Shown here: one piece after another, positions 1 through 64,000 of the stretch
How the letters are laid out: the number at the start of each line of letters is the position of its first letter
Numbering within the stretch: the first letter of the stretch is position 1
NCBI GenBank assembly: GCA_001724025.1
Contig: MEDJ01000004.1
Location: 1 to 64,000, forward strand
Source of the DNA: Acidobacteria bacterium SCN 69-37
GTDB lineage: Bacteria > Acidobacteriota > Vicinamibacteria > Vicinamibacterales > SCN-69-37
Length of the DNA stretch: 64,000 bases
Direction of reading: 5' to 3'
Notes under the pieces: generated by a model
What the model saw: the letters and a program-made list of their open reading frames with translations, nothing else
Told to the model about the DNA's origin: nothing
Databases searched by the model: none
Translations under genes and position numbers: made by a program

Positions 1-195
1 CGCTTAGCGAGCGACGCGGGCCGCGCGATCTATCGCCGACGCAAGGCGATCGTCGAGCCGGTGATCGGCTGGATCAAACACGTGCTGGGGGTTCGCCAAT
101 TCAATGTTCGGGGCGGGGCGAACGCGCGAGGCGAGTGGACGCTGGTGTGCCTGGCCGTCAATCTCAAACGTCTCCATCGCCTTCAGACTGCGTAA
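1..195 (+). CDS. IS1182-type transposase, C-terminal fragment (cut by window edge)
   Basis: The frame is open from base 1 and encodes 64 residues ending in TAA. It contains the stretches YRRRKAIVEPVIGWIK and GEWTLVCLAVNLKRL, typical of the C-terminal end of the IS1182/IS5-like DDE transposase domain; the Glu in IVEP is the likely third catalytic acid. The N-terminal part lies outside the window, so it cannot be said whether the element is intact. A second, different IS remnant follows, so this spot has collected insertions. Confidence 0.75.
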   Translation, partial: RLASDAGRAIYRRRKAIVEPVIGWIKHVLGVRQFNVRGGANARGEWTLVCLAVNLKRLHRLQTA

Positions 196-353
196 TCGAT
201 CGGCCGCCTGTCGCCGGGGGGCGCGTCACCCACGCGCATCCCGGCCGCGCCGCCGCTCCAGACCGCTCCGCTGCGTCGAACAGAGGTCCTGCCGGCGCGC
301 CCCGCCGAACCCTCGACCCAGCGGGGCGCGCCGTTTCTGCCGCGCAGACTCCT

Positions 354-373
354 AGAGCGTTTTTCATGAGCGT
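354..373. other. Candidate IS630 terminus
   Basis: A GAGCGTTTTTCAT-like stretch follows a TA dinucleotide (353-354) immediately downstream of the IS630-type transposase stop. IS630 elements insert at TA and have short AT-richer termini, so this may be the surviving right end. The opposite end was not found, so the call is tentative. The GC-rich bases between 196 and this point show no gene. Confidence 0.3.
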
Positions 374-899
374 GTAGGCACGCCGTATCGGCAGTACCGC
401 AGATAGGCGGCGCATTCGTCGGCGGTGATCAACGGGAAGGTTTCGGCGGAGGCGGTGCAGACCGCATCGAACGAGCGCGGGCGCCGGGCCCGAAACCAGG
501 CTTTGAGTTTCGCGAAGAGTTGCTCGATGGGATTCCAGTCGGGCGAGTAGAGCGGGAGAAAGCGGAACGTCGCGCCGACCGCTTCGACCGCCGCGCGTGC
601 GGCGGGGACTTTGTGGACGGAGAGGTTGTCGAGCACGACGATGTCGCCGGTCCGGAGCGTCGGGGCCAGGACGTCGCGGACGTAGGCCGTGAAGCTGTCG
701 GCGTCGATCGCCCCAGAGAAGACCTCCGGCGCGGTGAAGCCATCTACGCGCAACGCCCCGAGAATCGTGCACGCGTCCCAATGCCCCAACGGCGCAGCAT
801 CGAGGGCGCGCCGCCCGCGTGGCCGCGCATGGAGCGCTGCGCGATCTGGTGCGCGCGCGGGAGGCGACAAAGAAGGATCAACTCCGCGCCCGCCATCGA
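364..899 (-). pseudogene. IS630-family transposase remnant, 5'-truncated
   Basis: The readable frame carries the C-terminal half of an IS630 DDE transposase: a GHWDACTILGALRVDGF segment, VVLDNLSVHK with the second catalytic Asp, and LPLYSPDWNPIEQLFAKLK with the catalytic Glu. The N-terminal helix-turn-helix and the first catalytic Asp are missing. Upstream, recognisable transposase sequence fades at about 870-900, where another gene's 5' end abuts in a different frame. The copy therefore cannot encode an active enzyme. The exact breakpoint is estimated from loss of similarity, not from a visible repeat. Confidence 0.7.
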
Positions 900-986
900 C
901 ATGGCACCCGGCCCCTCGAGGAGCGCCTGAACGACGACGGCACGCTGGCCGGGAGTCACCTGAATCTTTCCGATCAGCCCGTACAT
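897..986 (-). pseudogene. Antibiotic-biosynthesis-monooxygenase-type gene, 5' fragment
   Basis: An ATG preceded by a near-perfect Shine-Dalgarno (AGGAGGTCCGT-ATG) opens a peptide beginning MYGLIGKIQVTPGQR, the N-terminal strand of small ABM-fold quinol monooxygenase-like proteins (usually about 95-100 aa). After some 29 residues, where the family continues with a conserved PGC(L/V)SY strand, the similarity stops and the IS630 remnant begins. The gene is therefore truncated, probably by insertion followed by deletion. It lies on the same strand just downstream of osmC. Confidence 0.55.
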
Positions 987-1086
987 ACGGACCTCCTGTT
1001 CGAGCGAGAGATTGGCCAACACGAAATCATGCTGCCATGAGTCGGGACGCGCTGCGCGGCCGTCGAGACACCGATTCAGACGCCTG

Positions 1087-1581
1087 TCAGTCAGCCGATG
1101 CGTCTTCCCTCGCCACGACACGCGCGTCGCACCGCACCGTCGTCCTGACCGAATTGGCAATGAAGCACTGCGCGTGCGCCTCGTGATGCATCGCGTCGTG
1201 CTCGGTGGCGGTTGGCCGCTTCTCCCCTGAGAACGCGACGCAGGGTCGCAGTACGACCTCGGTCATGGCCAGCCTGCCCTCGGGATCGACGGCCAGCGTC
1301 CCCGTGGCTTCATCGCGATAGCTATCCGCGACGAAGCCCTTCCTGGCCGCGACCGACAGAAACCAGAGCATGTGACAACTCGCCAACGCCGCGACGACCG
1401 CTTCCTCGGGATCGACGGCCGCTTCAACCGAGAACGGCAGCGGTACGATATGTGGGGAAAATGCGTCGGACACGTCTGTTCCGCCATCGAACTGCCAAGG
1501 GTGCGCCCGACTGTATCGACCGTCCGAGAACGACGCACCGGCTCGTGCCCAGTCGACGGTCACTGCGTAGGACGACTTCAT
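1087..1581 (-). CDS. OsmC family peroxiredoxin-like protein
   Basis: This 164-residue protein has the OsmC/Ohr fold pattern: an N-terminal beta-rich half, then the long central helix with ASCHMLWFLS (Cys69) and a second conserved Cys (Cys139) in HHEAHAQCF. The two cysteines are the peroxidatic and resolving residues used by this family to reduce hydroperoxides in the cytoplasm. The spacing and EEAVVAALASCH context fit the OsmC branch better than Ohr. Its ATG lies 18 bp downstream of the di-haem peroxidase stop on the same strand, so the two may be co-transcribed. Confidence 0.85.
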   Translation of the reverse strand: MKSSYAVTVDWARAGASFSDGRYSRAHPWQFDGGTDVSDAFSPHIVPLPFSVEAAVDPEEAVVAALASCHMLWFLSVAARKGFVADSYRDEATGTLAVDPEGRLAMTEVVLRPCVAFSGEKRPTATEHDAMHHEAHAQCFIANSVRTTVRCDARVVAREDASAD

Positions 1582-1599
1582 TCTGATCCAGCGGCGCCA

Positions 1600-2898
1600 T
1601 CACTCGCCCCGCCAGCCATCGGTCAACGTCTCGATGAACGCGACGATGTCGTCGATGTCGTCGGACGTGAGTGGTGGGGAATCGCCGGGCTGGCCGCCGA
1701 ACGGCGTCTCCATCTCGACATTGGCGCGATAGGCCGCCGGCAGGTCGTCGAACTTCTTCACGCGGCCATCGGCGTCGACGGGATACCACTTCTCCGGATT
1801 CGTGTCACGCTCGGCGTAGAACTGCACGACCTCGCGCAGCGTGTGAAAGACGCCGTTGTGAAAGAAGGCCTCGCGCGTGGCCGCGTTGCGCAGCGTGGGC
1901 GTCATGAACAGGCCGCAATACTCCGGACGAGTCGCCAGATCCGTCCGCAAGGGTCCGCACATCCCGAGATCGTAGTAACCCGGATCGCCATTGGCCGGAA
2001 TCGCGGGATTACGTGGCACGCCCAGGGCAATGAGGCTGAAATCGGTGAACTGCGGCAGCTCGAAGTTGCGTCCCATCACGCTGAAATGACAGCGGGCGCA
2101 ATCGCCCTTCGCCGGATCCTCGAACAGCGCGAAGCCGCGCCGTTCCCGTGGCGTGAAGGCCGCCTGGCCCCGCATGACCGCGTCGAACTTGCTCGTGTAC
2201 GGAAAGAACTCCGCCGGCGTCTGCTCGTAGGCCTCGAACGCTTCGCCAATCGCCCGCACCACCGCGTCCGGATTGGCAAACAGGTCGTCCCCGAACGCCG
2301 CGCGCAGATCGGCGGCGTACGGCGCCCGCGCGACGCTACGGGCCAGCGTCGCCGCGTCGGCGTTCGCCATCTCGAACGGCGAGAACAGCGGCACGAGTAC
2401 CTGATCGCGTCCGCGATCGACGCGGCCGTCCCAGTTGAGCCCGCCAGTGGGCCCCGCGTCCGTGCTCTCGTCGCCCTCCTCCGGTGACTCGAAGTAGTGC
2501 TCGATGAAGGCCGGCGCCGTCTGCAGGTACCGCAGCGACGGCACGGCGCGCACGCCCGGCTGATCGAGGGCCACGCCGCCGAATTGCACGGGCCGGTCGT
2601 TTGGCGGACCGAATGCCCGGGTCGCGCTGTGACAGGTGGCGCACGACATGCGCCCGGAGGCCGAGAGCGCCGGATCGACGAACATGCGCCGGCCGATGGA
2701 CGCCAGCATCCGAGCCCGTGCGGCAGCCTCGGCACGCGACAGGACCAGTGTCTGTCCTGGTGCCGACGACGTGAGTACCGCGGAGCCGGTGGACTGCGCG
2801 GACCCGACCGCCATTGTCAGAATCACAAGGCCGATTGCGACGACGACGCGTGCCGCGCGCTCACTGGCGGTCGCCATATCCCCCATCCCGGTGGCCAC
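1600..2898 (-). CDS. Di-haem cytochrome c peroxidase / MauG-like protein
   Basis: The protein (432 aa from the longest start) has a hydrophobic signal segment at about residues 15-35 and two CXXCH haem c sites, CATCH (86-90) and CARCH (267-271), in the spacing of bacterial di-haem peroxidases. The C-terminal motifs TPTLRNAA and FHNGVFHTLREVV are also characteristic. It should act in the periplasm, reducing peroxide or oxidising a substrate via a high-valent haem. The 2898 GTG directly abuts an AGGAG sequence, so the real start may be the ATG at 2886. The start is divergent from the phosphoesterase gene. Confidence 0.9.
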   Translation of the reverse strand: MATGMGDMATASERAARVVVAIGLVILTMAVGSAQSTGSAVLTSSAPGQTLVLSRAEAAARARMLASIGRRMFVDPALSASGRMSCATCHSATRAFGPPNDRPVQFGGVALDQPGVRAVPSLRYLQTAPAFIEHYFESPEEGDESTDAGPTGGLNWDGRVDRGRDQVLVPLFSPFEMANADAATLARSVARAPYAADLRAAFGDDLFANPDAVVRAIGEAFEAYEQTPAEFFPYTSKFDAVMRGQAAFTPRERRGFALFEDPAKGDCARCHFSVMGRNFELPQFTDFSLIALGVPRNPAIPANGDPGYYDLGMCGPLRTDLATRPEYCGLFMTPTLRNAATREAFFHNGVFHTLREVVQFYAERDTNPEKWYPVDADGRVKKFDDLPAAYRANVEMETPFGGQPGDSPPLTSDDIDDIVAFIETLTDGWRGE

Positions 2899-2924
2899 TC
2901 CTGTTGTTCGTTAAGATATGCGCC

Positions 2925-4499
2925 ATGCGTCATCTCGATCTGCGATTCTGGCTCGCGGCCGGACTCGGTGCGGTACTGCTCGTGACGGCCCAGTGCGCCA
3001 GCGCACCGCCAGCCGCCCTTCCGGCCCGGACCGATGCCAGCGTCCTGCACGATCTCTCGGACATCCGGACTGTCGTCGTGCTCTACATGGAGAACCGCAG
3101 CTTCGACATGCTGTACGGATCCTTTCCTGGAGCCGAGGGCATCCCACCGGCCGACCGGATCCTCCCGCAGGTCGATCGCGATGGATCGGTACTGCGTGAG
3201 CTGCCGCCTGTCTGGAACGGCCTGACGAGTCGCAGCATCGAGCCCGCGATCGCGGAAGCCGAGACCGCCCACCTGGCCAACGCGCCGTTCACGATCGACG
3301 ATCCTGACGGCTTCAACGCCGCGCTGAGTGTGCCGACTCGCGATCTGGTGCACCGGTTTTACCAGAACCAGATGCAGATCAACAGCGGCCGCAACGATCG
3401 GTTCGCCGCCTACAGCGACGCGGGCGCCCTGGCGATGGGCCACTATGACGGATCGAACCTGCCGATGCGGGCACTCGCGCGCGAGTTCACGCTGGCCGAT
3501 CACTTCTTCATGGGCGCGTTCGGCGGCTCGTTCCTCAATCACATCTATCTGATCTGCGCCTGCGTCCCGTACTATCCGAACGCCGATACGAACCCGGCCT
3601 CGCCGTCGATTGCCGTCGTCGATCCGGATGGCGTGTCGTTGACGCTTGCGCCGACGTCACCGGCGTCGGCGCTCGACGGTCCGCCGAAGTACGTACGCGA
3701 CGGTAATCTCACACCGGACTTCTACGCCGTCAACACGATGGAGCCTCCCTATCAGCCCAGCCGCAACGCCCCGGCGCCGGATGGCGATCCGGCCTTCGCG
3801 GATCCATCGAAGCCGACGACACTGCCGCCGCAGACGGCCCGGACCATCGGCGATCTGCTCAGCGAGAAGGGGGTGAGCTGGGCTTGGTACGGCGGCGCGT
3901 GGCAGGCCACACTCGATCGGCACCACGAGCCGCTCGAGGTGGAGTTCACATATCACCATCAGCCGTTCAACTACTTTTCCTCGCTGGCACCCGGTACGGC
4001 CGCACGGGACGAGCACCTGCGCGATGGCGGCGTGGCTGGTCAGAAGTTCCTCGAGGACATCGACGCGGGCAGGCTTCCGCAGGTCGCCTTCTACAAGCCG
4101 CAGAGCTCGCTGAACGAACACCCGGGCAACACCGACGTGCTGTCGGGCGACACGCACGCGGCGGAGATCATCGATCACCTGCGGCGCGGGCCGCAGTGGG
4201 AGCACATGCTCATCGTCGTGACCTACGACGAGAACGGCGGGGAGTGGGATCACGTGGCGCCACCGAAGGGCGATCGCTGGGGGCCCGGTACGCGGATTCC
4301 GGCCATCATCATCTCGCCGTACGCGCGGCGGGGCCATGTCGATCACACGATCTACGACACTGCGTCGATCCTGCGGTTCCTCACGCGCCGCTTCGATCTG
4401 CCGACACTTCCCGGCATCGCGATGCGCGATGACGCGTTCCTCGCGAACGGCCACGTGCCGCCCGGCGATCTGACCGCCGCGCTCAACATGGCGCGCTGA
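2925..4499 (+). CDS. Secreted alkaline phosphatase-superfamily phosphoesterase (AcpA/phospholipase C type)
   Basis: The 524-residue protein begins with a signal peptide (residues 5-28) and then VVLYMENRSFDMLYG; MENRSFD (55-61) is the metal/nucleophile signature of the PF04185 phosphoesterase family. TYDENGGEWDH (433-443) is the second conserved metal-binding block. The family includes acid phosphatases of the AcpA type and non-haemolytic phospholipases C. Substrate cannot be assigned; the C-terminal domains of canonical phosphocholine-specific enzymes are absent, which favours an acid phosphatase. The ATG at 2925 was chosen because the signal peptide follows it directly. Confidence 0.87.
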   Translation: MRHLDLRFWLAAGLGAVLLVTAQCASAPPAALPARTDASVLHDLSDIRTVVVLYMENRSFDMLYGSFPGAEGIPPADRILPQVDRDGSVLRELPPVWNGLTSRSIEPAIAEAETAHLANAPFTIDDPDGFNAALSVPTRDLVHRFYQNQMQINSGRNDRFAAYSDAGALAMGHYDGSNLPMRALAREFTLADHFFMGAFGGSFLNHIYLICACVPYYPNADTNPASPSIAVVDPDGVSLTLAPTSPASALDGPPKYVRDGNLTPDFYAVNTMEPPYQPSRNAPAPDGDPAFADPSKPTTLPPQTARTIGDLLSEKGVSWAWYGGAWQATLDRHHEPLEVEFTYHHQPFNYFSSLAPGTAARDEHLRDGGVAGQKFLEDIDAGRLPQVAFYKPQSSLNEHPGNTDVLSGDTHAAEIIDHLRRGPQWEHMLIVVTYDENGGEWDHVAPPKGDRWGPGTRIPAIIISPYARRGHVDHTIYDTASILRFLTRRFDLPTLPGIAMRDDAFLANGHVPPGDLTAALNMAR

Positions 4500-4517
4500 T
4501 CGCGCTGGCGGTCGCGG

Positions 4518-5855
4518 TTACGGCAGGATCGCCATGAGCGGCCGGCCCTCGACGTCCGGCATCGTCAGGCCGAGCCATGTCGCGATGGTCGGCGCGACGT
4601 CGAGATTGCGAATCACGCCGAGCGTCGCCCCCCGCTTCACGCCGGCGCCCGACGCGATGAAAATCGCGTGCATGTCCGGATCCGTGTTCAGGTAGCCGTG
4701 CGTTCCCGGGCTCGAGCCAGCGGCCACGTCGCTGACCGGCTCGCCCTCGGTCGCCCCGTCGAATGCGAAGCCGTCCTGCGCGGCAATCACGACCTCGCCC
4801 ATCCGCGGCAACCTGTCCGGCGAGGGATAACCATACTGCGGGAACTCCGTGGGCGTCAGCACCATGCTCACGCCTTCGATGCCCACGAAGGCCGACTTCA
4901 CATCACCAATTGTCTGCGCCTTGTCGCCAGCGGTCACGTAGATGTTCGCGGTGCCGCCCGCCACCACGGCCCAGGCGCGATCACCAAGCCCATGAGCCTT
5001 CAGGATCACATTGGGCCGGATGCGACGCTTGTAGGTCTTGAAGCCGTGATCGGACACGACCAGGAACGTCGTGGTCTCCAGAATGCCGGCGCGGCGAACG
5101 GCGTCGACCAGTTGCCCTACACGCGCATCGGCCAGCACCAGCGCCGTCTGTGCGCCAAGCGTGCGCGCCCCGTACTGATGCTGCACCGTATCGGTGGTGA
5201 GCAGGTGGAACAGCAGCAGGTTCGGCTTGTGCGCGGTGATGATGTGCTCCGCCGCGCGCGTCCAGACGTCGTCTCGGAAGGTGATCGGTGCCTTGGCAAA
5301 CGTCTGCAGTTCGTCTTCGGCGATCGCGCCGGTCTGCACCATCTCGCGCGCCAGCGGTGCCTGCGGCCGGCTGAATTCCGGAAAGGCCCACGTGATCGTT
5401 GGCGCGTTCTCGATCGCCACCCAGTCGACTTCCGCCGTGGTGAGGCCCGCGGCGTGCGCCAGATCGTAGACGGTGGGCGCGAGCACCAGTTCGGACTTGT
5501 CGACGTGCGGCTCGATCCGTACCGGCGCCGTCGTCGATCCCGCATCGGCCCGCACCGGCAGCCCGTTGTAGAGCAGGCCATGGCGTTCGGGCGAAACACC
5601 GGTGACCAAGGTCGTGTGGTTGGGCCAGGTCACTGTCGGATTGATCGGAATCATCGCCTCGGCCACCACGCCCTGGCTGGCGAGCGCCCGCAGGTTCGGC
5701 AGCGGGATAGCCGGATCGTGCAGCGCATACGCGGCGAATCCGTCCAGGCTGATCACGATGACGTGCCGATCGCGAGCAGGTGTCTGCGCCGACGCAACCG
5801 GGAGAGACGAGAAGAGACCGAGGATCAGGCCAAGGTACAGCAGGAGTGAGCGCAT
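4518..5855 (-). CDS. Secreted type I phosphodiesterase/nucleotide pyrophosphatase family protein
   Basis: A 445-aa protein with signal peptide (residues 1-23, cleavage after ASA) and the alkaline-phosphatase-superfamily core of the NPP family (PF01663). Asp38 in VISLDGF is a metal ligand, TVTWPNHTTL (74-83) carries the nucleophilic Thr, and SDHG and THGY supply further metal ligands. Members hydrolyse phosphodiester or pyrophosphate bonds in the periplasm or medium. It is convergent with the preceding phosphoesterase gene, so the two suggest organic-phosphate scavenging but not a shared operon. Confidence 0.87.
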   Translation of the reverse strand: MRSLLLYLGLILGLFSSLPVASAQTPARDRHVIVISLDGFAAYALHDPAIPLPNLRALASQGVVAEAMIPINPTVTWPNHTTLVTGVSPERHGLLYNGLPVRADAGSTTAPVRIEPHVDKSELVLAPTVYDLAHAAGLTTAEVDWVAIENAPTITWAFPEFSRPQAPLAREMVQTGAIAEDELQTFAKAPITFRDDVWTRAAEHIITAHKPNLLLFHLLTTDTVQHQYGARTLGAQTALVLADARVGQLVDAVRRAGILETTTFLVVSDHGFKTYKRRIRPNVILKAHGLGDRAWAVVAGGTANIYVTAGDKAQTIGDVKSAFVGIEGVSMVLTPTEFPQYGYPSPDRLPRMGEVVIAAQDGFAFDGATEGEPVSDVAAGSSPGTHGYLNTDPDMHAIFIASGAGVKRGATLGVIRNLDVAPTIATWLGLTMPDVEGRPLMAILP

Positions 5856-5921
5856 GCGACGCCTCCGTTGTGGTCGTGCCGGGATGCTATCAGGCGACGA
5901 CTTCGGACGAATGTCGAAGTG

Positions 5922-6452
5922 TTACCACTGAAAACTCAGATTGAGCGCAGCGCCACTTCGAGACGGGCCTCGCGTCGACCGTGTCTGTGCCGCCGGCACC
6001 TCGTACACCGTCGTTCGTCCGACGACGAGCGCGTCGATTCCGGCCCCGATCCCCGCGTACACGGCGGTCGCCCCAAGAAAGCCAGCCACCCGGGCGCCCG
6101 GACACTCACCACCGCGATGGCTGCCAGGGCAGTCTGCGATGCCCGCGGCGAACACGCCAATCCCGACGAGTGCGCCGATGATCGCGCCGTTGCGCAGTGA
6201 GTCGCCACGCTTCTGGATACGCGTCACGCGGGCCGCTTCAAAACGACGCTCCGAACCGTCAACCTGCAGAACGAGCGCGTCCGAATCGATGCGCAGAAGC
6301 CTGCCAACGGTTTCGCCGCCCGCATCATCACGCACATACACGGTCGGCAGCGCCGTGACATCGAGCTCCGGCCAACTCTGCATCGTCCCTTGAGCGCACA
6401 CGACGCCGGGCACCACGAGTATCGCGAGAATCACCATCCATCTCGTCATCAT
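5922..6452 (-). CDS. Exported glycine-rich hypothetical protein
   Basis: A 176-residue protein with a clear signal peptide (MTRWMVILAILVVPGVVCAQ). A short beta-rich stretch follows with the pattern TVYVRDDAGGETVGRLLRIDSD, then two Gly/Ala-rich hydrophobic segments (about residues 86-105 and 122-145) resembling glycine-zipper helices. No enzymatic motif is visible. Such proteins are common and uncharacterised in Acidobacteria-like genomes; envelope association is an inference from the leader and zipper segments. Confidence 0.7.
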   Translation of the reverse strand: MMTRWMVILAILVVPGVVCAQGTMQSWPELDVTALPTVYVRDDAGGETVGRLLRIDSDALVLQVDGSERRFEAARVTRIQKRGDSLRNGAIIGALVGIGVFAAGIADCPGSHRGGECPGARVAGFLGATAVYAGIGAGIDALVVGRTTVYEVPAAQTRSTRGPSRSGAALNLSFQW

Positions 6453-6522
6453 CGATCGCTCCGATCATCGTGCCGGGTGCCGAACTGTCCGGATGATCCT
6501 GCAAGACGGACCGACGAGGCCT

Positions 6523-7431
6523 CTACGGCGCAAGCTCGGCCGAGTACTCGCTCAGGAACTCGAGGAACCTGGAGACCTCGACGATATCGCGCCCCACAAA
6601 GCGGATTGAGTGCGAGCCCGTGCGTTCAACTATCGACAGATAGCTCAGGATTTCGCTTGGCCGGTAGTGTTTGAAGCTGACATCCAGTCGAACCGGCTCC
6701 TGAAGGACGTCCGGCCTCAGTTCGCGACGGCGTTCAACGCCTGTCTTCACGCGTGCCCGGATGAGCGACTGGGCAGCCGCCGGCGTCATGGTTACAGCGG
6801 CGTGGAAGCCGATCGCCGTCTTCACCACGGCGCCCTCAATCTTGCCGAGCAGCGCCTCGACTTCAGCGACGGCAACATCGTCGCCGGAGATCGCGACGAC
6901 CGGCACGCCAAAGTGGCCTGCGATGGCGGCGCTGATTCCCGCTTCCGGCATCGCGATGTCGTTGAGAGCCACGAAGGTGAGGGTGGCGCTCGATAGGGTA
7001 TGGGCCCTGACGCCGGCCGTGCTGGTCGTCGCTGCGTGATAGCCGATAAGGACCGCGGCATCGAAGGTCGAATCGATGCCCTCCATCATGCCGTGCGGAC
7101 GTGGCCAGGATCGGACAATGGTCACGTCGTCCGGGAGGAGTTCGATGAGCAGATTCTCCCCATTTCCATGCGCATCGGCGACGACGACCGTGGTCGCACC
7201 CGCGTCGCGGGCTCCCTGTATCGCCGCCAGCACCTCGGCGATCATGAAGCCGCGAAAACGTTCGTACTCGAAGCCCGTCGGACTGAGTTGGTCACCCGTG
7301 ACGACACCGGCCACTCCCTCCATGTCCGCAGAGATGAATACCTTGAGCGGAGACTGAGCCTGCACGGCAGGCGGCATCAGCAGCACAAGGACGGCAAGAA
7401 TCGCGGACTGACTGCTGATGTTGAGACGCAT
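6523..7431 (-). CDS. M55 family D-aminopeptidase (DppA-like), exported
   Basis: After a signal peptide (residues 1-26) the 302-aa protein opens with KVFISADMEGVAGV. Asp36 and Glu38, His88 in ADAHGN, His132 and His144 line up with the zinc ligands of DppA, a self-compartmentalising D-aminopeptidase. Length and motif order match the family. The export signal is unusual compared with cytosolic Bacillus DppA and suggests periplasmic cleavage of D-amino-acid-containing peptides such as peptidoglycan fragments. No transporter lies next to it. Confidence 0.85.
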   Translation of the reverse strand: MRLNISSQSAILAVLVLLMPPAVQAQSPLKVFISADMEGVAGVVTGDQLSPTGFEYERFRGFMIAEVLAAIQGARDAGATTVVVADAHGNGENLLIELLPDDVTIVRSWPRPHGMMEGIDSTFDAAVLIGYHAATTSTAGVRAHTLSSATLTFVALNDIAMPEAGISAAIAGHFGVPVVAISGDDVAVAEVEALLGKIEGAVVKTAIGFHAAVTMTPAAAQSLIRARVKTGVERRRELRPDVLQEPVRLDVSFKHYRPSEILSYLSIVERTGSHSIRFVGRDIVEVSRFLEFLSEYSAELAP

Positions 7432-7565
7432 GGAGTGCCTCGATAAACGAACGCGCCAGACGCCTCAATCAGAGATTGCGCTGGCCAAGAAACGTTTCAC
7501 CGATCTGATCCGTCGCCGATCCAGGGAAGCTGGAGGATACATGACGACGGCACGATGCTATTCCC

Positions 7566-7581
7566 CGAGGCTGAAGCCTCG
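7566..7581. repeat. Hairpin repeat with GGCTGAAGCC core
   Basis: CGAGGC-TGAA-GCCTCG is a perfect 6-bp stem with a tetraloop followed by GCGGCTCCG. The same architecture recurs at 59963-59984, also in intergenic DNA. It sits in the 213-bp gap between the M55 gene and the end of the sugar permease gene, where nothing else was recognised. It could serve as a terminator for the importer operon, but no T-run follows on either side. Confidence 0.6.
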
Positions 7582-7644
7582 CGGCTCCGACGGAGAGCTC
7601 CCGGACTCAGACGCGCGCTGTGCTACGACGACCAGGACACGTCG

Positions 7645-8592
7645 TCACCCGCTGACGCGGCGGCGCCAGCGGTCGAGGCCGACGGCGCCGACGATGATCG
7701 TGCCAGTGACGATTTCCTGCACCCAGTTCGGCAGCCCCTGCTGCGAGCAGCCGACCTGAATCGCCGTCATCAGCGCGGCCCCCGCGAGCGTGCCCGTCAC
7801 CGTCCCGCGACCGCCGGACAGACTGCCGCCGCCGATGATCACCGCCGCGATCACACTGAGTTCGAGGCCGACACTCACCGTGGGATCGCCCACCGACAGC
7901 TTCGCGAACTCCATGACGCCCGCCAGTCCCGCGAGCGCACCGGCCAGCGTATAGACCGCCACCTTCGCGCGGTCGACGCGCACGCCGCACAGCCGCGCGG
8001 TCCGCTCGTTCGATCCCATCGCGAACAGGTGTCGGCCGAACTTCGTGTAGTGCAGCACCGCGGCCACGATCACCGCGAGGCCCAGCGTCATCCAGACGCC
8101 CAGCGGCAGCAGCGCGCCAGTGCCGCCCACCGATCGCATCAGGTCGTTGAGCCACGACGCCGGCGCCTCGACCCGGCGTTCGCTGGCCAGCCCCTTCGCC
8201 GCGCCGCGGATCAGCAGCATGGTGCCGAGCGTCACGATGAACGGCACCACGTGCAGCCTCGTAATGAGCAGGCCGTTGACCGCACCGAACGCCGCGCACG
8301 CGATCACGGCCCCGCCGAGCGCCACGATCGGCGACGCCCCACCGCCGAGCAGTAGCGCCGTGACGACCGTGCTGAGCGCCACGACCGATCCGACGGACAG
8401 ATCGATACCGCCCGACGCGATCACCATCGTCATACCGAGCGCGGCCACGCAGACGACCGCCGCATGACGCGCCATCAGCTCGAGGTTGGCTCCCGACACG
8501 AACCGCGGACCGATCAGCAGGCCGAAGAGCAGCAGGATGACCGCCAGGGCGATGAAGACGCCGCCCTCGTCCAGCCAGCGACGCGCCTTCAC
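7645..8592 (-). CDS. Sugar ABC transporter permease (RbsC-like)
   Basis: A 315-aa polytopic protein of the BPD_transp_2 family, with the conserved GMTMVIASGGIDLSVGS motif and the SNERTARLCGVRVDRAKVAVY loop that contacts the ATPase. It forms the inner-membrane channel of a ribose/galactose-type importer. The GTG start at 8592 was chosen because it overlaps the ATPase stop (GTGA), the same coupling seen between the other genes of the operon. Its TM organisation starts directly after KARRWLDEGG. It is the last gene of the operon. Confidence 0.9.
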   Translation of the reverse strand: MKARRWLDEGGVFIALAVILLLFGLLIGPRFVSGANLELMARHAAVVCVAALGMTMVIASGGIDLSVGSVVALSTVVTALLLGGGASPIVALGGAVIACAAFGAVNGLLITRLHVVPFIVTLGTMLLIRGAAKGLASERRVEAPASWLNDLMRSVGGTGALLPLGVWMTLGLAVIVAAVLHYTKFGRHLFAMGSNERTARLCGVRVDRAKVAVYTLAGALAGLAGVMEFAKLSVGDPTVSVGLELSVIAAVIIGGGSLSGGRGTVTGTLAGAALMTAIQVGCSQQGLPNWVQEIVTGTIIVGAVGLDRWRRRVSG

Positions 8593-10082
8593 GACGCCTG
8601 CCCCGCGGCCGCCGCCATCAGCAGCGCATGCTCGCTCCACGCCTCGACGGGACGGGCCGCGTCAAGCCGCCCGCGCGCCATCACCGCAATGCGATCGCAC
8701 ACGCCGAGCAGTTCGGGCAGGTACGAACTGACCAGCAGCGCGGCGCGAGGCCTCGCAGCATTGGAGACCACGTCGTCGAGGACCTGATAGATCTGCGCCT
8801 TGCTCGCCACGTCGATGCCGCGCGTCGGTTCGTCGAGCAGCAGTACGTCGACGTCGTGGTAGAGCAACCGCGCCACGGCGATCTTCTGCTGATTGCCACC
8901 CGACAACGCCGCGATCGGCTGGCGCGGTCCCGCGCAGCGGACCTGCAGGCGATCGATCCAGCGACGCGCAGCCGCAGCCTGTGCCTCGGGTCTGACGAAC
9001 GGTCCGGGGCCGAGGCCATCGAGCCTGGAGAGGGTCAGATTGTCGGCCACGCTCAAATCCATCGCCAGTCCTTCCGCGCCGCGATCCTCACTCACCATGC
9101 CCATGCCCTGCCGCCACCGGTCCGCCGGCGATGCCGGCCCCTCCCACGTGCCCACGCGTATGCGGCCACTGATCACCGGCTCCAGACCGAAAATCGTGCG
9201 CAACAACCGCGTCCGTCCGGCGCCGAGCAGACCGGCAATCCCCACGATCTCGCCTCGTCTCAGCTGCAACGTGGCCGCACCGGGCATGACCCCGGTCAGG
9301 TCCAGAACCACTTCGCCCACAGTGCGGGCGCTTCGTGGATAGAGGGCATCGACCGCGCGTCCCACCATCAACTCGACGATGGCCGATGCAGGCGCGTCGG
9401 TGGTCCGCCCTTCGCCGGCCACGCGACCATCGCGCAGCACGACGAACCGATCGGAGACGGCCTGCACCTCTTCGAGGAAGTGCGAGATATAAACGACGGC
9501 TTGCCCCTGCTGTCGGAGTCGCGCGACGATCTCGAACAGTCGATGCACATCGGCGTGAGCCAGGCTGCTCGTCGGTTCGTCGAGCACGAGCACGCGACAC
9601 CCCGACGCCAGGGCCCGCGCAATCTCGACGAGCTGCTGCTCGGCCGGCGACAGGTCCCCGGCCAGTCGATCAGGGACGATGTCGCCGTGGCCGAGATCGG
9701 CCAGCGCCGCGGCGGCACGGGCGCGCATCGCCTCGCGCTTGACCACGCCCCACCGCGCGGGTTCGTCACCGAGCGCGATGTTCTCCATCACCGAGAGATC
9801 CGGCGCCAGCGACAGCCCCTGGTAGATCATCGCGACGCCCTGCCGACGCGCATCGATCGGCGATCGCGGCGTGTAGGGCACGCCGTCGATCCGCATCTCG
9901 CCCGCGTCGGGCGCCACGGCGCCCGACAGGATGCTCATCAGCGTGCTCTTGCCCGCGCCGTTCTGACCGACCAGCGCACACACCTCGCCATCGCGCACCG
10001 AGAAATCGACGCCATCGAGCGCGATTGTCGATCCGAAGGTCTTGCGGACGCCGCGCATCTCGAAGCGCGGCGCGGGGGTCAT
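8589..10082 (-). CDS. Sugar ABC transporter ATP-binding protein (RbsA/MglA-like, two NBDs)
   Basis: At 497 aa it has the tandem nucleotide-binding domains typical of RbsA/MglA. The first has Walker A GQNGAGKS (39-46) and a signature region SPAEQQLVEIARAL with VLDEPTSSL. The second has a degenerate P-loop (GLLGAGRTR) but an intact LSGGNQQKIAVARLL signature and LLDEPTRGID, as is usual in this family. It energises sugar import with the downstream permease and upstream binding protein. Its ATG overlaps the stop of the binding-protein gene (ATGA), and its own stop overlaps the permease GTG. Confidence 0.93.
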   Translation of the reverse strand: MTPAPRFEMRGVRKTFGSTIALDGVDFSVRDGEVCALVGQNGAGKSTLMSILSGAVAPDAGEMRIDGVPYTPRSPIDARRQGVAMIYQGLSLAPDLSVMENIALGDEPARWGVVKREAMRARAAAALADLGHGDIVPDRLAGDLSPAEQQLVEIARALASGCRVLVLDEPTSSLAHADVHRLFEIVARLRQQGQAVVYISHFLEEVQAVSDRFVVLRDGRVAGEGRTTDAPASAIVELMVGRAVDALYPRSARTVGEVVLDLTGVMPGAATLQLRRGEIVGIAGLLGAGRTRLLRTIFGLEPVISGRIRVGTWEGPASPADRWRQGMGMVSEDRGAEGLAMDLSVADNLTLSRLDGLGPGPFVRPEAQAAAARRWIDRLQVRCAGPRQPIAALSGGNQQKIAVARLLYHDVDVLLLDEPTRGIDVASKAQIYQVLDDVVSNAARPRAALLVSSYLPELLGVCDRIAVMARGRLDAARPVEAWSEHALLMAAAAGQAS

Positions 10083-11080
10083 CGCGCGGCCTCTGGTTCG
10101 AGCGGCGGGTGCAGGAGTTCGCGCGCTGCGGGATCGTCGAGGTCCGCCTGCGTCACCAGCCGCACGCCCGTGTCGATGCGCGCCTCCACCGGCTGCCCGC
10201 GCAGGTGCGCCACCATCGTCTGCACGCCGAGATAGCCGATGCGCACGGGATCCTGGAGCACCAGGCCGTGAATCTGTCCCGCCTCGAGTCCCTTCACGAG
10301 GGTGTCCGACGCGTCGAACCCGATGAACGTCACCTGATCGGTCCAGCCGTTGTCCTGCAGCACCCGCAACATCGCCAGCGTCGTCGACTCGTTCGGCGTG
10401 AAGATGCCCTGCACGTCGAGCCGTCCATCCGGTGTCTTGAACCGGCTGAGCAGTGTCTCGCTGCGACGATACGCGGACTCCACGTCCGTGCCCCCGTACT
10501 GGTTGTCGCTGAGGATCCGCAGGTTCGACGCGGTACGAACCGCCTCGAGGAATCCCTCCTCGCGCTCGGTCGTGCTGTCCGATCCTTCCTGATAGCGCAG
10601 CAGCACAACGTTCCCGCCGCCAGGCAGCGCCGTCTTCAGTCCTTCACCGGCCAGCCTGCCGCTCGCACGATTGTCCGTGGCCACGAAGCTGACGTGATCG
10701 CTCCCCTTCAGTCCCGAGTCGATGACGACGACAGGAATATTGCGCCGCCTGGCGTCGGCGACCGGCCCGACGAGCGCCGTATCGTCGAGTGGCGCGAGGA
10801 CGATGCCGTCGACGCCGCGCGAAACGAAGCCCTCGACCTCCGCAATCTGGGCGGACCGATCGTCTTCACGCAACGGCCCGCGCCAGATGATGTCGACGCC
10901 GAGCTCGCGCGCCGCGCGATCCGCCCCGGCGTGAATGCTCTGCCAGAAGATGTGGGCGGTGCCCTTGGGGATCACCGCGATGGTGAGCCGGCCCTCGCCG
11001 CCACCATTACCGGCCCCGCAGGCGGTGGCGAGCATCGCCAGCCCCATCAACATCGCGCCTCGCCTCGTCACCATCGTCAC
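10079..11080 (-). CDS. Sugar ABC transporter substrate-binding lipoprotein (RbsB-like)
   Basis: The 333-aa protein has a short leader ending in a lipobox (LATAC, Cys21), so it should be anchored at the outer face of the inner membrane. The mature part is a periplasmic-binding-protein type 1 fold (ribose/galactose class): IPKGTAHIFWQSIHAGADRAA, GVDGIVLAPLDD and FIGFDASDTLVKGLEAGQI are typical. It would capture a sugar for the two downstream genes. The GTG at 11080 overlaps the stop of the lactonase-type gene; an in-frame ATG lies two codons later. Confidence 0.9.
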   Translation of the reverse strand: MTMVTRRGAMLMGLAMLATACGAGNGGGEGRLTIAVIPKGTAHIFWQSIHAGADRAARELGVDIIWRGPLREDDRSAQIAEVEGFVSRGVDGIVLAPLDDTALVGPVADARRRNIPVVVIDSGLKGSDHVSFVATDNRASGRLAGEGLKTALPGGGNVVLLRYQEGSDSTTEREEGFLEAVRTASNLRILSDNQYGGTDVESAYRRSETLLSRFKTPDGRLDVQGIFTPNESTTLAMLRVLQDNGWTDQVTFIGFDASDTLVKGLEAGQIHGLVLQDPVRIGYLGVQTMVAHLRGQPVEARIDTGVRLVTQADLDDPAARELLHPPLEPEAAR

Positions 11081-11970
11081 GCCCTGACTCCGTTCCGTTC
11101 ATCGAGCCGCCAGCATCTCGCGGCCGTCCCGCCGAGGATCGCATCACGTTCGTCCGGCGATCGTTCTTCGGCAAATGCCTGCACCACTGCCATCACCCGG
11201 TCGTACTCGCCGGCCAGCGTGCACACGGGCCAATCCGACCCGATCATCAACCGCTGCGCACCAAAGCACTCGATCGCCACATCGAGGTACGGACGCAGGT
11301 CGGCCCGCCTCCACGCCTGCCAGTCGGCCTCGGTCACCAGGCCCGACAGCTTCGCGTACACGTTCGGGTGCGCCGCAAGCCGTGCGAGATCGTCTGCCCA
11401 CGCATCGATGTCACGCGCCTTGATCGGCGGCTTGGCCAGATGATCGAGCACGAAGCGCTGATCGGGGAACCGCGAGACCACGTCGATCGCCACGGGCAGA
11501 TGCCGGGGAAACAGCAGCAGGTCGTAGGTCAGGCCGAACGCGGCCAGCTGGCCGAGCCCCCGCAGGAACGTCGGCCGCAGCATGAACCGATCGTCTGGCT
11601 CGTCGTGCACGATGTGGCGAATCCCGACGAGCCCGGGATCGGCAGCCCAGTACTCGAGCTGGGCGTGCAGATCGTCGGCCTGCAGATCGATCCACGCCAC
11701 GACACCGGCTATGAACGGGTGTGCGGCGGCCAGTTCGAGCAGGAAGCGCGTCTCGTCGATGTCGTGTCGGGCCTGCACGGCGATGCACGCCTCGAACCCG
11801 GCGGCCTGGAGCAGCGGCTCCAGATCGGACGGCAGATAGTCGCGCTTCAGGCGTGCCTTTGCTTCATCGATCCACGGAAAGTGGGACGCGTCGTAGCGCC
11901 AGAAGTGCTGGTGCGCGTCGATACGACGTGGCCGCGGCGCGGCCGGACCTGCTGGCGACTGCTCGGTCAT
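11077..11970 (-). CDS. COG3618 amidohydrolase / sugar-lactonase-type hydrolase
   Basis: The 297-residue protein has the amidohydrolase_2 TIM-barrel signature: RIDAHQHFW (His20, His22), VLDHLAKPPI, YAKLSGLV and a C-terminal MIGSDWPVC with the catalytic Asp. The cluster includes L-fuconolactonase and related sugar-lactone hydrolases. First gene of a four-gene operon with a complete ribose-type importer, it likely acts on the imported or oxidised sugar. L-fucose or L-rhamnose-like substrates are suggested only by family knowledge. Start ATG at 11970. Confidence 0.87.
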   Translation of the reverse strand: MTEQSPAGPAAPRPRRIDAHQHFWRYDASHFPWIDEAKARLKRDYLPSDLEPLLQAAGFEACIAVQARHDIDETRFLLELAAAHPFIAGVVAWIDLQADDLHAQLEYWAADPGLVGIRHIVHDEPDDRFMLRPTFLRGLGQLAAFGLTYDLLLFPRHLPVAIDVVSRFPDQRFVLDHLAKPPIKARDIDAWADDLARLAAHPNVYAKLSGLVTEADWQAWRRADLRPYLDVAIECFGAQRLMIGSDWPVCTLAGEYDRVMAVVQAFAEERSPDERDAILGGTAARCWRLDERNGVRA

Positions 11971-12001
11971 GGTGGAACGTGACGACGTGATCCGACGAGC
12001 G

Positions 12002-12952
12002 CTAGGGCGCCTCGGTATAGGCCGAACGAGCGGCGTTCGCGATGCCGCTGGCCCGAGGCCAATCCGGGTGCTTCGCCGTCAACTCGGCCGTCACGGTCTT
12101 CGCCACCTCGTCGATCGATCGCCCCTCGGCCTTGAGCGCGCGAGCGCGCGTCTGAATCTCGGTCATGAAGCCGCGGTTCACGCCAATCAGATCGCCAGTG
12201 CCCGTGGCGCCGTGTGCCGGCACGACGATCGTCGGCTTCCACGCCTCGAACGCGTCGAATGCCGACATCCACGCCTTCATGCTCGCATTGGCGCCGGCCG
12301 CCAGGAACGAGTGGTTCATGACGACGTCCCCGGCAAAGAGCACGCGATCCTGCTCGACGAAGAACGCCGTGTCGCCGCGCGTGTGCGTGGGCCCGACCAT
12401 CAGCATCCGGACGGTCACGCCACCCAGATCGAGCGTGTACTCGCGGTCGAACGTGACGTCGGCCACGCGTCGATGGGCGTCGGCCAGCATTTCCTGCATC
12501 GCGGGCGAGATCTTCGAGAAGCTCTGGACCATCTGCATCCCGCTGTCGGCCCACTCGGCTTCCTGCGTGGTCGAGTTGATGTACTGCGCCTCCGGCGGAA
12601 ACGCCAGGTAGCCGGTGGTGTGTTCCGGGTGGAAGTGCGTGGTCGCGAGATAGACCCGCTGGTTCCGGCTGATCTTCTCCATCTCGCGCCGCACGACCTC
12701 GCCATTGGCGCGGCCGAGCCCCGGATCGATCACGAGCGTGGCGTTCGCCCCGACAACGATGCCGACGTTCGGGACGAACGAGACGTTGTCGTCCGCGATC
12801 ATCCACGTGTGATCGGCGATCTTCGTCGTCGCGTTCGCCTTCACCACGGGATTGGCCGCAGGCCCCCGCTGCGCCGAGGCCAGGCCGGCCGCGACGAACA
12901 ATCCACACGCAACGACAACGAGACTCGAGCGACGGGTCGGCATCATGAGCAC
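12002..12952 (-). CDS. Secreted metallo-beta-lactamase-fold hydrolase
   Basis: After a signal peptide (about residues 8-28, cleavage after ASA) the 316-aa protein shows the MBL core: TTHFHPEHTTG (106-111), GPTHTRGD, FAGDVVMNH and VPAHG. The first motif is HxHxEH, so the usual Asp is replaced by Glu, which could alter occupancy of the second zinc site. The fold and export resemble subclass B3-like or quinoprotein-relative-type hydrolases; true beta-lactamase activity cannot be inferred. It is divergent from the ABC exporter gene across 126 bp. Confidence 0.83.
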   Translation of the reverse strand: MLMMPTRRSSLVVVACGLFVAAGLASAQRGPAANPVVKANATTKIADHTWMIADDNVSFVPNVGIVVGANATLVIDPGLGRANGEVVRREMEKISRNQRVYLATTHFHPEHTTGYLAFPPEAQYINSTTQEAEWADSGMQMVQSFSKISPAMQEMLADAHRRVADVTFDREYTLDLGGVTVRMLMVGPTHTRGDTAFFVEQDRVLFAGDVVMNHSFLAAGANASMKAWMSAFDAFEAWKPTIVVPAHGATGTGDLIGVNRGFMTEIQTRARALKAEGRSIDEVAKTVTAELTAKHPDWPRASGIANAARSAYTEAP

Positions 12953-13078
12953 TCCTCCGGCACGCAGGGACGGACCTCGCGTCCGCCGTGGTCAGGACCG
13001 TTCGATGTACACGTGCACGCGGCGTGAGCAGGGGACGCCCGGAATGATACCCCGGCCGCGCGCTATCCTTGACGGATC

Positions 13079-14986
13079 ATGTCCACGCCCGCCTCGTCAG
13101 CACCGGGCCTCACGCCGCCGGAGCCCGGGGACGCGTTCATCCAGGACATCGAGCGCGAGCTCCGCGAGACCGGCATCCCCGCCGCAGACGAGACGCTGCG
13201 GCAGCCCGAGCCGCTGCCGACCCAGCCCCTCCGCTTCGTGCGCCACTTCCTCGGGTACTACCGGTGGCCGCTGATGCTGATGGCGTGCCTGGAGCTCGGG
13301 CAGGCCGCCTGCCAGATCCTGATCCCCAAGGCCGTGCAGCAGTTGATTGACGCGGCCGTCGCGCTCGAGGGGACGGCGCGGGGATCGGTGTGGACCGCGC
13401 TGGCCGGGCCGATGCAGTTCTTCGTCCTGCTCAACCTCGGCATCCTCGTCTTCAGCCGTGCGAGCGGCGCCGTGCTCGTCATGGTCGGCCCGTCGCTGCG
13501 GCGGCGCGTGCGCAACAGCCTGTACAGCTACCTGCAGTTCCACTCGCAGCGGTACTTCATGGGCAACTTCGCGGGATCGCTGGCCAACCGCATCTCCGAG
13601 GTCTCGATGGGCGTCAACCACTCGCTGTGGACCACGCTCTTCGACTTCTGGCCGGTGTCGGTCACGCTCCTGGTTTCCCTGGTGCTGCTCGTCCAGGTCA
13701 ACGCCTGGCTGGCCCTCGTGCTCGGCATCTGGACGTGCGGATACGTGGTCGTGTCGTACGCGCTGGCGATGCGCTGTCGCGAGTACGCGAAGACGTTTGC
13801 CGCGGCGCGCAGCGCGGTGAGCGGCAAGATCGTCGACGCGGTCACCAACGTGATGAGCTCGAAGCTCTTCGCGCGGACGGCCCACGAACGGTCGTACCTG
13901 AACCACTACCTCGATCGGGAAGTCGACGCGGCGCGACGCACGTTCTGGTTCATGGAGCGGATGCGCTGGTTCCAGTTCGTGGCGACGCTGTCGCTCCAGG
14001 TCGGGATGATCGGCTACGCCGCCGATCTCTGGCTGCGCGGCGGCATCAGTGTCGGATCGTTCGCGATGGTGGCGAGCCTGCTGCTCCTCGTCATCAACGA
14101 CGTGCGCAACCTGAGCCGGCGCTTCCTCGAGTTCTTCGAGTACATCGGCAATATCACCGACGGCGTCGGCGTCATCATCAGGCCGCACGAGGTGACCGAC
14201 GAGGCCGACGCGCGCGACCTGGTCGTCACCCGCGGCGAGATCCGGTTCGAACACGTGGACTTCCGGTATCCGGGTGGCATGCAGGTGTTCCGCGATCTGT
14301 CGCTGACGATCCGCCCCGGGGAACGTGTGGGGCTGGTCGGATTCTCGGGGTCGGGCAAGTCGACGTTCGTGAACCTCATCCTGCGGCTCTACGACATCCA
14401 GGGCGGACGCATCCTGATCGACGATCAGGACATCCGCACGGTGACCCAGGATTCGCTCCGTCGCGCCATCGCGATGATTTCGCAGGATCCGATGCTGTTC
14501 CATCGCTCGCTGCTCGAGAACGTGCGGTACGGCCGGCTCGACGCCACGGACCTGGAGGTCCAGGAGGCCGCGCATCAGGCCCACGCGCACGAGTTCATCG
14601 CGTCGCTGCCCGAGGGCTACGAGTCGCTCGTGGGCGAACGCGGCGTCCGGCTGTCGGGCGGGCAGCGCCAGCGCATCGCCATCGCGCGGGCCATCCTGAA
14701 GAACGCACCGATGTTCTTCATGGACGAGGCCACGTCGAGCCTCGACTCGGTCACCGAGCGGCACATCCAGGACAGCATCGAAACGCTGATGCGCGGCCGC
14801 ACCGCCATCGTCATCGCCCACAGGCTGTCGACCATCGCGCACCTCGATCGCATCGTGGTGTTCGATCGGGGCGAGGTGGTCGAGGACGGCACGCACGCGG
14901 ACCTGCTTGCGCGCGGCGGACACTACGCGCGGCTGTGGGGCATGCAGGCCGGCGGGTTCCTGCCGGAGCACGAGGGCGGATCGTAA
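13079..14986 (+). CDS. ABC exporter, fused TMD-NBD half-transporter
   Basis: At 635 aa it has a cytosolic N-terminal extension of about 60 residues, a six-helix ABC membrane domain (about 65-345), and an NBD with Walker A GFSGSGKST (421-429), signature LSGGQRQR (from 525) and Walker B MFFMDEATSS (from 545), followed by the AHRLSTIAHLDR H-loop. It would homodimerise in the inner membrane and export lipids, peptides or drugs; the substrate is not evident. The TAA stop lies inside a copy of the palindromic repeat described at 14983. Confidence 0.9.
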   Translation: MSTPASSAPGLTPPEPGDAFIQDIERELRETGIPAADETLRQPEPLPTQPLRFVRHFLGYYRWPLMLMACLELGQAACQILIPKAVQQLIDAAVALEGTARGSVWTALAGPMQFFVLLNLGILVFSRASGAVLVMVGPSLRRRVRNSLYSYLQFHSQRYFMGNFAGSLANRISEVSMGVNHSLWTTLFDFWPVSVTLLVSLVLLVQVNAWLALVLGIWTCGYVVVSYALAMRCREYAKTFAAARSAVSGKIVDAVTNVMSSKLFARTAHERSYLNHYLDREVDAARRTFWFMERMRWFQFVATLSLQVGMIGYAADLWLRGGISVGSFAMVASLLLLVINDVRNLSRRFLEFFEYIGNITDGVGVIIRPHEVTDEADARDLVVTRGEIRFEHVDFRYPGGMQVFRDLSLTIRPGERVGLVGFSGSGKSTFVNLILRLYDIQGGRILIDDQDIRTVTQDSLRRAIAMISQDPMLFHRSLLENVRYGRLDATDLEVQEAAHQAHAHEFIASLPEGYESLVGERGVRLSGGQRQRIAIARAILKNAPMFFMDEATSSLDSVTERHIQDSIETLMRGRTAIVIAHRLSTIAHLDRIVVFDRGEVVEDGTHADLLARGGHYARLWGMQAGGFLPEHEGGS

Positions 14987-15010
14987 GGACGACGCCTGCG
15001 TCGCCCCTGC
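14983..15010. repeat. 28-bp palindromic repeat, copy 1 (upstream of fic)
   Basis: This imperfect copy matches the perfect palindrome at 63758-63785 at 24 of 28 positions by eye; its core is GACGACGCCTGCGTCGCCCC. It contains the TAA stop of the ABC exporter gene. A second copy sits at the end of the fic gene, so fic is bracketed by the same repeat. Confidence 0.7.
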
Positions 15011-15054
15011 GGATGTTCGTCAGCCTTTAATAAGGAACCGAACGACGGCCATGA

Positions 15055-15060
15055 TAAAAT
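15055..15060 (+). promoter_or_regulatory. Possible -10 element of fic
   Basis: TAAAAT lies in a short AT-rich patch (about 15024-15075) in otherwise GC-rich DNA, 52 bp before the fic ATG. No convincing -35 was found at 16-18 bp, so this is only a candidate. The fic ribosome site is probably AGGGA, 9 bp before the ATG. Confidence 0.25.
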
Positions 15061-15111
15061 CTACCTATCACATGGGTGCCGTTATGGTCCATGCGATAGG
15101 GAATCCTCAGC

Positions 15112-16272
15112 ATGCCTGACAGCCAGGAGTGGTCGTCGCGCGCAGGTCGATACATCAGCCAGCCCGCAGGGTATCGGGCGTTCGTGCCGGCGCCCCTGCC
15201 GCCGACCGAACCGCCGCTGGCCCTGACAGGCGAGCTGCCGTCGCTGCTCTCAACGGCAGACCGCGCTCTCGGCCGACTCGACGGAGCGGTGTTGACGCTG
15301 CCGAATCCGGATCTGTTCGTCTTCATGTACGTCCGCAAGGAAGCCGTGCTCTCGAGTCAGATCGAAGGCACACAGAGCTCGCTCCATGATTTGCTGGCAG
15401 CCGAGGCTCGGCTCTTCGACGCCGATCTGCCGCGCGACGTCGACGAGGTCGTCAACTACGTGCACGCCATGAACACGGGACTGGCGCGCCTGCGCGACCT
15501 ACCGGTGTCGGTGCGGCTCATCCGGGAGATCCACGAGGAGCTGATGCGCGGTGTGCGCGGCAACCGTCTTCATCCGGGCCAGCTTCGCACGAGTCAGAAC
15601 TGGATTGGCCCAGGCGGCAGCACGCTCACCACGGCCAGCTTCGTGCCGCCGCCACCTCACGACGTACCGGCAGCGCTGGGTCAGTTGGAAATCTTCCTGC
15701 ACGCGCAGGACGATCTGCCTCCACTCGTCAAGATCGCACTGGTCCACGTGCAATTCGAGACGATTCACCCCTTCCTCGACGGCAACGGCCGTGTCGGGCG
15801 CCTGCTCGTCACCTTCCTGCTCACGGAACGCGACATTCTCCACAAGCCCGTGCTGTATCTGTCGCACTACTTCAAGCAGCACCGGCAGGCGTACTACGAC
15901 CACCTCCAAGCGGTGCGCGAGCATGGCGCCTGGGAAGCCTGGCTCGCGTTCTTCCTGCGAGGTGTCATCGAGGTGGCTGGTGAGGCGACCGAGACGGCGC
16001 GCCGTATTCTCCTGCTGCGCGAGGCGCATCGATCGAGCATCACGACCACGCTCGGGCGTGCAGCGGGAAACGGACACAAGGTGCTCGACTCGCTGTTCGA
16101 CAGACCGATGCTCTCCGTCAAGGACGTGAAAGACATGACGGGCACCACCTACGCGGCGGCCAACACCCTCGTTGCCAGGCTGACGACGATCGGCGTGCTG
16201 GAGGAGATGACTGGATACGCCAGGAACCGGCGTTTCCGATACGCGCCGTACATCGCACTCTTCAACTCGTAG
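15112..16272 (+). CDS. Fic family protein with N-terminal autoinhibitory motif
   Basis: The 386-aa protein contains the Fic active-site loop HPFLDGNGRVGR (219-230), which in this family transfers AMP or another nucleotide moiety to a target hydroxyl. SSQIEGT (81-87) fits the inhibitory (S/T)xxxE(G/N) helix on the N-terminal side (Ser81, Glu85, Gly86), making it a class II Fic with built-in control. A C-terminal winged-helix-like segment (about 325-386, VKDVKDMTGTTYAAANTLV) is usual for this subfamily. It stands alone, with no antitoxin gene, between two copies of a palindromic repeat. Confidence 0.92.
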   Translation: MPDSQEWSSRAGRYISQPAGYRAFVPAPLPPTEPPLALTGELPSLLSTADRALGRLDGAVLTLPNPDLFVFMYVRKEAVLSSQIEGTQSSLHDLLAAEARLFDADLPRDVDEVVNYVHAMNTGLARLRDLPVSVRLIREIHEELMRGVRGNRLHPGQLRTSQNWIGPGGSTLTTASFVPPPPHDVPAALGQLEIFLHAQDDLPPLVKIALVHVQFETIHPFLDGNGRVGRLLVTFLLTERDILHKPVLYLSHYFKQHRQAYYDHLQAVREHGAWEAWLAFFLRGVIEVAGEATETARRILLLREAHRSSITTTLGRAAGNGHKVLDSLFDRPMLSVKDVKDMTGTTYAAANTLVARLTTIGVLEEMTGYARNRRFRYAPYIALFNS

Positions 16273-16296
16273 GGACGACGCCTGCATCGCCCCTGC
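16269..16296. repeat. 28-bp palindromic repeat, copy 2 (downstream of fic)
   Basis: The sequence GTAGGGACGACGCCTGCATC plus CGCCCCTGC repeats copy 1 almost exactly (two differences). It supplies the TAG stop of fic, just as copy 1 supplies the stop of the exporter gene. The gene-plus-repeat unit is therefore 1286 bp long from repeat to repeat. Confidence 0.7.
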
Positions 16297-16339
16297 GGTG
16301 TGCGGCCGCTGGCGGTGCTGCGGTAGAGTAGCGGCCGCC

Positions 16340-17311
16340 ATGGCCTCGCGCAGGGACGTCGTCGTCGACTGGGCCGAGCAGGGCCGTCTCGCCCCGGGCG
16401 CACTGCCGCAGGCGCTCGCCGTGGCCGGCGTCACGCCGGATCGGCAGGCATGGCGTCGCTTCCTCGCCACACTGCTGCTGGGACTCGGCGTCCTGCTCCT
16501 GGCCGCCGGCGCCATCTTCTTCGTCGCCTACAACTGGCAGGCCCTCGGTCGTTTCCAGAGGTTCGCCCTCGTGCAGGGACTCCTGGCTGCTGCGGCGGCC
16601 GTGGCCTGGTGGTACGGGCCGTCACGCATGGTCGGACAGGCCGCGTTGCTGCTGGCCACGCTGCTCACCGGCGCCCTGTTCGCCCTCATCGGCCAGACGT
16701 ATCAGACCGGCGCCGACCCCTGGCAGCTCTTTGCCGTGTGGGCGCTGGTGATCGTGCCGTGGGTCGTCGTCTCGCGCATGCCCGTGCTCTGGCTGGTGCT
16801 CGCGGCGCTCGTCAATCTCTCGGTGGCACTCTGGTTCCAGACGTCTCACGGTGTGTTCGGTCTCGCCTTCTCCGGCGAAGCGCCGATCTGGGCGATCTGC
16901 GCGATCGAGGCAGCTGGTCTCATCGCCTGGGAGACGTGTGCGCGGCGGGGCGTGCCGTGGATGGCCGCGCGCTGGCCTGCACGGATCCTCGCGGTGGCCG
17001 TCGGAGTGGCCATCACCAGCCTGGCCATCATCGCGGTGATTGGCGATCCCGGGACCGGTCTGCTGCGGCTGCTGGCGTACGGCGCGTGGCTGGCCACGAT
17101 GTACGTCTGTTACCGGCGAGCCCCGCTCGATCTCTTCATGCTCGCCGGCGGTGTCTCCAGCGCCATCGTCATCGCGGCCGTTGCGCTCGGCCGGCTGGTG
17201 ATCGTCATCGGCGACGGTGGCGGGTTCCTGCTGATCGGACTCGTCGTGGTCGGCCTGTCGGCCGCGGGCGCGATGTGGCTGCGCCGGGTGGCCGCGGAGG
17301 AAGCCGAATGA
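16340..17311 (+). CDS. DUF2157 domain membrane protein
   Basis: A 323-aa polytopic protein with a short soluble N-terminus (ASRRDVVVDWAEQGRL) followed by about 9-10 hydrophobic helices. The region RRFLATLLLGLGVLLLAAGAI and NWQALGRFQRF is typical of DUF2157. Function is unknown. It heads a trio with DUF4401 and GDYXXLXY proteins that is often found together; the ATGA overlap with the next gene implies coupled translation. Start chosen at the ATG following GCGGCCGCC; an upstream in-frame extension lacks conserved sequence. Confidence 0.85.
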   Translation: MASRRDVVVDWAEQGRLAPGALPQALAVAGVTPDRQAWRRFLATLLLGLGVLLLAAGAIFFVAYNWQALGRFQRFALVQGLLAAAAAVAWWYGPSRMVGQAALLLATLLTGALFALIGQTYQTGADPWQLFAVWALVIVPWVVVSRMPVLWLVLAALVNLSVALWFQTSHGVFGLAFSGEAPIWAICAIEAAGLIAWETCARRGVPWMAARWPARILAVAVGVAITSLAIIAVIGDPGTGLLRLLAYGAWLATMYVCYRRAPLDLFMLAGGVSSAIVIAAVALGRLVIVIGDGGGFLLIGLVVVGLSAAGAMWLRRVAAEEAE

Positions 17312-18393
17312 CGACGGCGGATCGCGCGCAGTTGTGGCAGCGTCTGTGCGACGCCGGTCTCGCCGGGGGCGACATGCCGGCCGCCTCGACGATCGCCACG
17401 CCGTGGTACGTCCGGCTGATGCTCGGCCTCGCCGGCTGGATCGGCGCCTGGTTCTTCATCGGCTTCCTCGGGACGATCCTCGCGCTGGTGTTCCGCAGCG
17501 GTCTCGCGACACTCGGCATCGGCGCGCTCTGCTGCGCCGGCGCGGCCGTCGTGTTCAGGACGACGCACGACGGCGACGTCGTGCCGCAGTTCGGCCTGGC
17601 CGTCAGCCTGGCGGGACAGATTCTTGTCGTCGCCGGCCTGTTCAATCTGCTGGGCGAGCATCTCACCGCCACGCTGTACCTGCTGATCGCAGCGTTCGAG
17701 ATCGGACTCGTCGCAATCGTCGCGCACGGCATCCATCGTGCCTGGTCCACGGTGGCCGCGACCGTGGCGATGAGCCTGGCGCTCAACGAACTGGGTGCGT
17801 ACGGCGCGCACGGGCTGGCGTCCGGTCTGGCCGCTGCGACGTTCGCGGGCATCTGGCTGAACGAGCCGCGCTGGATCACGCGCGGCGCGCTGTGGCGTCC
17901 CATCGGCTACGGCGTGGCGATCGCCCTGATCTGGTTCGACGGCTTCACACTGGCCACACAGGCCATATCGTCGTTCAGCGATCGGGTGGCCGTCCCGGCG
18001 GTCCTGGCGTGGCTGGGCCGCGCGATGGCCGGCGTCGTGCTCGTCTACGCCGTCTCCCGACTGCTCGCGCCATCCAGCCTCGCCGTCTCGAATCGCACGA
18101 GACTCGCGATCCTCGCGGCGACAGGCGTCGTGGCCGTCCTCACGATCGGTGCGCCCGGCGTGGCCGTCTCGCTGTTGATCCTCGTCGTCGGGTTCGCCGG
18201 CGGACACCGGACGCTCTCGGGCCTCGGCGTCGCGTCCCTGCTCGGCTACCTGTGCTGGTTCTACTATTCGCTGCACGCCACGCTGCTGACCAAGTCGGTG
18301 GTGCTGATGACGACAGGGATGGTGCTGATTGTCGCGTGGGCCGGCCTTCGCGCGATTGCCGGCGATGCCGATCGGGAGGACGAGCATGCGTAG
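17308..18393 (+). CDS. DUF4401 domain membrane protein
   Basis: A 361-aa protein with about ten predicted membrane helices and the conserved IGAWFFIGFLG and YYSLHATLLTKS segments of DUF4401. No catalytic motif is visible. Start ATG overlaps the DUF2157 stop by 4 bases, and its stop overlaps the following gene by 8 bases, so all three products are probably made in fixed ratio and may form one membrane complex. Confidence 0.85.
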   Translation: MTTADRAQLWQRLCDAGLAGGDMPAASTIATPWYVRLMLGLAGWIGAWFFIGFLGTILALVFRSGLATLGIGALCCAGAAVVFRTTHDGDVVPQFGLAVSLAGQILVVAGLFNLLGEHLTATLYLLIAAFEIGLVAIVAHGIHRAWSTVAATVAMSLALNELGAYGAHGLASGLAAATFAGIWLNEPRWITRGALWRPIGYGVAIALIWFDGFTLATQAISSFSDRVAVPAVLAWLGRAMAGVVLVYAVSRLLAPSSLAVSNRTRLAILAATGVVAVLTIGAPGVAVSLLILVVGFAGGHRTLSGLGVASLLGYLCWFYYSLHATLLTKSVVLMTTGMVLIVAWAGLRAIAGDADREDEHA

Positions 18394-18877
18394 GCTGATC
18401 ATCGCCGCCGGTGCCGTGCTCGTGCTCGTCGTGGCCAACGTCGGCATCCATCAGCGCGAACAACTGCTCGCGACGGGACGCACGGTCCTGCTCGAACTCG
18501 CGCCCGTCGATCCCCGATCGCTGATGCAGGGCGACTACATGGCATTGCGCTTTCGTGTGGCCGACGCGGCGTTCGGTGGACGGCCCGACGAAACCCGGCG
18601 CGACGGCCGTCTGGTACTCGGTCTCGATGCGGCCGGCGTCGGCACGTTCCGGCGCTTCGACACGGGATCGGCGCTCGCACCCGACGAGGTGGCGATGCGT
18701 TACCGCATCAGGGCGAACCAGCCGACGTTCGCGACCAACGCGTTCTTCTTCCAGGAGGGCCACGCGGCCTACTATGAACACGCGCGCTACGGCGAGTTCC
18801 GCGTAGCGCCCAGCGGTGACGCGCTGCTCGTCGGCGTGCGCGGATCGCAGATGGAGCCCCTGGGACCGCCGCCATGA
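18386..18877 (+). CDS. GDYXXLXY-type membrane-anchored protein
   Basis: A 163-residue protein with one N-terminal helix (LIIAAGAVLVLVVANVGIHQ) and the name-giving motif RSLMQGDYMALRF at about residues 45-57. The rest is predicted to lie outside the membrane and contains YRIRANQPTFATNAFFFQEGH and Y-rich C-terminal segments. Function unknown; it is the regular partner of DUF2157 and DUF4401 proteins. Confidence 0.85.
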   Translation: MRRLIIAAGAVLVLVVANVGIHQREQLLATGRTVLLELAPVDPRSLMQGDYMALRFRVADAAFGGRPDETRRDGRLVLGLDAAGVGTFRRFDTGSALAPDEVAMRYRIRANQPTFATNAFFFQEGHAAYYEHARYGEFRVAPSGDALLVGVRGSQMEPLGPPP

Positions 18878-19440
18878 TCGGACCGACACTCGAGACCGCC
18901 CGCCTCATCCTCCGCCCACCCGTGCAGGCGGACTTCGACGACTTCGCCGCGATGGCCCAGGAAGTCGAGACGATGCGCTTCGTCGGCGGCGTGGCGGTCC
19001 GCGACAGCGCGTGGCGCTACATGGCCATTCTCACGGGCGCCTGGGCCCTGCTCGGCTACTCGATGTTCTCGGTGATCGAGAAGGAGACGGGGCGCTGGGT
19101 CGGCCGGCTCGGCCCCTGGCGGCCCGGCGGCGAGGCCGGCGGGTGGCCGGGCGACGAGGTTGGCTGGGGCCTGCGGGCGAGCGCGCACGGCAAGGGCTAC
19201 GCCACGGAGGGCGCCACCGCCGCCATCGACTGGGCCTTCGACACGCTCGGCTGGGACAGCGTGATTCACTGCATCCACAAGGACAACACGCCGTCGATCC
19301 GCGTGGCCGATCGGCTCGGATCGCGTCGCCAGCGCGAAGACGTGCCGCTGCCCCCGCCGTTCAACGTGCGCGTCGACATCTACGGCCAGACCAGGGCCGA
19401 GTGGCGCGCGCGTTCCAGCCGCGTGTCGTCCAAGCTTTGA
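18874..19440 (+). CDS. GNAT family N-acetyltransferase
   Basis: A 188-aa protein of the RimJ/RimL-like acetyltransferase_3 group: ETARLILRPPVQADFDDF at the N-terminus, a central VGRLGPWRP strand, and GWGLRASAHGKGYATEGATAA, the acetyl-CoA pyrophosphate-binding loop. Substrate unknown. Its ATG overlaps the stop of the preceding gene (ATGA), extending that operon. The stop codon lies within the promoter region of the downstream toxin-antitoxin pair. Confidence 0.87.
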   Translation: MIGPTLETARLILRPPVQADFDDFAAMAQEVETMRFVGGVAVRDSAWRYMAILTGAWALLGYSMFSVIEKETGRWVGRLGPWRPGGEAGGWPGDEVGWGLRASAHGKGYATEGATAAIDWAFDTLGWDSVIHCIHKDNTPSIRVADRLGSRRQREDVPLPPPFNVRVDIYGQTRAEWRARSSRVSSKL

Positions 19441-19463
19441 ATGAAATTATATCGTGCTATAAT
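19437..19463 (+). promoter_or_regulatory. Candidate promoter of the Xre-RES operon
   Basis: TTGAAT (19437-19442) and a consensus TATAAT (19458-19463) are separated by 15 bp. The -10 ends only 8 bp before the antitoxin ATG, so a transcript from it would be leaderless or nearly so, in keeping with the absence of a Shine-Dalgarno. The -35 overlaps the stop codon of the acetyltransferase gene. Confidence 0.5.
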
Positions 19464-19467
19464 TTCA
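19442..19467. promoter_or_regulatory. Palindromic operator of the Xre-RES operon
   Basis: TGAAATTATA and TATAATTTCA form a perfect 10-bp inverted repeat around a 6-bp spacer (TCGTGC). The right arm contains the -10 hexamer, so binding by the Xre-type antitoxin would block transcription. The sharp AT-rich island in GC-rich surroundings supports a regulatory role. Confidence 0.65.
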
Positions 19468-19471
19468 ATTG

Positions 19472-19846
19472 ATGCCACTGACAGCTTCTCGGATCGACGT
19501 GGTGCCCGACGCCGTGCTGGCCAAGGCGGTACTGAACGCGGCCGCGCGCCTCGGGTTGCGCCAGCGCGCCCTCGCCGCGATTCTCGGCGCCAGTGAAGCG
19601 TCAGTCTCGCGGCTGACACGGGGACGCGGAATCGATCCCGCGAGCAAGGAAGGAGAGCTGGCGCTGCTGTTCCTGCGCCTGTACCGCAGCCTCGACACGC
19701 TCGTCGGTGGCGACGACGGCCGGGCGCGGGCATGGCTCGAGGCGCCCAACGAACACCTGGGCGGCGTGCCGGCCGAACGCCTGGTCACCGTGCAGGGCCT
19801 GGTGGATGTCGTCCAATACCTGGACGGCATGCGCGGGAAGCTGTAA
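19472..19846 (+). CDS. Xre/MbcA/ParS-type antitoxin (DUF2384)
   Basis: This 124-residue protein has an N-terminal helix-turn-helix-like segment (RQRALAAILGASEASVSRLT, about residues 30-50) and a C-terminal DUF2384 toxin-binding domain (about 68-124, ending GLVDVVQYLDGMRGKL). The C-terminal tail of such antitoxins inserts into the RES active site. It is followed after 40 bp by the RES toxin gene and preceded by a perfect palindrome, the normal design for autoregulated RES-Xre modules. Start ATG 19472; an upstream TTG is in frame. Confidence 0.88.
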   Translation: MPLTASRIDVVPDAVLAKAVLNAAARLGLRQRALAAILGASEASVSRLTRGRGIDPASKEGELALLFLRLYRSLDTLVGGDDGRARAWLEAPNEHLGGVPAERLVTVQGLVDVVQYLDGMRGKL

Positions 19847-19886
19847 CACCCGACGCGGGGCAATCTGCGGACGGCTCCCCCTTGCC

Positions 19887-20639
19887 ATGTCGACGCCGCT
19901 GATTGACGACCTCCAGCGCACGAAGCTCCGCACACTCCGGCTGTCGCCCTGGCGCGTGGTCGAATCGCAGCACCACGTGTCGACGCGCAAGCTTGTCGAT
20001 TCGCTCGAAGAACAGGCCGTGCTCGAACAGCTCATCGAGACCGCCAAGCCACCCGATCCGCGGGCGGGCCGGCTGCACGTGCTGCTCTCCACGCCCTTCC
20101 GTTATCCGCCGCTGCCGCACGGATCGCGCTTCGGCACGCGACGGGAACGCAGCCTGTGGTACGGGGCGGACGAGTTGCGCACGGCGTTCGCCGAGCTTGC
20201 CTACTATCGGCTGGTCTTCCTCGAGGGCACACGCGCCGTTCTCGACGGCGTGGCCACGTGGCACACCGCGTTCACGGTGCGGGCCCGGACCGATCGCGGG
20301 CTCGACCTGACGACGGGACCGTTCAGGCCTCACAGGCAGATCCTCGCCTCGCCCACCGACTATGCGGCGACGCAGGCGCTCGGGCAGGTGATGCGGGAGC
20401 GCGCGGTGGAGGCGTTCCGCTATCCCTCGGCGCGCGATCGCCAGGGTGGCGTGAACATCGGCATCTTCACGCCAGCCGTGTTCGGTGCCGCCCGCCCGCG
20501 CGACCTGGAAGCGTGGCACTGCACGGCCACGCGATCGCGTGTCGAGTGCGTACGGCGCGACTTCTTCGACGCCATCGCCTTCACGTTCCCCCGCGAGGAC
20601 TTCCTCGTCGACGGCCGTCTCCCCACACCGGCTGTGTAA
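19887..20639 (+). CDS. RES domain toxin
   Basis: A 250-aa protein with the RES-domain order: PFRYPPLPHGSRFG (Arg72/Arg81), LWYGADELRTAFAELAYYR (Tyr92, Glu103) and a late Ser/Gly-rich SARDRQGGVNIGIF. Characterised RES toxins deplete NAD+ by phosphorolysis or hydrolysis using an ADP-ribosyltransferase-like pocket. These Arg, Tyr and Glu residues are the likely catalytic ones here, so the toxin appears intact. The ATG at 19887 leaves 40 bp after the antitoxin; longer in-frame upstream sequence is not conserved. Confidence 0.88.
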   Translation: MSTPLIDDLQRTKLRTLRLSPWRVVESQHHVSTRKLVDSLEEQAVLEQLIETAKPPDPRAGRLHVLLSTPFRYPPLPHGSRFGTRRERSLWYGADELRTAFAELAYYRLVFLEGTRAVLDGVATWHTAFTVRARTDRGLDLTTGPFRPHRQILASPTDYAATQALGQVMRERAVEAFRYPSARDRQGGVNIGIFTPAVFGAARPRDLEAWHCTATRSRVECVRRDFFDAIAFTFPREDFLVDGRLPTPAV

Positions 20640-20645
20640 CGATCG

Positions 20646-20662
20646 CGGCCCGCGCAGGGCCG
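20646..20662. terminator. Hairpin between convergent genes
   Basis: CGGCCC-GCGCA-GGGCCG forms a perfect 6-bp GC stem 7 bp after the RES toxin stop and just before the stop of the converging amidohydrolase gene. No clear T-run follows, so termination is uncertain, but position favours it. Confidence 0.35.
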
Positions 20663-20669
20663 TCCCGTC

Positions 20670-22451
20670 TCACTCGACGGTGGAGGCCAGCTGGCCGAGC
20701 ATCCGGTGCAGTTCCTCGCGCGGAAACCAGCGGCCGCGCGCCATCACGCCCACGGGATCGCGCAGGTACGTGATGTCGTCGAGGGGATTGGCCTCGACGA
20801 GCAGCAGATCGGCGCGCAGGCCCGGGGCCAGCCGGCCGAACTCGTGCGGACGCTGCAGGAACCGGGCGGGCTCGACGGTGGCCGCGTACAGCACGTCGTA
20901 GGGCGTGAGTCCGCTGCCGACGAGCAGCTCGAGTTCGCGCTGCAGCGAGGCGCCCGGCGCCACGAGCGGATATCCCATGGCATCGGTACCGACCAGCAGC
21001 GTCACGCCGTGTTCGTGCAGCACTCGCGCGAGCTTCTGCATGAAGTGCCTGTAGCGCATCCGCGGCGCCGTGCCACGCAGGCGCCGCCAGCGCGCCTGGA
21101 CCTCCGGGTGCAGGTAGTCGATGGCCGGATCGGCCAGCAGCTCACGCCGGCCGACGCCGCCGAGCGCGTCGTAGGCGACCAGCGTCGTCTCGACGATCAC
21201 GCCGGCGTCGCGCAACCTGTCGGCAACGATCGCCATGCCGCGATCGCTGCTGCGCCAGATGACCGGCACCCAGAATGCGAAGGCCGCCCAGGCCAGCGCC
21301 ACGCCGGCAACCGACGCGACGACCGCCTGCACGCGCGCGGCCCGCGACGTGTCGGGCTCCGACCAGATGCGCACCATCGTATAGACGAGGGCTGTTGTCG
21401 CGCCCGCCACGCAGATGAGCATGACGGTGAACACCCACCGCAACGCGGCGCTCTCGAACGCCGGGCCGCCCGGCAGGAACAGGATCGCGCTGGCCGCGGC
21501 AATTGCGGCCGCCAGCAGCTGGAGGCCGGCCAGTTCGCGCACGCGCGACACGGCGCGCGGCGGTGACGGCAGGACGCGCCAGCGATGGACGATGGCCATC
21601 AGGCCGTTGGCGATGGCGATGGCCGTCAGGGCGCAGACCGCGAGTGCCGTGACCACGAGCCACACCGGGTAGTTCAGCATCGGCAGGAAGTAGATCGACG
21701 ACAGGCCGCCGAGGTGCGCGAGTGCCTGTCCAGCCTGGAGCACGGGCTCGAGTCCGAGATTCGCCGGCTCGTGGCCGACGAGCGGCATGCCGAGCCGCCG
21801 GGCCACGTCGTTCATGTGCAGGTAGGTCTCGAGCGACAGGCCGGTGGTCGTCAGCGATCCCAGTTCGCGCGAGTACACCTCGCGGAACTTGATCAGGTCG
21901 TAGCCGGCGGCACGCTGCGCCTCGATCTCGCGCTCCACGTCGTCGGGCGTGATGACGCGCGGTTCGTTGACGAACTCGCCCGCGGTGTAGATGGTGGGCC
22001 CGACGAGATCGCCCCGCTCGACACGCGCACGCCAGTCCAGGTGCTCGGGCAGCCCGTGCATGTTGATGACCGACGTGACGCCGTGCGCGAGGTACAGCGG
22101 CCCGTCACCGAAGTCGCTGCGTGACGTCCCGACGCGCGTGCCGTCGCCGTCGAGGTGCACGTGGCCGTCGACGAGTCCCGGCAGCAGGTATCCGCCCCGT
22201 CCGTCGATCACGCGCGCCTGTTCGGGCACGGGCACCTGCGTGCGGCTGCCCATGGCCACGATCCGGCCGTGACGCACGATGACGACCTGATCGGGCCTGA
22301 CGAGCGCGTCGTTGAACGTGAGGGTGTGGACGTTGACGAAGACCGCCTCGTCGCTCGGGGCCGCCGCCTGCGCGGCCGGCGACACGACGACACTGCCGCC
22401 CAGCAGCGCCGTCAGTACCATCGTCACGACACCGCGCCGCCTCGAAGTCAT
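20670..22451 (-). CDS. Amidohydrolase with an internal four-helix membrane insertion
   Basis: The 593-aa protein starts with a signal or anchor segment and the imidazolonepropionase-like amidohydrolase core: PGLVDGHVHLDG (His97, His99), DLIKFRE (Lys188, the carboxylated Lys position), VGHEP (His227), an AH at 246, and VGTDAMGYP near residue 503 for the catalytic Asp. Between His246 and the Asp strand, about residues 262-400 form four strongly hydrophobic helices (262-287, 307-327, 340-362, 376-399) not present in soluble homologues. The metal ligands are all kept, so a membrane-embedded periplasmic hydrolase is likely. Substrate unknown. Confidence 0.85.
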   Translation of the reverse strand: MTSRRRGVVTMVLTALLGGSVVVSPAAQAAAPSDEAVFVNVHTLTFNDALVRPDQVVIVRHGRIVAMGSRTQVPVPEQARVIDGRGGYLLPGLVDGHVHLDGDGTRVGTSRSDFGDGPLYLAHGVTSVINMHGLPEHLDWRARVERGDLVGPTIYTAGEFVNEPRVITPDDVEREIEAQRAAGYDLIKFREVYSRELGSLTTTGLSLETYLHMNDVARRLGMPLVGHEPANLGLEPVLQAGQALAHLGGLSSIYFLPMLNYPVWLVVTALAVCALTAIAIANGLMAIVHRWRVLPSPPRAVSRVRELAGLQLLAAAIAAASAILFLPGGPAFESAALRWVFTVMLICVAGATTALVYTMVRIWSEPDTSRAARVQAVVASVAGVALAWAAFAFWVPVIWRSSDRGMAIVADRLRDAGVIVETTLVAYDALGGVGRRELLADPAIDYLHPEVQARWRRLRGTAPRMRYRHFMQKLARVLHEHGVTLLVGTDAMGYPLVAPGASLQRELELLVGSGLTPYDVLYAATVEPARFLQRPHEFGRLAPGLRADLLLVEANPLDDITYLRDPVGVMARGRWFPREELHRMLGQLASTVE

Positions 22452-22652
22452 CAGGGCCTGCTGCCCCTCGCATCGTCAGTCACGATCAGGTTGGACACCG
22501 ACGCCTCGGCACTGGATGTCCCGACACGTCCCGAGACGCCACCGCGGCCCCGTGCACCTGGGCCGAAGCCTGTGCTCGCCATCCGCATGTCGGGCAGATT
22601 CCCGCGCCCGTGCCGAGAAGACTGAAACGCCGGGGCCGACATGGCGTAAAGT

Positions 22653-23528
22653 GTGTACCACCATCGCATCGAGTTCATCGTGAGCAGCGTCGGAGATCCG
22701 TCGAAGTCCAAATCGAGCGCGTCGAGTGCGGGAAGCCGCATGTCGAACGGGCTCGTCGCCCTGAGTTCCGCCGTCGTGCTGGCCGTGTATTCAACCGGCT
22801 ACCTCCGCACGCAGGCGGCTGCCGATCGGTTCGCTGCCGACACCGATCAGCGGCGACAGGTCGCACCGGCGGCCATCGAGGCCCGCGTCCCGGCAGCCCC
22901 GGCCGTGTCCGGCGCGGCACCGGCACCGCCCGTCGCGCCGGCTGACACCGCACCGGCTCCCGCATCGGCGGCACCCGCACCGCCACACGCGGCACCGCCG
23001 GTGACGGCAGCCCTGCCACCAGCGGCGACGTCTACCGGCGCCACGGCCATGGTGCCGGCCGCAGCCACGTCCCCGGACACGCCGCGCGCTTCGGCGGCCC
23101 CGGCCCCCATCGCGAACGTCGCAACGGCGCCGTCCGTCGTCCTCGATTCCGCCGTGGCCTCGCCTGCGACCCCGACAACGACGGTCGCCGCATCGACAAC
23201 GACAGCCGCGCTGACGACGCCGACGCCTGCAGCACTCGAGGCTGCGACGCCTGCCGGACCGGCCTACAAGGACGGCACTTACACGGGCTGGGGCACGAGC
23301 CGACACGGCGACATCGAGGCCGAGGTCATCATTGCCGACGGCCGCATCACGTCGGCCACGATCGCGCAGTGCTTCATGCGCTGGCCGTGCTCGTGGATCG
23401 AGAAGCTGCCGCCGCAGGTCGTGGAGCGCCAGAGCGCGGAAACCGACTTCGTCTCCGGCGCCACGCAGAGCACGAACGCCTTCTACTACGCCGTCGTCCA
23501 GGCGCTGGGCAAAGCCGCCCTGCCGTGA
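22653..23528 (+). CDS. Membrane-anchored FMN-binding domain protein
   Basis: An N-terminal helix (SNGLVALSSAVVLAVYSTGYL) is followed by about 140 residues rich in Ala, Pro and Thr, a flexible linker, and then an FMN_bind domain starting at YKDGTYTGWG. The flavinylation motif SGATQS (Thr271) near the C-terminus is intact, so FMN should be linked covalently to that Thr by ApbE, encoded next. It would carry electrons outside the membrane. The GTG start lacks a good ribosome site; the ATG at 22740, just before the helix, is an equally plausible start. The 200 bp upstream show no gene. Confidence 0.85.
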   Translation: MYHHRIEFIVSSVGDPSKSKSSASSAGSRMSNGLVALSSAVVLAVYSTGYLRTQAAADRFAADTDQRRQVAPAAIEARVPAAPAVSGAAPAPPVAPADTAPAPASAAPAPPHAAPPVTAALPPAATSTGATAMVPAAATSPDTPRASAAPAPIANVATAPSVVLDSAVASPATPTTTVAASTTTAALTTPTPAALEAATPAGPAYKDGTYTGWGTSRHGDIEAEVIIADGRITSATIAQCFMRWPCSWIEKLPPQVVERQSAETDFVSGATQSTNAFYYAVVQALGKAALP

Positions 23529-24445
23529 TCCGCCGATCCGAGGCGATGATGGGCACGATCGTGACGATCGACGTGCCGGTCACGCCTGCGCGTCCAGACG
23601 ACGACACACTCGAGGCGGCGCACGTCGATCGCGCCTTCGCCTGGTTCCGCGAAGTCGAACAGGCCTGCTCGCGCTTCGATCCCGCCAGCGAACTGCTCGC
23701 GCTCTGCCGGCGTCCCGGAGAGCGCCGTCACGTCAGCCCGCTGCTGTTCGAAGCCGTGCGATTCGCGCTGGCCGTCGCGGCCGACACCGACGGCGCGTTC
23801 GATCCGACCGTCGGGTACCGGCTGGAACGGATGGGCTTCGATCGCGCGTATCGATCCGGCCAGACCGTCACGACGCTTACGGCAGACACGACAGCTACCT
23901 GGCGCGACGTCGATCTCGATCCGACCGACGGCACCATCACGCTTCGAAAGCCGCTCGTGCTCGATCTGGGCAGCGTGGCGAAGGGCTTGGCGATCGATCT
24001 CGCGGCGCGCGAACTGCGGCCGCTCGTGGATTTCGGGATCGACGCCGGCGGCGATCTCTTCCTCGGCGGCCACCGGCCCGACGGCCGCGACTGGTCGGTC
24101 GGCATCAGGCACCCGTATCGCGATGACGTCCTGCTCGGGACCGTACGGGCCACCAGCGAGGCCGTGTGCACGTCGGGGCAGTACGAAAGGCAACGCGATC
24201 ACCACGGCCGGCCGCACATCGTCGATCCGCGCGGCGCGGGGACGTGCGACAGCCTGGTCAGCGTCACGGTCATCGCCCCCACGGCGATGCTCGCCGATGC
24301 GCTGGCCACGGCGGTCTTCGTCCTCGGCCCGATCGCCGGCCGGCAGCTGCTCGACCGCATGGGGCTCTGCGGCGTGCTCTGTACCTCGACCCTCGACTGC
24401 ATCGTGACGCAAGGATGTGGCAGTGACCGAATCTCGATCCCGTAG
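23525..24445 (+). CDS. apbE: FAD:protein FMN transferase
   Basis: A 306-aa ApbE-family protein: AMMGTIVTIDVPV, ACSRFDPASELLAL, DGAFDPTVGYRL, LDLGSVAKGLAIDLAA, FGIDAGGDLFLGG and the late TAMLADALATAVFVLG with the metal-binding Asp. The enzyme splits FAD and attaches FMN to Thr in a (S/D)GAT motif, which occurs in the preceding gene product. No signal peptide is obvious, so the cellular side is unclear. The GTG start overlaps the upstream stop (GTGA); an ATG follows at 23546. Confidence 0.92.
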   Translation: MIRRSEAMMGTIVTIDVPVTPARPDDDTLEAAHVDRAFAWFREVEQACSRFDPASELLALCRRPGERRHVSPLLFEAVRFALAVAADTDGAFDPTVGYRLERMGFDRAYRSGQTVTTLTADTTATWRDVDLDPTDGTITLRKPLVLDLGSVAKGLAIDLAARELRPLVDFGIDAGGDLFLGGHRPDGRDWSVGIRHPYRDDVLLGTVRATSEAVCTSGQYERQRDHHGRPHIVDPRGAGTCDSLVSVTVIAPTAMLADALATAVFVLGPIAGRQLLDRMGLCGVLCTSTLDCIVTQGCGSDRISIP

Positions 24446-25286
24446 CGGCAGCCGCGCCGTTCGCCGCTTCGTGCGGACCCCGAAGGGCCTGATGACCCTC
24501 GGCCTCGTACTGCTGATTGCCGTGGCGGCCGCGTACCTCGATCCCGCCCGCCTCTGGCCGCCCCTCGTCGCGGCGGCGCTGGCGGCCGCGGCCATCGATG
24601 CGCCGCTGCTGCGCGCGCGGCACGGCCGCTGGCAGTTCCCCGACGGCGCCATCCTCACGGGCCTGTTCGTGGCGATGGTGCTCAGTCCGTTCGAGCCCTG
24701 GTACGTGGCGGCCACGACGGCGGCCGTGGGCATTCTCGGCAAGCACCTGGCTCGCGGACGCACGGCCAACGTCTTCAACCCGGCGGCGCTCGGCCTCGTC
24801 GTCACCTACTACGCCATCGGCACCGGCCACGACTGGTGGGGTGCGCTGGCCGACGCGGGCGTCGTCGGCCTCGTCGCGCTGTTCGCCACCGGCATCTTCA
24901 TCGCCGATCGGGTGAACAAGATGCCGCTGGTGCTCGCGTTCCTCGCCAGCTACTTCCTGCTGTTCACCGTGATGGCGTTCGTGGACGAACCGCGTCGCGT
25001 GGCGGAGATCTTCCGCGCGCCCGACGTGAACGCGGTGCTGTTCTTCGCGTGCTTCATCCTGACCGATCCGCCGACGTCGCCGGTGAAGGCCCGCGACCAG
25101 ATCGCGTGCGGCGTCATCGTCGCCCTGGCGAGTTTTGCCGTGTTCGAGTTGACCGGTGCCGTGCACTACCTGTTGTCTGGTGTGCTCATCGGAAACGCGT
25201 GGGAGGCGTGGCGTCGCCGCCAGGCGTACGTCCATCGCCAGACGACACGCACCGCAGGCGCGCAGGCGGCACGCGCCACGACCTGA
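24417..25286 (+). CDS. NqrB/RnfD-like membrane subunit
   Basis: A 289-aa protein with about eight helices and conserved NVFNPAALGLV and CFILTDPPTSPVK segments of the NQR2/RnfD/RnfE family. The SGAT-type flavinylation site found in canonical NqrB and RnfD is not seen, so its flavin, if any, must be bound otherwise. It overlaps apbE by 29 bp (or 23 bp if the GTG at 24423, behind AAGGA, is used). With the FMN-binding protein and ApbE it probably forms a reduced transmembrane electron conduit. Confidence 0.85.
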   Translation: MAVTESRSRSGSRAVRRFVRTPKGLMTLGLVLLIAVAAAYLDPARLWPPLVAAALAAAAIDAPLLRARHGRWQFPDGAILTGLFVAMVLSPFEPWYVAATTAAVGILGKHLARGRTANVFNPAALGLVVTYYAIGTGHDWWGALADAGVVGLVALFATGIFIADRVNKMPLVLAFLASYFLLFTVMAFVDEPRRVAEIFRAPDVNAVLFFACFILTDPPTSPVKARDQIACGVIVALASFAVFELTGAVHYLLSGVLIGNAWEAWRRRQAYVHRQTTRTAGAQAARATT

Positions 25287-25328
25287 CGACGGGGTCGGGC
25301 CGGTGCGGGTGCGGACGCGGCCCGCGCG

Positions 25329-25985
25329 TCAGTCGACGCGGGCGACGGCCGCGGACCGATCCGACATGAAGAGCAGGCGCTGCACCTGCGGTTCGATCAG
25401 CGCGGCCAGTTCGAATGCCTGGGCGGCCGCGCGCACCTCACCCTCGGGATCCCGCGCGATCGGGACGGTCACGCGCACGAGTGCGGCGTCGTTGCGACGT
25501 GCGCGCAGCGTATCGATCACGGCGTGCAGACGGGCGCGGTATTCCTCGCCCTCGATTCGCGCCTGTGTCTGATACCAATACACGACCAGCAGCCGTTCGC
25601 GACCTTTGCGGATGATCACGCGGCGCACGTATCCGTCGCCGAACGCGACGCGCTCGACGAGATCCATCGTCCAGCCGGAGCCGGGCATGCAGTTGAGCGG
25701 CGAATGAATCGCGGCGCCCTGGTGCTGCGACCGGTGATAGCCGACGTACACGTTCGCCTGGCGCGCTGCGTCGAGGGCATAGGCCCTGTTGATGTAGTCG
25801 TCGACGCCGAGTGCTGACACCACGTCGGACGTGAAGGCCGCGCCCGGGCGGCCGTGCCAGGCCCCGACAGTGAATGGCACGTCCTCGAGCGGAGCCACCT
25901 CGATGACGGGCGTGGCCTCGGTCTGCCACCGGACGAGCCCGGCAATCGCCACCAGTCCGATGAGCACCAGCAATCGGCGGGTCAC
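25329..25985 (-). CDS. EpsI domain protein (exosortase-associated)
   Basis: A 218-aa protein with one N-terminal helix (LLVLIGLVAIAGLV) and the EpsI core: VGAWHG, YRSQHQG-type strand, AAIHSPLNCMPGSGW and RLLVVYWYQTQ. EpsI proteins are encoded with, or fused to, exosortases and support polysaccharide export or protein sorting. The GTG at 25985 overlaps the exosortase stop (GTGA). Confidence 0.87.
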   Translation of the reverse strand: MTRRLLVLIGLVAIAGLVRWQTEATPVIEVAPLEDVPFTVGAWHGRPGAAFTSDVVSALGVDDYINRAYALDAARQANVYVGYHRSQHQGAAIHSPLNCMPGSGWTMDLVERVAFGDGYVRRVIIRKGRERLLVVYWYQTQARIEGEEYRARLHAVIDTLRARRNDAALVRVTVPIARDPEGEVRAAAQAFELAALIEPQVQRLLFMSDRSAAVARVD

Positions 25986-26878
25986 ACCGGCTCCCCGGCG
26001 ACTGCCCCGGCCCGCCCGCCGGGCCACGCCGACGAGGCGCGATCGACAGCCGCAATCAACAGCAGTGCCGTGCCGAAGAAGATCCAGCCGGCCACCGCGT
26101 GCAGCGGCCCCAGCGCCGCGTCTGCGCCGAACCGGTGCGCCACCAGTCCCGAGGCGGCCACGCGGAGGCCATTGGCCACGATGACCGCCGGCAAGACGGA
26201 TATCAGCACCAGCGATCGCGCCGCCAGGGACGGTCGCGCAAGATAGCCGTACACGAGCGCCAGTGTGCCGAGCGACATCAGGGACCTGACGCCGCTGCAC
26301 GCCTCGGCCACCTCGAGCGTGGCCTGCGGCAGGTAGATGACGTTCCCCTCGCGAATCGCCGGCACCTGCGCAAGATCGAGCAGGCCGACACCGAGACGGC
26401 TGGCCACCAACTGCAGCGGCAGCGCGATCTCGTTGAAGATGAGAGCCGGCAGCGGAATGGCCAGCGCGACGAGCACGAACGGGAACGCGCACGCGCGCAG
26501 GTGACGCCAGCCGAACAGGTAGACGAGGGCGCCGGCCATCACGACCAGCAGCGACACACGCGTGAGGAAGAACTCGAACGCCGTCTGCCCGAGCAGGTAG
26601 AGCAGCAGACCGGCGGCGACCATCCAGGCGCCGAACGCCGACGGGCGGACCGGCAGGTCCCGCAGGCGATCGCGACGCTGCCAGACGAGCCAGGCCACGA
26701 ACGGCGGCACGAGGATGCCGTGAGCGTAGTTGTCGTCAGTGATCCAGTCCGAGGCCAGACCGACGAGCGTGGGGCCGTAGAGCCCCAGCAGCCCGATCAC
26801 GAACACTACGCACGGCCAGCGGCGAACCGGATCGACCGGCCCGTCGCCGCCGGAGATCGCCCCGTCGCAGGCACGCAT
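25982..26878 (-). CDS. Exosortase (PEP-CTERM sorting protease)
   Basis: A 298-aa polytopic protein with about eight helices and the exosortase catalytic set: Cys194 in EACSGVRSL, Arg239 in ANGLRV, and His260 in GPLHAVAGW. It would cleave the C-terminal PEP-CTERM signal of exported proteins at the inner membrane. A matching substrate gene lies immediately upstream (VPEPSTL), and EpsI follows. The variety cannot be named from sequence alone. ATG at 26878; an upstream extension is not conserved. Confidence 0.9.
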   Translation of the reverse strand: MRACDGAISGGDGPVDPVRRWPCVVFVIGLLGLYGPTLVGLASDWITDDNYAHGILVPPFVAWLVWQRRDRLRDLPVRPSAFGAWMVAAGLLLYLLGQTAFEFFLTRVSLLVVMAGALVYLFGWRHLRACAFPFVLVALAIPLPALIFNEIALPLQLVASRLGVGLLDLAQVPAIREGNVIYLPQATLEVAEACSGVRSLMSLGTLALVYGYLARPSLAARSLVLISVLPAVIVANGLRVAASGLVAHRFGADAALGPLHAVAGWIFFGTALLLIAAVDRASSAWPGGRAGAVAGEPV

Positions 26879-26898
26879 GGAGAAACCTGCAGGCGATT

Positions 26899-28068
26899 CT
26901 ACGGCTTGGGTGTGCGCTTCCGCAGGTACCGCGCCAGGCCTGTCGCGCCAAGTCCCACGAGAATCAGCGTGCTGGGTTCGGGCACGGGCACCGGCGGCGT
27001 CTCGGGATCCCACGGATCCGGGCCAGGACCGGGACCCGGACCAGGACCAGGGCCGGGATCAGGGTTCGGACCGGGACCGGGACCGGGGCCGGGATTGGGC
27101 TTCGGGCCCGGATCCGGCGTCGGGTTCGGGCCGGGATCAGGCGTTGGGCCAGGATCCGGGTTCGGGCCGGGATTCGGATTCGGGTCCGGATCGGGGTTCG
27201 GCGTGGGATTCGGATCGGGCGCCGGGTCCGGATCGGGATTGGCATCGGGGCTCGTGCCGGGATCGTCGACCGACGGGTCAACAACTGGCTCCGTACGCGG
27301 GTTGCGGCCGGGCGGTACGACCACGAACGATCCGGGACCGCTGGTCGATGGCGGGAGCACCGCTGTCGACTGCGACTGGGGCACCGGCAGCGGCGCGGAC
27401 GACTGCGCCACGCTCGTGCCCACAGCGGACGGATCGTCAATCGGCGGCAGGGCCGCCATCAGGCTCGGCTCGCCGAGCGAGTCCAGTTCGTGCGCCGGCG
27501 GCTCGCGATCGGAGACGGGCGTCATTGGCGCAATCGACACGTTGTTTCCGCACCGCGCGCGCACCATCGTCGTGCCATCGGTCAACACCCGCTCACCCAC
27601 GCGCAGCGTCACCGGCTTCTTCGTCCAGTAGATGTCGTTGCCGATGCGATACGACACGTGCGCCTGGATCGGCTCATGCAGATATTCGACGCGCATCCGG
27701 CCGGTGTCGAGCCCGGCGTAGTGTGCCGCCACGACGGCGTCGGCTTCCATCCAGCGCGCCAGCTCACCCGGCGTCTGCGCACCGCCGGGAATGACCGAAT
27801 GGCGATAGACGAGGCGACGCTCGCCAGCGACATCCGTGGCTGCGCCCGTGTGCTCTCCGCCGATATCAGCGGCCGGCCCGTGCGAGCCGGCAGGGTCAGG
27901 CGGCGATGTCCGGCGCCCCGGCGCGGCCGACCAGAAGAAGGCAGCCAGAACGAGGGCTGCCACACAGGCCACGGCCCCGAGCGCAATCGCGCGGGATCGG
28001 GCCACCGATCGGGGTGAACGTGGAGATGACGCGGGTCTGGGCTGCGAAGGAGGCACGTCGGAATTCAC
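26899..28068 (-). CDS. PEP-CTERM protein with long Pro/Asp/Gly/Asn repeat
   Basis: With the GTG at 28068 this is a 389-aa protein: an N-terminal membrane segment (AIALGAVACVAALVLAAFFW), a folded region of about 150 residues of unknown type containing RIGNDIYWTKKPVTLRVGE, then about 90 residues of alternating PDPNPGP-type dipeptides, and a C-terminal VPEPSTLILVGLGATG helix followed by RYLRKR. The last part is a canonical PEP-CTERM sorting signal. The Pro repeat probably forms an extended stalk. Longer GTG starts exist up to 28128. Its stop is 20 bp from the exosortase start. Confidence 0.82.
   Translation of the reverse strand: MNSDVPPSQPRPASSPRSPRSVARSRAIALGAVACVAALVLAAFFWSAAPGRRTSPPDPAGSHGPAADIGGEHTGAATDVAGERRLVYRHSVIPGGAQTPGELARWMEADAVVAAHYAGLDTGRMRVEYLHEPIQAHVSYRIGNDIYWTKKPVTLRVGERVLTDGTTMVRARCGNNVSIAPMTPVSDREPPAHELDSLGEPSLMAALPPIDDPSAVGTSVAQSSAPLPVPQSQSTAVLPPSTSGPGSFVVVPPGRNPRTEPVVDPSVDDPGTSPDANPDPDPAPDPNPTPNPDPDPNPNPGPNPDPGPTPDPGPNPTPDPGPKPNPGPGPGPGPNPDPGPGPGPGPGPGPDPWDPETPPVPVPEPSTLILVGLGATGLARYLRKRTPKP
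26985..27255 (-). repeat. Pro-dipeptide coding repeat
   Basis: Within the PEP-CTERM gene a roughly 6-bp period (GGACCG, GGATCG and GGGTTC variants on the plus strand) encodes Pro alternating with Gly, Asp, Asn, Thr, Ala or Lys. Such hexamer tracts are prone to slippage in multiples of two codons, which would change stalk length without breaking the frame. Confidence 0.75.
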
Positions 28069-28186
28069 GAGACCCCGCCTCGCAACGTCCGTACCCGCCA
28101 GCGCGTTCACGCAACTGCACGGATCCACACCAGCGCCGCATCACCTGGCTCGTGACGACACCCGGATCGATCACAAAAATGTTGTT

Positions 28187-28206
28187 CGATTTCAGTTGCG
28201 AAATCG
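28187..28206. other. Inverted repeat in AT-rich intergenic patch
   Basis: CGATTTC and GAAATCG form a perfect 7-bp inverted repeat with a 6-bp loop, 9 bp after the end of the metzincin gene (28215). On the minus strand it is followed after 7 bp by TTTTT, so it could end that transcript; it could equally be an operator for the PEP-CTERM gene, whose start lies about 120 bp on. Confidence 0.4.
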
Positions 28207-28214
28207 CATTGACC

Positions 28215-28940
28215 CTATTGCAGGAGACGCGCGTTCAGAACTGCTGTCTGCTCATTCGCGAATGCAATGGCCGCCCGATCGAAGTCGGTCAGATCCGATC
28301 CCACGCGCGGGTTCATGACCGACGGCCGCGACTCGACATGGTTGTAGCCGAGCGCGTGTCCGAGCTCGTGCATGCGGAGGACGCGACGACGGCTCGAGTG
28401 GCTGTCGAACTCGTGATCGAGCACGACCAGCCCGGAGGTAATCACCCCGTCCCTGGCGGTCCGTCCACCGAACCCGAGCGTGCCCGACCGCTCCTGCACG
28501 CCGGCAAACCGGCCCACCACGACCGTGCCGCGCCTGAACAGCCGCACGGACTGCCCCGCGGCCACCGGCTCGACGGTCACCGACGCGAACGACGGCGTCC
28601 GTCCGTCGGTGAGGGTCGCGAGTGCCTCGGTCATGTCGGCCTCGAGCTGTGTCACGTCGTCCTGGCCGAGCATGGCGTCGGTGGCGACGGCCCCGGCGGC
28701 GATGTTGTCGGTGAAATCCATCACGGCTTCGAGAATCACGAGGTCCGGGGCCCGCTGCCACGCCTCGCGACGGCCCTTGCCGCCCTCGATCATCTCGCGC
28801 AGCGCGGCGTCGTCGGACGATGTCCAGGCGGTGCGCAGGGCCTCACGGGCGTGCGGCGCCGCGCCGGCCAGCAGGATGGCCGTCAGGCAGGCAACGAGAC
28901 ACCGCAGCGTCCGGACGTGCACGGGGGGTGGAACAGGCAA
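28215..28940 (-). CDS. Secreted metzincin-like zinc protease
   Basis: A 241-aa protein with a signal peptide (about residues 11-31) and HELGHALGYNH (191-201), an exact HExxHxxGxxH metzincin zinc site, followed by SVMNP (Met209), a fitting Met-turn. The preceding 150 residues show no further recognised domain. It should be an exported zinc-dependent protease of matrixin-like type. It lies upstream of the PEP-CTERM/exosortase genes on the same strand, but separated by an inverted repeat. Confidence 0.8.
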   Translation of the reverse strand: MPVPPPVHVRTLRCLVACLTAILLAGAAPHAREALRTAWTSSDDAALREMIEGGKGRREAWQRAPDLVILEAVMDFTDNIAAGAVATDAMLGQDDVTQLEADMTEALATLTDGRTPSFASVTVEPVAAGQSVRLFRRGTVVVGRFAGVQERSGTLGFGGRTARDGVITSGLVVLDHEFDSHSSRRRVLRMHELGHALGYNHVESRPSVMNPRVGSDLTDFDRAAIAFANEQTAVLNARLLQ

Positions 28941-29074
28941 GATCCGTGCGGACTCGTCCTGCCGGAATGTCGGCGCAATTCCCGCCGCTCCGCCCGGGAG
29001 CGTGGGTGCCGGACGTGCGAGTCTGACGTCGGAATTACAGAACGATCACTTCGACGCCGCCGCACCGTGACCGC

Positions 29075-30781
29075 TCAACCGTCGGCTGGCTCGGCGGGCG
29101 TACGTGTCGTGACGAGGATGGCGAGTACGATCGCGGCAATCCCGACAATCGCCGTGTAGATGAAGAAGGCGGCATAGCCGGCCCCGAGTGCCTCCGGGCT
29201 GACGCCCGATCGTTCCATCGCCTGGGTAAAGCTCGAGGTCCCCACATTCGCGAACAGCGGGTTCAGCCACCCGACGATGCCGCCGGCGTCGGCCGATCGG
29301 GCGCCGGCTTCGACGAGGCGCCCCGACTGCGAGGCCAGGAGCTTCCCCGGCAGCGCGTAGAGCGACGAAAACAGGGCGTACTGCGTGGCGGTGAAGCCCG
29401 CGGCGGTCAGGCTCGACATGTAGGCGATGAGGCAGGTGCCCGCGAACCCGCTCAGCACGTTCTCGATACCGATGGCCGCGTACAGCGCACCGACGTCCGG
29501 TCCAGTCGTGGCCAGCCACACGAACACCAGATTGCTCAGCGGCCCGACGATGGCGCCCGTCACCAGCGCGCGGGCCATCCCGAACCGCGCGATGCCGTAG
29601 CCTCCGGCGAACACCCCGGCCATCAGCGCCACCACGCCGAACACCTTGCGCACCTCCGCCACCTCGGCCAGCGTGAAGCCGACGTCGAGGTAGAACGGGT
29701 TCATGATGTTGAGCAGGAAATCGCTGAGCCGGTACAGGCAGAGCAGCGCCAGAATCGGCATCGCCCGCCGGCCGTAGCGGCGCGTGAAGTCGGCCAGCGG
29801 CTCGACGAGTGCGCTGGCGAGATACACGCCAGGACGGGTGCGCAGGCCGGGCACGGGGCTGATCGCCACGCCCACGATCACGAAGCCGACGATGACCGCG
29901 CCCATCTGGACCCAGACGCCCGCCGGTCCGCGCCAGAGCGTCGGCAGCCACGCCGCCAGATCGTCGAGCCCGATCGCCCCGGCCACGGCGGCCAGCGCCG
30001 TGACGTTGGCGGCCAGTCCCGATCCGAGCACGACGGCCGCGGCCGCCAGGACGCCGATCCGCACCGTCCACTCGATCGCATCGCGGGCCGGGGCCGACGG
30101 CACGCCTTCGAGCTGGAGTTCGCGCACGCGGTGCTCGGCCTCGCGCGGGGCGCCGAGCGTCGCGAGGACGGCCACCGCCATCAGGGCGGCCATGACGCCG
30201 TACGAGACGTTCCATCCATACGGCCCGGCCAGCAGCAGCGGCAGCGCGCCGGCCACGAGCGTGGCCACGCGATACCCCCACTGGTATGCCGCGGCCATCG
30301 CGCCCTGGCGCGATTCGCCGACGACCTCGATGCGCCACGCATCGATCGCGATGTCCTGCGTGGCCGACGCGAAGCCGACACACACGGCCAGCGCCGCCAT
30401 CGCCGCGAGCTCCGTCGACGGATCGCGCCCGGCCACCATCCACAACCCGGCCGTGATGAACAGCTGGCAGACGAGCATCCACGACCGGCGATGCCCGAGG
30501 GCGGCGGTGAGCCACGGCACGCGGGTCCGATCGACGAGCGGCGCCCACAGGAACTTGAGCGAATAGACGAGTGTGGTGAGACTGAAGAACCCGATGACCT
30601 CGAGCGTCAGCCCCTCGCTGCGGAGCCACGCCGACAACGTGTCGAAGATCAGCAGGAAGGGCAGGCCGGCGGCGAACCCGAGCACCATCATGATGAGCGT
30701 CGGGCGTTCGAGGTAGACGCCCAGCGCGTGGCGCGTGCTGCCGTCAGGGGTCCGGCCGGCGGCGGCCTGCGGAGATGTCAC
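29075..30781 (-). CDS. AmpG-like MFS transporter
   Basis: A 568-aa polytopic protein with the AmpG hallmarks FAAGLPFLLIFDTLSAWLR and FFSLTTLVYSLKFLWAPLVDR near the N-terminus and QDIAIDAWRIEVV in the fifth helix region. Characterised AmpG imports anhydromuropeptides for peptidoglycan recycling. At 568 aa it is longer than the roughly 490-aa E. coli protein because of an enlarged central loop (about residues 215-330) that contains extra hydrophobic segments. The GTG start has no clear ribosome site. Confidence 0.87.
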   Translation of the reverse strand: MTSPQAAAGRTPDGSTRHALGVYLERPTLIMMVLGFAAGLPFLLIFDTLSAWLRSEGLTLEVIGFFSLTTLVYSLKFLWAPLVDRTRVPWLTAALGHRRSWMLVCQLFITAGLWMVAGRDPSTELAAMAALAVCVGFASATQDIAIDAWRIEVVGESRQGAMAAAYQWGYRVATLVAGALPLLLAGPYGWNVSYGVMAALMAVAVLATLGAPREAEHRVRELQLEGVPSAPARDAIEWTVRIGVLAAAAVVLGSGLAANVTALAAVAGAIGLDDLAAWLPTLWRGPAGVWVQMGAVIVGFVIVGVAISPVPGLRTRPGVYLASALVEPLADFTRRYGRRAMPILALLCLYRLSDFLLNIMNPFYLDVGFTLAEVAEVRKVFGVVALMAGVFAGGYGIARFGMARALVTGAIVGPLSNLVFVWLATTGPDVGALYAAIGIENVLSGFAGTCLIAYMSSLTAAGFTATQYALFSSLYALPGKLLASQSGRLVEAGARSADAGGIVGWLNPLFANVGTSSFTQAMERSGVSPEALGAGYAAFFIYTAIVGIAAIVLAILVTTRTPAEPADG

Positions 30782-30822
30782 CGGCGGATGCTACACGAAA
30801 GTGCGCGGCAGGTGCCTGCGTC

Positions 30823-31977
30823 TCACGACGGACCCGCGTCACTGGCGGCGAGCAGCGCGATCAACTCCTCGCCGTATGCCTGACGTCGCCACGGCCCGAG
30901 ATCGACGACCTCGGCGAGATCGTCGACCGTGCGCGGCGGCCGGCGCGCCATGGCGCGCAGCGCGGCCCGCGGCACGATCACGTCAGACTCGACGCCCCGC
31001 TGCCGTGCCCGCGCCTTTCGCCACGCGTGCAGCTTCTCGTACCGTTCCATGACGTCGTCGGGTTCCCGATCGAGCGCGGGGCGTTCGGGCGGCGGCGCCT
31101 GCGCAGCGTCCTGCATGACCCGGAGCAGATGACGACCGTGGCGCTGCACCTGGATGGGCGAGAGGCCGCCGATGCGCGCCAGGTCGCTGGCCTTCACCGG
31201 CGCGTGGCGCGCCAGCGCGAGCAGCGACGCCTCGCTCATCACCTTGAACGGCGGGCGATCGCCCCGTTCGGCCTGCGCCTCACGCCAGGCAAACAGCGCC
31301 TGGAGCACGGCCGCGCGTGACGGCGTGAGATCGAGCGCGCCCTTCACGCGCCAGAACGCCATCGGATCCGGTCCGGTCCCGTTGCGCTCGACACGCACGC
31401 GCGCGAGACGCGCAAACTCCTCGTGCGCCTCGGGCCAGTAGCCCGACTGGTCGAGCGCCTCGAACTGCTTCGCGCGCAGCGCGGCGAGGTAGCGCGTGTC
31501 GAACCGCGCGTAGTCGAGCATCTCGGCGGTGAGCGGCCGTCGGCCCCAGTCGGCGCGCTGGAACTTCTTGTCGAGCGTCACCGCGAACTGGGTCTCGAGG
31601 ATCGCGGCCAGTCCGACCTGCGGCCAGCCGAGCGTGCGGGCCGCGGTCATCGTGTCGAAGATGTTCGCGAACGAGAAACCGAAGTCGCGTGACAACGACA
31701 GGAGATCGTTCTCGGCCGCGTGGAGAATCTTCTCCTGCGACGGGCTGGCGAACACGGGCGCGAGTGCGTGCAGATCGGGCAGCGCGATCGGATCGACGAT
31801 GAAGTCGCCGGCCGGGATCGAGAACTGGATCAGGCACACGCGCTCGCGATACGCGTGCAGGCTGTTCGATTCGGTGTCGACGGCCACGGTCGGGCTGTCG
31901 GCCAGCAGACCGACGAGCCGATCGAGCGCATCGGCCGTGGCCACGAACACGGGAGGCGGGGGCGTCGGGGACGACAT
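30823..31977 (-). CDS. rnd: Ribonuclease D
   Basis: A 384-aa protein with a DEDDy 3'-5' exonuclease domain: AVDTESN (Asp34, Glu36), HAAENDLLSL (Asp91), and YARFD (Tyr156, Asp160). An HRDC domain follows at about 205-285 and a second helical region to the C-terminus, the same order as E. coli RNase D. It trims tRNA and other small RNA 3' ends in the cytoplasm. ATG at 31977. Confidence 0.92.
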   Translation of the reverse strand: MSSPTPPPPVFVATADALDRLVGLLADSPTVAVDTESNSLHAYRERVCLIQFSIPAGDFIVDPIALPDLHALAPVFASPSQEKILHAAENDLLSLSRDFGFSFANIFDTMTAARTLGWPQVGLAAILETQFAVTLDKKFQRADWGRRPLTAEMLDYARFDTRYLAALRAKQFEALDQSGYWPEAHEEFARLARVRVERNGTGPDPMAFWRVKGALDLTPSRAAVLQALFAWREAQAERGDRPPFKVMSEASLLALARHAPVKASDLARIGGLSPIQVQRHGRHLLRVMQDAAQAPPPERPALDREPDDVMERYEKLHAWRKARARQRGVESDVIVPRAALRAMARRPPRTVDDLAEVVDLGPWRRQAYGEELIALLAASDAGPS

Positions 31978-34028
31978 GAGCGGCTACAGCGTACCCGATG
32001 TCGCCGGCGCACCGACGCGGCGGCGGGAACCCATGGCCCCGCGTGCTCGTCCCTTCCGGGGAACGGCACCCGATTCCGTTCCCGGAGGCTTTCATGACCG
32101 ATGTGCACACCCCGTCGCCTGTCCAGGCACCCACCTCGACGACGCTCGTGAACTGGACGACGGCGATCTACGCGCTGCACGCGTTCAGCCTGGTGGTCGG
32201 GATCGTGACGACGGCGACGATCATCGGTTCGTTCCTGCTGGGCCTGCCGTCGCTCCTGGCCGTCGTGCTGAACTACGTGAAGCGCGGCGACGTGCGCGGC
32301 ACCTGGCTCGACTCGCACTTCCGCTGGCAGATCCGCACGTTCTGGTACGGCCTGCTGTGGGTGAGCCTCTGCCTCCTGTTCGTCGTGTTCACGCTCGGCA
32401 TCGGCATCCTCATCGTCTGGCTGCCGGCCGCCATCGTCGCGCTGTGGTTCGTGTACCGGATCGTGCGGGGCTGGCTGCGGCTGGCCGCGGGTCGGCCGAT
32501 GTACGCGTGAGGCACGACGCCGGCCTCGGCGAGCCGGCTCGACGACACGCGATCGACACACCCAGATGTCGAACATCCCGCCGGTCCCGGTGCGCACGTA
32601 GCTCGCGCGAAACGCCTGCGTGAACGCCTCGGGAAACAGCCGCTGCCCGGAGTACGCGTTCCGCAACCCGAACGGATCGCCACCGGGCAGCGCCCAGCGA
32701 TCCACTGGACAACGCCCGATCTCGTCGACCAGTGTCGCCGGAAACGGCAGGCCGGCGGCCTGGCGATCCATCAACGTGGCGGCATCGAAGAGATAGGGGC
32801 TGCCACGTTCGATGGCCACGGGTCTCGCAAACGATCCGCGATAGTGGTCGCTGTATCCGATCGCGATGTCACGCCCGTCGTCTGCCGTGATGGCGCGGAC
32901 GTCGGCTTCGGCCGCGCGATCGATGGGACTCCATCCGAACCGCGCCGTATACGCGGTCTGCACGACAGCGACGAGGCCGATTGTGACGATCGCGACGTCG
33001 CGCATCGTCACTCGGCGTGTGCCTGGCGCGATCGCGCGAGCGGCAATGATGGGCGCGAAGGGCAGGAAGTGGTACGCCCCGGCACCGATCTTCGCGGCCA
33101 CGACAGCCGTTCCCGCGATGGCCGCGACCAGCGCCGCGTCGACCGCCGCGCCCTCGCGCCAGGCACGCCGCTGGAACGTCGGCCCGGCCACCATCAGCAG
33201 CAGGAGCGCCCACTGCACCTGGGTGACGAGACGCCTGGGAACGATGTCGTGCGTCGAGGTCACGGCCAGCACGTCGATGTAGCCAGACAACGAGACGAGC
33301 GGGTGCACGAACGGCACAAGTCCCACAGCCACGGCCGTCAGCATCGCCGTCAGCAGCCACGCCCGGTGTCGCTGGTGCAGCGCGTACGCGGCGATAGGCA
33401 GAAGACAGAGGGCTGCGCTGAGCTTCAGGTTCAAGACGACGCCGGCGGCCGCGCCAGCGAGTACGGCCCCCGCGAGACTCGCCATACCGATCCCGCCGAT
33501 CGCCAGCGGCACGCACAGCAGCAGGAACGGCTCGGCGCGAATCCACAGGCTGGCCGCACCGAACGCCAGGTACAGCACCAGCAGCACGCCCACGGCCGCC
33601 GGCCATCGTTCGCCGCGGCGTCGCTGGTGCAGCGCCACGACGCCCACGCCCGCCAGTGTGGCGAGCACGGCCAGCAGACGCATCGACTGCGCCGTGGCGC
33701 CGAACAGCGTGCTCCAGAGACCCGTGGCCATGTACGTGGCCGGGCCGTACGGCAGGGCCCGCAGCGGGTCGCCGTACAGCACGTCACCCCTGGCCAGTGC
33801 GGCGCCCCCCGAGACGATGGCGGGCTCGATGTGATCGCTGTAGGCGCCCACGGCCACGGCGGCCGCGACCAGCCCGCCGTAGGCAACGAACGGAATGGCC
33901 AGCCACAGCCGGCGTACGTGTGTTCCCGGCCGAAGGCGCTCGATGATCGCCACGAGCGCCAGCGCCGGGACAGCCGCCAGGAGGGGATGGGCGGTCAGTT
34001 CCGCCCGGGCCAGCAGCAGCCACTCCAT
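31830..34028 (-). CDS. Polytopic GT39-like membrane protein with unstopped C-terminal extension
   Basis: From the ATG at 34028 a 500-residue polytopic protein is read with about ten helices, an early extracytoplasmic segment GDVLYGDPLRALPYGPATYMA and a C-terminal soluble part ending GGMFDIWVC; this layout resembles GT39/ArnT-like lipid-linked sugar transferases. After about residue 503 (32520) the frame continues without a stop for another 229 Arg/Pro-rich residues, antisense to the DUF4870 gene and into the 5' end of rnd. The extension is probably not functional, so the true 3' end is uncertain. No stop occurs near 32520 in this frame. Confidence 0.6.
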   Translation of the reverse strand: MEWLLLARAELTAHPLLAAVPALALVAIIERLRPGTHVRRLWLAIPFVAYGGLVAAAVAVGAYSDHIEPAIVSGGAALARGDVLYGDPLRALPYGPATYMATGLWSTLFGATAQSMRLLAVLATLAGVGVVALHQRRRGERWPAAVGVLLVLYLAFGAASLWIRAEPFLLLCVPLAIGGIGMASLAGAVLAGAAAGVVLNLKLSAALCLLPIAAYALHQRHRAWLLTAMLTAVAVGLVPFVHPLVSLSGYIDVLAVTSTHDIVPRRLVTQVQWALLLLMVAGPTFQRRAWREGAAVDAALVAAIAGTAVVAAKIGAGAYHFLPFAPIIAARAIAPGTRRVTMRDVAIVTIGLVAVVQTAYTARFGWSPIDRAAEADVRAITADDGRDIAIGYSDHYRGSFARPVAIERGSPYLFDAATLMDRQAAGLPFPATLVDEIGRCPVDRWALPGGDPFGLRNAYSGQRLFPEAFTQAFRASYVRTGTGGMFDIWVCRSRVVEPARRGRRRASRVHRPTRGQPQPAPHDPVHEPQRDDGGRQPDDEDADAEREHDEQEAEAHPQQAVPERADLPAEVRVEPGAAHVAALHVVQHDGQERRQAQQERTDDRRRRHDPDHQAERVQRVDRRRPVHERRRGGCLDRRRGVHIGHESLRERNRVPFPGRDEHAGPWVPAAASVRRRHRVRCSRSCRPRRPRLPCSWPRPMRSIGSSVCWPTARPWPSTPNRTACTRIASACA
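32094..32510 (+). CDS. DUF4870-type small membrane protein
   Basis: A 138-aa protein with three to four helices and the DUF4870 pattern: a helix ending in PSLLAVVLNYVKRGDVRGTWLDSHF and then RWQIRTFWYGLLW. The ATG at 32094 follows GGAGG with 7-bp spacing, a strong signal. Function unknown. It lies wholly antisense to the C-terminal extension of the GT39-like frame. Confidence 0.85.
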   Translation: MTDVHTPSPVQAPTSTTLVNWTTAIYALHAFSLVVGIVTTATIIGSFLLGLPSLLAVVLNYVKRGDVRGTWLDSHFRWQIRTFWYGLLWVSLCLLFVVFTLGIGILIVWLPAAIVALWFVYRIVRGWLRLAAGRPMYA

Positions 34029-34049
34029 GTGTCGCGATACCTTATCGCG

Positions 34050-35375
34050 TCACCTGGCCTCCGTGCGCTGCTGCGTGTGCACGAACACACCTTTCTTGTT
34101 GCCGACGACGACGTCCGGCCGGCCATCGCCGGTGACGTCGGCCACCCAGACCTGCGTGCCGACGCCGGAGTTGTCGTCGATCAGGTGCGGCACCCAATCC
34201 ACCTTCGATCCCTGCCGCACGCGCTGGAACCAGTACAGGACGGCCGGGGCATTCGGTTCGGGATCACCGTCGCGGCCGTGCGCCCAGAAGCGCTTGCCCG
34301 TCACGATGTCACGCAGGCCATCGCCGTCGATATCGACGAACGCCAGAGCGTGCGGCTGCGAGAACGCGACGCCATGCGGCATCTCGTTCGCGCGTGCGCC
34401 CATGATCAGGTGGCGCCGGAACGCGATCGTCCCGCCCTCGCGCACCTGCTCGTGCCAGGCCAGGCCCCACTCGTGCGCGTTCAGGCTGCCGATGACATCG
34501 TTCAGGCCATCACCGTTCACGTCATCGACGAAGAACTGCGCGCCGGGTCCGAATTCGGCCGCGTGGCGCGTCCAGACCGGGTGGCCGTCGAGCGACGGCG
34601 GCTGCTCCCACCAGCCGTCGGCCTCGATCACGTCGAGGCGGCCGTCGCCGTTCACGTCGCCCACGCCGAGCCCGTGCGTGTACTGCCCCCACGTGCCCTT
34701 CGGTGAGATCGGATGGAACGTCCACGGTGCCGTGGGATCATCGGGCGCCCGCTCCATGTAGCCGAAGAAGCTGTCCGAGTTGCAGACGATCTCGGGCCGG
34801 CCATCGCCCGTGATGTCGACGAACGCGGGCGACTCGTTTGCCACCTGCTCGTGCAGCAGGTGCCGCGTCCAGTGCCGATCGTCGCCGGTGCCGCCGGGAT
34901 TCTCGTACCAGTGCGTGGCACGACCCGGGTGGCCGACGATCACGACATCGGTCCAGCCATCGCGATCGAGGTCGTCGGTGAAGGCGAGGAAATTCTCGGA
35001 GTAGGTGTTGCGCGTGCCGAGCCCGCCCTCGAATCCCGGAATCGTCTCGGTCGTGCCGTCGGCACGCGTGCGCTGGAACGTCTCGGTGGCGGGCATGAAC
35101 TCGTGCCGCCGCGTGAACGCCGGGCCTTCGTACCAGAACGGGCCGGAGATCAGGTCCTGGGCGCCGTCGCGATTGATGTCGGCCACCGTGGCACCTTCGG
35201 CCCAGAAGTGATCGTCGAGCTGGCGCGTCTCGAAGCGCACCGGCGTGTCTGCCTGGACCCGCGATGCGGGCTCGACCCGCGCGCTGACGCCTATCGTCCA
35301 GACTGCGCACGCGGCCGGCAGCGCGAGGACGACGATGGCCTGGCGGACACGACGGACCGGACGTGGGGCTCCCAT
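34050..35375 (-). CDS. Exported VCBS/FG-GAP repeat protein
   Basis: A 441-aa protein with a signal segment (RQAIVVLALPAACAVWTIGVSA) and five or more repeats with Ca2+-binding cores such as DINRDGAQD, DLDRDGWTD, DITGDGRPE, DVNGDGRLD, DVNGDGLND, DIDGDGLRD and DVTGDGRPD. These build a beta-propeller. The proteins bind ligands or surfaces; no catalytic centre is evident. The ATG at 35375 follows AGGAGG at 6 bp, which decides the start. It sits between two polytopic GT39-like genes on the same strand. Confidence 0.87.
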   Translation of the reverse strand: MGAPRPVRRVRQAIVVLALPAACAVWTIGVSARVEPASRVQADTPVRFETRQLDDHFWAEGATVADINRDGAQDLISGPFWYEGPAFTRRHEFMPATETFQRTRADGTTETIPGFEGGLGTRNTYSENFLAFTDDLDRDGWTDVVIVGHPGRATHWYENPGGTGDDRHWTRHLLHEQVANESPAFVDITGDGRPEIVCNSDSFFGYMERAPDDPTAPWTFHPISPKGTWGQYTHGLGVGDVNGDGRLDVIEADGWWEQPPSLDGHPVWTRHAAEFGPGAQFFVDDVNGDGLNDVIGSLNAHEWGLAWHEQVREGGTIAFRRHLIMGARANEMPHGVAFSQPHALAFVDIDGDGLRDIVTGKRFWAHGRDGDPEPNAPAVLYWFQRVRQGSKVDWVPHLIDDNSGVGTQVWVADVTGDGRPDVVVGNKKGVFVHTQQRTEAR

Positions 35376-35445
35376 GAGCAACCTCCTGCCGAACATCCCG
35401 GGTGTGCCGCGTATGGTAGCAGGCCGCACGCCCGCAGGCGCGCGG

Positions 35446-37086
35446 TCACGGCAGCGTCGACGACGCGTCGAACTGGATCGGTGGCAGCCGCACCGGGGCC
35501 ACGCTTCGTGTGTCCTCGTACGTGTCGCGCACCGTGACGACGGGGATCAATGGATCCCGCGGCTCGCTCAGGTCGTAGAGAAAGACCTCCGAGGTCCCGA
35601 TGTAGTGCAGCAGCGGCGGGTCGTCGAGCCGCTCGACCAGGCGCCGGCCCGCGAAGCGCTCGCGCAGCAGCGGCACCTCCCAGTCGTCGACGAGCAGGTA
35701 CGATCGAATGCCCCGCGCCGACAGCCAGTCGACGGATCGATCGATCCACGGGTCGGCCATCGTGTCGTACCGCACCGACAGCCGGCCGCCGTAGTACCGC
35801 ACGCTGCCGCTGTGCTGCATGGCATACACGACGCTCGCCCTGCCGATCGTCCGACGGACCTCACGCGCGACGGTGACGTAGCGCCGCTCGTTCTTCCACA
35901 GATCGAAGACGTGCCTGTCGGCGGCCACCGCGACCTGCCACACGCCCAGCGCGATGATCGCTCCGCCCATCACGATTGCGGCAGGCCGACCGCCCCGTCG
36001 CGCGATCGCCAATGCGGCCGCCGCCACGCCAGCCATCAGGAACGGCCACGACGGCAGCAGGAAGCGCAGGTACCACCACGCGTCGAACACGAGATAGCAC
36101 CAGTAGAAGATCCACAGCGCCGCGACGAAGAGACCGATGACGATGAACGCCAGTCGCTCGCGCGCCGCGGGCCACAGCCAGCGCAACGGCAGGACCAGCG
36201 CCAGCATTCCGAACAGGACGACGGGCGTGTGCGACTCGACGAGCCACCGGAGGTAGAGCGCGGCGTTCGGCGCCACGTGCTCGACAGCAAACGCACCGGT
36301 CATCGATCCGTAGCCGGTCGTGAGCGGCGATCCGTTCACGACCGTGAAGAACGTCGCGATGGCCGCACCGCCGGCGGCCACGCCGGCACTGAACAGCGCG
36401 CCCTGCACCCTGGCCTCGCGCCGCACCGCCATGCGACCAGTCAGCGCCGGGACCAGATACCAGAGCGCGGGGACGGCCGCGAGGGGTGCGAGATTCGGCC
36501 GGATCAGGATCGCCATCCCGATCGCACCGCCCGCCAGCGTCGCCCGGCGCCGCTGGCGTTCCAGCAGGCAGGCGAACGCCACGGCCCATGCCGCCGCCAC
36601 GGGCACGTCGCTCATCGGCGCCACGAGCATGAACAGGAACGCCGGACTCGTGGCCACCAGCCACGCGGCCACGATCCCGCCCGCCGGGGAAATCAGCCGA
36701 CGGGCAATCGACGCCGTGGCAAGCACGAACATCGCCCCGGCCAGCGGCACCACCCAGAACACCGCCTCCTGACCACCGACGACCCTGGCCAGCGCGAACA
36801 ACATCGGCAGGCCCGGGGGATAGATGGGCACGATCGTCCAGGGCTCCTCCCCGAGGCTGCTCGGCCTGTAGCCCAGCGGCGAGAACGTCCACGACGCCGC
36901 GGGCCACGGCACCGCCGCGGCCCACGGTTGCTCGATCCGGACGTGCCCGTGGATCAGCGTGTCCGCCTGCGCCAGGTACCCGTGCGCATCTGCACCGCTG
37001 GCGGCCGTGGTGGCGTACACGATGCCCGTGATGCCGATCGTGCCGGCGAGGATCAGGGGAAGCCCCCGAACGAGGAGATCTTTCAT
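35446..37086 (-). CDS. GT39-like polytopic glycosyltransferase
   Basis: A 546-aa protein with an N-terminal helix, an early soluble loop ([17 protein letters not shown], including an acidic residue where the GT-C catalytic Asp is expected), about ten more helices and a soluble C-terminal region of roughly 150 residues ([16 protein letters not shown] to the end). Such enzymes transfer sugars from polyprenyl-phosphate donors on the periplasmic side. Acceptor unknown. It is divergent from the lolD-like gene. Confidence 0.75.
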
Positions 37087-37250
37087 GCGTCGGCGAACGG
37101 GAGCGCAGGAGTCCTGTGCAAGACGGGCGCCGGCCCGCGGGGGCGCGGAACGCACGCCGCCTCCGCGCGAGACGGCCGACAGAGGTCTCGCGGCCTGCTC
37201 CTTCCTACATCTCGCGTGCAGAGAATGACCTGTCGTCGTACGATCGGGCG

Positions 37251-37943
37251 ATGGCACTCGTCGTGGCCGACGGCCTGTCGAAGCGCTACGCTGCCGGCGA
37301 GGCGCCCGTCGAGGCGCTGCGGTCGGTTTCGTTCACCGTCGCCCCCGGCGATTTCGTCGCCTTGATGGGCCCCTCGGGCTGCGGCAAGTCGACGCTGCTC
37401 CACCTCTGCGGGGCCATGGATCGCCCCACCGCCGGACGCATCCTGCTCGATGGCCACGATCTCGCCACGCTCGACGACGCGGCGCGTACGCGGCTGCGAC
37501 GCGATCGGATCGGCTTCGTCTTCCAGGCCTTCAACCTGCTGTCCACGCTGACGCTTGCCGACAACATCGCCCTGCCCTGCCTGCTGGCCCGCCGGCCCGC
37601 GCGCGAGACCGACGCCCGCGTGCGCGCGCTGGCCACCCGCGTCGGGATCGCCCATCGCCTGTCGCACTATCCCTCGCAGGTCTCCGGCGGCGAGATGCAG
37701 CGGGCCGCGATCGCCCGCGCGCTCGTCCACGAACCGTCGCTGCTCATCGCCGACGAACCGACAGGCAACCTCGATTCGGCCAGCGGCGCCACGATCGTCT
37801 CGCTGCTGTCCGACCTGAACCGCGATCTCGGCGTCACGATCCTGCTGGCCACGCACGCGACCGACGTGGCCGCGGCGGCCGGGCGCCTCCTGCGCATGCG
37901 CGATGGCCAGCTGATCGACGACACGGTGACGCGGTCCGCATGA
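37251..37943 (+). CDS. LolD/MacB-type ABC ATP-binding protein
   Basis: A 230-aa ATPase with Walker [12 protein letters not shown]-loop [12 protein letters not shown], signature [16 protein letters not shown], Walker [13 protein letters not shown] and H-loop ATHATD; the GEMQR and TGNLD forms are typical of the MacB/LolD/FtsE class. It powers the FtsX-fold permease encoded next, with ATGA overlap. ATG 37251 follows GGGCG weakly. Confidence 0.92.
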
Positions 37944-40522
37944 CGCGCCTGTTCCTTGCCTTCGTCCTCCGAACGCTCGCAACCGAGCGCCTCCGGACCG
38001 CGACCACCATCGTCGGGGTCGCGCTGGGCGTGGCCGTCATTCTCGCCATCCAGCTGGCCAACGCCAGTGCGGTGCGAGGATTCGAGACGGCGCTCGACGC
38101 GATGAGCGGCCGGACGTCGATCGAGATCGTCGGCGCGGGGGCCGGTCTCGACGAAATGCAGGTGCCCGCCCTCGGCTGGCTGCGGGCGTTCGGGGTCGTT
38201 TCACCCGTCATCGAGGGCGAGATGGCCGCGGTCTTCCCCGACGGTCGCGCAGAGGCCATGCGCGTCCTCGGCGTCGATGTCCTGCGCGACACGTCGATCC
38301 GCGACTACCGGGTGGTGGCCGACGCCGGCGGCACGCCCACGGCCGAAGCATCCGTCGCGCGCCTGCTCGAACTGCTGACCAGCCCGCGGGCCGTCGTCAT
38401 TGCCGCCACGTTCGCGGATCGCCACGGCCTCCGGCCCGGCGACGCGCTGCGGCTCGCGAGCGGCGATCGCGTCGTGCCATTCACCGTGACTGCCATCCTC
38501 GCCGACGAGGGACCGGCACGCGTGCTCGACGGCAACTTCGTGCTGATGGACATTGCGGCGGCTCAGCTGGCGTTCGATCGACTCGGCCGCCTCGATCGCC
38601 TCGACGTGCGGCTGGCGGACGGCATCGAGGTGAGCGACGCGCTGGCGGCCATCACCGCGCGACTGCCCGCGGGATTCGAGGCCCAGCGGCCCGCGCGGCG
38701 CGGCGAGCAGGTCGAACGCATGCTGGCCGCCTTCCACATGAACCTCACGGCGCTGTCGTGGATCGCGCTGGTGGTCGGCCTGTTCCTCGTCTACAACACG
38801 GTGACGACCTCGGTGGTCGCACGACGCCGCGAGATCGGCGTGCTGCGCGCGGTGGGCGCAACCCGGACGCAGGTAGTCGCCCTGTTCCTGGGCGAGGCGA
38901 TGGTCTTCGGCGTGGCCGGTGCGGCGCTCGGCATCGGGCTCGCACGCGTGCTCGCCGACGCCGCGATCGCGCTGACGTCGTCGACGGTGAGCACGCTGTA
39001 TGTCGCCACGGCCGCTGTCGCGCCAGCCATCGGCGGCTGGCACCTCGCGCTGGCCGCCGGCATCGGTGTGCCGCTCTCGCTCGTCGCCGCAGCCATTCCG
39101 GCGCGCGAAGCCGCGCGCGTGCCGCCGACAGCGGCCATCGGCGGGGCCGACAGAATCGCCCCGCGTGCGGCCGCCACCTGGCGATCCCTTGCCTGGTCCG
39201 CCGCCCTGCTCGCCCTGGCCGGCTGGCTGTCGACGCGCGGCCCCGTCGGCCGCGTGCCCGTGTTCGGCTACCTGGCGGCGCTCGCGATCGTCGCCGGCGC
39301 GGCGCGGCTGGTACCGGCCGTGATGCGCGGGCTTGCGCGCGTCTCGCGGACCCCGCTGCGACGAGGCTTCGGCGTCGAGGGGCTGCTCGCTCACGCGAAC
39401 CTGTCCACCGCCATCCCGCGAGCATCCATCTCGATCGCGGCCCTGGCCGTGGCCCTGTCGATGCTCGTCGCGATCGCGGTGATGATCGGCAGCTTCCGCG
39501 AGACCGTGCGCTACTGGGTCGGCCAGACGCTGCAGGCCGACCTGTTCGTGAGTCCCGGCGTGCGCGCGGTCCCGGGTACCGAACAAACGCTCTCGCCCGA
39601 CGTCACGGCCGCCATCGCCGCGCATCCCGACGTGGTGGCCACCGACACGTTCCGCAACATGGACATCACGTACGCCGGTGAACGCGTGGTGCTGGGCTCC
39701 GGCACGTTCACCGTGGTCGCCGCGCACGGCTCGTTGCTGTTCAAGAGTCCCGCCGATGGCCTGGCCGCACTGCGGGCCGCCATCGGACGCGACGCGGTGA
39801 TCGTGTCCGAAGCCTTCTCGACGAAATTCCACGTCCATCCGGGCGACACCATCACGCTCGACACCCCGGCCGGACCGCGCCCTTTTGCCGTGACGGCCGT
39901 CTATTACGACTATGCGACGGAGCGCGGCGTGATCATGATGGACCGCGCCACGTTCACGCGTCACTTCGGCGACCTGGCGCCGACCGGGCTCTCGGCCTAC
40001 GTCCGGCCCGGGGCCGATCCGGAGACCACGCGTCGCGCCATCCTCGCGGATCTGCCCGAGGCGCGACGCATCTTCATCTACACGAACCGCAGCCTGCGCG
40101 ACGAGATTCTCCGCATCTTCGACAGCACCTTTGCCATCACCTACGCCCTCGAGCTGATCGCCATCGTCGTCGCCATGCTGGGCGTGGCGGCCACGCTGCT
40201 GACGCTGGCGATCGAACGCCGCCGCGATCTGTGGCTGCTGCGCCTCGTGGGCGCCGAGCCGCGCCAGGTCCGACGCATGGTGGTGATCGAGGCCGCGTTG
40301 ATGGGCGCCGTGAGTCAGGCCATCGGCCTCGTCATGGGCCTGGCCCTGTCGCTGATCCTGATCTATGTCATCAACGTGCAGAGTTTCGGCTGGACCATCC
40401 AGTTTCACCTGCCGTGGCTGTTCCTCGCGCAGGCCAGTCTCGCCGTGATCGTCGCCACGGCCCTGGCCGGCACCTATCCCGCGCGCCTGGCCGCCGCCGG
40501 ACGCGACGACGGGTCTGTCTGA
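37940..40522 (+). CDS. FtsX-fold ABC transporter permease, duplicated type
   Basis: An 860-aa protein with an N-terminal helix, a large periplasmic region, three helices of a first FtsX domain ([32 protein letters not shown]), a middle helical part, a second periplasmic region and a second FtsX domain ([34 protein letters not shown]). This duplicated form is used for export or extraction of lipids and lipoproteins. The downstream AttH/CrtC-like protein is a known partner type. Confidence 0.9.
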
Positions 40523-41652
40523 TGATGAGGATCCCGGCGATTCGCTGCTTCGTGATCATGATCGCGGCCCTCGGGATCGTGGCCACGCCGACCGCGCAGG
40601 CGCCGGCATGGCGCGAGGCGCAGCCGGGCTACACGTTCGCGTTCCCCCGCGATCACGCGTCGCACCCCGACTACCGCGTGGAGTGGTGGTACTACACGGG
40701 CAACCTCGACGCGGCCGACGGGCGCCGCTTCGGATACCAGGTCACCTTCTTCCGCGTCGGCATCGATCCCGCGCCCGAGAACCCGTCGCGCTGGGCCGTT
40801 CGCGACATCTACATGACGCACGTGGCGATTGGCGATCCCTCGGGCCGCCGGTATCGCGCCGCCGAACGGATCAACAGAGCCGGTCCCGGCATCGCGGGCG
40901 CGGCCACGGATCGGTATCACGTGTGGAACGACGACTGGAGCGCCAGCCGCGATACCGACGGCCGACACACGATTCACGTCGTCGCTGCCGATCTCGGCGT
41001 CGATCTCCAGATCGACGAGGGCCGGCCACCCACGATCAACGGGTCCGACGGCATCAGCCGCAAGGGCAACGAGCAGGGCAACGCGTCGCACTACTACTCG
41101 CTCACGCGCATGCCCACGCGCGGCACCATCGCGCTCGACGACGAAGAGATCGCGGTGACGGGCGAGAGCTGGATGGATCGCGAGTTCGGCACCAGCTTCC
41201 TGGAAGCGGATCAGGTGGGCTGGGACTGGCTGGCGCTGCAGCTCTCGGATGGCCGCGACCTGATGATCTACCAGCTCCGGCGGCGCGCCGGATCGGCCGA
41301 CGTCCACTCGAGCGGGACGCTGACGGACGCCGACGGCCAGGTGCGGCACCTGTCATCGAGCGACTTCAGCCTCACCCCCACGGGGACGACGTATCGATCG
41401 CCGACCAGCGGTGCGACCTATCCGATCGGCTGGCGCGTAGAGGTCCCGCGCGAGGCGATCGCGCTGACGGTGTCGACGCCGCTGCCCGCCCAGGAGCTCG
41501 ACTTCAGCCGAACAACGGGCGTCGCCTACTGGGAAGGCCTCGTCGACGTGCACGGCACCGGCCGCAACGGTGCGACGATCGGCGGACGCGGCTTCCTGGA
41601 AATGACGGGCTACGCGGGCAGTCTCGGGCGCTTCCTCTCGACACCGCGATGA
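40522..41652 (+). CDS. Exported AttH/CrtC lipocalin-like protein
   Basis: A 376-aa protein with a signal peptide (about residues 1-26) and the PF07143 (CrtC N-terminal lipocalin) pattern: FAFPRDHASHPDYRVEWWYYTGNL, RFGYQVTFFRVG and GESWMDREFGTSFL. It is annotated in relatives as carotenoid 1,2-hydratase, but the AttEFGH-like arrangement (ATPase, duplicated permease, AttH) makes a role in envelope export or lipid handling more likely. ATG overlaps the permease stop by one base (TGATG). Confidence 0.85.
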   Translation: MMRIPAIRCFVIMIAALGIVATPTAQAPAWREAQPGYTFAFPRDHASHPDYRVEWWYYTGNLDAADGRRFGYQVTFFRVGIDPAPENPSRWAVRDIYMTHVAIGDPSGRRYRAAERINRAGPGIAGAATDRYHVWNDDWSASRDTDGRHTIHVVAADLGVDLQIDEGRPPTINGSDGISRKGNEQGNASHYYSLTRMPTRGTIALDDEEIAVTGESWMDREFGTSFLEADQVGWDWLALQLSDGRDLMIYQLRRRAGSADVHSSGTLTDADGQVRHLSSSDFSLTPTGTTYRSPTSGATYPIGWRVEVPREAIALTVSTPLPAQELDFSRTTGVAYWEGLVDVHGTGRNGATIGGRGFLEMTGYAGSLGRFLSTPR

Positions 41653-41686
41653 CGAGACCTGCGCCCGGGCCGGCCGACGATCCTCG

Positions 41687-42760
41687 TCACCGCACGGTGT
41701 TGCCGTTCAGCGTGGCGGTAGCGCCATCGCGGCCCAGAATCCGGCCGTCGACGTCGTTGCCGACGATCTCCACACCCGTGGTGCGCGGGAAGCGATACTC
41801 GATCGCATTGGCGTAGGTACCGGCCAGCGTCACCGTGTTCTGTTCGACGCGCGTGCCTGGCGAATCGGCCACCAGGATCGCGACGTCGGTTCCCCGCAGG
41901 CCCGGACGCCGCGTCATCGTGTTGCGCACGATCGATCCGCCACGATGATCGGTCAGCGCTCCGTTGCTGACCGGAGCCTCGGCCGTCTTGCCCGGCCCGA
42001 GACCGAAGGCCACCTCCCGCGCATTGTCGACGAACGTGTTCGCCTCCACGATCGTGTCGGCCGATCCGTTCCACGTCAGGATGGCCGGCCCGGCCAGCGA
42101 TCCGTCGGCCACGCGGAAGTTGCGGAAGGTATTGCGGCGAATCACCCAGCCGCGGCCGAAGTGGACGTCCACGCCGTTGGTGTAGCTGTCGGGCGCCGCG
42201 TCGGTGTACTCGAAGAGCGAGTCCTCGACCACGCCGTCGTTCACGCCGCAGCCATCGGGGCCCGGGTTGGCCTTGACGAACTGATCGCCGATATCGCGCA
42301 GCACGACGTGATGGATGACGGGTGCCTGCGCGCGGCAGTTGAGGATGACGCCGTGATCGGACGCGCCCTCGATCGTGAGGTCGCGCACCTGGAAGCCATG
42401 CACGTCGTTCACCCAGAACCCGAAACGGCCGCCGCGGATGACGACGTCCGCGGGCGAGCCGCTGGCGCCGACGATCGCGACACGCGCGATCGACTCCGGC
42501 ACGAAGAACGCCTCGCCGGGCACGACGTACGTGCCGGCCGCCAGCTCGATGGTGCGATCCGACCGGAGTTCGCGGAGAGCGGCCTGCAGTTCGGCCGCCG
42601 ACGAGACGCGCACACGATCACCCGGCACCGGCGGCGGATCGGGCCGTTCGGCAGGCGGCGGCGTGGACGGCGTGGACGGTGCCGGCGGCGACTGGCCGCA
42701 GGCCGCCAGACAGACAGCCACGATCAGCGCGGCGCCCCGTGCCCACGCGCCCACCCTCAC
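41687..42760 (-). CDS. Right-handed beta-helix lipoprotein
   Basis: From the GTG at 42760 the 357-aa protein has a leader with lipobox (CLAAC, Cys21), a Pro-rich tether, and repeated strands typical of a parallel beta-helix: ELAAGTYVV, VIRGGRFGFWV, DLTIEGASDHGVIL, VVLRDIGDQFVK, WVIRRNTFRNF, TIVEANTFVDN, SIVRNTMTRR and RVEQNTVTLAG. Pectate-lyase-like or CASH-domain proteins share this fold; catalytic residues cannot be assigned. An ATG at 42814 is an alternative start that would move the lipobox inward. Confidence 0.8.
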   Translation of the reverse strand: MRVGAWARGAALIVAVCLAACGQSPPAPSTPSTPPPAERPDPPPVPGDRVRVSSAAELQAALRELRSDRTIELAAGTYVVPGEAFFVPESIARVAIVGASGSPADVVIRGGRFGFWVNDVHGFQVRDLTIEGASDHGVILNCRAQAPVIHHVVLRDIGDQFVKANPGPDGCGVNDGVVEDSLFEYTDAAPDSYTNGVDVHFGRGWVIRRNTFRNFRVADGSLAGPAILTWNGSADTIVEANTFVDNAREVAFGLGPGKTAEAPVSNGALTDHRGGSIVRNTMTRRPGLRGTDVAILVADSPGTRVEQNTVTLAGTYANAIEYRFPRTTGVEIVGNDVDGRILGRDGATATLNGNTVR

Positions 42761-42888
42761 GCCCGCCCCTTCCCGTCGGTGCCCGTTCTCACGCCCGCCA
42801 TCGTCGTCCGGCATCTTTCCACGAATCGCAGACGCGGGCCACAGGCACGGCGATCGGGCAGCGGGCGGCGGGCGGCGGGCGGCCCGGC

Positions 42889-43878
42889 CTACGTCGACGA
42901 CGTGTCGGTGGAGGCCTCCGCCTCGCGGGGGGCCGGCACGATGAGCGAGGCGGCGACCGATCCCGCCAGGAGCGCGGCAATGATGCCGAGCGACCAGCCG
43001 ATCGGAAACTTGCCCCCGAAGGCGTCGTTGAGCCACAGCATCTTCAGGCCGACGAACACCAGGATCAGCGCCAGCCCGTAGTGCAGCAGGTGGAAGCGCG
43101 TGATGGCATTCGCCAGCATGAAGTACATCGCCCGCAGGCCGAGGATCGCGCAGACGTTCGACGTGAAAACGAGGAACGGCTCGTTCGTCAGCGCGAAGAT
43201 GGCCGGCACCGAGTCGACGGCGAAGATGATGTCGGACATCTCGAGGAACAGCAGCGCCACCAGCAGCGGCGTCGCGTGCCAGCGGCCGCCGATCCGGACG
43301 AGGAAGGACTGCCCGTGCATCGCGGGCGTCACCGGCACGAACCGGGTGAACAGCCGCACGATCGGGTTGTGCCCGGGATCGACCTGCGCCTGCGGCTTGA
43401 CCATCATCTTCACGCCGGAGACGACGAGCACCACGCCGAACAGGACGACCACGGCCGCGTACTGCATCAGCACCGACCCCAGTGCGATGAACAGGCCGCG
43501 GAACACGAGCGCGCCGATGATGCCGTAGAAGAGGATCCGGTGCTGGTACTGCAGCGGCACCGCGAAGTAGCTGAAGACGAGGACGAACACGAAGATGTTG
43601 TCGACGGCCAGCGACTTCTCGACGAGATAGCCCGTCAGGAACTCGAGCCCGATCTGCCGGGCCACGTCGGGCGGAAACTGCCCCAGCGCATACCGATAGA
43701 GCGCGTAGTTGAAGATCAGCGCCAGCGCCACCCAGACGGCCGACCAGGCCACCGACTCGCGGAACGAGACGACGTGCGCACGGCGGTGGAAGACGCCGAG
43801 GTCGAGCGCGAGCACGGCGAGCACGCCGGCCACGAAGGCGAGATACCAGGTCCAGTAGTCAGCAAATGGGAACAGCAT
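42889..43878 (-). CDS. TerC family membrane protein (Alx-like)
   Basis: A 329-aa protein with about nine helices and the TerC motifs FLTGYLVEKSLAVDNIFVF and LEMSDIIFAVDSVPAIFA, whose acidic residues lie in the membrane and bind divalent cations in Mn exporters of this family. A cytosolic loop carries GRWHATPL. Metal efflux (Mn2+ or similar) or tellurite-linked function is a family inference. It is divergent from an NhaR-type regulator across 104 bp; no yybP-ykoY-like leader was recognised. Confidence 0.9.
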   Translation of the reverse strand: MLFPFADYWTWYLAFVAGVLAVLALDLGVFHRRAHVVSFRESVAWSAVWVALALIFNYALYRYALGQFPPDVARQIGLEFLTGYLVEKSLAVDNIFVFVLVFSYFAVPLQYQHRILFYGIIGALVFRGLFIALGSVLMQYAAVVVLFGVVLVVSGVKMMVKPQAQVDPGHNPIVRLFTRFVPVTPAMHGQSFLVRIGGRWHATPLLVALLFLEMSDIIFAVDSVPAIFALTNEPFLVFTSNVCAILGLRAMYFMLANAITRFHLLHYGLALILVFVGLKMLWLNDAFGGKFPIGWSLGIIAALLAGSVAASLIVPAPREAEASTDTSST

Positions 43879-43982
43879 GGTGGTCCATCCGAGTCACCGG
43901 CGAGTCTACGAACGGACCTGACCCATAGACAATGACGAATATCAACGGTAATAGTTAGAGAAAGGCTTAGCACCGAACGACA

Positions 43983-44897
43983 GTGGACTGGCTCAACTAC
44001 CATCACCTCTTCTACTTCTGGACGGTCGTCCGCGAGGGCAGCATCGTCAAAGCCGCCGAGTCGCTGCGCCTTTCGCAGCCGACGATCAGCAGCCAGATCC
44101 GCGCCCTCGAGGGCCGGCTCGGCCAGCCGCTGTTCACGCGCGTCGGCCGGCGGCTGGTCCCGACCGAGACCGGTCAGGTCGTCTTCCGCTACGCCGACGA
44201 GATCTTCACGATCGGCAGGGAACTCGTGGCCACTGTCGAGGGTGGTGGCCCCGGGCGGCCGCGGCGGTTCGTCGTCGGGGTGACGGACGTGATGAGCAAG
44301 CTCATCGCCTATCGCCTGATCACCCCGGCCCTGCGACTCCCCGATCCCATCCGCGTCGTCTGCCGCGAGAACAGCGTGGAACGCCTGCTGGCGGCGCTGG
44401 CCATCCACGAGGTCGATCTCGTCCTGTCCGACACGCCGGTGCCGCCGACCGTCCGCGTGCAGGCCTACAGCCACCTGCTGGGGGAATCCGAGGTGGGATT
44501 CTTCGCCGCTCCGGCCCTGGCGGCGCAGCTCCGCCGACGCTTCCCCGCCTCGCTCACCGGCGCACCGGTGCTGTGGCCCGGAGAAGGCACGGTGCTGCGC
44601 CGGCAGCTCGACGAGTGGGTCCAGCGCGAGCGGCTGAGCCCCACGATCATCGGCGAGTTCGCCGATTCGGCGTTGATCACGGTGTTCGGCGAACACGCGG
44701 CGGGCGCGTTTGCCGCGCCCACGGTGCTCGCGGCGGACCTGCGACGCGCACATGGCGTGGTCAGCATCGGCCGCGTGGCCGGCGTGCGGGAGCGCTTTTA
44801 CGCGATTTCGCCGGAGCGGCGCATCACGCACCCGGCGGTGGTGGCCATCGCGAGCCAGGCGCGGACCGAGACCTTCACCCCCGCGGCACCGCCCTGA
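43983..44897 (+). CDS. nhaR: LysR-family regulator, NhaR type
   Basis: A 304-aa LysR regulator: HTH in residues 1-60 (MDWLNYHHLFYFWTVVREGS, AAESLRLSQPTISSQIRALE) and an effector domain with FADSALITVFGEHAAGAFAAP, characteristic of NhaR. NhaR activates Na+/H+ antiporter genes in enterics; here it is divergent from terC, so ion or metal-stress control of that gene is likely. The GTG start has only weak ribosome signals; the AT-rich 43918-43975 region presumably holds both promoters and the binding site. Confidence 0.85.
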   Translation: MDWLNYHHLFYFWTVVREGSIVKAAESLRLSQPTISSQIRALEGRLGQPLFTRVGRRLVPTETGQVVFRYADEIFTIGRELVATVEGGGPGRPRRFVVGVTDVMSKLIAYRLITPALRLPDPIRVVCRENSVERLLAALAIHEVDLVLSDTPVPPTVRVQAYSHLLGESEVGFFAAPALAAQLRRRFPASLTGAPVLWPGEGTVLRRQLDEWVQRERLSPTIIGEFADSALITVFGEHAAGAFAAPTVLAADLRRAHGVVSIGRVAGVRERFYAISPERRITHPAVVAIASQARTETFTPAAPP

Positions 44898-44927
44898 CGA
44901 CCGCCTCCAGCCGGGCCGGCTCGGCGC

Positions 44928-46412
44928 TCACCGTCGTCTGCGATCGTCGACGCGCACCGTGATCGATCGCCACTGCCCCTGGTTGAAACGGACGACGCTC
45001 AGCACGCAGCGGGTCACGTGTCCGGCCAGGATGGCCAGCCAGATGTCCATCGGATCCAGCCGCCCGAGCCGCTGGACGACGAAGCAGTAGCCGAGCGGAA
45101 TGGCGATCTGCGAGACGAGCGAGATGTACATCGGGCTGCGCGTGTCGCCCGTCCCCTGCAGGCCGCCCGTGTACGCCAGCGCAATCACGACGAACAGGCC
45201 CGACACGCTCAGGACGCGCAGCAGGTGCGTCCCCAGGTCGACGACGGCCGGCTGCGTCATGCCGAACACGGCCAGCAGCGGCCCGGGCAGGAAGAAGAAG
45301 CCGATGCCGAGCACGAAGGCCACCCAGAGCCCGATCCGCGCAGCCACGTGCACGGCCTGCTCCGCGCGATCGTAGTGGCCCGCCCCGAGGTTCTGGCCGG
45401 CGGTCGTCGCGGCCGCGCCCATCACGCCAACGGCCGTCCAGGTCACCAGCGAGAACAGCTGTGAGTAGGCAATCGCGAACGCCGCCTGCGCCTCGGCACT
45501 CTGCGCCAGCGACCCGATGAAGGCGAGCAACAGGACGCCGCCGATGTTCATCACGACGCCCTGCACGCCCGTCGGCAGCCCGAAGTGGAGCAACGCCCTG
45601 ATGATCGCCCAGTCCGGCCGGTACCCGAGCCCGGCCGGGAACGAGACCACCCACCCGCCACGCCACAGCTTCCACAGGCTGTACGCGGACACGACGCCGG
45701 CGGCCGTGACCGTCCCGATGGCCGCACCGGCCGTGCCGAAGGCAGGAATGGGCCCCAGACCGGGTATGAGGATTACGTTCAGCACGACGTTGATCGCCGT
45801 CATGGCGATCCCGAGGATCATCGGCGTCCTCGCATCGCCGGCCGCGCGCAGCGCACCGCCAACGAGGAAGAACAGCAGCATGCCCAGGCTGTAGACGAAC
45901 GAGATCCGCAGGTACGGCAGCGCCTCGGCCTGCACCGCCGGCGTGGCGTTGACGAACTGGAGCAGCCACGGCGAGGCCAGGTACCCGGCCGGCGCCACGA
46001 CGAGGATCGCGAGTACCGTGGTCGTCAGGAACGCCTGATAGACCACGCGGTCCGCCATGACGGCGTCGGCGGCGCCGACGCACCGCGCCACGAGAATGCT
46101 CATGCCGGTGAACAGCGACGTCGTGAACACGATCATCACGATGTGGATCTGCAGAGCCACGCCGATGCCGGCGTTGCCCGTGTAGCCGACGAAATGGCCG
46201 ACCATCGCGTGATCGACGATGCCCTGCAGGCCGCCGATGGCGTTGGTCAGCATCGTCGGCCACGCGAGCTTCCAGACGGCCGCCGGGAGCGGGCCCTCGA
46301 CGATCGATCTATCGAACCGCCGCGTGGGCGCCGGCGGCGGCAGGCACGGTTCGGGCGACGCCGCGTCCACGGGAACGCTGACGATGCCGGGCTCTTCGAC
46401 GGGGGAACACAC
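44928..46412 (-). CDS. MATE family efflux transporter
   Basis: A 494-aa protein with a soluble N-terminus of about 40 residues and twelve helices in two MatE repeats: WKLAWPTMLTNAIGGLQGIVDHAMVG and LLHFGLPTGVQGVVMNIGGV. TTAGQNLGAG and GGLQGTGDTRSP are typical loops. It would extrude cationic drugs or metabolites by Na+ or H+ antiport. GTG start; it converges on nhaR. Confidence 0.9.
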   Translation of the reverse strand: MCSPVEEPGIVSVPVDAASPEPCLPPPAPTRRFDRSIVEGPLPAAVWKLAWPTMLTNAIGGLQGIVDHAMVGHFVGYTGNAGIGVALQIHIVMIVFTTSLFTGMSILVARCVGAADAVMADRVVYQAFLTTTVLAILVVAPAGYLASPWLLQFVNATPAVQAEALPYLRISFVYSLGMLLFFLVGGALRAAGDARTPMILGIAMTAINVVLNVILIPGLGPIPAFGTAGAAIGTVTAAGVVSAYSLWKLWRGGWVVSFPAGLGYRPDWAIIRALLHFGLPTGVQGVVMNIGGVLLLAFIGSLAQSAEAQAAFAIAYSQLFSLVTWTAVGVMGAAATTAGQNLGAGHYDRAEQAVHVAARIGLWVAFVLGIGFFFLPGPLLAVFGMTQPAVVDLGTHLLRVLSVSGLFVVIALAYTGGLQGTGDTRSPMYISLVSQIAIPLGYCFVVQRLGRLDPMDIWLAILAGHVTRCVLSVVRFNQGQWRSITVRVDDRRRR

Positions 46413-46503
46413 CCTGACACTCTACCGACAAACCACGCGCGACGTACGCTCGTCGGCCGGCGCGTGTATGCTGTGTCGCGCTGGGTTCCCGAGGATCATC
46501 GTC

Positions 46504-47067
46504 ATGCCGTACGTGCTGACCCGTGGAGAGGTGGCGACACAACTCGACGCCATCCACGCGCGCGTCACCGAAGTGTGCGCCGGACTCGATGCGCAACAGA
46601 TGAACTGGCGCCCCGAGGGCGGGCGACGCTGGAGTATCGCGCAGTGCCTGGATCACCTGGCGAAAACGACCGTCGAGTACGGCCAGCGCGTCGAGGAGGC
46701 CATCGACGCGGCCCCGGAACTCCCGGAGCGCCCGGAAGCCCACCCGGGCCTGGCGGGCCGGCTGCTGATCTGGTCGATCGAGCCACCAAGCCGCATCCGT
46801 GTGCCGACGAAGGCGTCGCTGCGGCCGCCGGCGACGCTCGAGCCCGCCGTGGTGAGACGCGCGTTCAGCGACAGCCTCGACTACCTGTCGGCGCTGGCCG
46901 CACACGCCCTCCGCGTCGACGCCGCACGCATCCGTTACCGGAACCCGCTGATCGGCGATCTCCGCCTGTTCGACGTGGTCACGGGCGTGCTCGTGATCCT
47001 CGCGCACAACCGACGCCACATCGAACAGGCCAGACGCATCCGTCGTCACCGCGACTTCCCGCGGTGA
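46504..47067 (+). CDS. DinB superfamily protein
   Basis: A 187-aa four-helix protein of the DinB_2 group with WSIAQCLDHLAKT and a late LAHNRRHIEQARRI, whose histidines form the metal site of the family. Members include bacillithiol-type transferases and many uncharacterised enzymes. The ATG at 46504 was chosen after GAGG at 9 bp; the in-frame upstream part overlaps the MATE gene and is not conserved. Confidence 0.83.
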   Translation: MPYVLTRGEVATQLDAIHARVTEVCAGLDAQQMNWRPEGGRRWSIAQCLDHLAKTTVEYGQRVEEAIDAAPELPERPEAHPGLAGRLLIWSIEPPSRIRVPTKASLRPPATLEPAVVRRAFSDSLDYLSALAAHALRVDAARIRYRNPLIGDLRLFDVVTGVLVILAHNRRHIEQARRIRRHRDFPR

Positions 47068-47112
47068 CGACGACTCGATGCGGCGAATTCGCGCGACGTC
47101 CGTTTGCGCGCG

Positions 47113-47364
47113 CTATCGCCTGCCGACCACCACGCGATAGACGACGAGCAGCAGGATCGCGCCGAGCGTGGCCACGATGAACCCGGCCGCCTGATCCGGG
47201 CCGTACCAGCCGAGCATCCGTCCGAGATAGCCACCGACGACCGCACCCGCGATCCCGAGAATCACGGTGACGATCATGCCGCCGGGATCCTTGCCCGGCA
47301 TGATCAATTTCGCAATCACGCCCACGATCAATCCAAAGACGATCCAGCCGAGAATTCCGAACAT
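47113..47364 (-). CDS. GlsB/YeaQ/YmgE family stress-response membrane protein
   Basis: An 83-aa protein with three helices and the family pattern GWIVFGLIVGVIAKLIMPG followed by the Gly-rich VILGIAGAVVGGYLGRMLG. It is a general-stress inner membrane protein of unknown mechanism. It follows the SRPBCC gene on the same strand by 10 bp, so the two may be co-transcribed. Confidence 0.9.
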   Translation of the reverse strand: MFGILGWIVFGLIVGVIAKLIMPGKDPGGMIVTVILGIAGAVVGGYLGRMLGWYGPDQAAGFIVATLGAILLLVVYRVVVGRR

Positions 47365-47374
47365 ACGCCCCTCC

Positions 47375-47923
47375 TCACTGCGGGAGACCGGCTGGTGGTG
47401 CTTCTGCGACCGCCTTCAGTCGCGCCAGCCCTCTCTCGAAGTCCTTCCCCATCAGCCTGTCCATGCTGACGAACACACCCATCACCTTGCTGATGAACGG
47501 CAACGGCCCGTAGATGGCCCACGACACGGCCGTGCGGGAACCCTGAGCCTCGAGATCGAACGCCGACGCGTTCTCGGCGCGGAACGGCTTGATGAAGGCC
47601 AGCTCGATCGTGACGTGCGTCGGCGCGTCACTCCTGACGATCTCCATCCGACCGGTGCCGGCCCTGCTGTTGCCGCCCCACTCATAGACGGCGCCCTTGC
47701 CGCGCTCGGCCCCGCCATACGTCCGGCGCAGCGCGGGATCGAGATCCTCCCACGGCGACCAGCGGCGCCATGCGTGGAAATCGTCGATGAGCGGAAAGAT
47801 CTCCTCGGCGGGCCTGTCGATGACGACATGCCGCTCGACACGGAACGTGTCGGGCCTCATGGCCGCGTAGACCAGGAAGACGGCCACGGCCGCGACCAGA
47901 ACGAGAAGGACGTTCATCACCAC
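47375..47923 (-). CDS. SRPBCC family (polyketide cyclase-like) protein with membrane anchor
   Basis: A 182-aa protein with an N-terminal helix (MNVLLVLVAAVAVFLVYAAM) and a START/SRPBCC domain (VERHVVIDRPAEEIFPLIDDFHAWRRWSPWE) to about residue 175. The fold binds hydrophobic ligands; no ligand is suggested by sequence. GGAGG six bases upstream favours the GTG at 47923 over the ATG two codons later. Confidence 0.83.
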   Translation of the reverse strand: MVMNVLLVLVAAVAVFLVYAAMRPDTFRVERHVVIDRPAEEIFPLIDDFHAWRRWSPWEDLDPALRRTYGGAERGKGAVYEWGGNSRAGTGRMEIVRSDAPTHVTIELAFIKPFRAENASAFDLEAQGSRTAVSWAIYGPLPFISKVMGVFVSMDRLMGKDFERGLARLKAVAEAPPAGLPQ

Positions 47924-48007
47924 GGAGAACCTCCCACTGGCAGATTGCCTGACTGTCGAGGGGCCCATGGTAACAGACCCGGCGCGGACGGACGTCCGCG
48001 GTGGCTG

Positions 48008-48559
48008 TCACGCCTGCCGGCAGAGGGCCTGCAGCTTCAGCGTGGTCGCCCAGTTCCTGGTGGTCACGGCGGCCCCGAGCGCACGTCCGACCGCATCGAA
48101 GAGCGGGCTCTCGAGGATGCCGGCCGGACACGAGACGTAGACCGCCCGGGATCCGACAACGATGGCCTCGACGTTCCAGGACTGGCGCGTCAGCGGCAGG
48201 AGCTTCTCCCTGTCGGCGGCCGCGGCCAGAAACGCCACCATCGAACGGGAGGGATTGTCCGGGGTCGGGAGCGTGTTCTCCGCCACCACCAGGTCGACGT
48301 CGGACGCGGTCAGCACGAACGCACGTGCCGTGAAACCGAACCGCGCCTCGATCGCGCTGTCGATGACGGCCGCCAGCCGCGTCGCCGGCATGGCCCGGGC
48401 CGTGTCGAAGACCGCGTTGCCGCTGTTGAGCAGCGTGCGCACGCGGTCGTATCCGAGGCCCTCGAGGAGCTGACGCAGATCGGCCATCGGCACGCGCTTG
48501 TGGCCACCGACGTTCACGCCGCGCAGCAGCAACGCGTATCGTGGGCGGGCTCGCGGCAT
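48008..48559 (-). CDS. DUF1697 family protein
   Basis: A 183-aa protein matching DUF1697: RYALLLRGVNVGGHKRVPMADLR, YDRVRTLLNSGNAVF and RNWATTLKLQALC. The family is small, cytosolic and uncharacterised; the conserved RGVN and SGN motifs suggest a nucleic acid or nucleotide ligand, but this is unproven. ATG start. Confidence 0.85.
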   Translation of the reverse strand: MPRARPRYALLLRGVNVGGHKRVPMADLRQLLEGLGYDRVRTLLNSGNAVFDTARAMPATRLAAVIDSAIEARFGFTARAFVLTASDVDLVVAENTLPTPDNPSRSMVAFLAAAADREKLLPLTRQSWNVEAIVVGSRAVYVSCPAGILESPLFDAVGRALGAAVTTRNWATTLKLQALCRQA

Positions 48560-48617
48560 TCGTCGTCGCTCCGGCGGTGACGCAGGCGTTGTCCGTGGCC
48601 TCGGCCGGCTGTCGCGG

Positions 48618-49172
48618 TTACTTGATGGTCCAGAGATAGATGCGTGTGCCGTCGACGAGCTCGGACTTCTCGGCCGGCCACGAGGCCCCCATCGAGAACG
48701 CGTGCGAGGCCACGCGCGTGCCGGGCTTCAACTCACCCTGCAACCGCGGCATCAGCTTCTCGTTGAGGCTCTGGAGCAGGTACAACGTCACCACGCTGGC
48801 CTCGTCGATCTTCAGGGCCGGATCGAAGATGTCGCCGCGAATCAGCGTCACGCGATCCTGCACGCCGGCGGCGCGCACGTTCTCCGTGGCTTCCTTGATG
48901 CGCGTCGGATCGATGTCCACGCCCACGACACGCGCGCCGAGCCGCGCGGCCGCAATGACGAGCGCACCGTCACCACAGCCCAGGTCGTAGACCACGTCGT
49001 CCTTCGTGACGCCGGCCAGCGTCATCATGGCCGAAGCCACCGCCTCGCGCGTCGGGACGAAGATGACGTCGCGCGGCCGCTGCGCCGTGTTCGACTCGAT
49101 GACGGTCTGTGCCAGGCCCGCAACGGGGCACGACAGCGTGATAACCAGCAGCGCCGAGGTAATCCTTCGCAT
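48618..49172 (-). CDS. Exported class I SAM-dependent methyltransferase-like protein
   Basis: A 184-aa protein with a plausible signal peptide (ITSALLVITLSCPVAGLAQ) directly followed by a Rossmann methyltransferase core: VVYDLGCGDGALVIAAARLGA (motif I), GVDIDP (motif II) and VTLIRGDIFDP. Methyltransferases need cytosolic SAM, so an exported copy is puzzling. The ATG at 49172 was chosen because the leader starts there; a longer frame upstream reads as low-complexity Arg-rich sequence. Confidence 0.78.
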   Translation of the reverse strand: MRRITSALLVITLSCPVAGLAQTVIESNTAQRPRDVIFVPTREAVASAMMTLAGVTKDDVVYDLGCGDGALVIAAARLGARVVGVDIDPTRIKEATENVRAAGVQDRVTLIRGDIFDPALKIDEASVVTLYLLQSLNEKLMPRLQGELKPGTRVASHAFSMGASWPAEKSELVDGTRIYLWTIK

Positions 49173-49236
49173 GTCCGGGTCGTCCCTCCTCGATGAGGAT
49201 CCAGTATGCACGAGGATCCGCGACTTCACCGCGCCT

Positions 49237-49977
49237 TCACGCCGATCGAGCCGACGTCGGCCGCGACGCGCCGGTCCGGGCCGCGAGCTGATAGCGGGCG
49301 TACGCCGCCGACGGTACGTCGTCGTGCGCCCACCAGACCAGCGGCGCGTCGACGACATAGCCCGTGCGCGCGAGCAGATCGGTCATCTCCCCGGGCCGGT
49401 ACACGTTGAACCGGATGTCATCGACGCTGCCGTCCGCGTACTCGAATCGATGACAGCTGCGTCCATCCTCGAGCCAGCGATCGACGAGCGCGCCACGCGG
49501 ATCGCGGACCCCGCGCATCTGGTGGGCCGCGAGCCAGTCCGGGTGATAAAGGTCGAGCAGCAGCCGTCCGCCGGGCCGCAGGATCGTCGCCATCGCCCGC
49601 AGGACGTCTTCGTCATCGGCGCGCGTGCTGAAGCCGATGCTGTTCCAGTAGCTGACCACCACGTCGAACGTCCACCGCATGTGCCCGATGTGTCGGAAGT
49701 CCAGGCCGACGAATCGGCCGCGTGGCGTCGACAGGCGCGCCGCGCGCAGCGCCTCGACGTTCGCGTCGATGCCCGTGACGTCGAACCCCCGTGCCGCGAG
49801 CGCCGCGATGACGCGACCGGTGCCGCACGCCACCTCGAGGAGCCGGGGAAACGCCTCGGGCGGCGCCAGCCGCGCTGTCGCATCCGCTTCGAGGGCCGTG
49901 TGGCCGGCGGGAATGGCGGCGGCGAACGTCTCGTAGAACGCGCGCGAATAGTTCGACGTGTCCTGCATGGTCGTCAC
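49237..49977 (-). CDS. Class I SAM-dependent methyltransferase
   Basis: A 246-aa cytosolic methyltransferase: LLEVACGTGRVIAALAARG (motif I), VTGIDAN (II), FDVVVSYWNSIGF and ILRPGGRLLLDLYHPD (post motifs). It resembles small-molecule methyltransferases. The GTG overlaps the stop of the FAD monooxygenase gene (GTGA), which suggests it acts on the same compound. An ATG lies at 49968. Confidence 0.87.
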   Translation of the reverse strand: MTTMQDTSNYSRAFYETFAAAIPAGHTALEADATARLAPPEAFPRLLEVACGTGRVIAALAARGFDVTGIDANVEALRAARLSTPRGRFVGLDFRHIGHMRWTFDVVVSYWNSIGFSTRADDEDVLRAMATILRPGGRLLLDLYHPDWLAAHQMRGVRDPRGALVDRWLEDGRSCHRFEYADGSVDDIRFNVYRPGEMTDLLARTGYVVDAPLVWWAHDDVPSAAYARYQLAARTGASRPTSARSA

Positions 49978-51173
49978 CTGAGGGTGCGGTGGGGATCGGC
50001 TTCACCGGCGAGCATGAACATCTTCGCCATGCGCTCGGCCGGCACCAGCCGGATCAAGAGCGTCCGCAGCGCGGCGAGCAGCGGATTGTGCGTGGTCGTG
50101 ACGCGGGCCGCCCGGCGGCCGCGCTGCACGAGCGCCGCGGTGCGCGCTGCGCGGACCTGCTCGTAACGCCGGAGCGCGGCGGGGACGTCGTCGCGTGCGT
50201 GCGACAGCGCGAGACCGAGCGCGATGGCGTCCTCCATGGCCTGCGCCGCGCCCTGGCCCGTGTGCGGCAGCATCGGATGCGCGGCGTCCCCGAGCAGGGT
50301 CACCGGCCCACGCCCCCACCGGTCGAGCGGATCGCGATCAAAGAGAACATCGAATCGCATGTCCTCGACGCGCGTGGCGCGCACGATCGCGCGGAAGGTG
50401 TCATCGAGCCGCGCCCCGAATCGCTCGGCCATCGCCGGCGGATCGACGCCCGCCGGCACGTCACGTGCCGGCATCGACATGTACCAGTAGACCGCGTCCG
50501 ATCCGGCCTGCGCGATCGAGGCCTCGATGCCGGACCCGAGATACGTGGCCGCGCTGACGCCGCCCATCTCGCGCGCCGCGTCGATCGCCACGCCGCGCAG
50601 TGCCCCGTAGCCGCTGGTGCGCGGTGGCCCTTCGTCCGGGTGCAGTTGCCGGCGGATGGCGGACGCCACGCCGTCGGCCCCCACCAGCAGATCGCCACGC
50701 TCGCACCGTCCATCAGCGAGCTGCACGACCACGCCAGACCCATCAGCGTCGAAGCCCGTCACCTGACTGCTCGTGACCACCACATCCGAGCCGACGGCGT
50801 CGAGCAGCGCACCGTGCAGCACCGGACGCGTGGCCACGATGGCCACCGCATCGTCGATCGCATCTGGCAGGACGACGCGCTTGAGCGGCCGGCCGTCGGC
50901 ACGCCGGATCTCGGCACGCTGTGTGCGGTGTCCGCCGCTACGCACGCGCGCACTCACGCCGAGTTCCTCGAGCGCCACCATCGCGTTGGCCGCCAGGTTC
51001 AGCGCGAACCCGAGCTCGCGGGGCGCAGCCGCCTGCTCGAAGAGACGGACGCGCCAGCCCGCGCGCCGCAGCGTGATGCCGGCCGACAGTCCGCCAATCC
51101 CGGCGCCGACGATGAGCGCCGTCCGGCCCATCGCGGCATGGTCGCGCGTCACGCGGTCGTTGCCGGTGGTCAT
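49974..51173 (-). CDS. FAD-dependent monooxygenase (PHBH-like)
   Basis: A 399-aa flavoprotein: GAGIGGLSAGITLRRAG (GxGxxG at residues 23-28), a DG motif in VGADGVASAIRRQL, and VTLLGDAAHPMLPHTGQGAAQ, the FAD ribityl-binding motif. This is the aromatic-hydroxylase (group A) family, using NAD(P)H and O2. It is coupled with a DUF985 cupin upstream (ATGA) and a methyltransferase downstream (GTGA). A start at the later ATG before GRTALIVGAG is possible. Confidence 0.9.
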   Translation of the reverse strand: MTTGNDRVTRDHAAMGRTALIVGAGIGGLSAGITLRRAGWRVRLFEQAAAPRELGFALNLAANAMVALEELGVSARVRSGGHRTQRAEIRRADGRPLKRVVLPDAIDDAVAIVATRPVLHGALLDAVGSDVVVTSSQVTGFDADGSGVVVQLADGRCERGDLLVGADGVASAIRRQLHPDEGPPRTSGYGALRGVAIDAAREMGGVSAATYLGSGIEASIAQAGSDAVYWYMSMPARDVPAGVDPPAMAERFGARLDDTFRAIVRATRVEDMRFDVLFDRDPLDRWGRGPVTLLGDAAHPMLPHTGQGAAQAMEDAIALGLALSHARDDVPAALRRYEQVRAARTAALVQRGRRAARVTTTHNPLLAALRTLLIRLVPAERMAKMFMLAGEADPHRTLR

Positions 51174-51601
51174 CGATCGTCGAGCTCGAAATCGGCGAAC
51201 TCGAAGCCCGGTCCCACGCTGCAGCTCACGAGCGTATACGCACCCGCGGACCTGGCCGCCTGCCATCGACCGGCTGGAACCACCAGCACCGGCACCGCCT
51301 CGCCGTCGACGGGCCCGAGTGGCTGTGTCGTCGCGTCCGGCGCATCAGGCGCGTCGGCCAGCGTCAGCGCGAGCGGATCGCCCTCGTGGTAATGCCAGAT
51401 CTCATCCGAGGCCACGCGATGCCACCGGCTCCGATCGCCATCGGCGAGCAGGAAGTAGATGACCGTGATCGCGCTGCGCGCCTGCCGGCCATCGTCGGGT
51501 GCGACCTGGCGCGGCGAGCGATGAATCTCGCGGAAATATCCGCCCTCCGGATGAGGGCGCAGCTGGAGGGTCGAGATCAGATGAGTCGCGCGCGGGTGCA
51601 T
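51170..51601 (-). CDS. Cupin, DUF985 family
   Basis: A 143-aa protein with the DUF985 pattern LQLRPHPEGGYFREIHRS, SAITVIYFLLADGDRSRWHRVASDEIWHYHEG and VPAGRWQAARS. The His and Glu residues of the two cupin motifs are kept, so metal binding is likely. Similar proteins include sugar-epimerase-like and uncharacterised enzymes. It starts the coupled set with the FAD monooxygenase. Confidence 0.87.
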   Translation of the reverse strand: MHPRATHLISTLQLRPHPEGGYFREIHRSPRQVAPDDGRQARSAITVIYFLLADGDRSRWHRVASDEIWHYHEGDPLALTLADAPDAPDATTQPLGPVDGEAVPVLVVPAGRWQAARSAGAYTLVSCSVGPGFEFADFELDDR

Positions 51602-51673
51602 CCCCCGTAGCCTACACGGCCGGCGCGTCCGTTCGCGCTGGCCGCCCGCGCAGGCCGGCAACGCAAGAACTCT

Positions 51674-53356
51674 TCAGGGAGCCAGTTGCGCGGAGGCGAC
51701 GAGCAGCCAGTCCTCGTCGCCGGGTGCCGTGAATCGCATGACGTTCTTCTCGACAAGGGCCGTGGCCGCTGTGCGCTCGCCCGTGCGGGGATTGATCCAG
51801 GTGACCGGCGTGCCGGCAGCAATGGCGTCGGCGCGCAGCCGCACGGTGGGCACCTCCGGCGTATAAGCCACGAGCAGGTCGCGCTCGGCCGATGCGGACA
51901 CGCTGATGAAGGCCGACGCGCGATCGGTGCCCGGCTGTTCGACGAGCAGGTCTGGCGCGGGCCGCAGCCGTTCGAATCCGATCGCGGTGAAGACGTCGAC
52001 GAGATGGCCCATCTCGGTGGCGGCCGGCATCTCGAGCGCCTCGCGCCAGGGCAGCGGCGTACCGGTGTCCGGGTGATCGACGGGCGGTCCCGATCCGTCG
52101 TCCCAGCCCCAGACGCCGTGACCGCCGTACGAGACGCCGGCGGTCGGCGTGTCGAGCAGGCTCCAGTAGATGGCGCGACGAACGGCCTGCGCCGGGATCG
52201 GCTCGCGTGACTGATACGCGCGGTGATGCTCGTACGGCGGCTCGAGGTTGATGAACGGCCGGATCGGGGCCTTCGCCCAGTCACGCGCCGGCGGCCCGCT
52301 CGTCAGCCACCGCAGCGCACGATCATCGTCGCCATGCCCGCTCTGATAGCCGTTGAAGCCGAGCCACGCTTCGTCCGCGAACTCGTCGAGCACCCACTGC
52401 ATGCCGCCCGGGTGCATGCCCACGGGTGCGGGGGTGTCGTGATCGAACACCGCGCGACCGATGCGCGTCCAGCGATCGGCCCGCTGACCGCGATAGTCAC
52501 CATCACCCGCCAGCAGCCACGCGCTGCTGTGCCCCTGCCACCGCGCCACCATGTATTGCGCGAGCTTGATGGCCTGATCCTCGGGCAGCGCATAGCCGGG
52601 GTTGATCGCGGGATCGCTTCCACTGCCGATCGCCCACAGCAGCACCGGCACGTTCAGCAGCCCCGCGCGATCGAGCGCCCGCACGCGCGCATCGAGCCGC
52701 TGGAAGAACACGGGCTCGATGACGATGCGATCGTGGCCGGAGAACGCCGGCAGGTCCTGGCGATCGCCGGTGGGCGCCGCGCGCCACTGGGTGGCCACCC
52801 ACTGGATGGCCGTGAATCCCTGCTCCCGGCGCGTGTCGAGATAGTGCTGCCACTCGTCGGGCGTGGCCTTGAGCGCCGCGTTCCAGCCCGTATCGGCCAG
52901 CCAGAAAAACGGTGTGCCGTCCGCGTGCTCGAGATACGTGCCCGACGCGGCCACGCGCACGGGGCCGTGCCGCTCGAACACCGTGCCCTCGTCGTCGGGA
53001 TCGCGATCGGCGACCGTGAACCGGCCGGTGCGGCCCTGCAGGCCGCTGTCGTCATCGGGCACGGCGTGCGTCAGGAAGGTCCACACGCCGGGCTCGTCCG
53101 GCGAGAACCGGACGCGCCAGATGCGGCCGCCGTCCCAGAATCCCCTGACGGTCACCGCGCGCTTCGAGGGCGACGTGAACGTCACCAGCAGGCTCTGATC
53201 CTGGAAGGGATTGTCGGTGGACGCGGTGCTGGCGAACGCCGTCTCGAACTGGCCCCAGCGCGGCACGGTCGAGACATCGGTACACGCCGCCGTGGCCAGC
53301 CAGGCCAGCACGATCACGGCAAGACGCCATCCGCTCGGGGACAGGAAGGCAGACAT
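51674..53356 (-). CDS. DUF4038 (apiosidase-like) glycoside hydrolase lipoprotein
   Basis: A 560-aa lipoprotein (LATAAC, Cys25) with an N-terminal DUF5060-like beta-sandwich (RWGQFETAFAST to FTVADRD), a DUF4038 TIM barrel (FFWLADTGWNAALKATPDEWQHYLDTR, WVATQWR, AWLLAGDGDY, YEHHRAY), and a short C-terminal beta domain (VTWINPRTGERTAA). Characterised relatives cleave apiose- or other pentose-rich pectin side chains; the substrate here is unproven. The ATG at 53356 is preferred to the adjacent TTG. Confidence 0.87.
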   Translation of the reverse strand: MSAFLSPSGWRLAVIVLAWLATAACTDVSTVPRWGQFETAFASTASTDNPFQDQSLLVTFTSPSKRAVTVRGFWDGGRIWRVRFSPDEPGVWTFLTHAVPDDDSGLQGRTGRFTVADRDPDDEGTVFERHGPVRVAASGTYLEHADGTPFFWLADTGWNAALKATPDEWQHYLDTRREQGFTAIQWVATQWRAAPTGDRQDLPAFSGHDRIVIEPVFFQRLDARVRALDRAGLLNVPVLLWAIGSGSDPAINPGYALPEDQAIKLAQYMVARWQGHSSAWLLAGDGDYRGQRADRWTRIGRAVFDHDTPAPVGMHPGGMQWVLDEFADEAWLGFNGYQSGHGDDDRALRWLTSGPPARDWAKAPIRPFINLEPPYEHHRAYQSREPIPAQAVRRAIYWSLLDTPTAGVSYGGHGVWGWDDGSGPPVDHPDTGTPLPWREALEMPAATEMGHLVDVFTAIGFERLRPAPDLLVEQPGTDRASAFISVSASAERDLLVAYTPEVPTVRLRADAIAAGTPVTWINPRTGERTAATALVEKNVMRFTAPGDEDWLLVASAQLAP

Positions 53357-53450
53357 CAATCCGGGTGATGCGGGCAGGTTCCCACAGGCCGGGGGTCGGA
53401 GTCGAGCACAGAATCGATCGCGCGCCGCGCCGGCCGGCCGCCGGCCACGG

Positions 53451-54005
53451 TCAAGGCTCGCGCGTGAACGAGAAAATCGCGGCGTCGTGCGCCACGCCGT
53501 GCAGCAGGATCCGGCGCCGCAGCACGCCCTCGCGCAGCGCCCCGGACTTCTCGGCCACGCGCAGGCTCGGCAGGTTGCCGGTGGCCACGACGATCTCGAG
53601 CCGGATCAAGTCCGTGTGCGCGAAGGCCCAGTCGCGCGCCAGCTGCACGGCCTGGGTGGCCGCGCCCCGGCCCGTGGCCGTCGATCGAATCCAGTAGCCG
53701 AGATTCGCCCGCCTGTTGACCGTATCGATCCGATTCAGGCCGCATCCTCCCAGGTACCGGCCGTCGTGGCCGACGACGGCAAACGAGAAGGCCTCACGCG
53801 CGTCGAACGCGGCCACCTGCTCGGCCAGCCAGATCCGCGATTCGTCGATCACATAGCCGGGATGACACCAGGGCATCCAGGGATACATCAGGGGAGTGGA
53901 CTCTCGAGCCGCCTCGAAGAGTGCGTCGGCGTCGACGACGGCACAGCGGCGGAGATGGGCGATCGGGCGATCGCGGCGGTCGGAATCAGCTGTCGTCTCA
54001 GGCAT
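53451..54005 (-). CDS. GNAT acetyltransferase, RimJ/RimL type
   Basis: A 184-aa protein: LRRCAVVDADALFEAARES at the start, NLGYWIRSTATGRGAATQAVQL for acetyl-CoA binding, and IVVATGNLPSLRVAEKSGALREGVLR in the Rim group's C-terminal part. It probably acetylates a protein N-terminus or a small amine. Monocistronic; the region 54006-54123 upstream holds no gene. Confidence 0.88.
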   Translation of the reverse strand: MPETTADSDRRDRPIAHLRRCAVVDADALFEAARESTPLMYPWMPWCHPGYVIDESRIWLAEQVAAFDAREAFSFAVVGHDGRYLGGCGLNRIDTVNRRANLGYWIRSTATGRGAATQAVQLARDWAFAHTDLIRLEIVVATGNLPSLRVAEKSGALREGVLRRRILLHGVAHDAAIFSFTREP

Positions 54006-54123
54006 CAGCAGTCAGTGAAGTCCTTCGCGTACGACGTCGCCGGGGCTCCGGGAGGGGGGCGCCAGTATATCGCGCTGCGATCCTGCTGCACACACGCTCC
54101 CGCCGGGCCGCGGCTGTCGGCAT

Positions 54124-54912
54124 TCAATGTGTGGCCATCCGCAGCCAGGCCTCCGCGTAGCGCCGTCCGAGCGTGCGCGCCGACTCCGCGGAAAAGTGCA
54201 GCTGATCGCCCTTGTCCCGCAGCCCCTCGGACGAAACGAACGCGACGAACGGCACCTCGGCCGCCACGCGACGATGCGCCGCGTCGACGAGCTCGTAGCC
54301 GTGCGACCAGGGCTTGCCATCGAACCGGCCGAGTTGCCCGATGAGGAACGGCAGGTCGGGATCGCCGAACTCGGCGCGGAAACGCGCGATGAGCGATCGC
54401 AGCCGCTGTTCGTACAGCGGGCCGGCGGTGTCGGTCCCGTCGGACTCACCCTGATGCCACAGGATCCCGCGCAGCCGCCCCTGGGTCATCGCGGCCTTCG
54501 TCCGCGCGATCGCCTCATCCCACGGCAACGCGCCCGTCTCCTGATACACCACGCCAGCTTCCCACGCCGTGATCGGCGATCCGCCGACAGCCGTGGGAAT
54601 CAGGCCGATTGCCGCGTCGGGCAGCGCCTCGGCCACCGCGAGACCGAAGGCGCGGCCAGGGCCGGCACCCGCGATCGGCTTGTCGAAGTGCATCGGCTCG
54701 ATCGCCGGCACCCACTGTCGCCCGCGATCGAACATCCACACGCGCGAGTGCGCCACGCGATCTTCGGGCGCCACCTCGCCCCGGCCCGCCATGTTCGACT
54801 GGCCGGCCAGCAGGAACAGTTGCAGATTCTCGGGCGCGCGGCCCTGTGACGCAACGACGCCGCCGACGACGCACGACGCGATCGCGGCTGTGAGCAGGAG
54901 CAGGACACGCAT
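54124..54912 (-). CDS. Exported SASA-domain carbohydrate esterase
   Basis: A 262-aa protein with signal peptide (about residues 1-24) and the SASA/CE6-like SGNH signature: LFLLAGQSNMAGRG (Ser nucleophile), AVGGSPITAWE, and ILWHQGESDG; the late DQLHFSAESARTLGRRYA provides the catalytic Asp/His. It likely removes acetyl groups from plant cell-wall xylan or sialic acids. GAGG at 7 bp supports the ATG. The 153 bp upstream show nothing recognised. Confidence 0.88.
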   Translation of the reverse strand: MRVLLLLTAAIASCVVGGVVASQGRAPENLQLFLLAGQSNMAGRGEVAPEDRVAHSRVWMFDRGRQWVPAIEPMHFDKPIAGAGPGRAFGLAVAEALPDAAIGLIPTAVGGSPITAWEAGVVYQETGALPWDEAIARTKAAMTQGRLRGILWHQGESDGTDTAGPLYEQRLRSLIARFRAEFGDPDLPFLIGQLGRFDGKPWSHGYELVDAAHRRVAAEVPFVAFVSSEGLRDKGDQLHFSAESARTLGRRYAEAWLRMATH

Positions 54913-55065
54913 GACGTCACCTCAGGGCAGGCGTGGAAGCCGTGCCATTCTACCCGCGCGGCACGAGCACCACGACGATAGGTAGTCACCGGTCGGTCCC
55001 CACGGGCGCCCGTCGCCGTCCGAGCTATCGGACAGGTCGCCCGGTCGTGACGATGCGGCGGACTG

Positions 55066-55518
55066 TCAGAGGTGCACGTTCGCACCCTTGTCGAGCCAGG
55101 AGGCGATGGCCGCGGCCAGCGCTTCGGGCTCGTCGGACCCGACACGGAAGCGGTGGCCGTTGCCGTAGGTCAGCTCGACGCCGCGCGTGCCTGATATGTT
55201 CCATTGCCATCCTCTCGGCGTCCAGCGAATTCCCCATCCCCACACCCAGAGATGGCTGATGACGGCGACCTGCCGGACGTTCGTCAGCGCAATCCGTCGC
55301 CTGAAGATCCCCGCGCCCATCCGCACGCTCAGCACCCCATCCGCCACGCGCGTCGTCATCGTGGCGAACTGCGTGAGCAGCACCGCCAGGAGCGCGACGA
55401 CAATCGCGAGCGGCGCCTGACGCGCGGTACTCGCGATCACGAGGGTCACGAGAATGGCCACGATCAGGGTGACGATCGTGACGCGGCCGATCTGCGTGTG
55501 CTCGTAGGTCACGGGCAT
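55066..55518 (-). CDS. Membrane protein with PH-like domain
   Basis: A 150-aa protein with two N-terminal helices (VTIVTLIVAILVTLVIAST, LAIVVALLAVLLTQFATM) followed by a small beta domain: VLSVRMGAGIFRRRIALTNVRQV, WGIRWTPRGWQWNISGTRGVEL and a C-terminal helix SDEPEALAAAIASWL. This is the bPH-like layout. Function unknown. Start fixed by GGAGG seven bases upstream. Confidence 0.75.
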   Translation of the reverse strand: MPVTYEHTQIGRVTIVTLIVAILVTLVIASTARQAPLAIVVALLAVLLTQFATMTTRVADGVLSVRMGAGIFRRRIALTNVRQVAVISHLWVWGWGIRWTPRGWQWNISGTRGVELTYGNGHRFRVGSDEPEALAAAIASWLDKGANVHL

Positions 55519-55540
55519 GGGCAGCGCCTCCGGTGTGATG

Positions 55541-56218
55541 TCACGACGTGACCAGCACGATGGCCATCCCGTCGTACCCCTTGGAGCCAACTGTCTGGAT
55601 GAGGGTGGCCGACACGCGAGGGTGAGCGGCCACACGATCGAGGAACCGTCGAACGCCCTGCACGGCGGCGTCGGTCGAGTCGGCATCGATGACCGCGCCA
55701 TCACGCACGACGTTGTCGGCAACGATCAGCGTGCCGGGCCGCGCGAGTCGCACCGCCCAATCGAGATACGCCGCATAGTTCGGCTTGTCGGCATCGATGA
55801 AGATGAAGTCGAACGGTGCCTGATGCTCGGCCTCGATCAGGGCGAGCACGTCGATCGCCGGTCCCACGCGCAGATCGATGCGATCGGCCACGCCCGCGCG
55901 TTCGAAGCTCCGGCGCGCCACGTCGGCATGACGACGATCGACCTCCACGGTCACCAGCAGACCATCCGGCGGCAGCGCACGCGCCAGCCAGATGCCGCTG
56001 TACCCCGCGAGCGTGCCGAGTTCGAGGATGCGTGTCGCGCCGACGGATCGCGCGAGGATCTGCAGGAACCGGCCCTGACTCGGCGAGACGGCAATGGCCG
56101 GCAGACCGGCTGCCTCGCCGTCGGCCAGCGCCTGCTCGAGCACATCGTCCGCTTCAAACAGCGTGTCGACGACATACGCGTCGACCGCCGCCCATCGCTT
56201 CGACTCTCTGATCGCCAT
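55541..56218 (-). CDS. O-methyltransferase (class I, cation-dependent type)
   Basis: A 225-aa protein with SPSQGRFLQILARSVGATRILELGT (N-terminal helix and motif I), GLLVTVEVD, and FDFIFIDADKPNYAAYLDWA, the metal-binding Asp/Asn stretch of COMT-like O-methyltransferases. It methylates catechol-like hydroxyls in relatives. The ATG at 56218 marks the conserved N-terminus; the upstream frame extension is not conserved. Confidence 0.88.
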   Translation of the reverse strand: MAIRESKRWAAVDAYVVDTLFEADDVLEQALADGEAAGLPAIAVSPSQGRFLQILARSVGATRILELGTLAGYSGIWLARALPPDGLLVTVEVDRRHADVARRSFERAGVADRIDLRVGPAIDVLALIEAEHQAPFDFIFIDADKPNYAAYLDWAVRLARPGTLIVADNVVRDGAVIDADSTDAAVQGVRRFLDRVAAHPRVSATLIQTVGSKGYDGMAIVLVTS

Positions 56219-56288
56219 GCGGCCAGTGTAATGTGCCCGGGCGTCTGTAGAATTGTCGACGGACCCGACGCCGTTTCCGAGGACGCCC

Positions 56289-57095
56289 ATGCCCCTCGTT
56301 CCTTTCCGTTCGCTTGCCGTTGCCGCCGCGCTGACAGCGACAGCCGCGGCGCTCTCACCCGCGCACCCCGCGGCGCAGGCGTCCGCGATCGTCGCCACCT
56401 GGAAAACCAGCGACATCGTCATCGACGGATCGATGGCCGACTGGGCCGTGCTCACGCGCATCGGCGATGGTCCGGCCGTCGCCGCGATGAACGATGCCAC
56501 GCACCTGTATCTGGCCGTCGCCAGCAACGACCCGACCGTCCGCGTCCAGCTGGCCACGGGCCTCATCGTCTGGATCGACGGGACCGCGCGGCGGCAGCAG
56601 ATATTCGGCCTGCGCGTCGAGGGGCTGTCGCCGCGGCCGCTGTCGGGGAGCGCGCCCCCGGCCGAGACGCTGCCCGACCGCGTGCGCAACCCGCTGGATC
56701 GATTCGATCTGCTGGGTCCCGCCCGCCTGCAGCGGCGGCTGATCGACGACGCGGCCGCTGCGGGATTCGCGCTGGCGTCGGGCGTCGAGGACGATACGGT
56801 CGTCTACGAGATGCAGATCCCGCTCGCGAAGACGGACGACAGGCCGTACGCCGTCGGCACCCAGCCGGGATCGACGGTCTCGGTCGGCCTCGAGACGCCG
56901 CCCGCGCTTCGGCAATCGCGCGAGCGCCGGCGCCTCGCGGATCCGATGAACACCAATCCGTGGCTCGATCCCTGGGGCTACGGCGGCTACTTCACGACGC
57001 CCCCACCGCCGCCGGGCGGCTGGCCGAAAGCGCCGCCGGAGCTGAAGCCGCTGAAGCTGCTGTGGACGTCGGTGCGACTGGCAGACGTTCCGTAG
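56289..57095 (+). CDS. Exported CBM9/DOMON-like domain protein
   Basis: A 268-aa protein with signal peptide (about residues 1-30) and a beta-sandwich start TWKTSDIVIDGSMADWAVLTRI that matches the CBM9-like carbohydrate-binding or haem-binding fold. A conserved strand YLAVASNDPTVRVQ follows. The C-terminus is Pro-rich with GYFTTPPPPPGGWP. Ligand unknown. ATG 56289 follows GAGGA with good spacing. Confidence 0.72.
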   Translation: MPLVPFRSLAVAAALTATAAALSPAHPAAQASAIVATWKTSDIVIDGSMADWAVLTRIGDGPAVAAMNDATHLYLAVASNDPTVRVQLATGLIVWIDGTARRQQIFGLRVEGLSPRPLSGSAPPAETLPDRVRNPLDRFDLLGPARLQRRLIDDAAAAGFALASGVEDDTVVYEMQIPLAKTDDRPYAVGTQPGSTVSVGLETPPALRQSRERRRLADPMNTNPWLDPWGYGGYFTTPPPPPGGWPKAPPELKPLKLLWTSVRLADVP

Positions 57096-57103
57096 GCATG
57101 GCC

Positions 57104-57126
57104 AGGGCCGACACGCGGTCGGCCCT
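57104..57126. terminator. Hairpin between convergent genes
   Basis: AGGGCCGAC-ACGCG-GTCGGCCCT is a perfect 9-bp stem with a 5-base loop, 8 bp after the CBM9-like gene and before the DUF1330 gene that converges on it. The stem is strong although no T-run follows; it could stop transcription from either side. Confidence 0.5.
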
Positions 57127-57172
57127 GCGCGATCCGCCGTGGAGCGGGCCCCTGTGCCCGCCCTGCGATCTG

Positions 57173-57475
57173 CTACGCCTGTGGCGGATCGTATCCCTCG
57201 ACAATCACCAGATCGATCGTCGAGACAGGCACACGGAACGTGCGCGCCTTCTGATATTCCTCGGACTTCCAGCACGCGAGCGCGTCGTCATACGACGGGA
57301 ACTCGAGGACGACGTTGCGGGTGCGGCTCGATCCTTCCGGATTCTCGAATCGTCCGCCGCGCACGAGCGGCCTGGCGCCGTACTTCCGGTACGGCTCCGC
57401 CGAGGCGGCCACGTACTCCTTGTAGCGTTCCTGATCGGCAACGTCCACGCGAACGATCCAGTATCCCTTCGGCAT
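57173..57475 (-). CDS. DUF1330 family protein
   Basis: A 100-aa protein: KGYWIVRVDVADQERYKEYVAAS, then RPLVRGGRFENPEG and VVLEFPSYDDALACWKSEEYQKAR, the complete DUF1330 (ferredoxin-like/dimeric alpha-beta barrel) pattern. Members are small, dimeric, and of unknown function. Start ATG at the conserved MPKGYW. Confidence 0.9.
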   Translation of the reverse strand: MPKGYWIVRVDVADQERYKEYVAASAEPYRKYGARPLVRGGRFENPEGSSRTRNVVLEFPSYDDALACWKSEEYQKARTFRVPVSTIDLVIVEGYDPPQA

Positions 57476-57529
57476 GCTTCGATCTCCTCCTCGCGCACGA
57501 TGGCCTCGTGCCATCGTCGCGCCCTCATG

Positions 57530-58108
57530 CTACGCCGACCCGCGATCGATCCACTTGGCGATCGTCGGCGGCGTCCAGGTGATGAACAGATCGAGCAGGT
57601 CGGCCGGCGTGGACGCCACGCTGAGCATGGCCGCGTGTTCGCGCCGCACGAAGCGCTCGGCGACCGTGTGTTCGATGAACGTCAGCAGCGGATCGAAGTA
57701 CCCGTGCACGTTCAACAGCCCGCACGGCTTGCGGTGCAGGCCGAGCTGGCCCCACGTTGCAATCTCGAAGAGCTCTTCGAGCGTGCCGAGTCCGCCCGGC
57801 AGGGCGATGAACGCGTCGGCCAGGCTCGACATCAGTGCCTTGCGCTCGTGCATCGACGAGACGACGTGCAGTGTGCTCAGGTGCTCGTGCGCCACTTCCC
57901 GCTCGACGAGCGCCTGCGGAATCACACCGATGACCCGTCCGCCGGCGTCGAGCGCCGCATCCGCCACGGCCCCCATCAGGCCGATCTTCGCGCCGCCGTA
58001 CACCACCCCGATGCCGCGCGACGCGAGCAGGCGACCGAGCTCGTCCGCCACGACGGCGTACGTCGGCCTCACGCCGGCGCTGGATCCGGCAAACACGCAG
58101 ATGTTCAC
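57530..58108 (-). CDS. LOG family protein (TIGR00730)
   Basis: A 192-aa protein with [59 protein letters not shown] and the PGGxGTxxE motif of LOG phosphoribohydrolases, which release cytokinin bases or hydrolyse nucleotide monophosphates. The conserved Arg and Lys of SMHERK are present. GTG at 58108 is behind GGGAGAG. Confidence 0.92.
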
Positions 58109-58296
58109 GACTCTCCCTCTCTCGGACCACGCATGGCGGTGCCGGTGCGACGACGAGCCACGTCGCTCCACCCGCCCGGGAGGCTCGCGAGGCCCTGAAC
58201 GCGCGCCGCCGGCACCATCCCTGACTCTACCAGCCGCACCACGCGCACGAGGTCGCCGGCGACAGGAGACGTCACATCTGCAATGATGACCGCACG

Positions 58297-59265
58297 ATGC
58301 TGCCCGACATCCAGACACGCCGGCCGCTGGGCCGAACGACGTTCGTCGTCGGTCCGCTCTGTATCGGCACCGCACCGCTCGGCGACATGCCCGACGCCTA
58401 CAGCGTCCGTGTCTCCGAGGCACAGGCGCTCGTCACGCTGCGCGCCGCGTTCGCCAGCCCGATCGACTTCTTCGACACGTCGAACAACTATGGCGACGGA
58501 CGCGCCGAACGCCGCATCGGGATCGTGTTGCAGGAGATCGGCGGCCTCGGCGCGGCGCGCGTGCTCGCCACCAAAGCCGATCGCGATATGACGACAGGCG
58601 ACTTCAGCGGCGATCGCATGAAGCGCTCGATCGAGGAGAGCCTCCAGCGGCTGGGGCTCGATCGCCTGCAGTTCGCCTACATCCACGATCCGGAACACTC
58701 GACGTTCGAGAACATCACGTCCAGAGGCGGCGCGCTCGAGGCCATGCAGGACCTGCAGCGCCAGGGCGTGATCGGTGGGCTCGGGATTTCCGGCGGCCCG
58801 ATCGACATGCTGATCCGCTACGTCGAGACCGGTGCGTTCGACGCCGTGGAAACGCACAACCGCTTCACGCTGCTGAACCGGTCCGCGCAGCCGCTGCTCG
58901 ACGTGTGCGCGGCGCGCGGCGTGGCCGTGATCAACGCGGCCCCGTACGGCAGCGGCCTGCTGGCGAAGGGCCCCGACGCCTTCGCGCGGTACGCCTACCA
59001 GGACGCCCCGGCGCCGCTCGTCGACCGCGCCCGTCGCCTGCAGACGCTCTGCCGCGAACACGACGTGCCGCTCGCCGCGGCGGCGCTGCAGTTCTCCATG
59101 CGCGACCCGCGTGTCACCTCCACGGTCATCGGCATGACGCGGCCCGAGCGCGTGACGCAGACGATCGAACTGGCGACGACGCCGATTCCGGACGCCCTGT
59201 GGCCAGCGCTCGAGACCGTCGGCCACGACATGGACGATCCGGAAGCGAACCGCTGGACGACGTAG
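58297..59265 (+). CDS. Aldo/keto reductase, aldose dehydrogenase-like
   Basis: A 322-aa AKR with the catalytic tetrad positions in [11 protein letters not shown] (Asp, Tyr), LATKADRD (Lys) and FAYIHDPE (His), and the C-terminal [17 protein letters not shown] for NADP binding. The pattern resembles L-fucose or D-threo-aldose 1-dehydrogenases of this family. Such an enzyme could oxidise a sugar to the lactone used by the COG3618 hydrolase far upstream, but no physical link exists. Confidence 0.88.
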
Positions 59266-59366
59266 GACGACGTAGGACGGCGGCACGGCGGCACGGCCAG
59301 GAGGCGACGAGGCCGGCGGGACTGCGGGCTGTCCGCGTACGTTGGAAGCGGTGCATACAGAGGACA

Positions 59367-59504
59367 CAGGCTCTCGCACGTTCCCGGCGCCCGTCGGCTG
59401 CAGCCGGGCGTTTTTGCTGCAGGGCGGCCGACGGTCGATCTGACGGAGGCCGCGCGAGCGTGCGGCTGGAGCCCGGCGCGGGCGAGGGGCCCCCGGAACG
59501 GGCG
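59367..59504. repeat. MITE-like repeat, copy A
   Basis: This 138-bp unit is about 88% identical by eye to copy B. It begins near CGTTCCCGGCGCCCGTCGGC and ends CCGGAACGGGCG, so the ends are inverted. Inside are CGGCTGCAGCCG and GGCTGGAGCC-type palindromes. It lies in the 432-bp intergenic space between the converging aldo/keto reductase and DUF4177 genes and codes for nothing recognised. Confidence 0.7.
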
Positions 59505-59517
59505 ACGCACGTGGACG

Positions 59518-59654
59518 CAGGCTCCGCCCGTTCCCGGCGCCCGTCGGCTGCAGCCGGGCGACTTTGCCGCAGCGTGGCCGACCGTCGATCTGGCGGAGGC
59601 CACACGAGCGTGCGGCTGAAGCCTGGCGCGGGCGAGGGGCGTCGGGAACGGGCG
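59518..59654. repeat. MITE-like repeat, copy B
   Basis: Copy B follows copy A by 13 bp in the same orientation. Its ends CGCCCGTTCCCG (59525) and CGGGAACGGGCG (to 59654) are a perfect 12-bp terminal inverted repeat, so the whole RNA or single strand could fold into one long hairpin. No target duplication was identified. Confidence 0.7.
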
Positions 59655-59697
59655 CGCCGGCTCCGTCGCTCGCCGGTGTCATGCTCTGCGCATCACA

Positions 59698-59919
59698 CTA
59701 CGCCGCGGGCTGTTTGAAGATGTAGTGCATGGCCGTGGTCAGCCCGGCCCAGCCACTGGACCCCGGGCGGGAGATCGTCAGGACCTGCACGAGCTCCCAG
59801 CCGTCGGCGCCCATCGCATTGAGCCGTTCTTCACCACTGCGCGGGTCCTCGTCGACCCACACGAAGTTGTCCTTCTTGTCGAATCCGCGCACGAGCACGC
59901 GGTAGTTCCAACTGGTCAT
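59698..59919 (-). CDS. DUF4177 family small protein
   Basis: A 73-aa protein: WNYRVLVRGF, then EERLNAMGADGWELVQVLTIS and a C-terminal HYIFKQPA, matching the DUF4177 small beta-hairpin/helix fold. Function unknown. It is likely a single-gene transcript. Confidence 0.85.
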   Translation of the reverse strand: MTSWNYRVLVRGFDKKDNFVWVDEDPRSGEERLNAMGADGWELVQVLTISRPGSSGWAGLTTAMHYIFKQPAA

Positions 59920-59962
59920 GTACGCACACTCCGCTCGTCGGTCTCTGCCCGGCCTCGAGGCC

Positions 59963-59984
59963 CCCTGGGGCTGAAGCCCCAGGG
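59963..59984. repeat. Hairpin repeat with GGCTGAAGCC core
   Basis: CCCTGGGGC-TGAA-GCCCCAGGG is a perfect 9-bp stem with tetraloop, followed by CTCCG. It matches the hairpin at 7566 in loop, core and flanking GGCTCCG. It lies between the DUF4177 gene and the end of the topoisomerase gene, in a 174-bp stretch without other recognised features. Confidence 0.7.
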
Positions 59985-60093
59985 CTCCGTTCTGTGGTCC
60001 GGAAGGCTGCCGCCCCGCAGTCCCATCGTCCCGCAGCCCGCAGCCGCGCCGCCCACAGCCAGCAGCCGCGCAGCCCGCCGCCGCGCGGCCGTC

Positions 60094-62016
<1,923 letters not shown>

Positions 62017-62063
62017 GACGGGACGGTATGGTAGCAGGCCCGGATTCCCGGGAAGACGACGGC

Positions 62064-62480
62064 TCACTCCGCCGCGATGCAGCTCCTGAGGACGACGTCG
62101 GTCGTCAGCCCCTCGCAGAAGCACTTCAGCTGCACGCGCGTCTCCTGCTCGACGGCGGCCATGATGGCTTCGGCCTGATCGTCGAGCAGCATGGCGTAGA
62201 CGCCGCCCGTCGGGGTCTGGCCGAAATAGACATACGCCTCGCCCGACTCGTCGGTGCCGGCGCGCGTCACGTCACCGGCCACGATGAGGGCCCTGCCGAC
62301 GTAGGCCCGCTCGGCCTGCTCGCGGACGGACTGGAAATCCTGCCACAGCAGCGCCGCCGAGAGGCGCTCGACGGGCGACGCCTCGAGGATCCGGCGATCC
62401 TGATCGGGCCGCCGCGCCGTACACGCCATCAGCATGACGACGAGCCACACCGCGGTGGCCGCGCGAGGGAGGGCGCGCAC
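62064..62480 (-). CDS. Small lipoprotein, tRNA_anti-like OB-fold type
   Basis: A 138-aa lipoprotein (LMAC, Cys20) whose conserved YVGRALIVAGDVTRAGTDESGEAYVYFG and VQLKCFCEG segments match the OB-fold tRNA_anti-like family (PF12869). Its role is unknown. It follows sucB by 6 bp, so it may be read from that operon. The GTG start has a weak upstream purine stretch. Confidence 0.78.
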   Translation of the reverse strand: MRALPRAATAVWLVVMLMACTARRPDQDRRILEASPVERLSAALLWQDFQSVREQAERAYVGRALIVAGDVTRAGTDESGEAYVYFGQTPTGGVYAMLLDDQAEAIMAAVEQETRVQLKCFCEGLTTDVVLRSCIAAE

Positions 62481-62486
62481 GGGGGC

Positions 62487-63731
62487 CTAGGCCTGGACGA
62501 GCAGCGCGCCGGGATCCTCGACCAGTTCCTTGATGCGCACCAGGAACCGCACGGCCTCGGAGCCATCCACGATCCGGTGATCGTAGGTGAGCGCGATATA
62601 CATCATCGGCCGCAGGACGACCTGCCCGTTCACGCCGACGGGCCGCTCTTTGATCGCGTGCAGGCCCAGGATGCCGACCTGCGGCGGATTGAGGATCGGC
62701 GTGCTCATGAGCGAGCCGAAGACGCCGCCGTTGGTGATGCTGAACGTGCCGCCGCGCAGGTCCTCGAGCGTGAGCGCGCCATCCCGCGCCTTCTTCGCGA
62801 AGTCACGGACGCCGGCCTCGATCCCGGCGAACGACAGCCGATCGGCGTCACGCAGCACCGGCACCACGAGGCCTTCGGGCACGCCGACGGCGATCCCGAT
62901 GTCGTAGTAGTGCTTCAGCACCATGTCTTCGCCGTGAATCTCGGCGTTCAGACGCGGGAACTCGCGCAGGGCCGCCACGGTGGCCCTGACGAAGAACGAC
63001 GTCAGGCCCAGGTTGACGCCGTACGTCTCCTTGAACGACTCCTTGAGGCGCCCCCTGATCGCCGTCACGGCGCTCATGTCGACCTCGTTGAAGGTCGTGA
63101 GCATGGCCGCCGTGTGCTGCGCCTCGACGAGACGACGCGCGATGGTGGCACGGCGCTTGGACAGGCGTTCGCGCGTCTCGCGGCGATCGGGCTGCGGGGA
63201 CGCGGCCGCGGGCGGACGGGCGGCGGGCGGCGGAGCAGCCGCCGCGGGCGGTGGGGCGGCGGGCGCAGGCGCTGGGGGAGCAGCGGGCGCGGGCGCCGCG
63301 ACACGCCGGTCGATGTCGGCCTTCGTCACGCGGGGCCCGTCGGCCTTGACACTCGACAGATCGACGTTCTGCTCGCGGGCAGCCTTGCGCGCCGATGGCG
63401 TGGCGGCGACGGTGGCGGCGGGCGCGGGGGCTGGGGCGCTCTTCGCGGTCGCGGGTGCAGGCGCCTCGTCGGCCTTCTTCGCCGGCGCGGCGGCGCTGTC
63501 GCCGATCACGCCGAGCACCTCGCCGATCTTCACGTCGGCCCCGACCGGCTGCGTGATCTTCTGCAGCACGCCGTTCTGGGTGGCCGACACCTCGACGTCC
63601 ACCTTGTCGGTCTCGAGCTCGACGAGCGGATCGCCCGTGGCGACCGCATCGCCCTCGTTCTTGATCCAACGCGCCACCCGCGCGTCGACGATCGACTCCC
63701 CCATCTCCGGCACGACGATATTGACTGGCAT
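62487..63731 (-). CDS. sucB: Dihydrolipoyllysine succinyltransferase, E2 of 2-oxoglutarate dehydrogenase
   Basis: A 414-aa E2 protein: lipoyl domain (1-76) with [11 protein letters not shown], Lys43 the lipoylation site; an Ala/Pro linker; an E3-binding domain (about 111-142, [17 protein letters not shown]); a second linker; and the catalytic domain ending [15 protein letters not shown], with the conserved His and Asp. It forms the cube core of the complex and transfers succinyl to CoA. The end of sucA is directly upstream, separated by a palindromic repeat. Confidence 0.95.
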
Positions 63732-63757
63732 CCCTAACGACCCTTCGATGTCTGTGC

Positions 63758-63785
63758 GTAGGGGCGACGCATGCGTCGCCCCTAC
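63758..63785. repeat. Perfect 28-bp palindrome in the sucA-sucB gap
   Basis: GTAGGGGCGACGCA followed by its reverse complement gives a perfect 14-bp-arm palindrome in the 57-bp gap between the sucA stop and the sucB start. It is the complete form of the repeat seen twice around fic. In mRNA it forms a strong hairpin that could set the ratio of E1 to E2 or protect transcript ends. Confidence 0.85.
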
Positions 63786-63788
63786 ATG

Positions 63789-64000
63789 CTACTGGCGCTT
63801 GCTGGCCGCCCGTTTCGCGCCCGTGCCGCTCTCCACGGGCATCTCGAACGCGCGCGTCACCAGGCGTTCCTGGTTCTGCGCATGGCGGGCCGCCGATCCT
63901 TCGGCGGGACTCGAACTGCGCGGCCGGGCCAGCACGGCCAGCCGGCGCCGGCCGACGAGTCCCTCGATCTGCGGCCGCACGAACTCCCACGCCCCCATGT
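63789..64000 (-). CDS. sucA: 2-oxoglutarate dehydrogenase E1, C-terminal fragment (window edge)
   Basis: The last 70 residues of an E1 protein: NMGAWEFVRPQIEGL, VLARPRSSSPAEGSAARHAQNQ and RLVTRAFEM, the invariant C-terminus of SucA/OdhA. The gene continues beyond the window. It is followed by sucB, the normal operon order. Confidence 0.9.
   Translation of the reverse strand, partial: MGAWEFVRPQIEGLVGRRRLAVLARPRSSSPAEGSAARHAQNQERLVTRAFEMPVESGTGAKRAASKRQ

Follow-up and report, generated by a model that had tools for sequence, protein, structure and literature searches.

A putative periplasmic amidohydrolase from Vicinamibacteria with a four-helix membrane domain inserted into its catalytic barrel

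A gene of Acidobacteria bacterium SCN 69-37 is predicted to encode an exported, metal-dependent amidohydrolase whose catalytic barrel is interrupted by a domain of four transmembrane (TM) helices. The gene lies in the first 64,000 nucleotides of contig MEDJ01000004.1, the whole stretch of DNA that was analyzed and is referred to here as the window, and its features are collected in Table 1. The interpretation adopted here, to which we give about an even chance of being right, is that the protein is a periplasmic enzyme of the COG1228/M38 kind held at the inner membrane, with the mouth of its active site at the membrane, where it would hydrolyze an amphipathic or membrane-partitioned amide or peptide. 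The amidohydrolases form a very large superfamily and, to our knowledge, are regarded as soluble. A search of the open-access literature, a body of work that lacks most subscription journals, returned no paper on a membrane-inserted amidohydrolase, and a membrane module at this position of the barrel appears to be undescribed in that literature.

Table 1. Predicted features of the amidohydrolase gene and of its surroundings (positions in the window; residues numbered from the start codon)
Feature	Position	Strand	Basis
Whole gene, periplasmic amidohydrolase with four-TM insert, 593 aa	20670..22451	-	intact ORF; PF01979, E 3.2e-21
Signal peptide, residues 1-30, ending SPAAQA before A	22362..22451	-	charged n-region and hydrophobic core
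Small beta domain plus TIM-barrel strands 1-6, residues 33-253	21693..22355	-	AlphaFold2, PDB fold matches
Metal ligands H97-x-H99, strand 1	22155..22163	-	invariant in all covering rows, with or without insert
K188, expected carboxylated bridging lysine, strand 4	21888..21890	-	alignment
Metal ligand H227, strand 5	21771..21773	-	invariant (alignment)
Metal ligand H246 (LAHL), strand 6, followed by the insert	21714..21716	-	invariant (alignment)
Membrane insert, beta6-alpha6 loop, residues 253-402	21246..21695	-	alignment with 20 insert-free relatives; seven genomes
TM1, residues 262-292	21576..21668	-	hydropathy, AlphaFold2
TM2, residues 299-325	21477..21557	-	hydropathy, AlphaFold2
TM3, residues 335-364	21360..21449	-	hydropathy, AlphaFold2
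TM4, residues 370-400	21252..21344	-	hydropathy, AlphaFold2
Catalytic/metal Asp D490 (GTDA), strand 8	20982..20984	-	alignment
Rest of the barrel (helix 6, strands 7-8, C-terminal part), residues 403-593	20673..21245	-	PF01979 at 463-575; fold matches
DUF2157, DUF4401 and GDYXXLXY membrane/periplasmic proteins in a row	16340-18877	+	
Xre/MbcA/ParS antitoxin (PF09722) and RES-domain toxin (PF08808) pair, convergent with the amidohydrolase gene	19472-20639	+	
FMN-binding protein (FMN_bind), ApbE flavin transferase and NQR2/RnfD-like membrane protein in a row	22653-25286	+	
Exosortase EpsH beside DUF3485 (EpsI-like)	25329-26806	-	

The open reading frame runs from an ATG at 22451 to 20670 with zero internal stops, intact and at the coordinates given by an earlier note on this DNA. 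Its match to the Pfam profile Amidohydro_1 (PF01979; 76.4 bits against a gathering score of 25) falls into two stretches, of which the one at residues 463-575 is the best, as expected if the family is interrupted in the middle of the sequence. The predicted signal peptide has a positively charged n-region and a hydrophobic core at residues 8-26 by hydropathy, and those of the homologues end in ASAQ or ALAQ at the matching position. Alignment with 20 relatives indicates a complete predicted metal site (H97, H99, K188, H227, H246 and D490), and these putative ligands, HxH, K, H, H, and D at the ends of strands 1, 4, 5, 6, and 8, are of the amidohydrolase superfamily type. K188 is kept in all covering rows except for one insert-free paralogue with a glycine, and D490 in every covering row save that of the most distant relative (L061). 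The earlier note had already recognized His97/His99 (HVH), Lys188, His227, and the Asp of the GTD motif, all of which are present, and had missed the further ligand H246.

That note had also described the protein as imidazolonepropionase-like. Its assignment to the amidohydrolases stands; the protein is not close to imidazolonepropionase itself (HutI, TIGR01224), scoring 58.7 bits against an equivalog cut-off of 298.15. The best-scoring family is the Xaa-Pro dipeptidase NF051886, with 91.7 bits, yet this is also below the equivalog cut-off, which is 500. By both fold and sequence, the closest solved structures are peptidases of COG1228 and MEROPS M38 (the Cc2672 group), among them 3mtw, the L-Lys/L-Arg carboxypeptidase Cc2672, and 3be7 and 3dug, both Zn-dependent arginine carboxypeptidase. 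These enzymes, together with the Xaa-Pro dipeptidase-like 2qs8, the prolidase-like 2p9b, and 3n2c, have the same barrel, the same positions of the metal ligands, the same C-terminal GTD motif, and the same beta-domain arrangement as the present protein. However, their structures are those of soluble proteins, about 400 residues long, that lack a segment of this kind, whereas this one is predicted to be exported and to carry a 150-residue, four-TM insert in the beta6-alpha6 loop. The amidohydrolase superfamily is catalytically diverse, and sequence alone does not fix the substrate. A different catalysis within it, for example that of an esterase or a lactonase, could thus be performed by the same membrane-docked barrel; we consider this improbable, since the disparate specificities of the superfamily speak for it but the closest solved relatives cleave amide or peptide bonds. 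Related soluble enzymes take dipeptides as well as N-acyl amino acids as substrates (PMC11342369, PMC11511702).

The four helices that the earlier note had placed between its last named His and the Asp strand are found at residues 262-400 by both hydropathy and structure prediction. Besides the signal peptide, the only hydropathy peaks of the protein are four stretches at residues 263-281, 307-325, 340-358, and 377-395, with mean Kyte-Doolittle values of 1.95-2.54 (19-residue window). This four-peak profile and its pattern of charges recur in all seven insert-bearing homologues and are therefore not due to chance. An AlphaFold2 model built on 11 sequences (mean pLDDT 72, pTM 0.75) likewise contains four long helices, at 262-292, 299-325, 335-364, and 370-400, which do not form a buried globular core; several loops of the active site (100-119, 157-164, and 193-199) are modeled with low confidence, at a pLDDT below 50. 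The closest fold matches to the model are 9kov (Z 34.6, 341 residues at 2.9 A), 3mtw (Z 34.1), 3be7 (Z 33.6), and 2p9b (Z 33.4). They span 341-362 residues, from residue 33 or 34 to residues 579-593, and since they run across both sides of the insert, the barrel closes around it in the model. An amidohydrolase-type (beta/alpha)8 barrel with a membrane domain emerging from it is thus supported by the prediction, and the proposal of the earlier note that such a domain splits the barrel agrees with the model, the fold matches, and the alignment with insert-free relatives.

In that alignment, the insert begins about 7 residues past H246, between strand 6 and helix 6, and is followed downstream by helix 6 (SDRGMAIVADRLRDAG) and then strand 7. 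The spacing from H246 to strand 7 is 154-176 residues in proteins with the insert versus 29-52 in those without it. The loops that follow the strands of amidohydrolase barrels sit on the C-terminal face, the site of metal and substrate binding, so that an insert in the loop after strand 6 is expected to emerge at the mouth of the active site. Among the seven proteins, Lys and Arg residues number 1-8 in the TM1-TM2 loop (5-8 in six of them) and 2-5 in the TM3-TM4 loop, with a single one in the TM2-TM3 loop. From the signal peptide and this positive-inside charge pattern, following established rules, we infer that the barrel with its active site is periplasmic, as is the TM2-TM3 loop, and that the TM1-TM2 and TM3-TM4 loops are cytoplasmic.

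The insertion is found at the same place in six further genomes (G001, G131, G133, G072, G092, and G122), in proteins with 49-65% identity; in G001, a congener, the gene is split over two contig ends. These six correspond to Acidobacteria MAGs of the same order, several of them labelled gp6, which we take to be the class Vicinamibacteria. Together with the present genome they amount to 7 of the 162 genomes of the order, spread over three families. No further insert-bearing protein was found in 193 genomes of the class, where the extra match, G521, is a serine hydrolase, or in a spread sample of 396 genomes of the phylum. Two conserved patterns searched against 84,980 species (one genome each), an approach that would miss divergent relatives, recovered no insert-bearing relatives other than these. 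A genome contig scan with a single protein query gave no match, and an alignment-based scan did recover relatives. No relative was present in viral contigs, and plasmid records contained no place covering 80% of the query; in their best places, the gap between the two matching halves is too short to hold the insert.

The 20 related enzymes without the insert help to trace its origin. In a tree computed after removal of the insert columns, the insert-bearing proteins form one clade (support 100/99), the sister of which is the insert-free protein L059 from a Gemmatimonadetes MAG (92/88). With a single clade of insert-bearing proteins and 20 insert-free relatives, one gain is the simplest history, and the insert was most likely acquired once. 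The insert-free paralogues of the order and L059 have the same metal site as the present protein, a hydrophobic N-terminal export signal in most cases, and 30-42% identity on both flanks of the insert; L059 additionally shares an F-x-NEPR motif. One such paralogue, 39% and 36% identical on the two flanks, is encoded in the same genome (contig C3, L035:2310-3638).

For four of five pairs of homologues, the dN/dS of the insert is about 0.29-0.36, with synonymous sites partly saturated, which indicates constraint, and purifying selection seems to act on the insert in these pairs. The fifth pair, G072 and G092, reaches 1.26. The genes of these two genomes (L054:7812-9554 and L055:7400-9521), which are mutually closest, have N-terminal lesions that differ between the two and affect the small beta domain; they are possibly decaying copies. 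The damaged N-termini and the relaxed constraint on the insert suggest that some lineages may be able to do without the gene. These lesions are also what could be cited for a frameshift, mis-assembly, or fusion as the source of the apparent membrane segment, an artefact that the earlier note had considered; nothing in the window points to it. The same insert occurs, however, at the same position and in an open frame in seven genomes, including assemblies independently made by others, and both the purifying selection in four of five pairs and the alignable insert-free paralogues speak against an artefact. This explanation is refuted by the insert-bearing relatives, and we give it practically no credence.

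Searches of Pfam and the PDB with the insert alone gave no convincing match. In a fold search with it, all matches were helical bundles of a generic kind (Z up to 10), for the most part from soluble proteins, a result that is neutral as to whether the insert has a known fold. Within the class, the insert has a single match outside its family (G521, E 1.7e-4), corresponding to the C-terminal four-TM domain of a PF00144 serine hydrolase. Matches of this strength also arise by chance in TM sequences, as with SecF, and for this reason the link to S12 hydrolases was put to the test. With the insert profile, the genomes of the order also yield SecF-like matches (L069-L071; 18-24 bits), which were read as TM similarity arising by chance and set aside. 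Compared by hhalign with 11 S12 four-TM domains, the insert reaches 90.7% with a score of 43.3 and a single-comparison E of 1.3e-6. None of 400 shuffles, in which columns were permuted solely inside each TM or loop segment, attained this score (best 32.8, mean 15); column rotations were dropped as a null because they retain the local match. Single S12 domains score 30.0, 24.2, 22.1, and 21.6, against a best single-sequence score of 17.1 among 37 unrelated membrane proteins of this genome (Mann-Whitney p 1.5e-4), and hhalign with another alignment, built from nine S12 domains, reaches 78.4%. When the S12 profile was used in a genome search of the relatives, the insert was not singled out, and tblastn of the S12 TM module against plasmids found no match. 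Taken together, the profile comparisons make it probable that the insert is a remote relative of the S12 C-terminal four-TM domain, by descent or common ancestry.

The S12 (beta-lactamase family) hydrolases L093, L095, L098, and L099 are, like the present protein, periplasmic and carry a four-TM module of the same length, with similar motifs (RVW-R...R......A..FxW). In contrast, their catalytic domain is PF00144, and the module is C-terminal and lies outside the catalytic fold. In a wider set of Acidobacteria S12 serine hydrolases (L093:3405-5444, L095, L096, and L098-L104), this C-terminal domain ends in (Y)WN(x)LG; none of the five such proteins checked against Pfam has a model for it, nor does the one checked against NCBIfam. 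In the S12 periplasmic peptidase ClbP, a prodrug-activating membrane enzyme, the TM domain prolongs the cleft that receives the substrate and makes contact with the acyl group (PMC9889268). ClbP thus offers a likeness in working: it is a periplasmic hydrolase, and its TM domain lies next to the active site, where it binds the acyl portion of the amide substrate. It differs from the present protein in being a serine hydrolase with three TM helices at the C terminus, whereas the catalytic domain here is PF01979 and not PF00144. No homology between the TM domain of ClbP and the insert was found in PDB searches with the insert and with the S12 module, the latter giving no match at all, ClbP included. 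A tentative proposal, which we rate at clearly less than an even chance, is that a loop on the catalytic face of an M38-type amidohydrolase took up, on a single occasion, a mobile four-helix module that S12 serine hydrolases also use. The module would then have joined the substrate site of the enzyme, yielding a membrane-embedded metallo-amidase for lipidated amides at the outer leaflet of the inner membrane, an amidohydrolase counterpart of ClbP.

The conservation of the insert bears on whether it does more than hold the enzyme at the membrane. Of its 24 invariant positions, 18 fall within the 38 positions of the periplasmic edge, that is, the entry, the TM2-TM3 loop, and the exit of the insert (Fisher p 1.5e-8, a value to be taken as indicative since the borders of these regions were drawn after the topology was seen). 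They are Y254, L256, and P257 at the entry, L324, P327, G328, G329, F332, S334, L337, and R338 around the TM2-TM3 loop, and F393, W394, P396, W399, R400, S401, and G405 at the exit. The other six are W363 and R373 on the cytoplasmic side and L275, A376, S380, and A382 in the membrane cores. This clustering at the periplasmic edge is the main reason that argues for the insert taking part in the active site or its docking, rather than being a mere anchor, although it could also reflect packing of the barrel on the membrane module instead of substrate binding.

The insert might, on the other hand, simply tether an ordinary periplasmic amidohydrolase of the dipeptidase or carboxypeptidase kind that acts on soluble peptides or amides. 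This possibility is a serious one, with about a third of the probability, as the nearest solved relatives are soluble peptidases, the probably related four-TM domain at the C terminus of S12 proteins may be a plain anchor, and in most pairs the insert shows faster sequence evolution than the barrel. Nevertheless, an uncleaved signal peptide or a terminal helix would be an easier tether, while the insert interrupts the catalytic face and its invariant residues cluster at the periplasmic rim beside the active site.

A sensor or transport-coupled function, in which periplasmic binding or hydrolysis at the metal site would shift the helices and thereby signal or move a solute, is very unlikely. 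The invariant W363 and R373 on the cytoplasmic side could fit such a role, but none of the invariant residues in the membrane cores is charged or strongly polar, which speaks against transport, and there is neither a cytoplasmic domain nor a conserved neighboring gene. The coupling of hydrolysis to transport suggested by the earlier note thus finds no backing, four helices without partner genes making a poor transporter.

The neighborhoods of the homologues contain no conserved partner gene and share genes only in part with that of the congener. As they differ among homologues, the gene would act as a single unit, and its context gives no clue to the substrate. In the window itself, the adjacent set of FMN-binding protein, ApbE, and NQR2/RnfD-like protein resembles a small flavin-based unit for electron transfer that has only one Rnf/Nqr-type membrane subunit, and Rfam gave no match at 18-26 kb.

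For the membrane-docked amide or peptide hydrolase proposed at the outset, the following mode of action can be envisaged. The protein would be exported by Sec, with the barrel folding in the periplasm and the module in the inner membrane, which the chain would enter four times before returning to complete the barrel. Because these four passes start from a loop of the catalytic face, the mouth should face the outer leaflet of the inner membrane. Y254, together with the PGGxxF motif (327-332) and the FWxPxxWRS motif (393-401), might then make up the rim of the substrate site. A substrate arriving from the membrane would have its amide or peptide bond attacked by the metal-activated water, with N-acyl amino acids, lipopeptides, or membrane-bound peptides as conceivable candidates. 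The membrane module probably docks the enzyme and in this way gives access to greasy or membrane-bound substrates. The lipid-embedded substrate imagined in the earlier note is accordingly plausible, with indirect support from the catalytic-face position of the insert and the conservation of its periplasmic interface.

If this proposal is true, the protein would represent a route by which a TIM-barrel enzyme can reach lipid-embedded substrates, and would suggest that small membrane modules can pass between unrelated families of periplasmic hydrolases. Domain searches now list such enzymes merely as PF01979 proteins, and a TM insertion in the beta6-alpha6 loop would serve as a practical marker for finding them.
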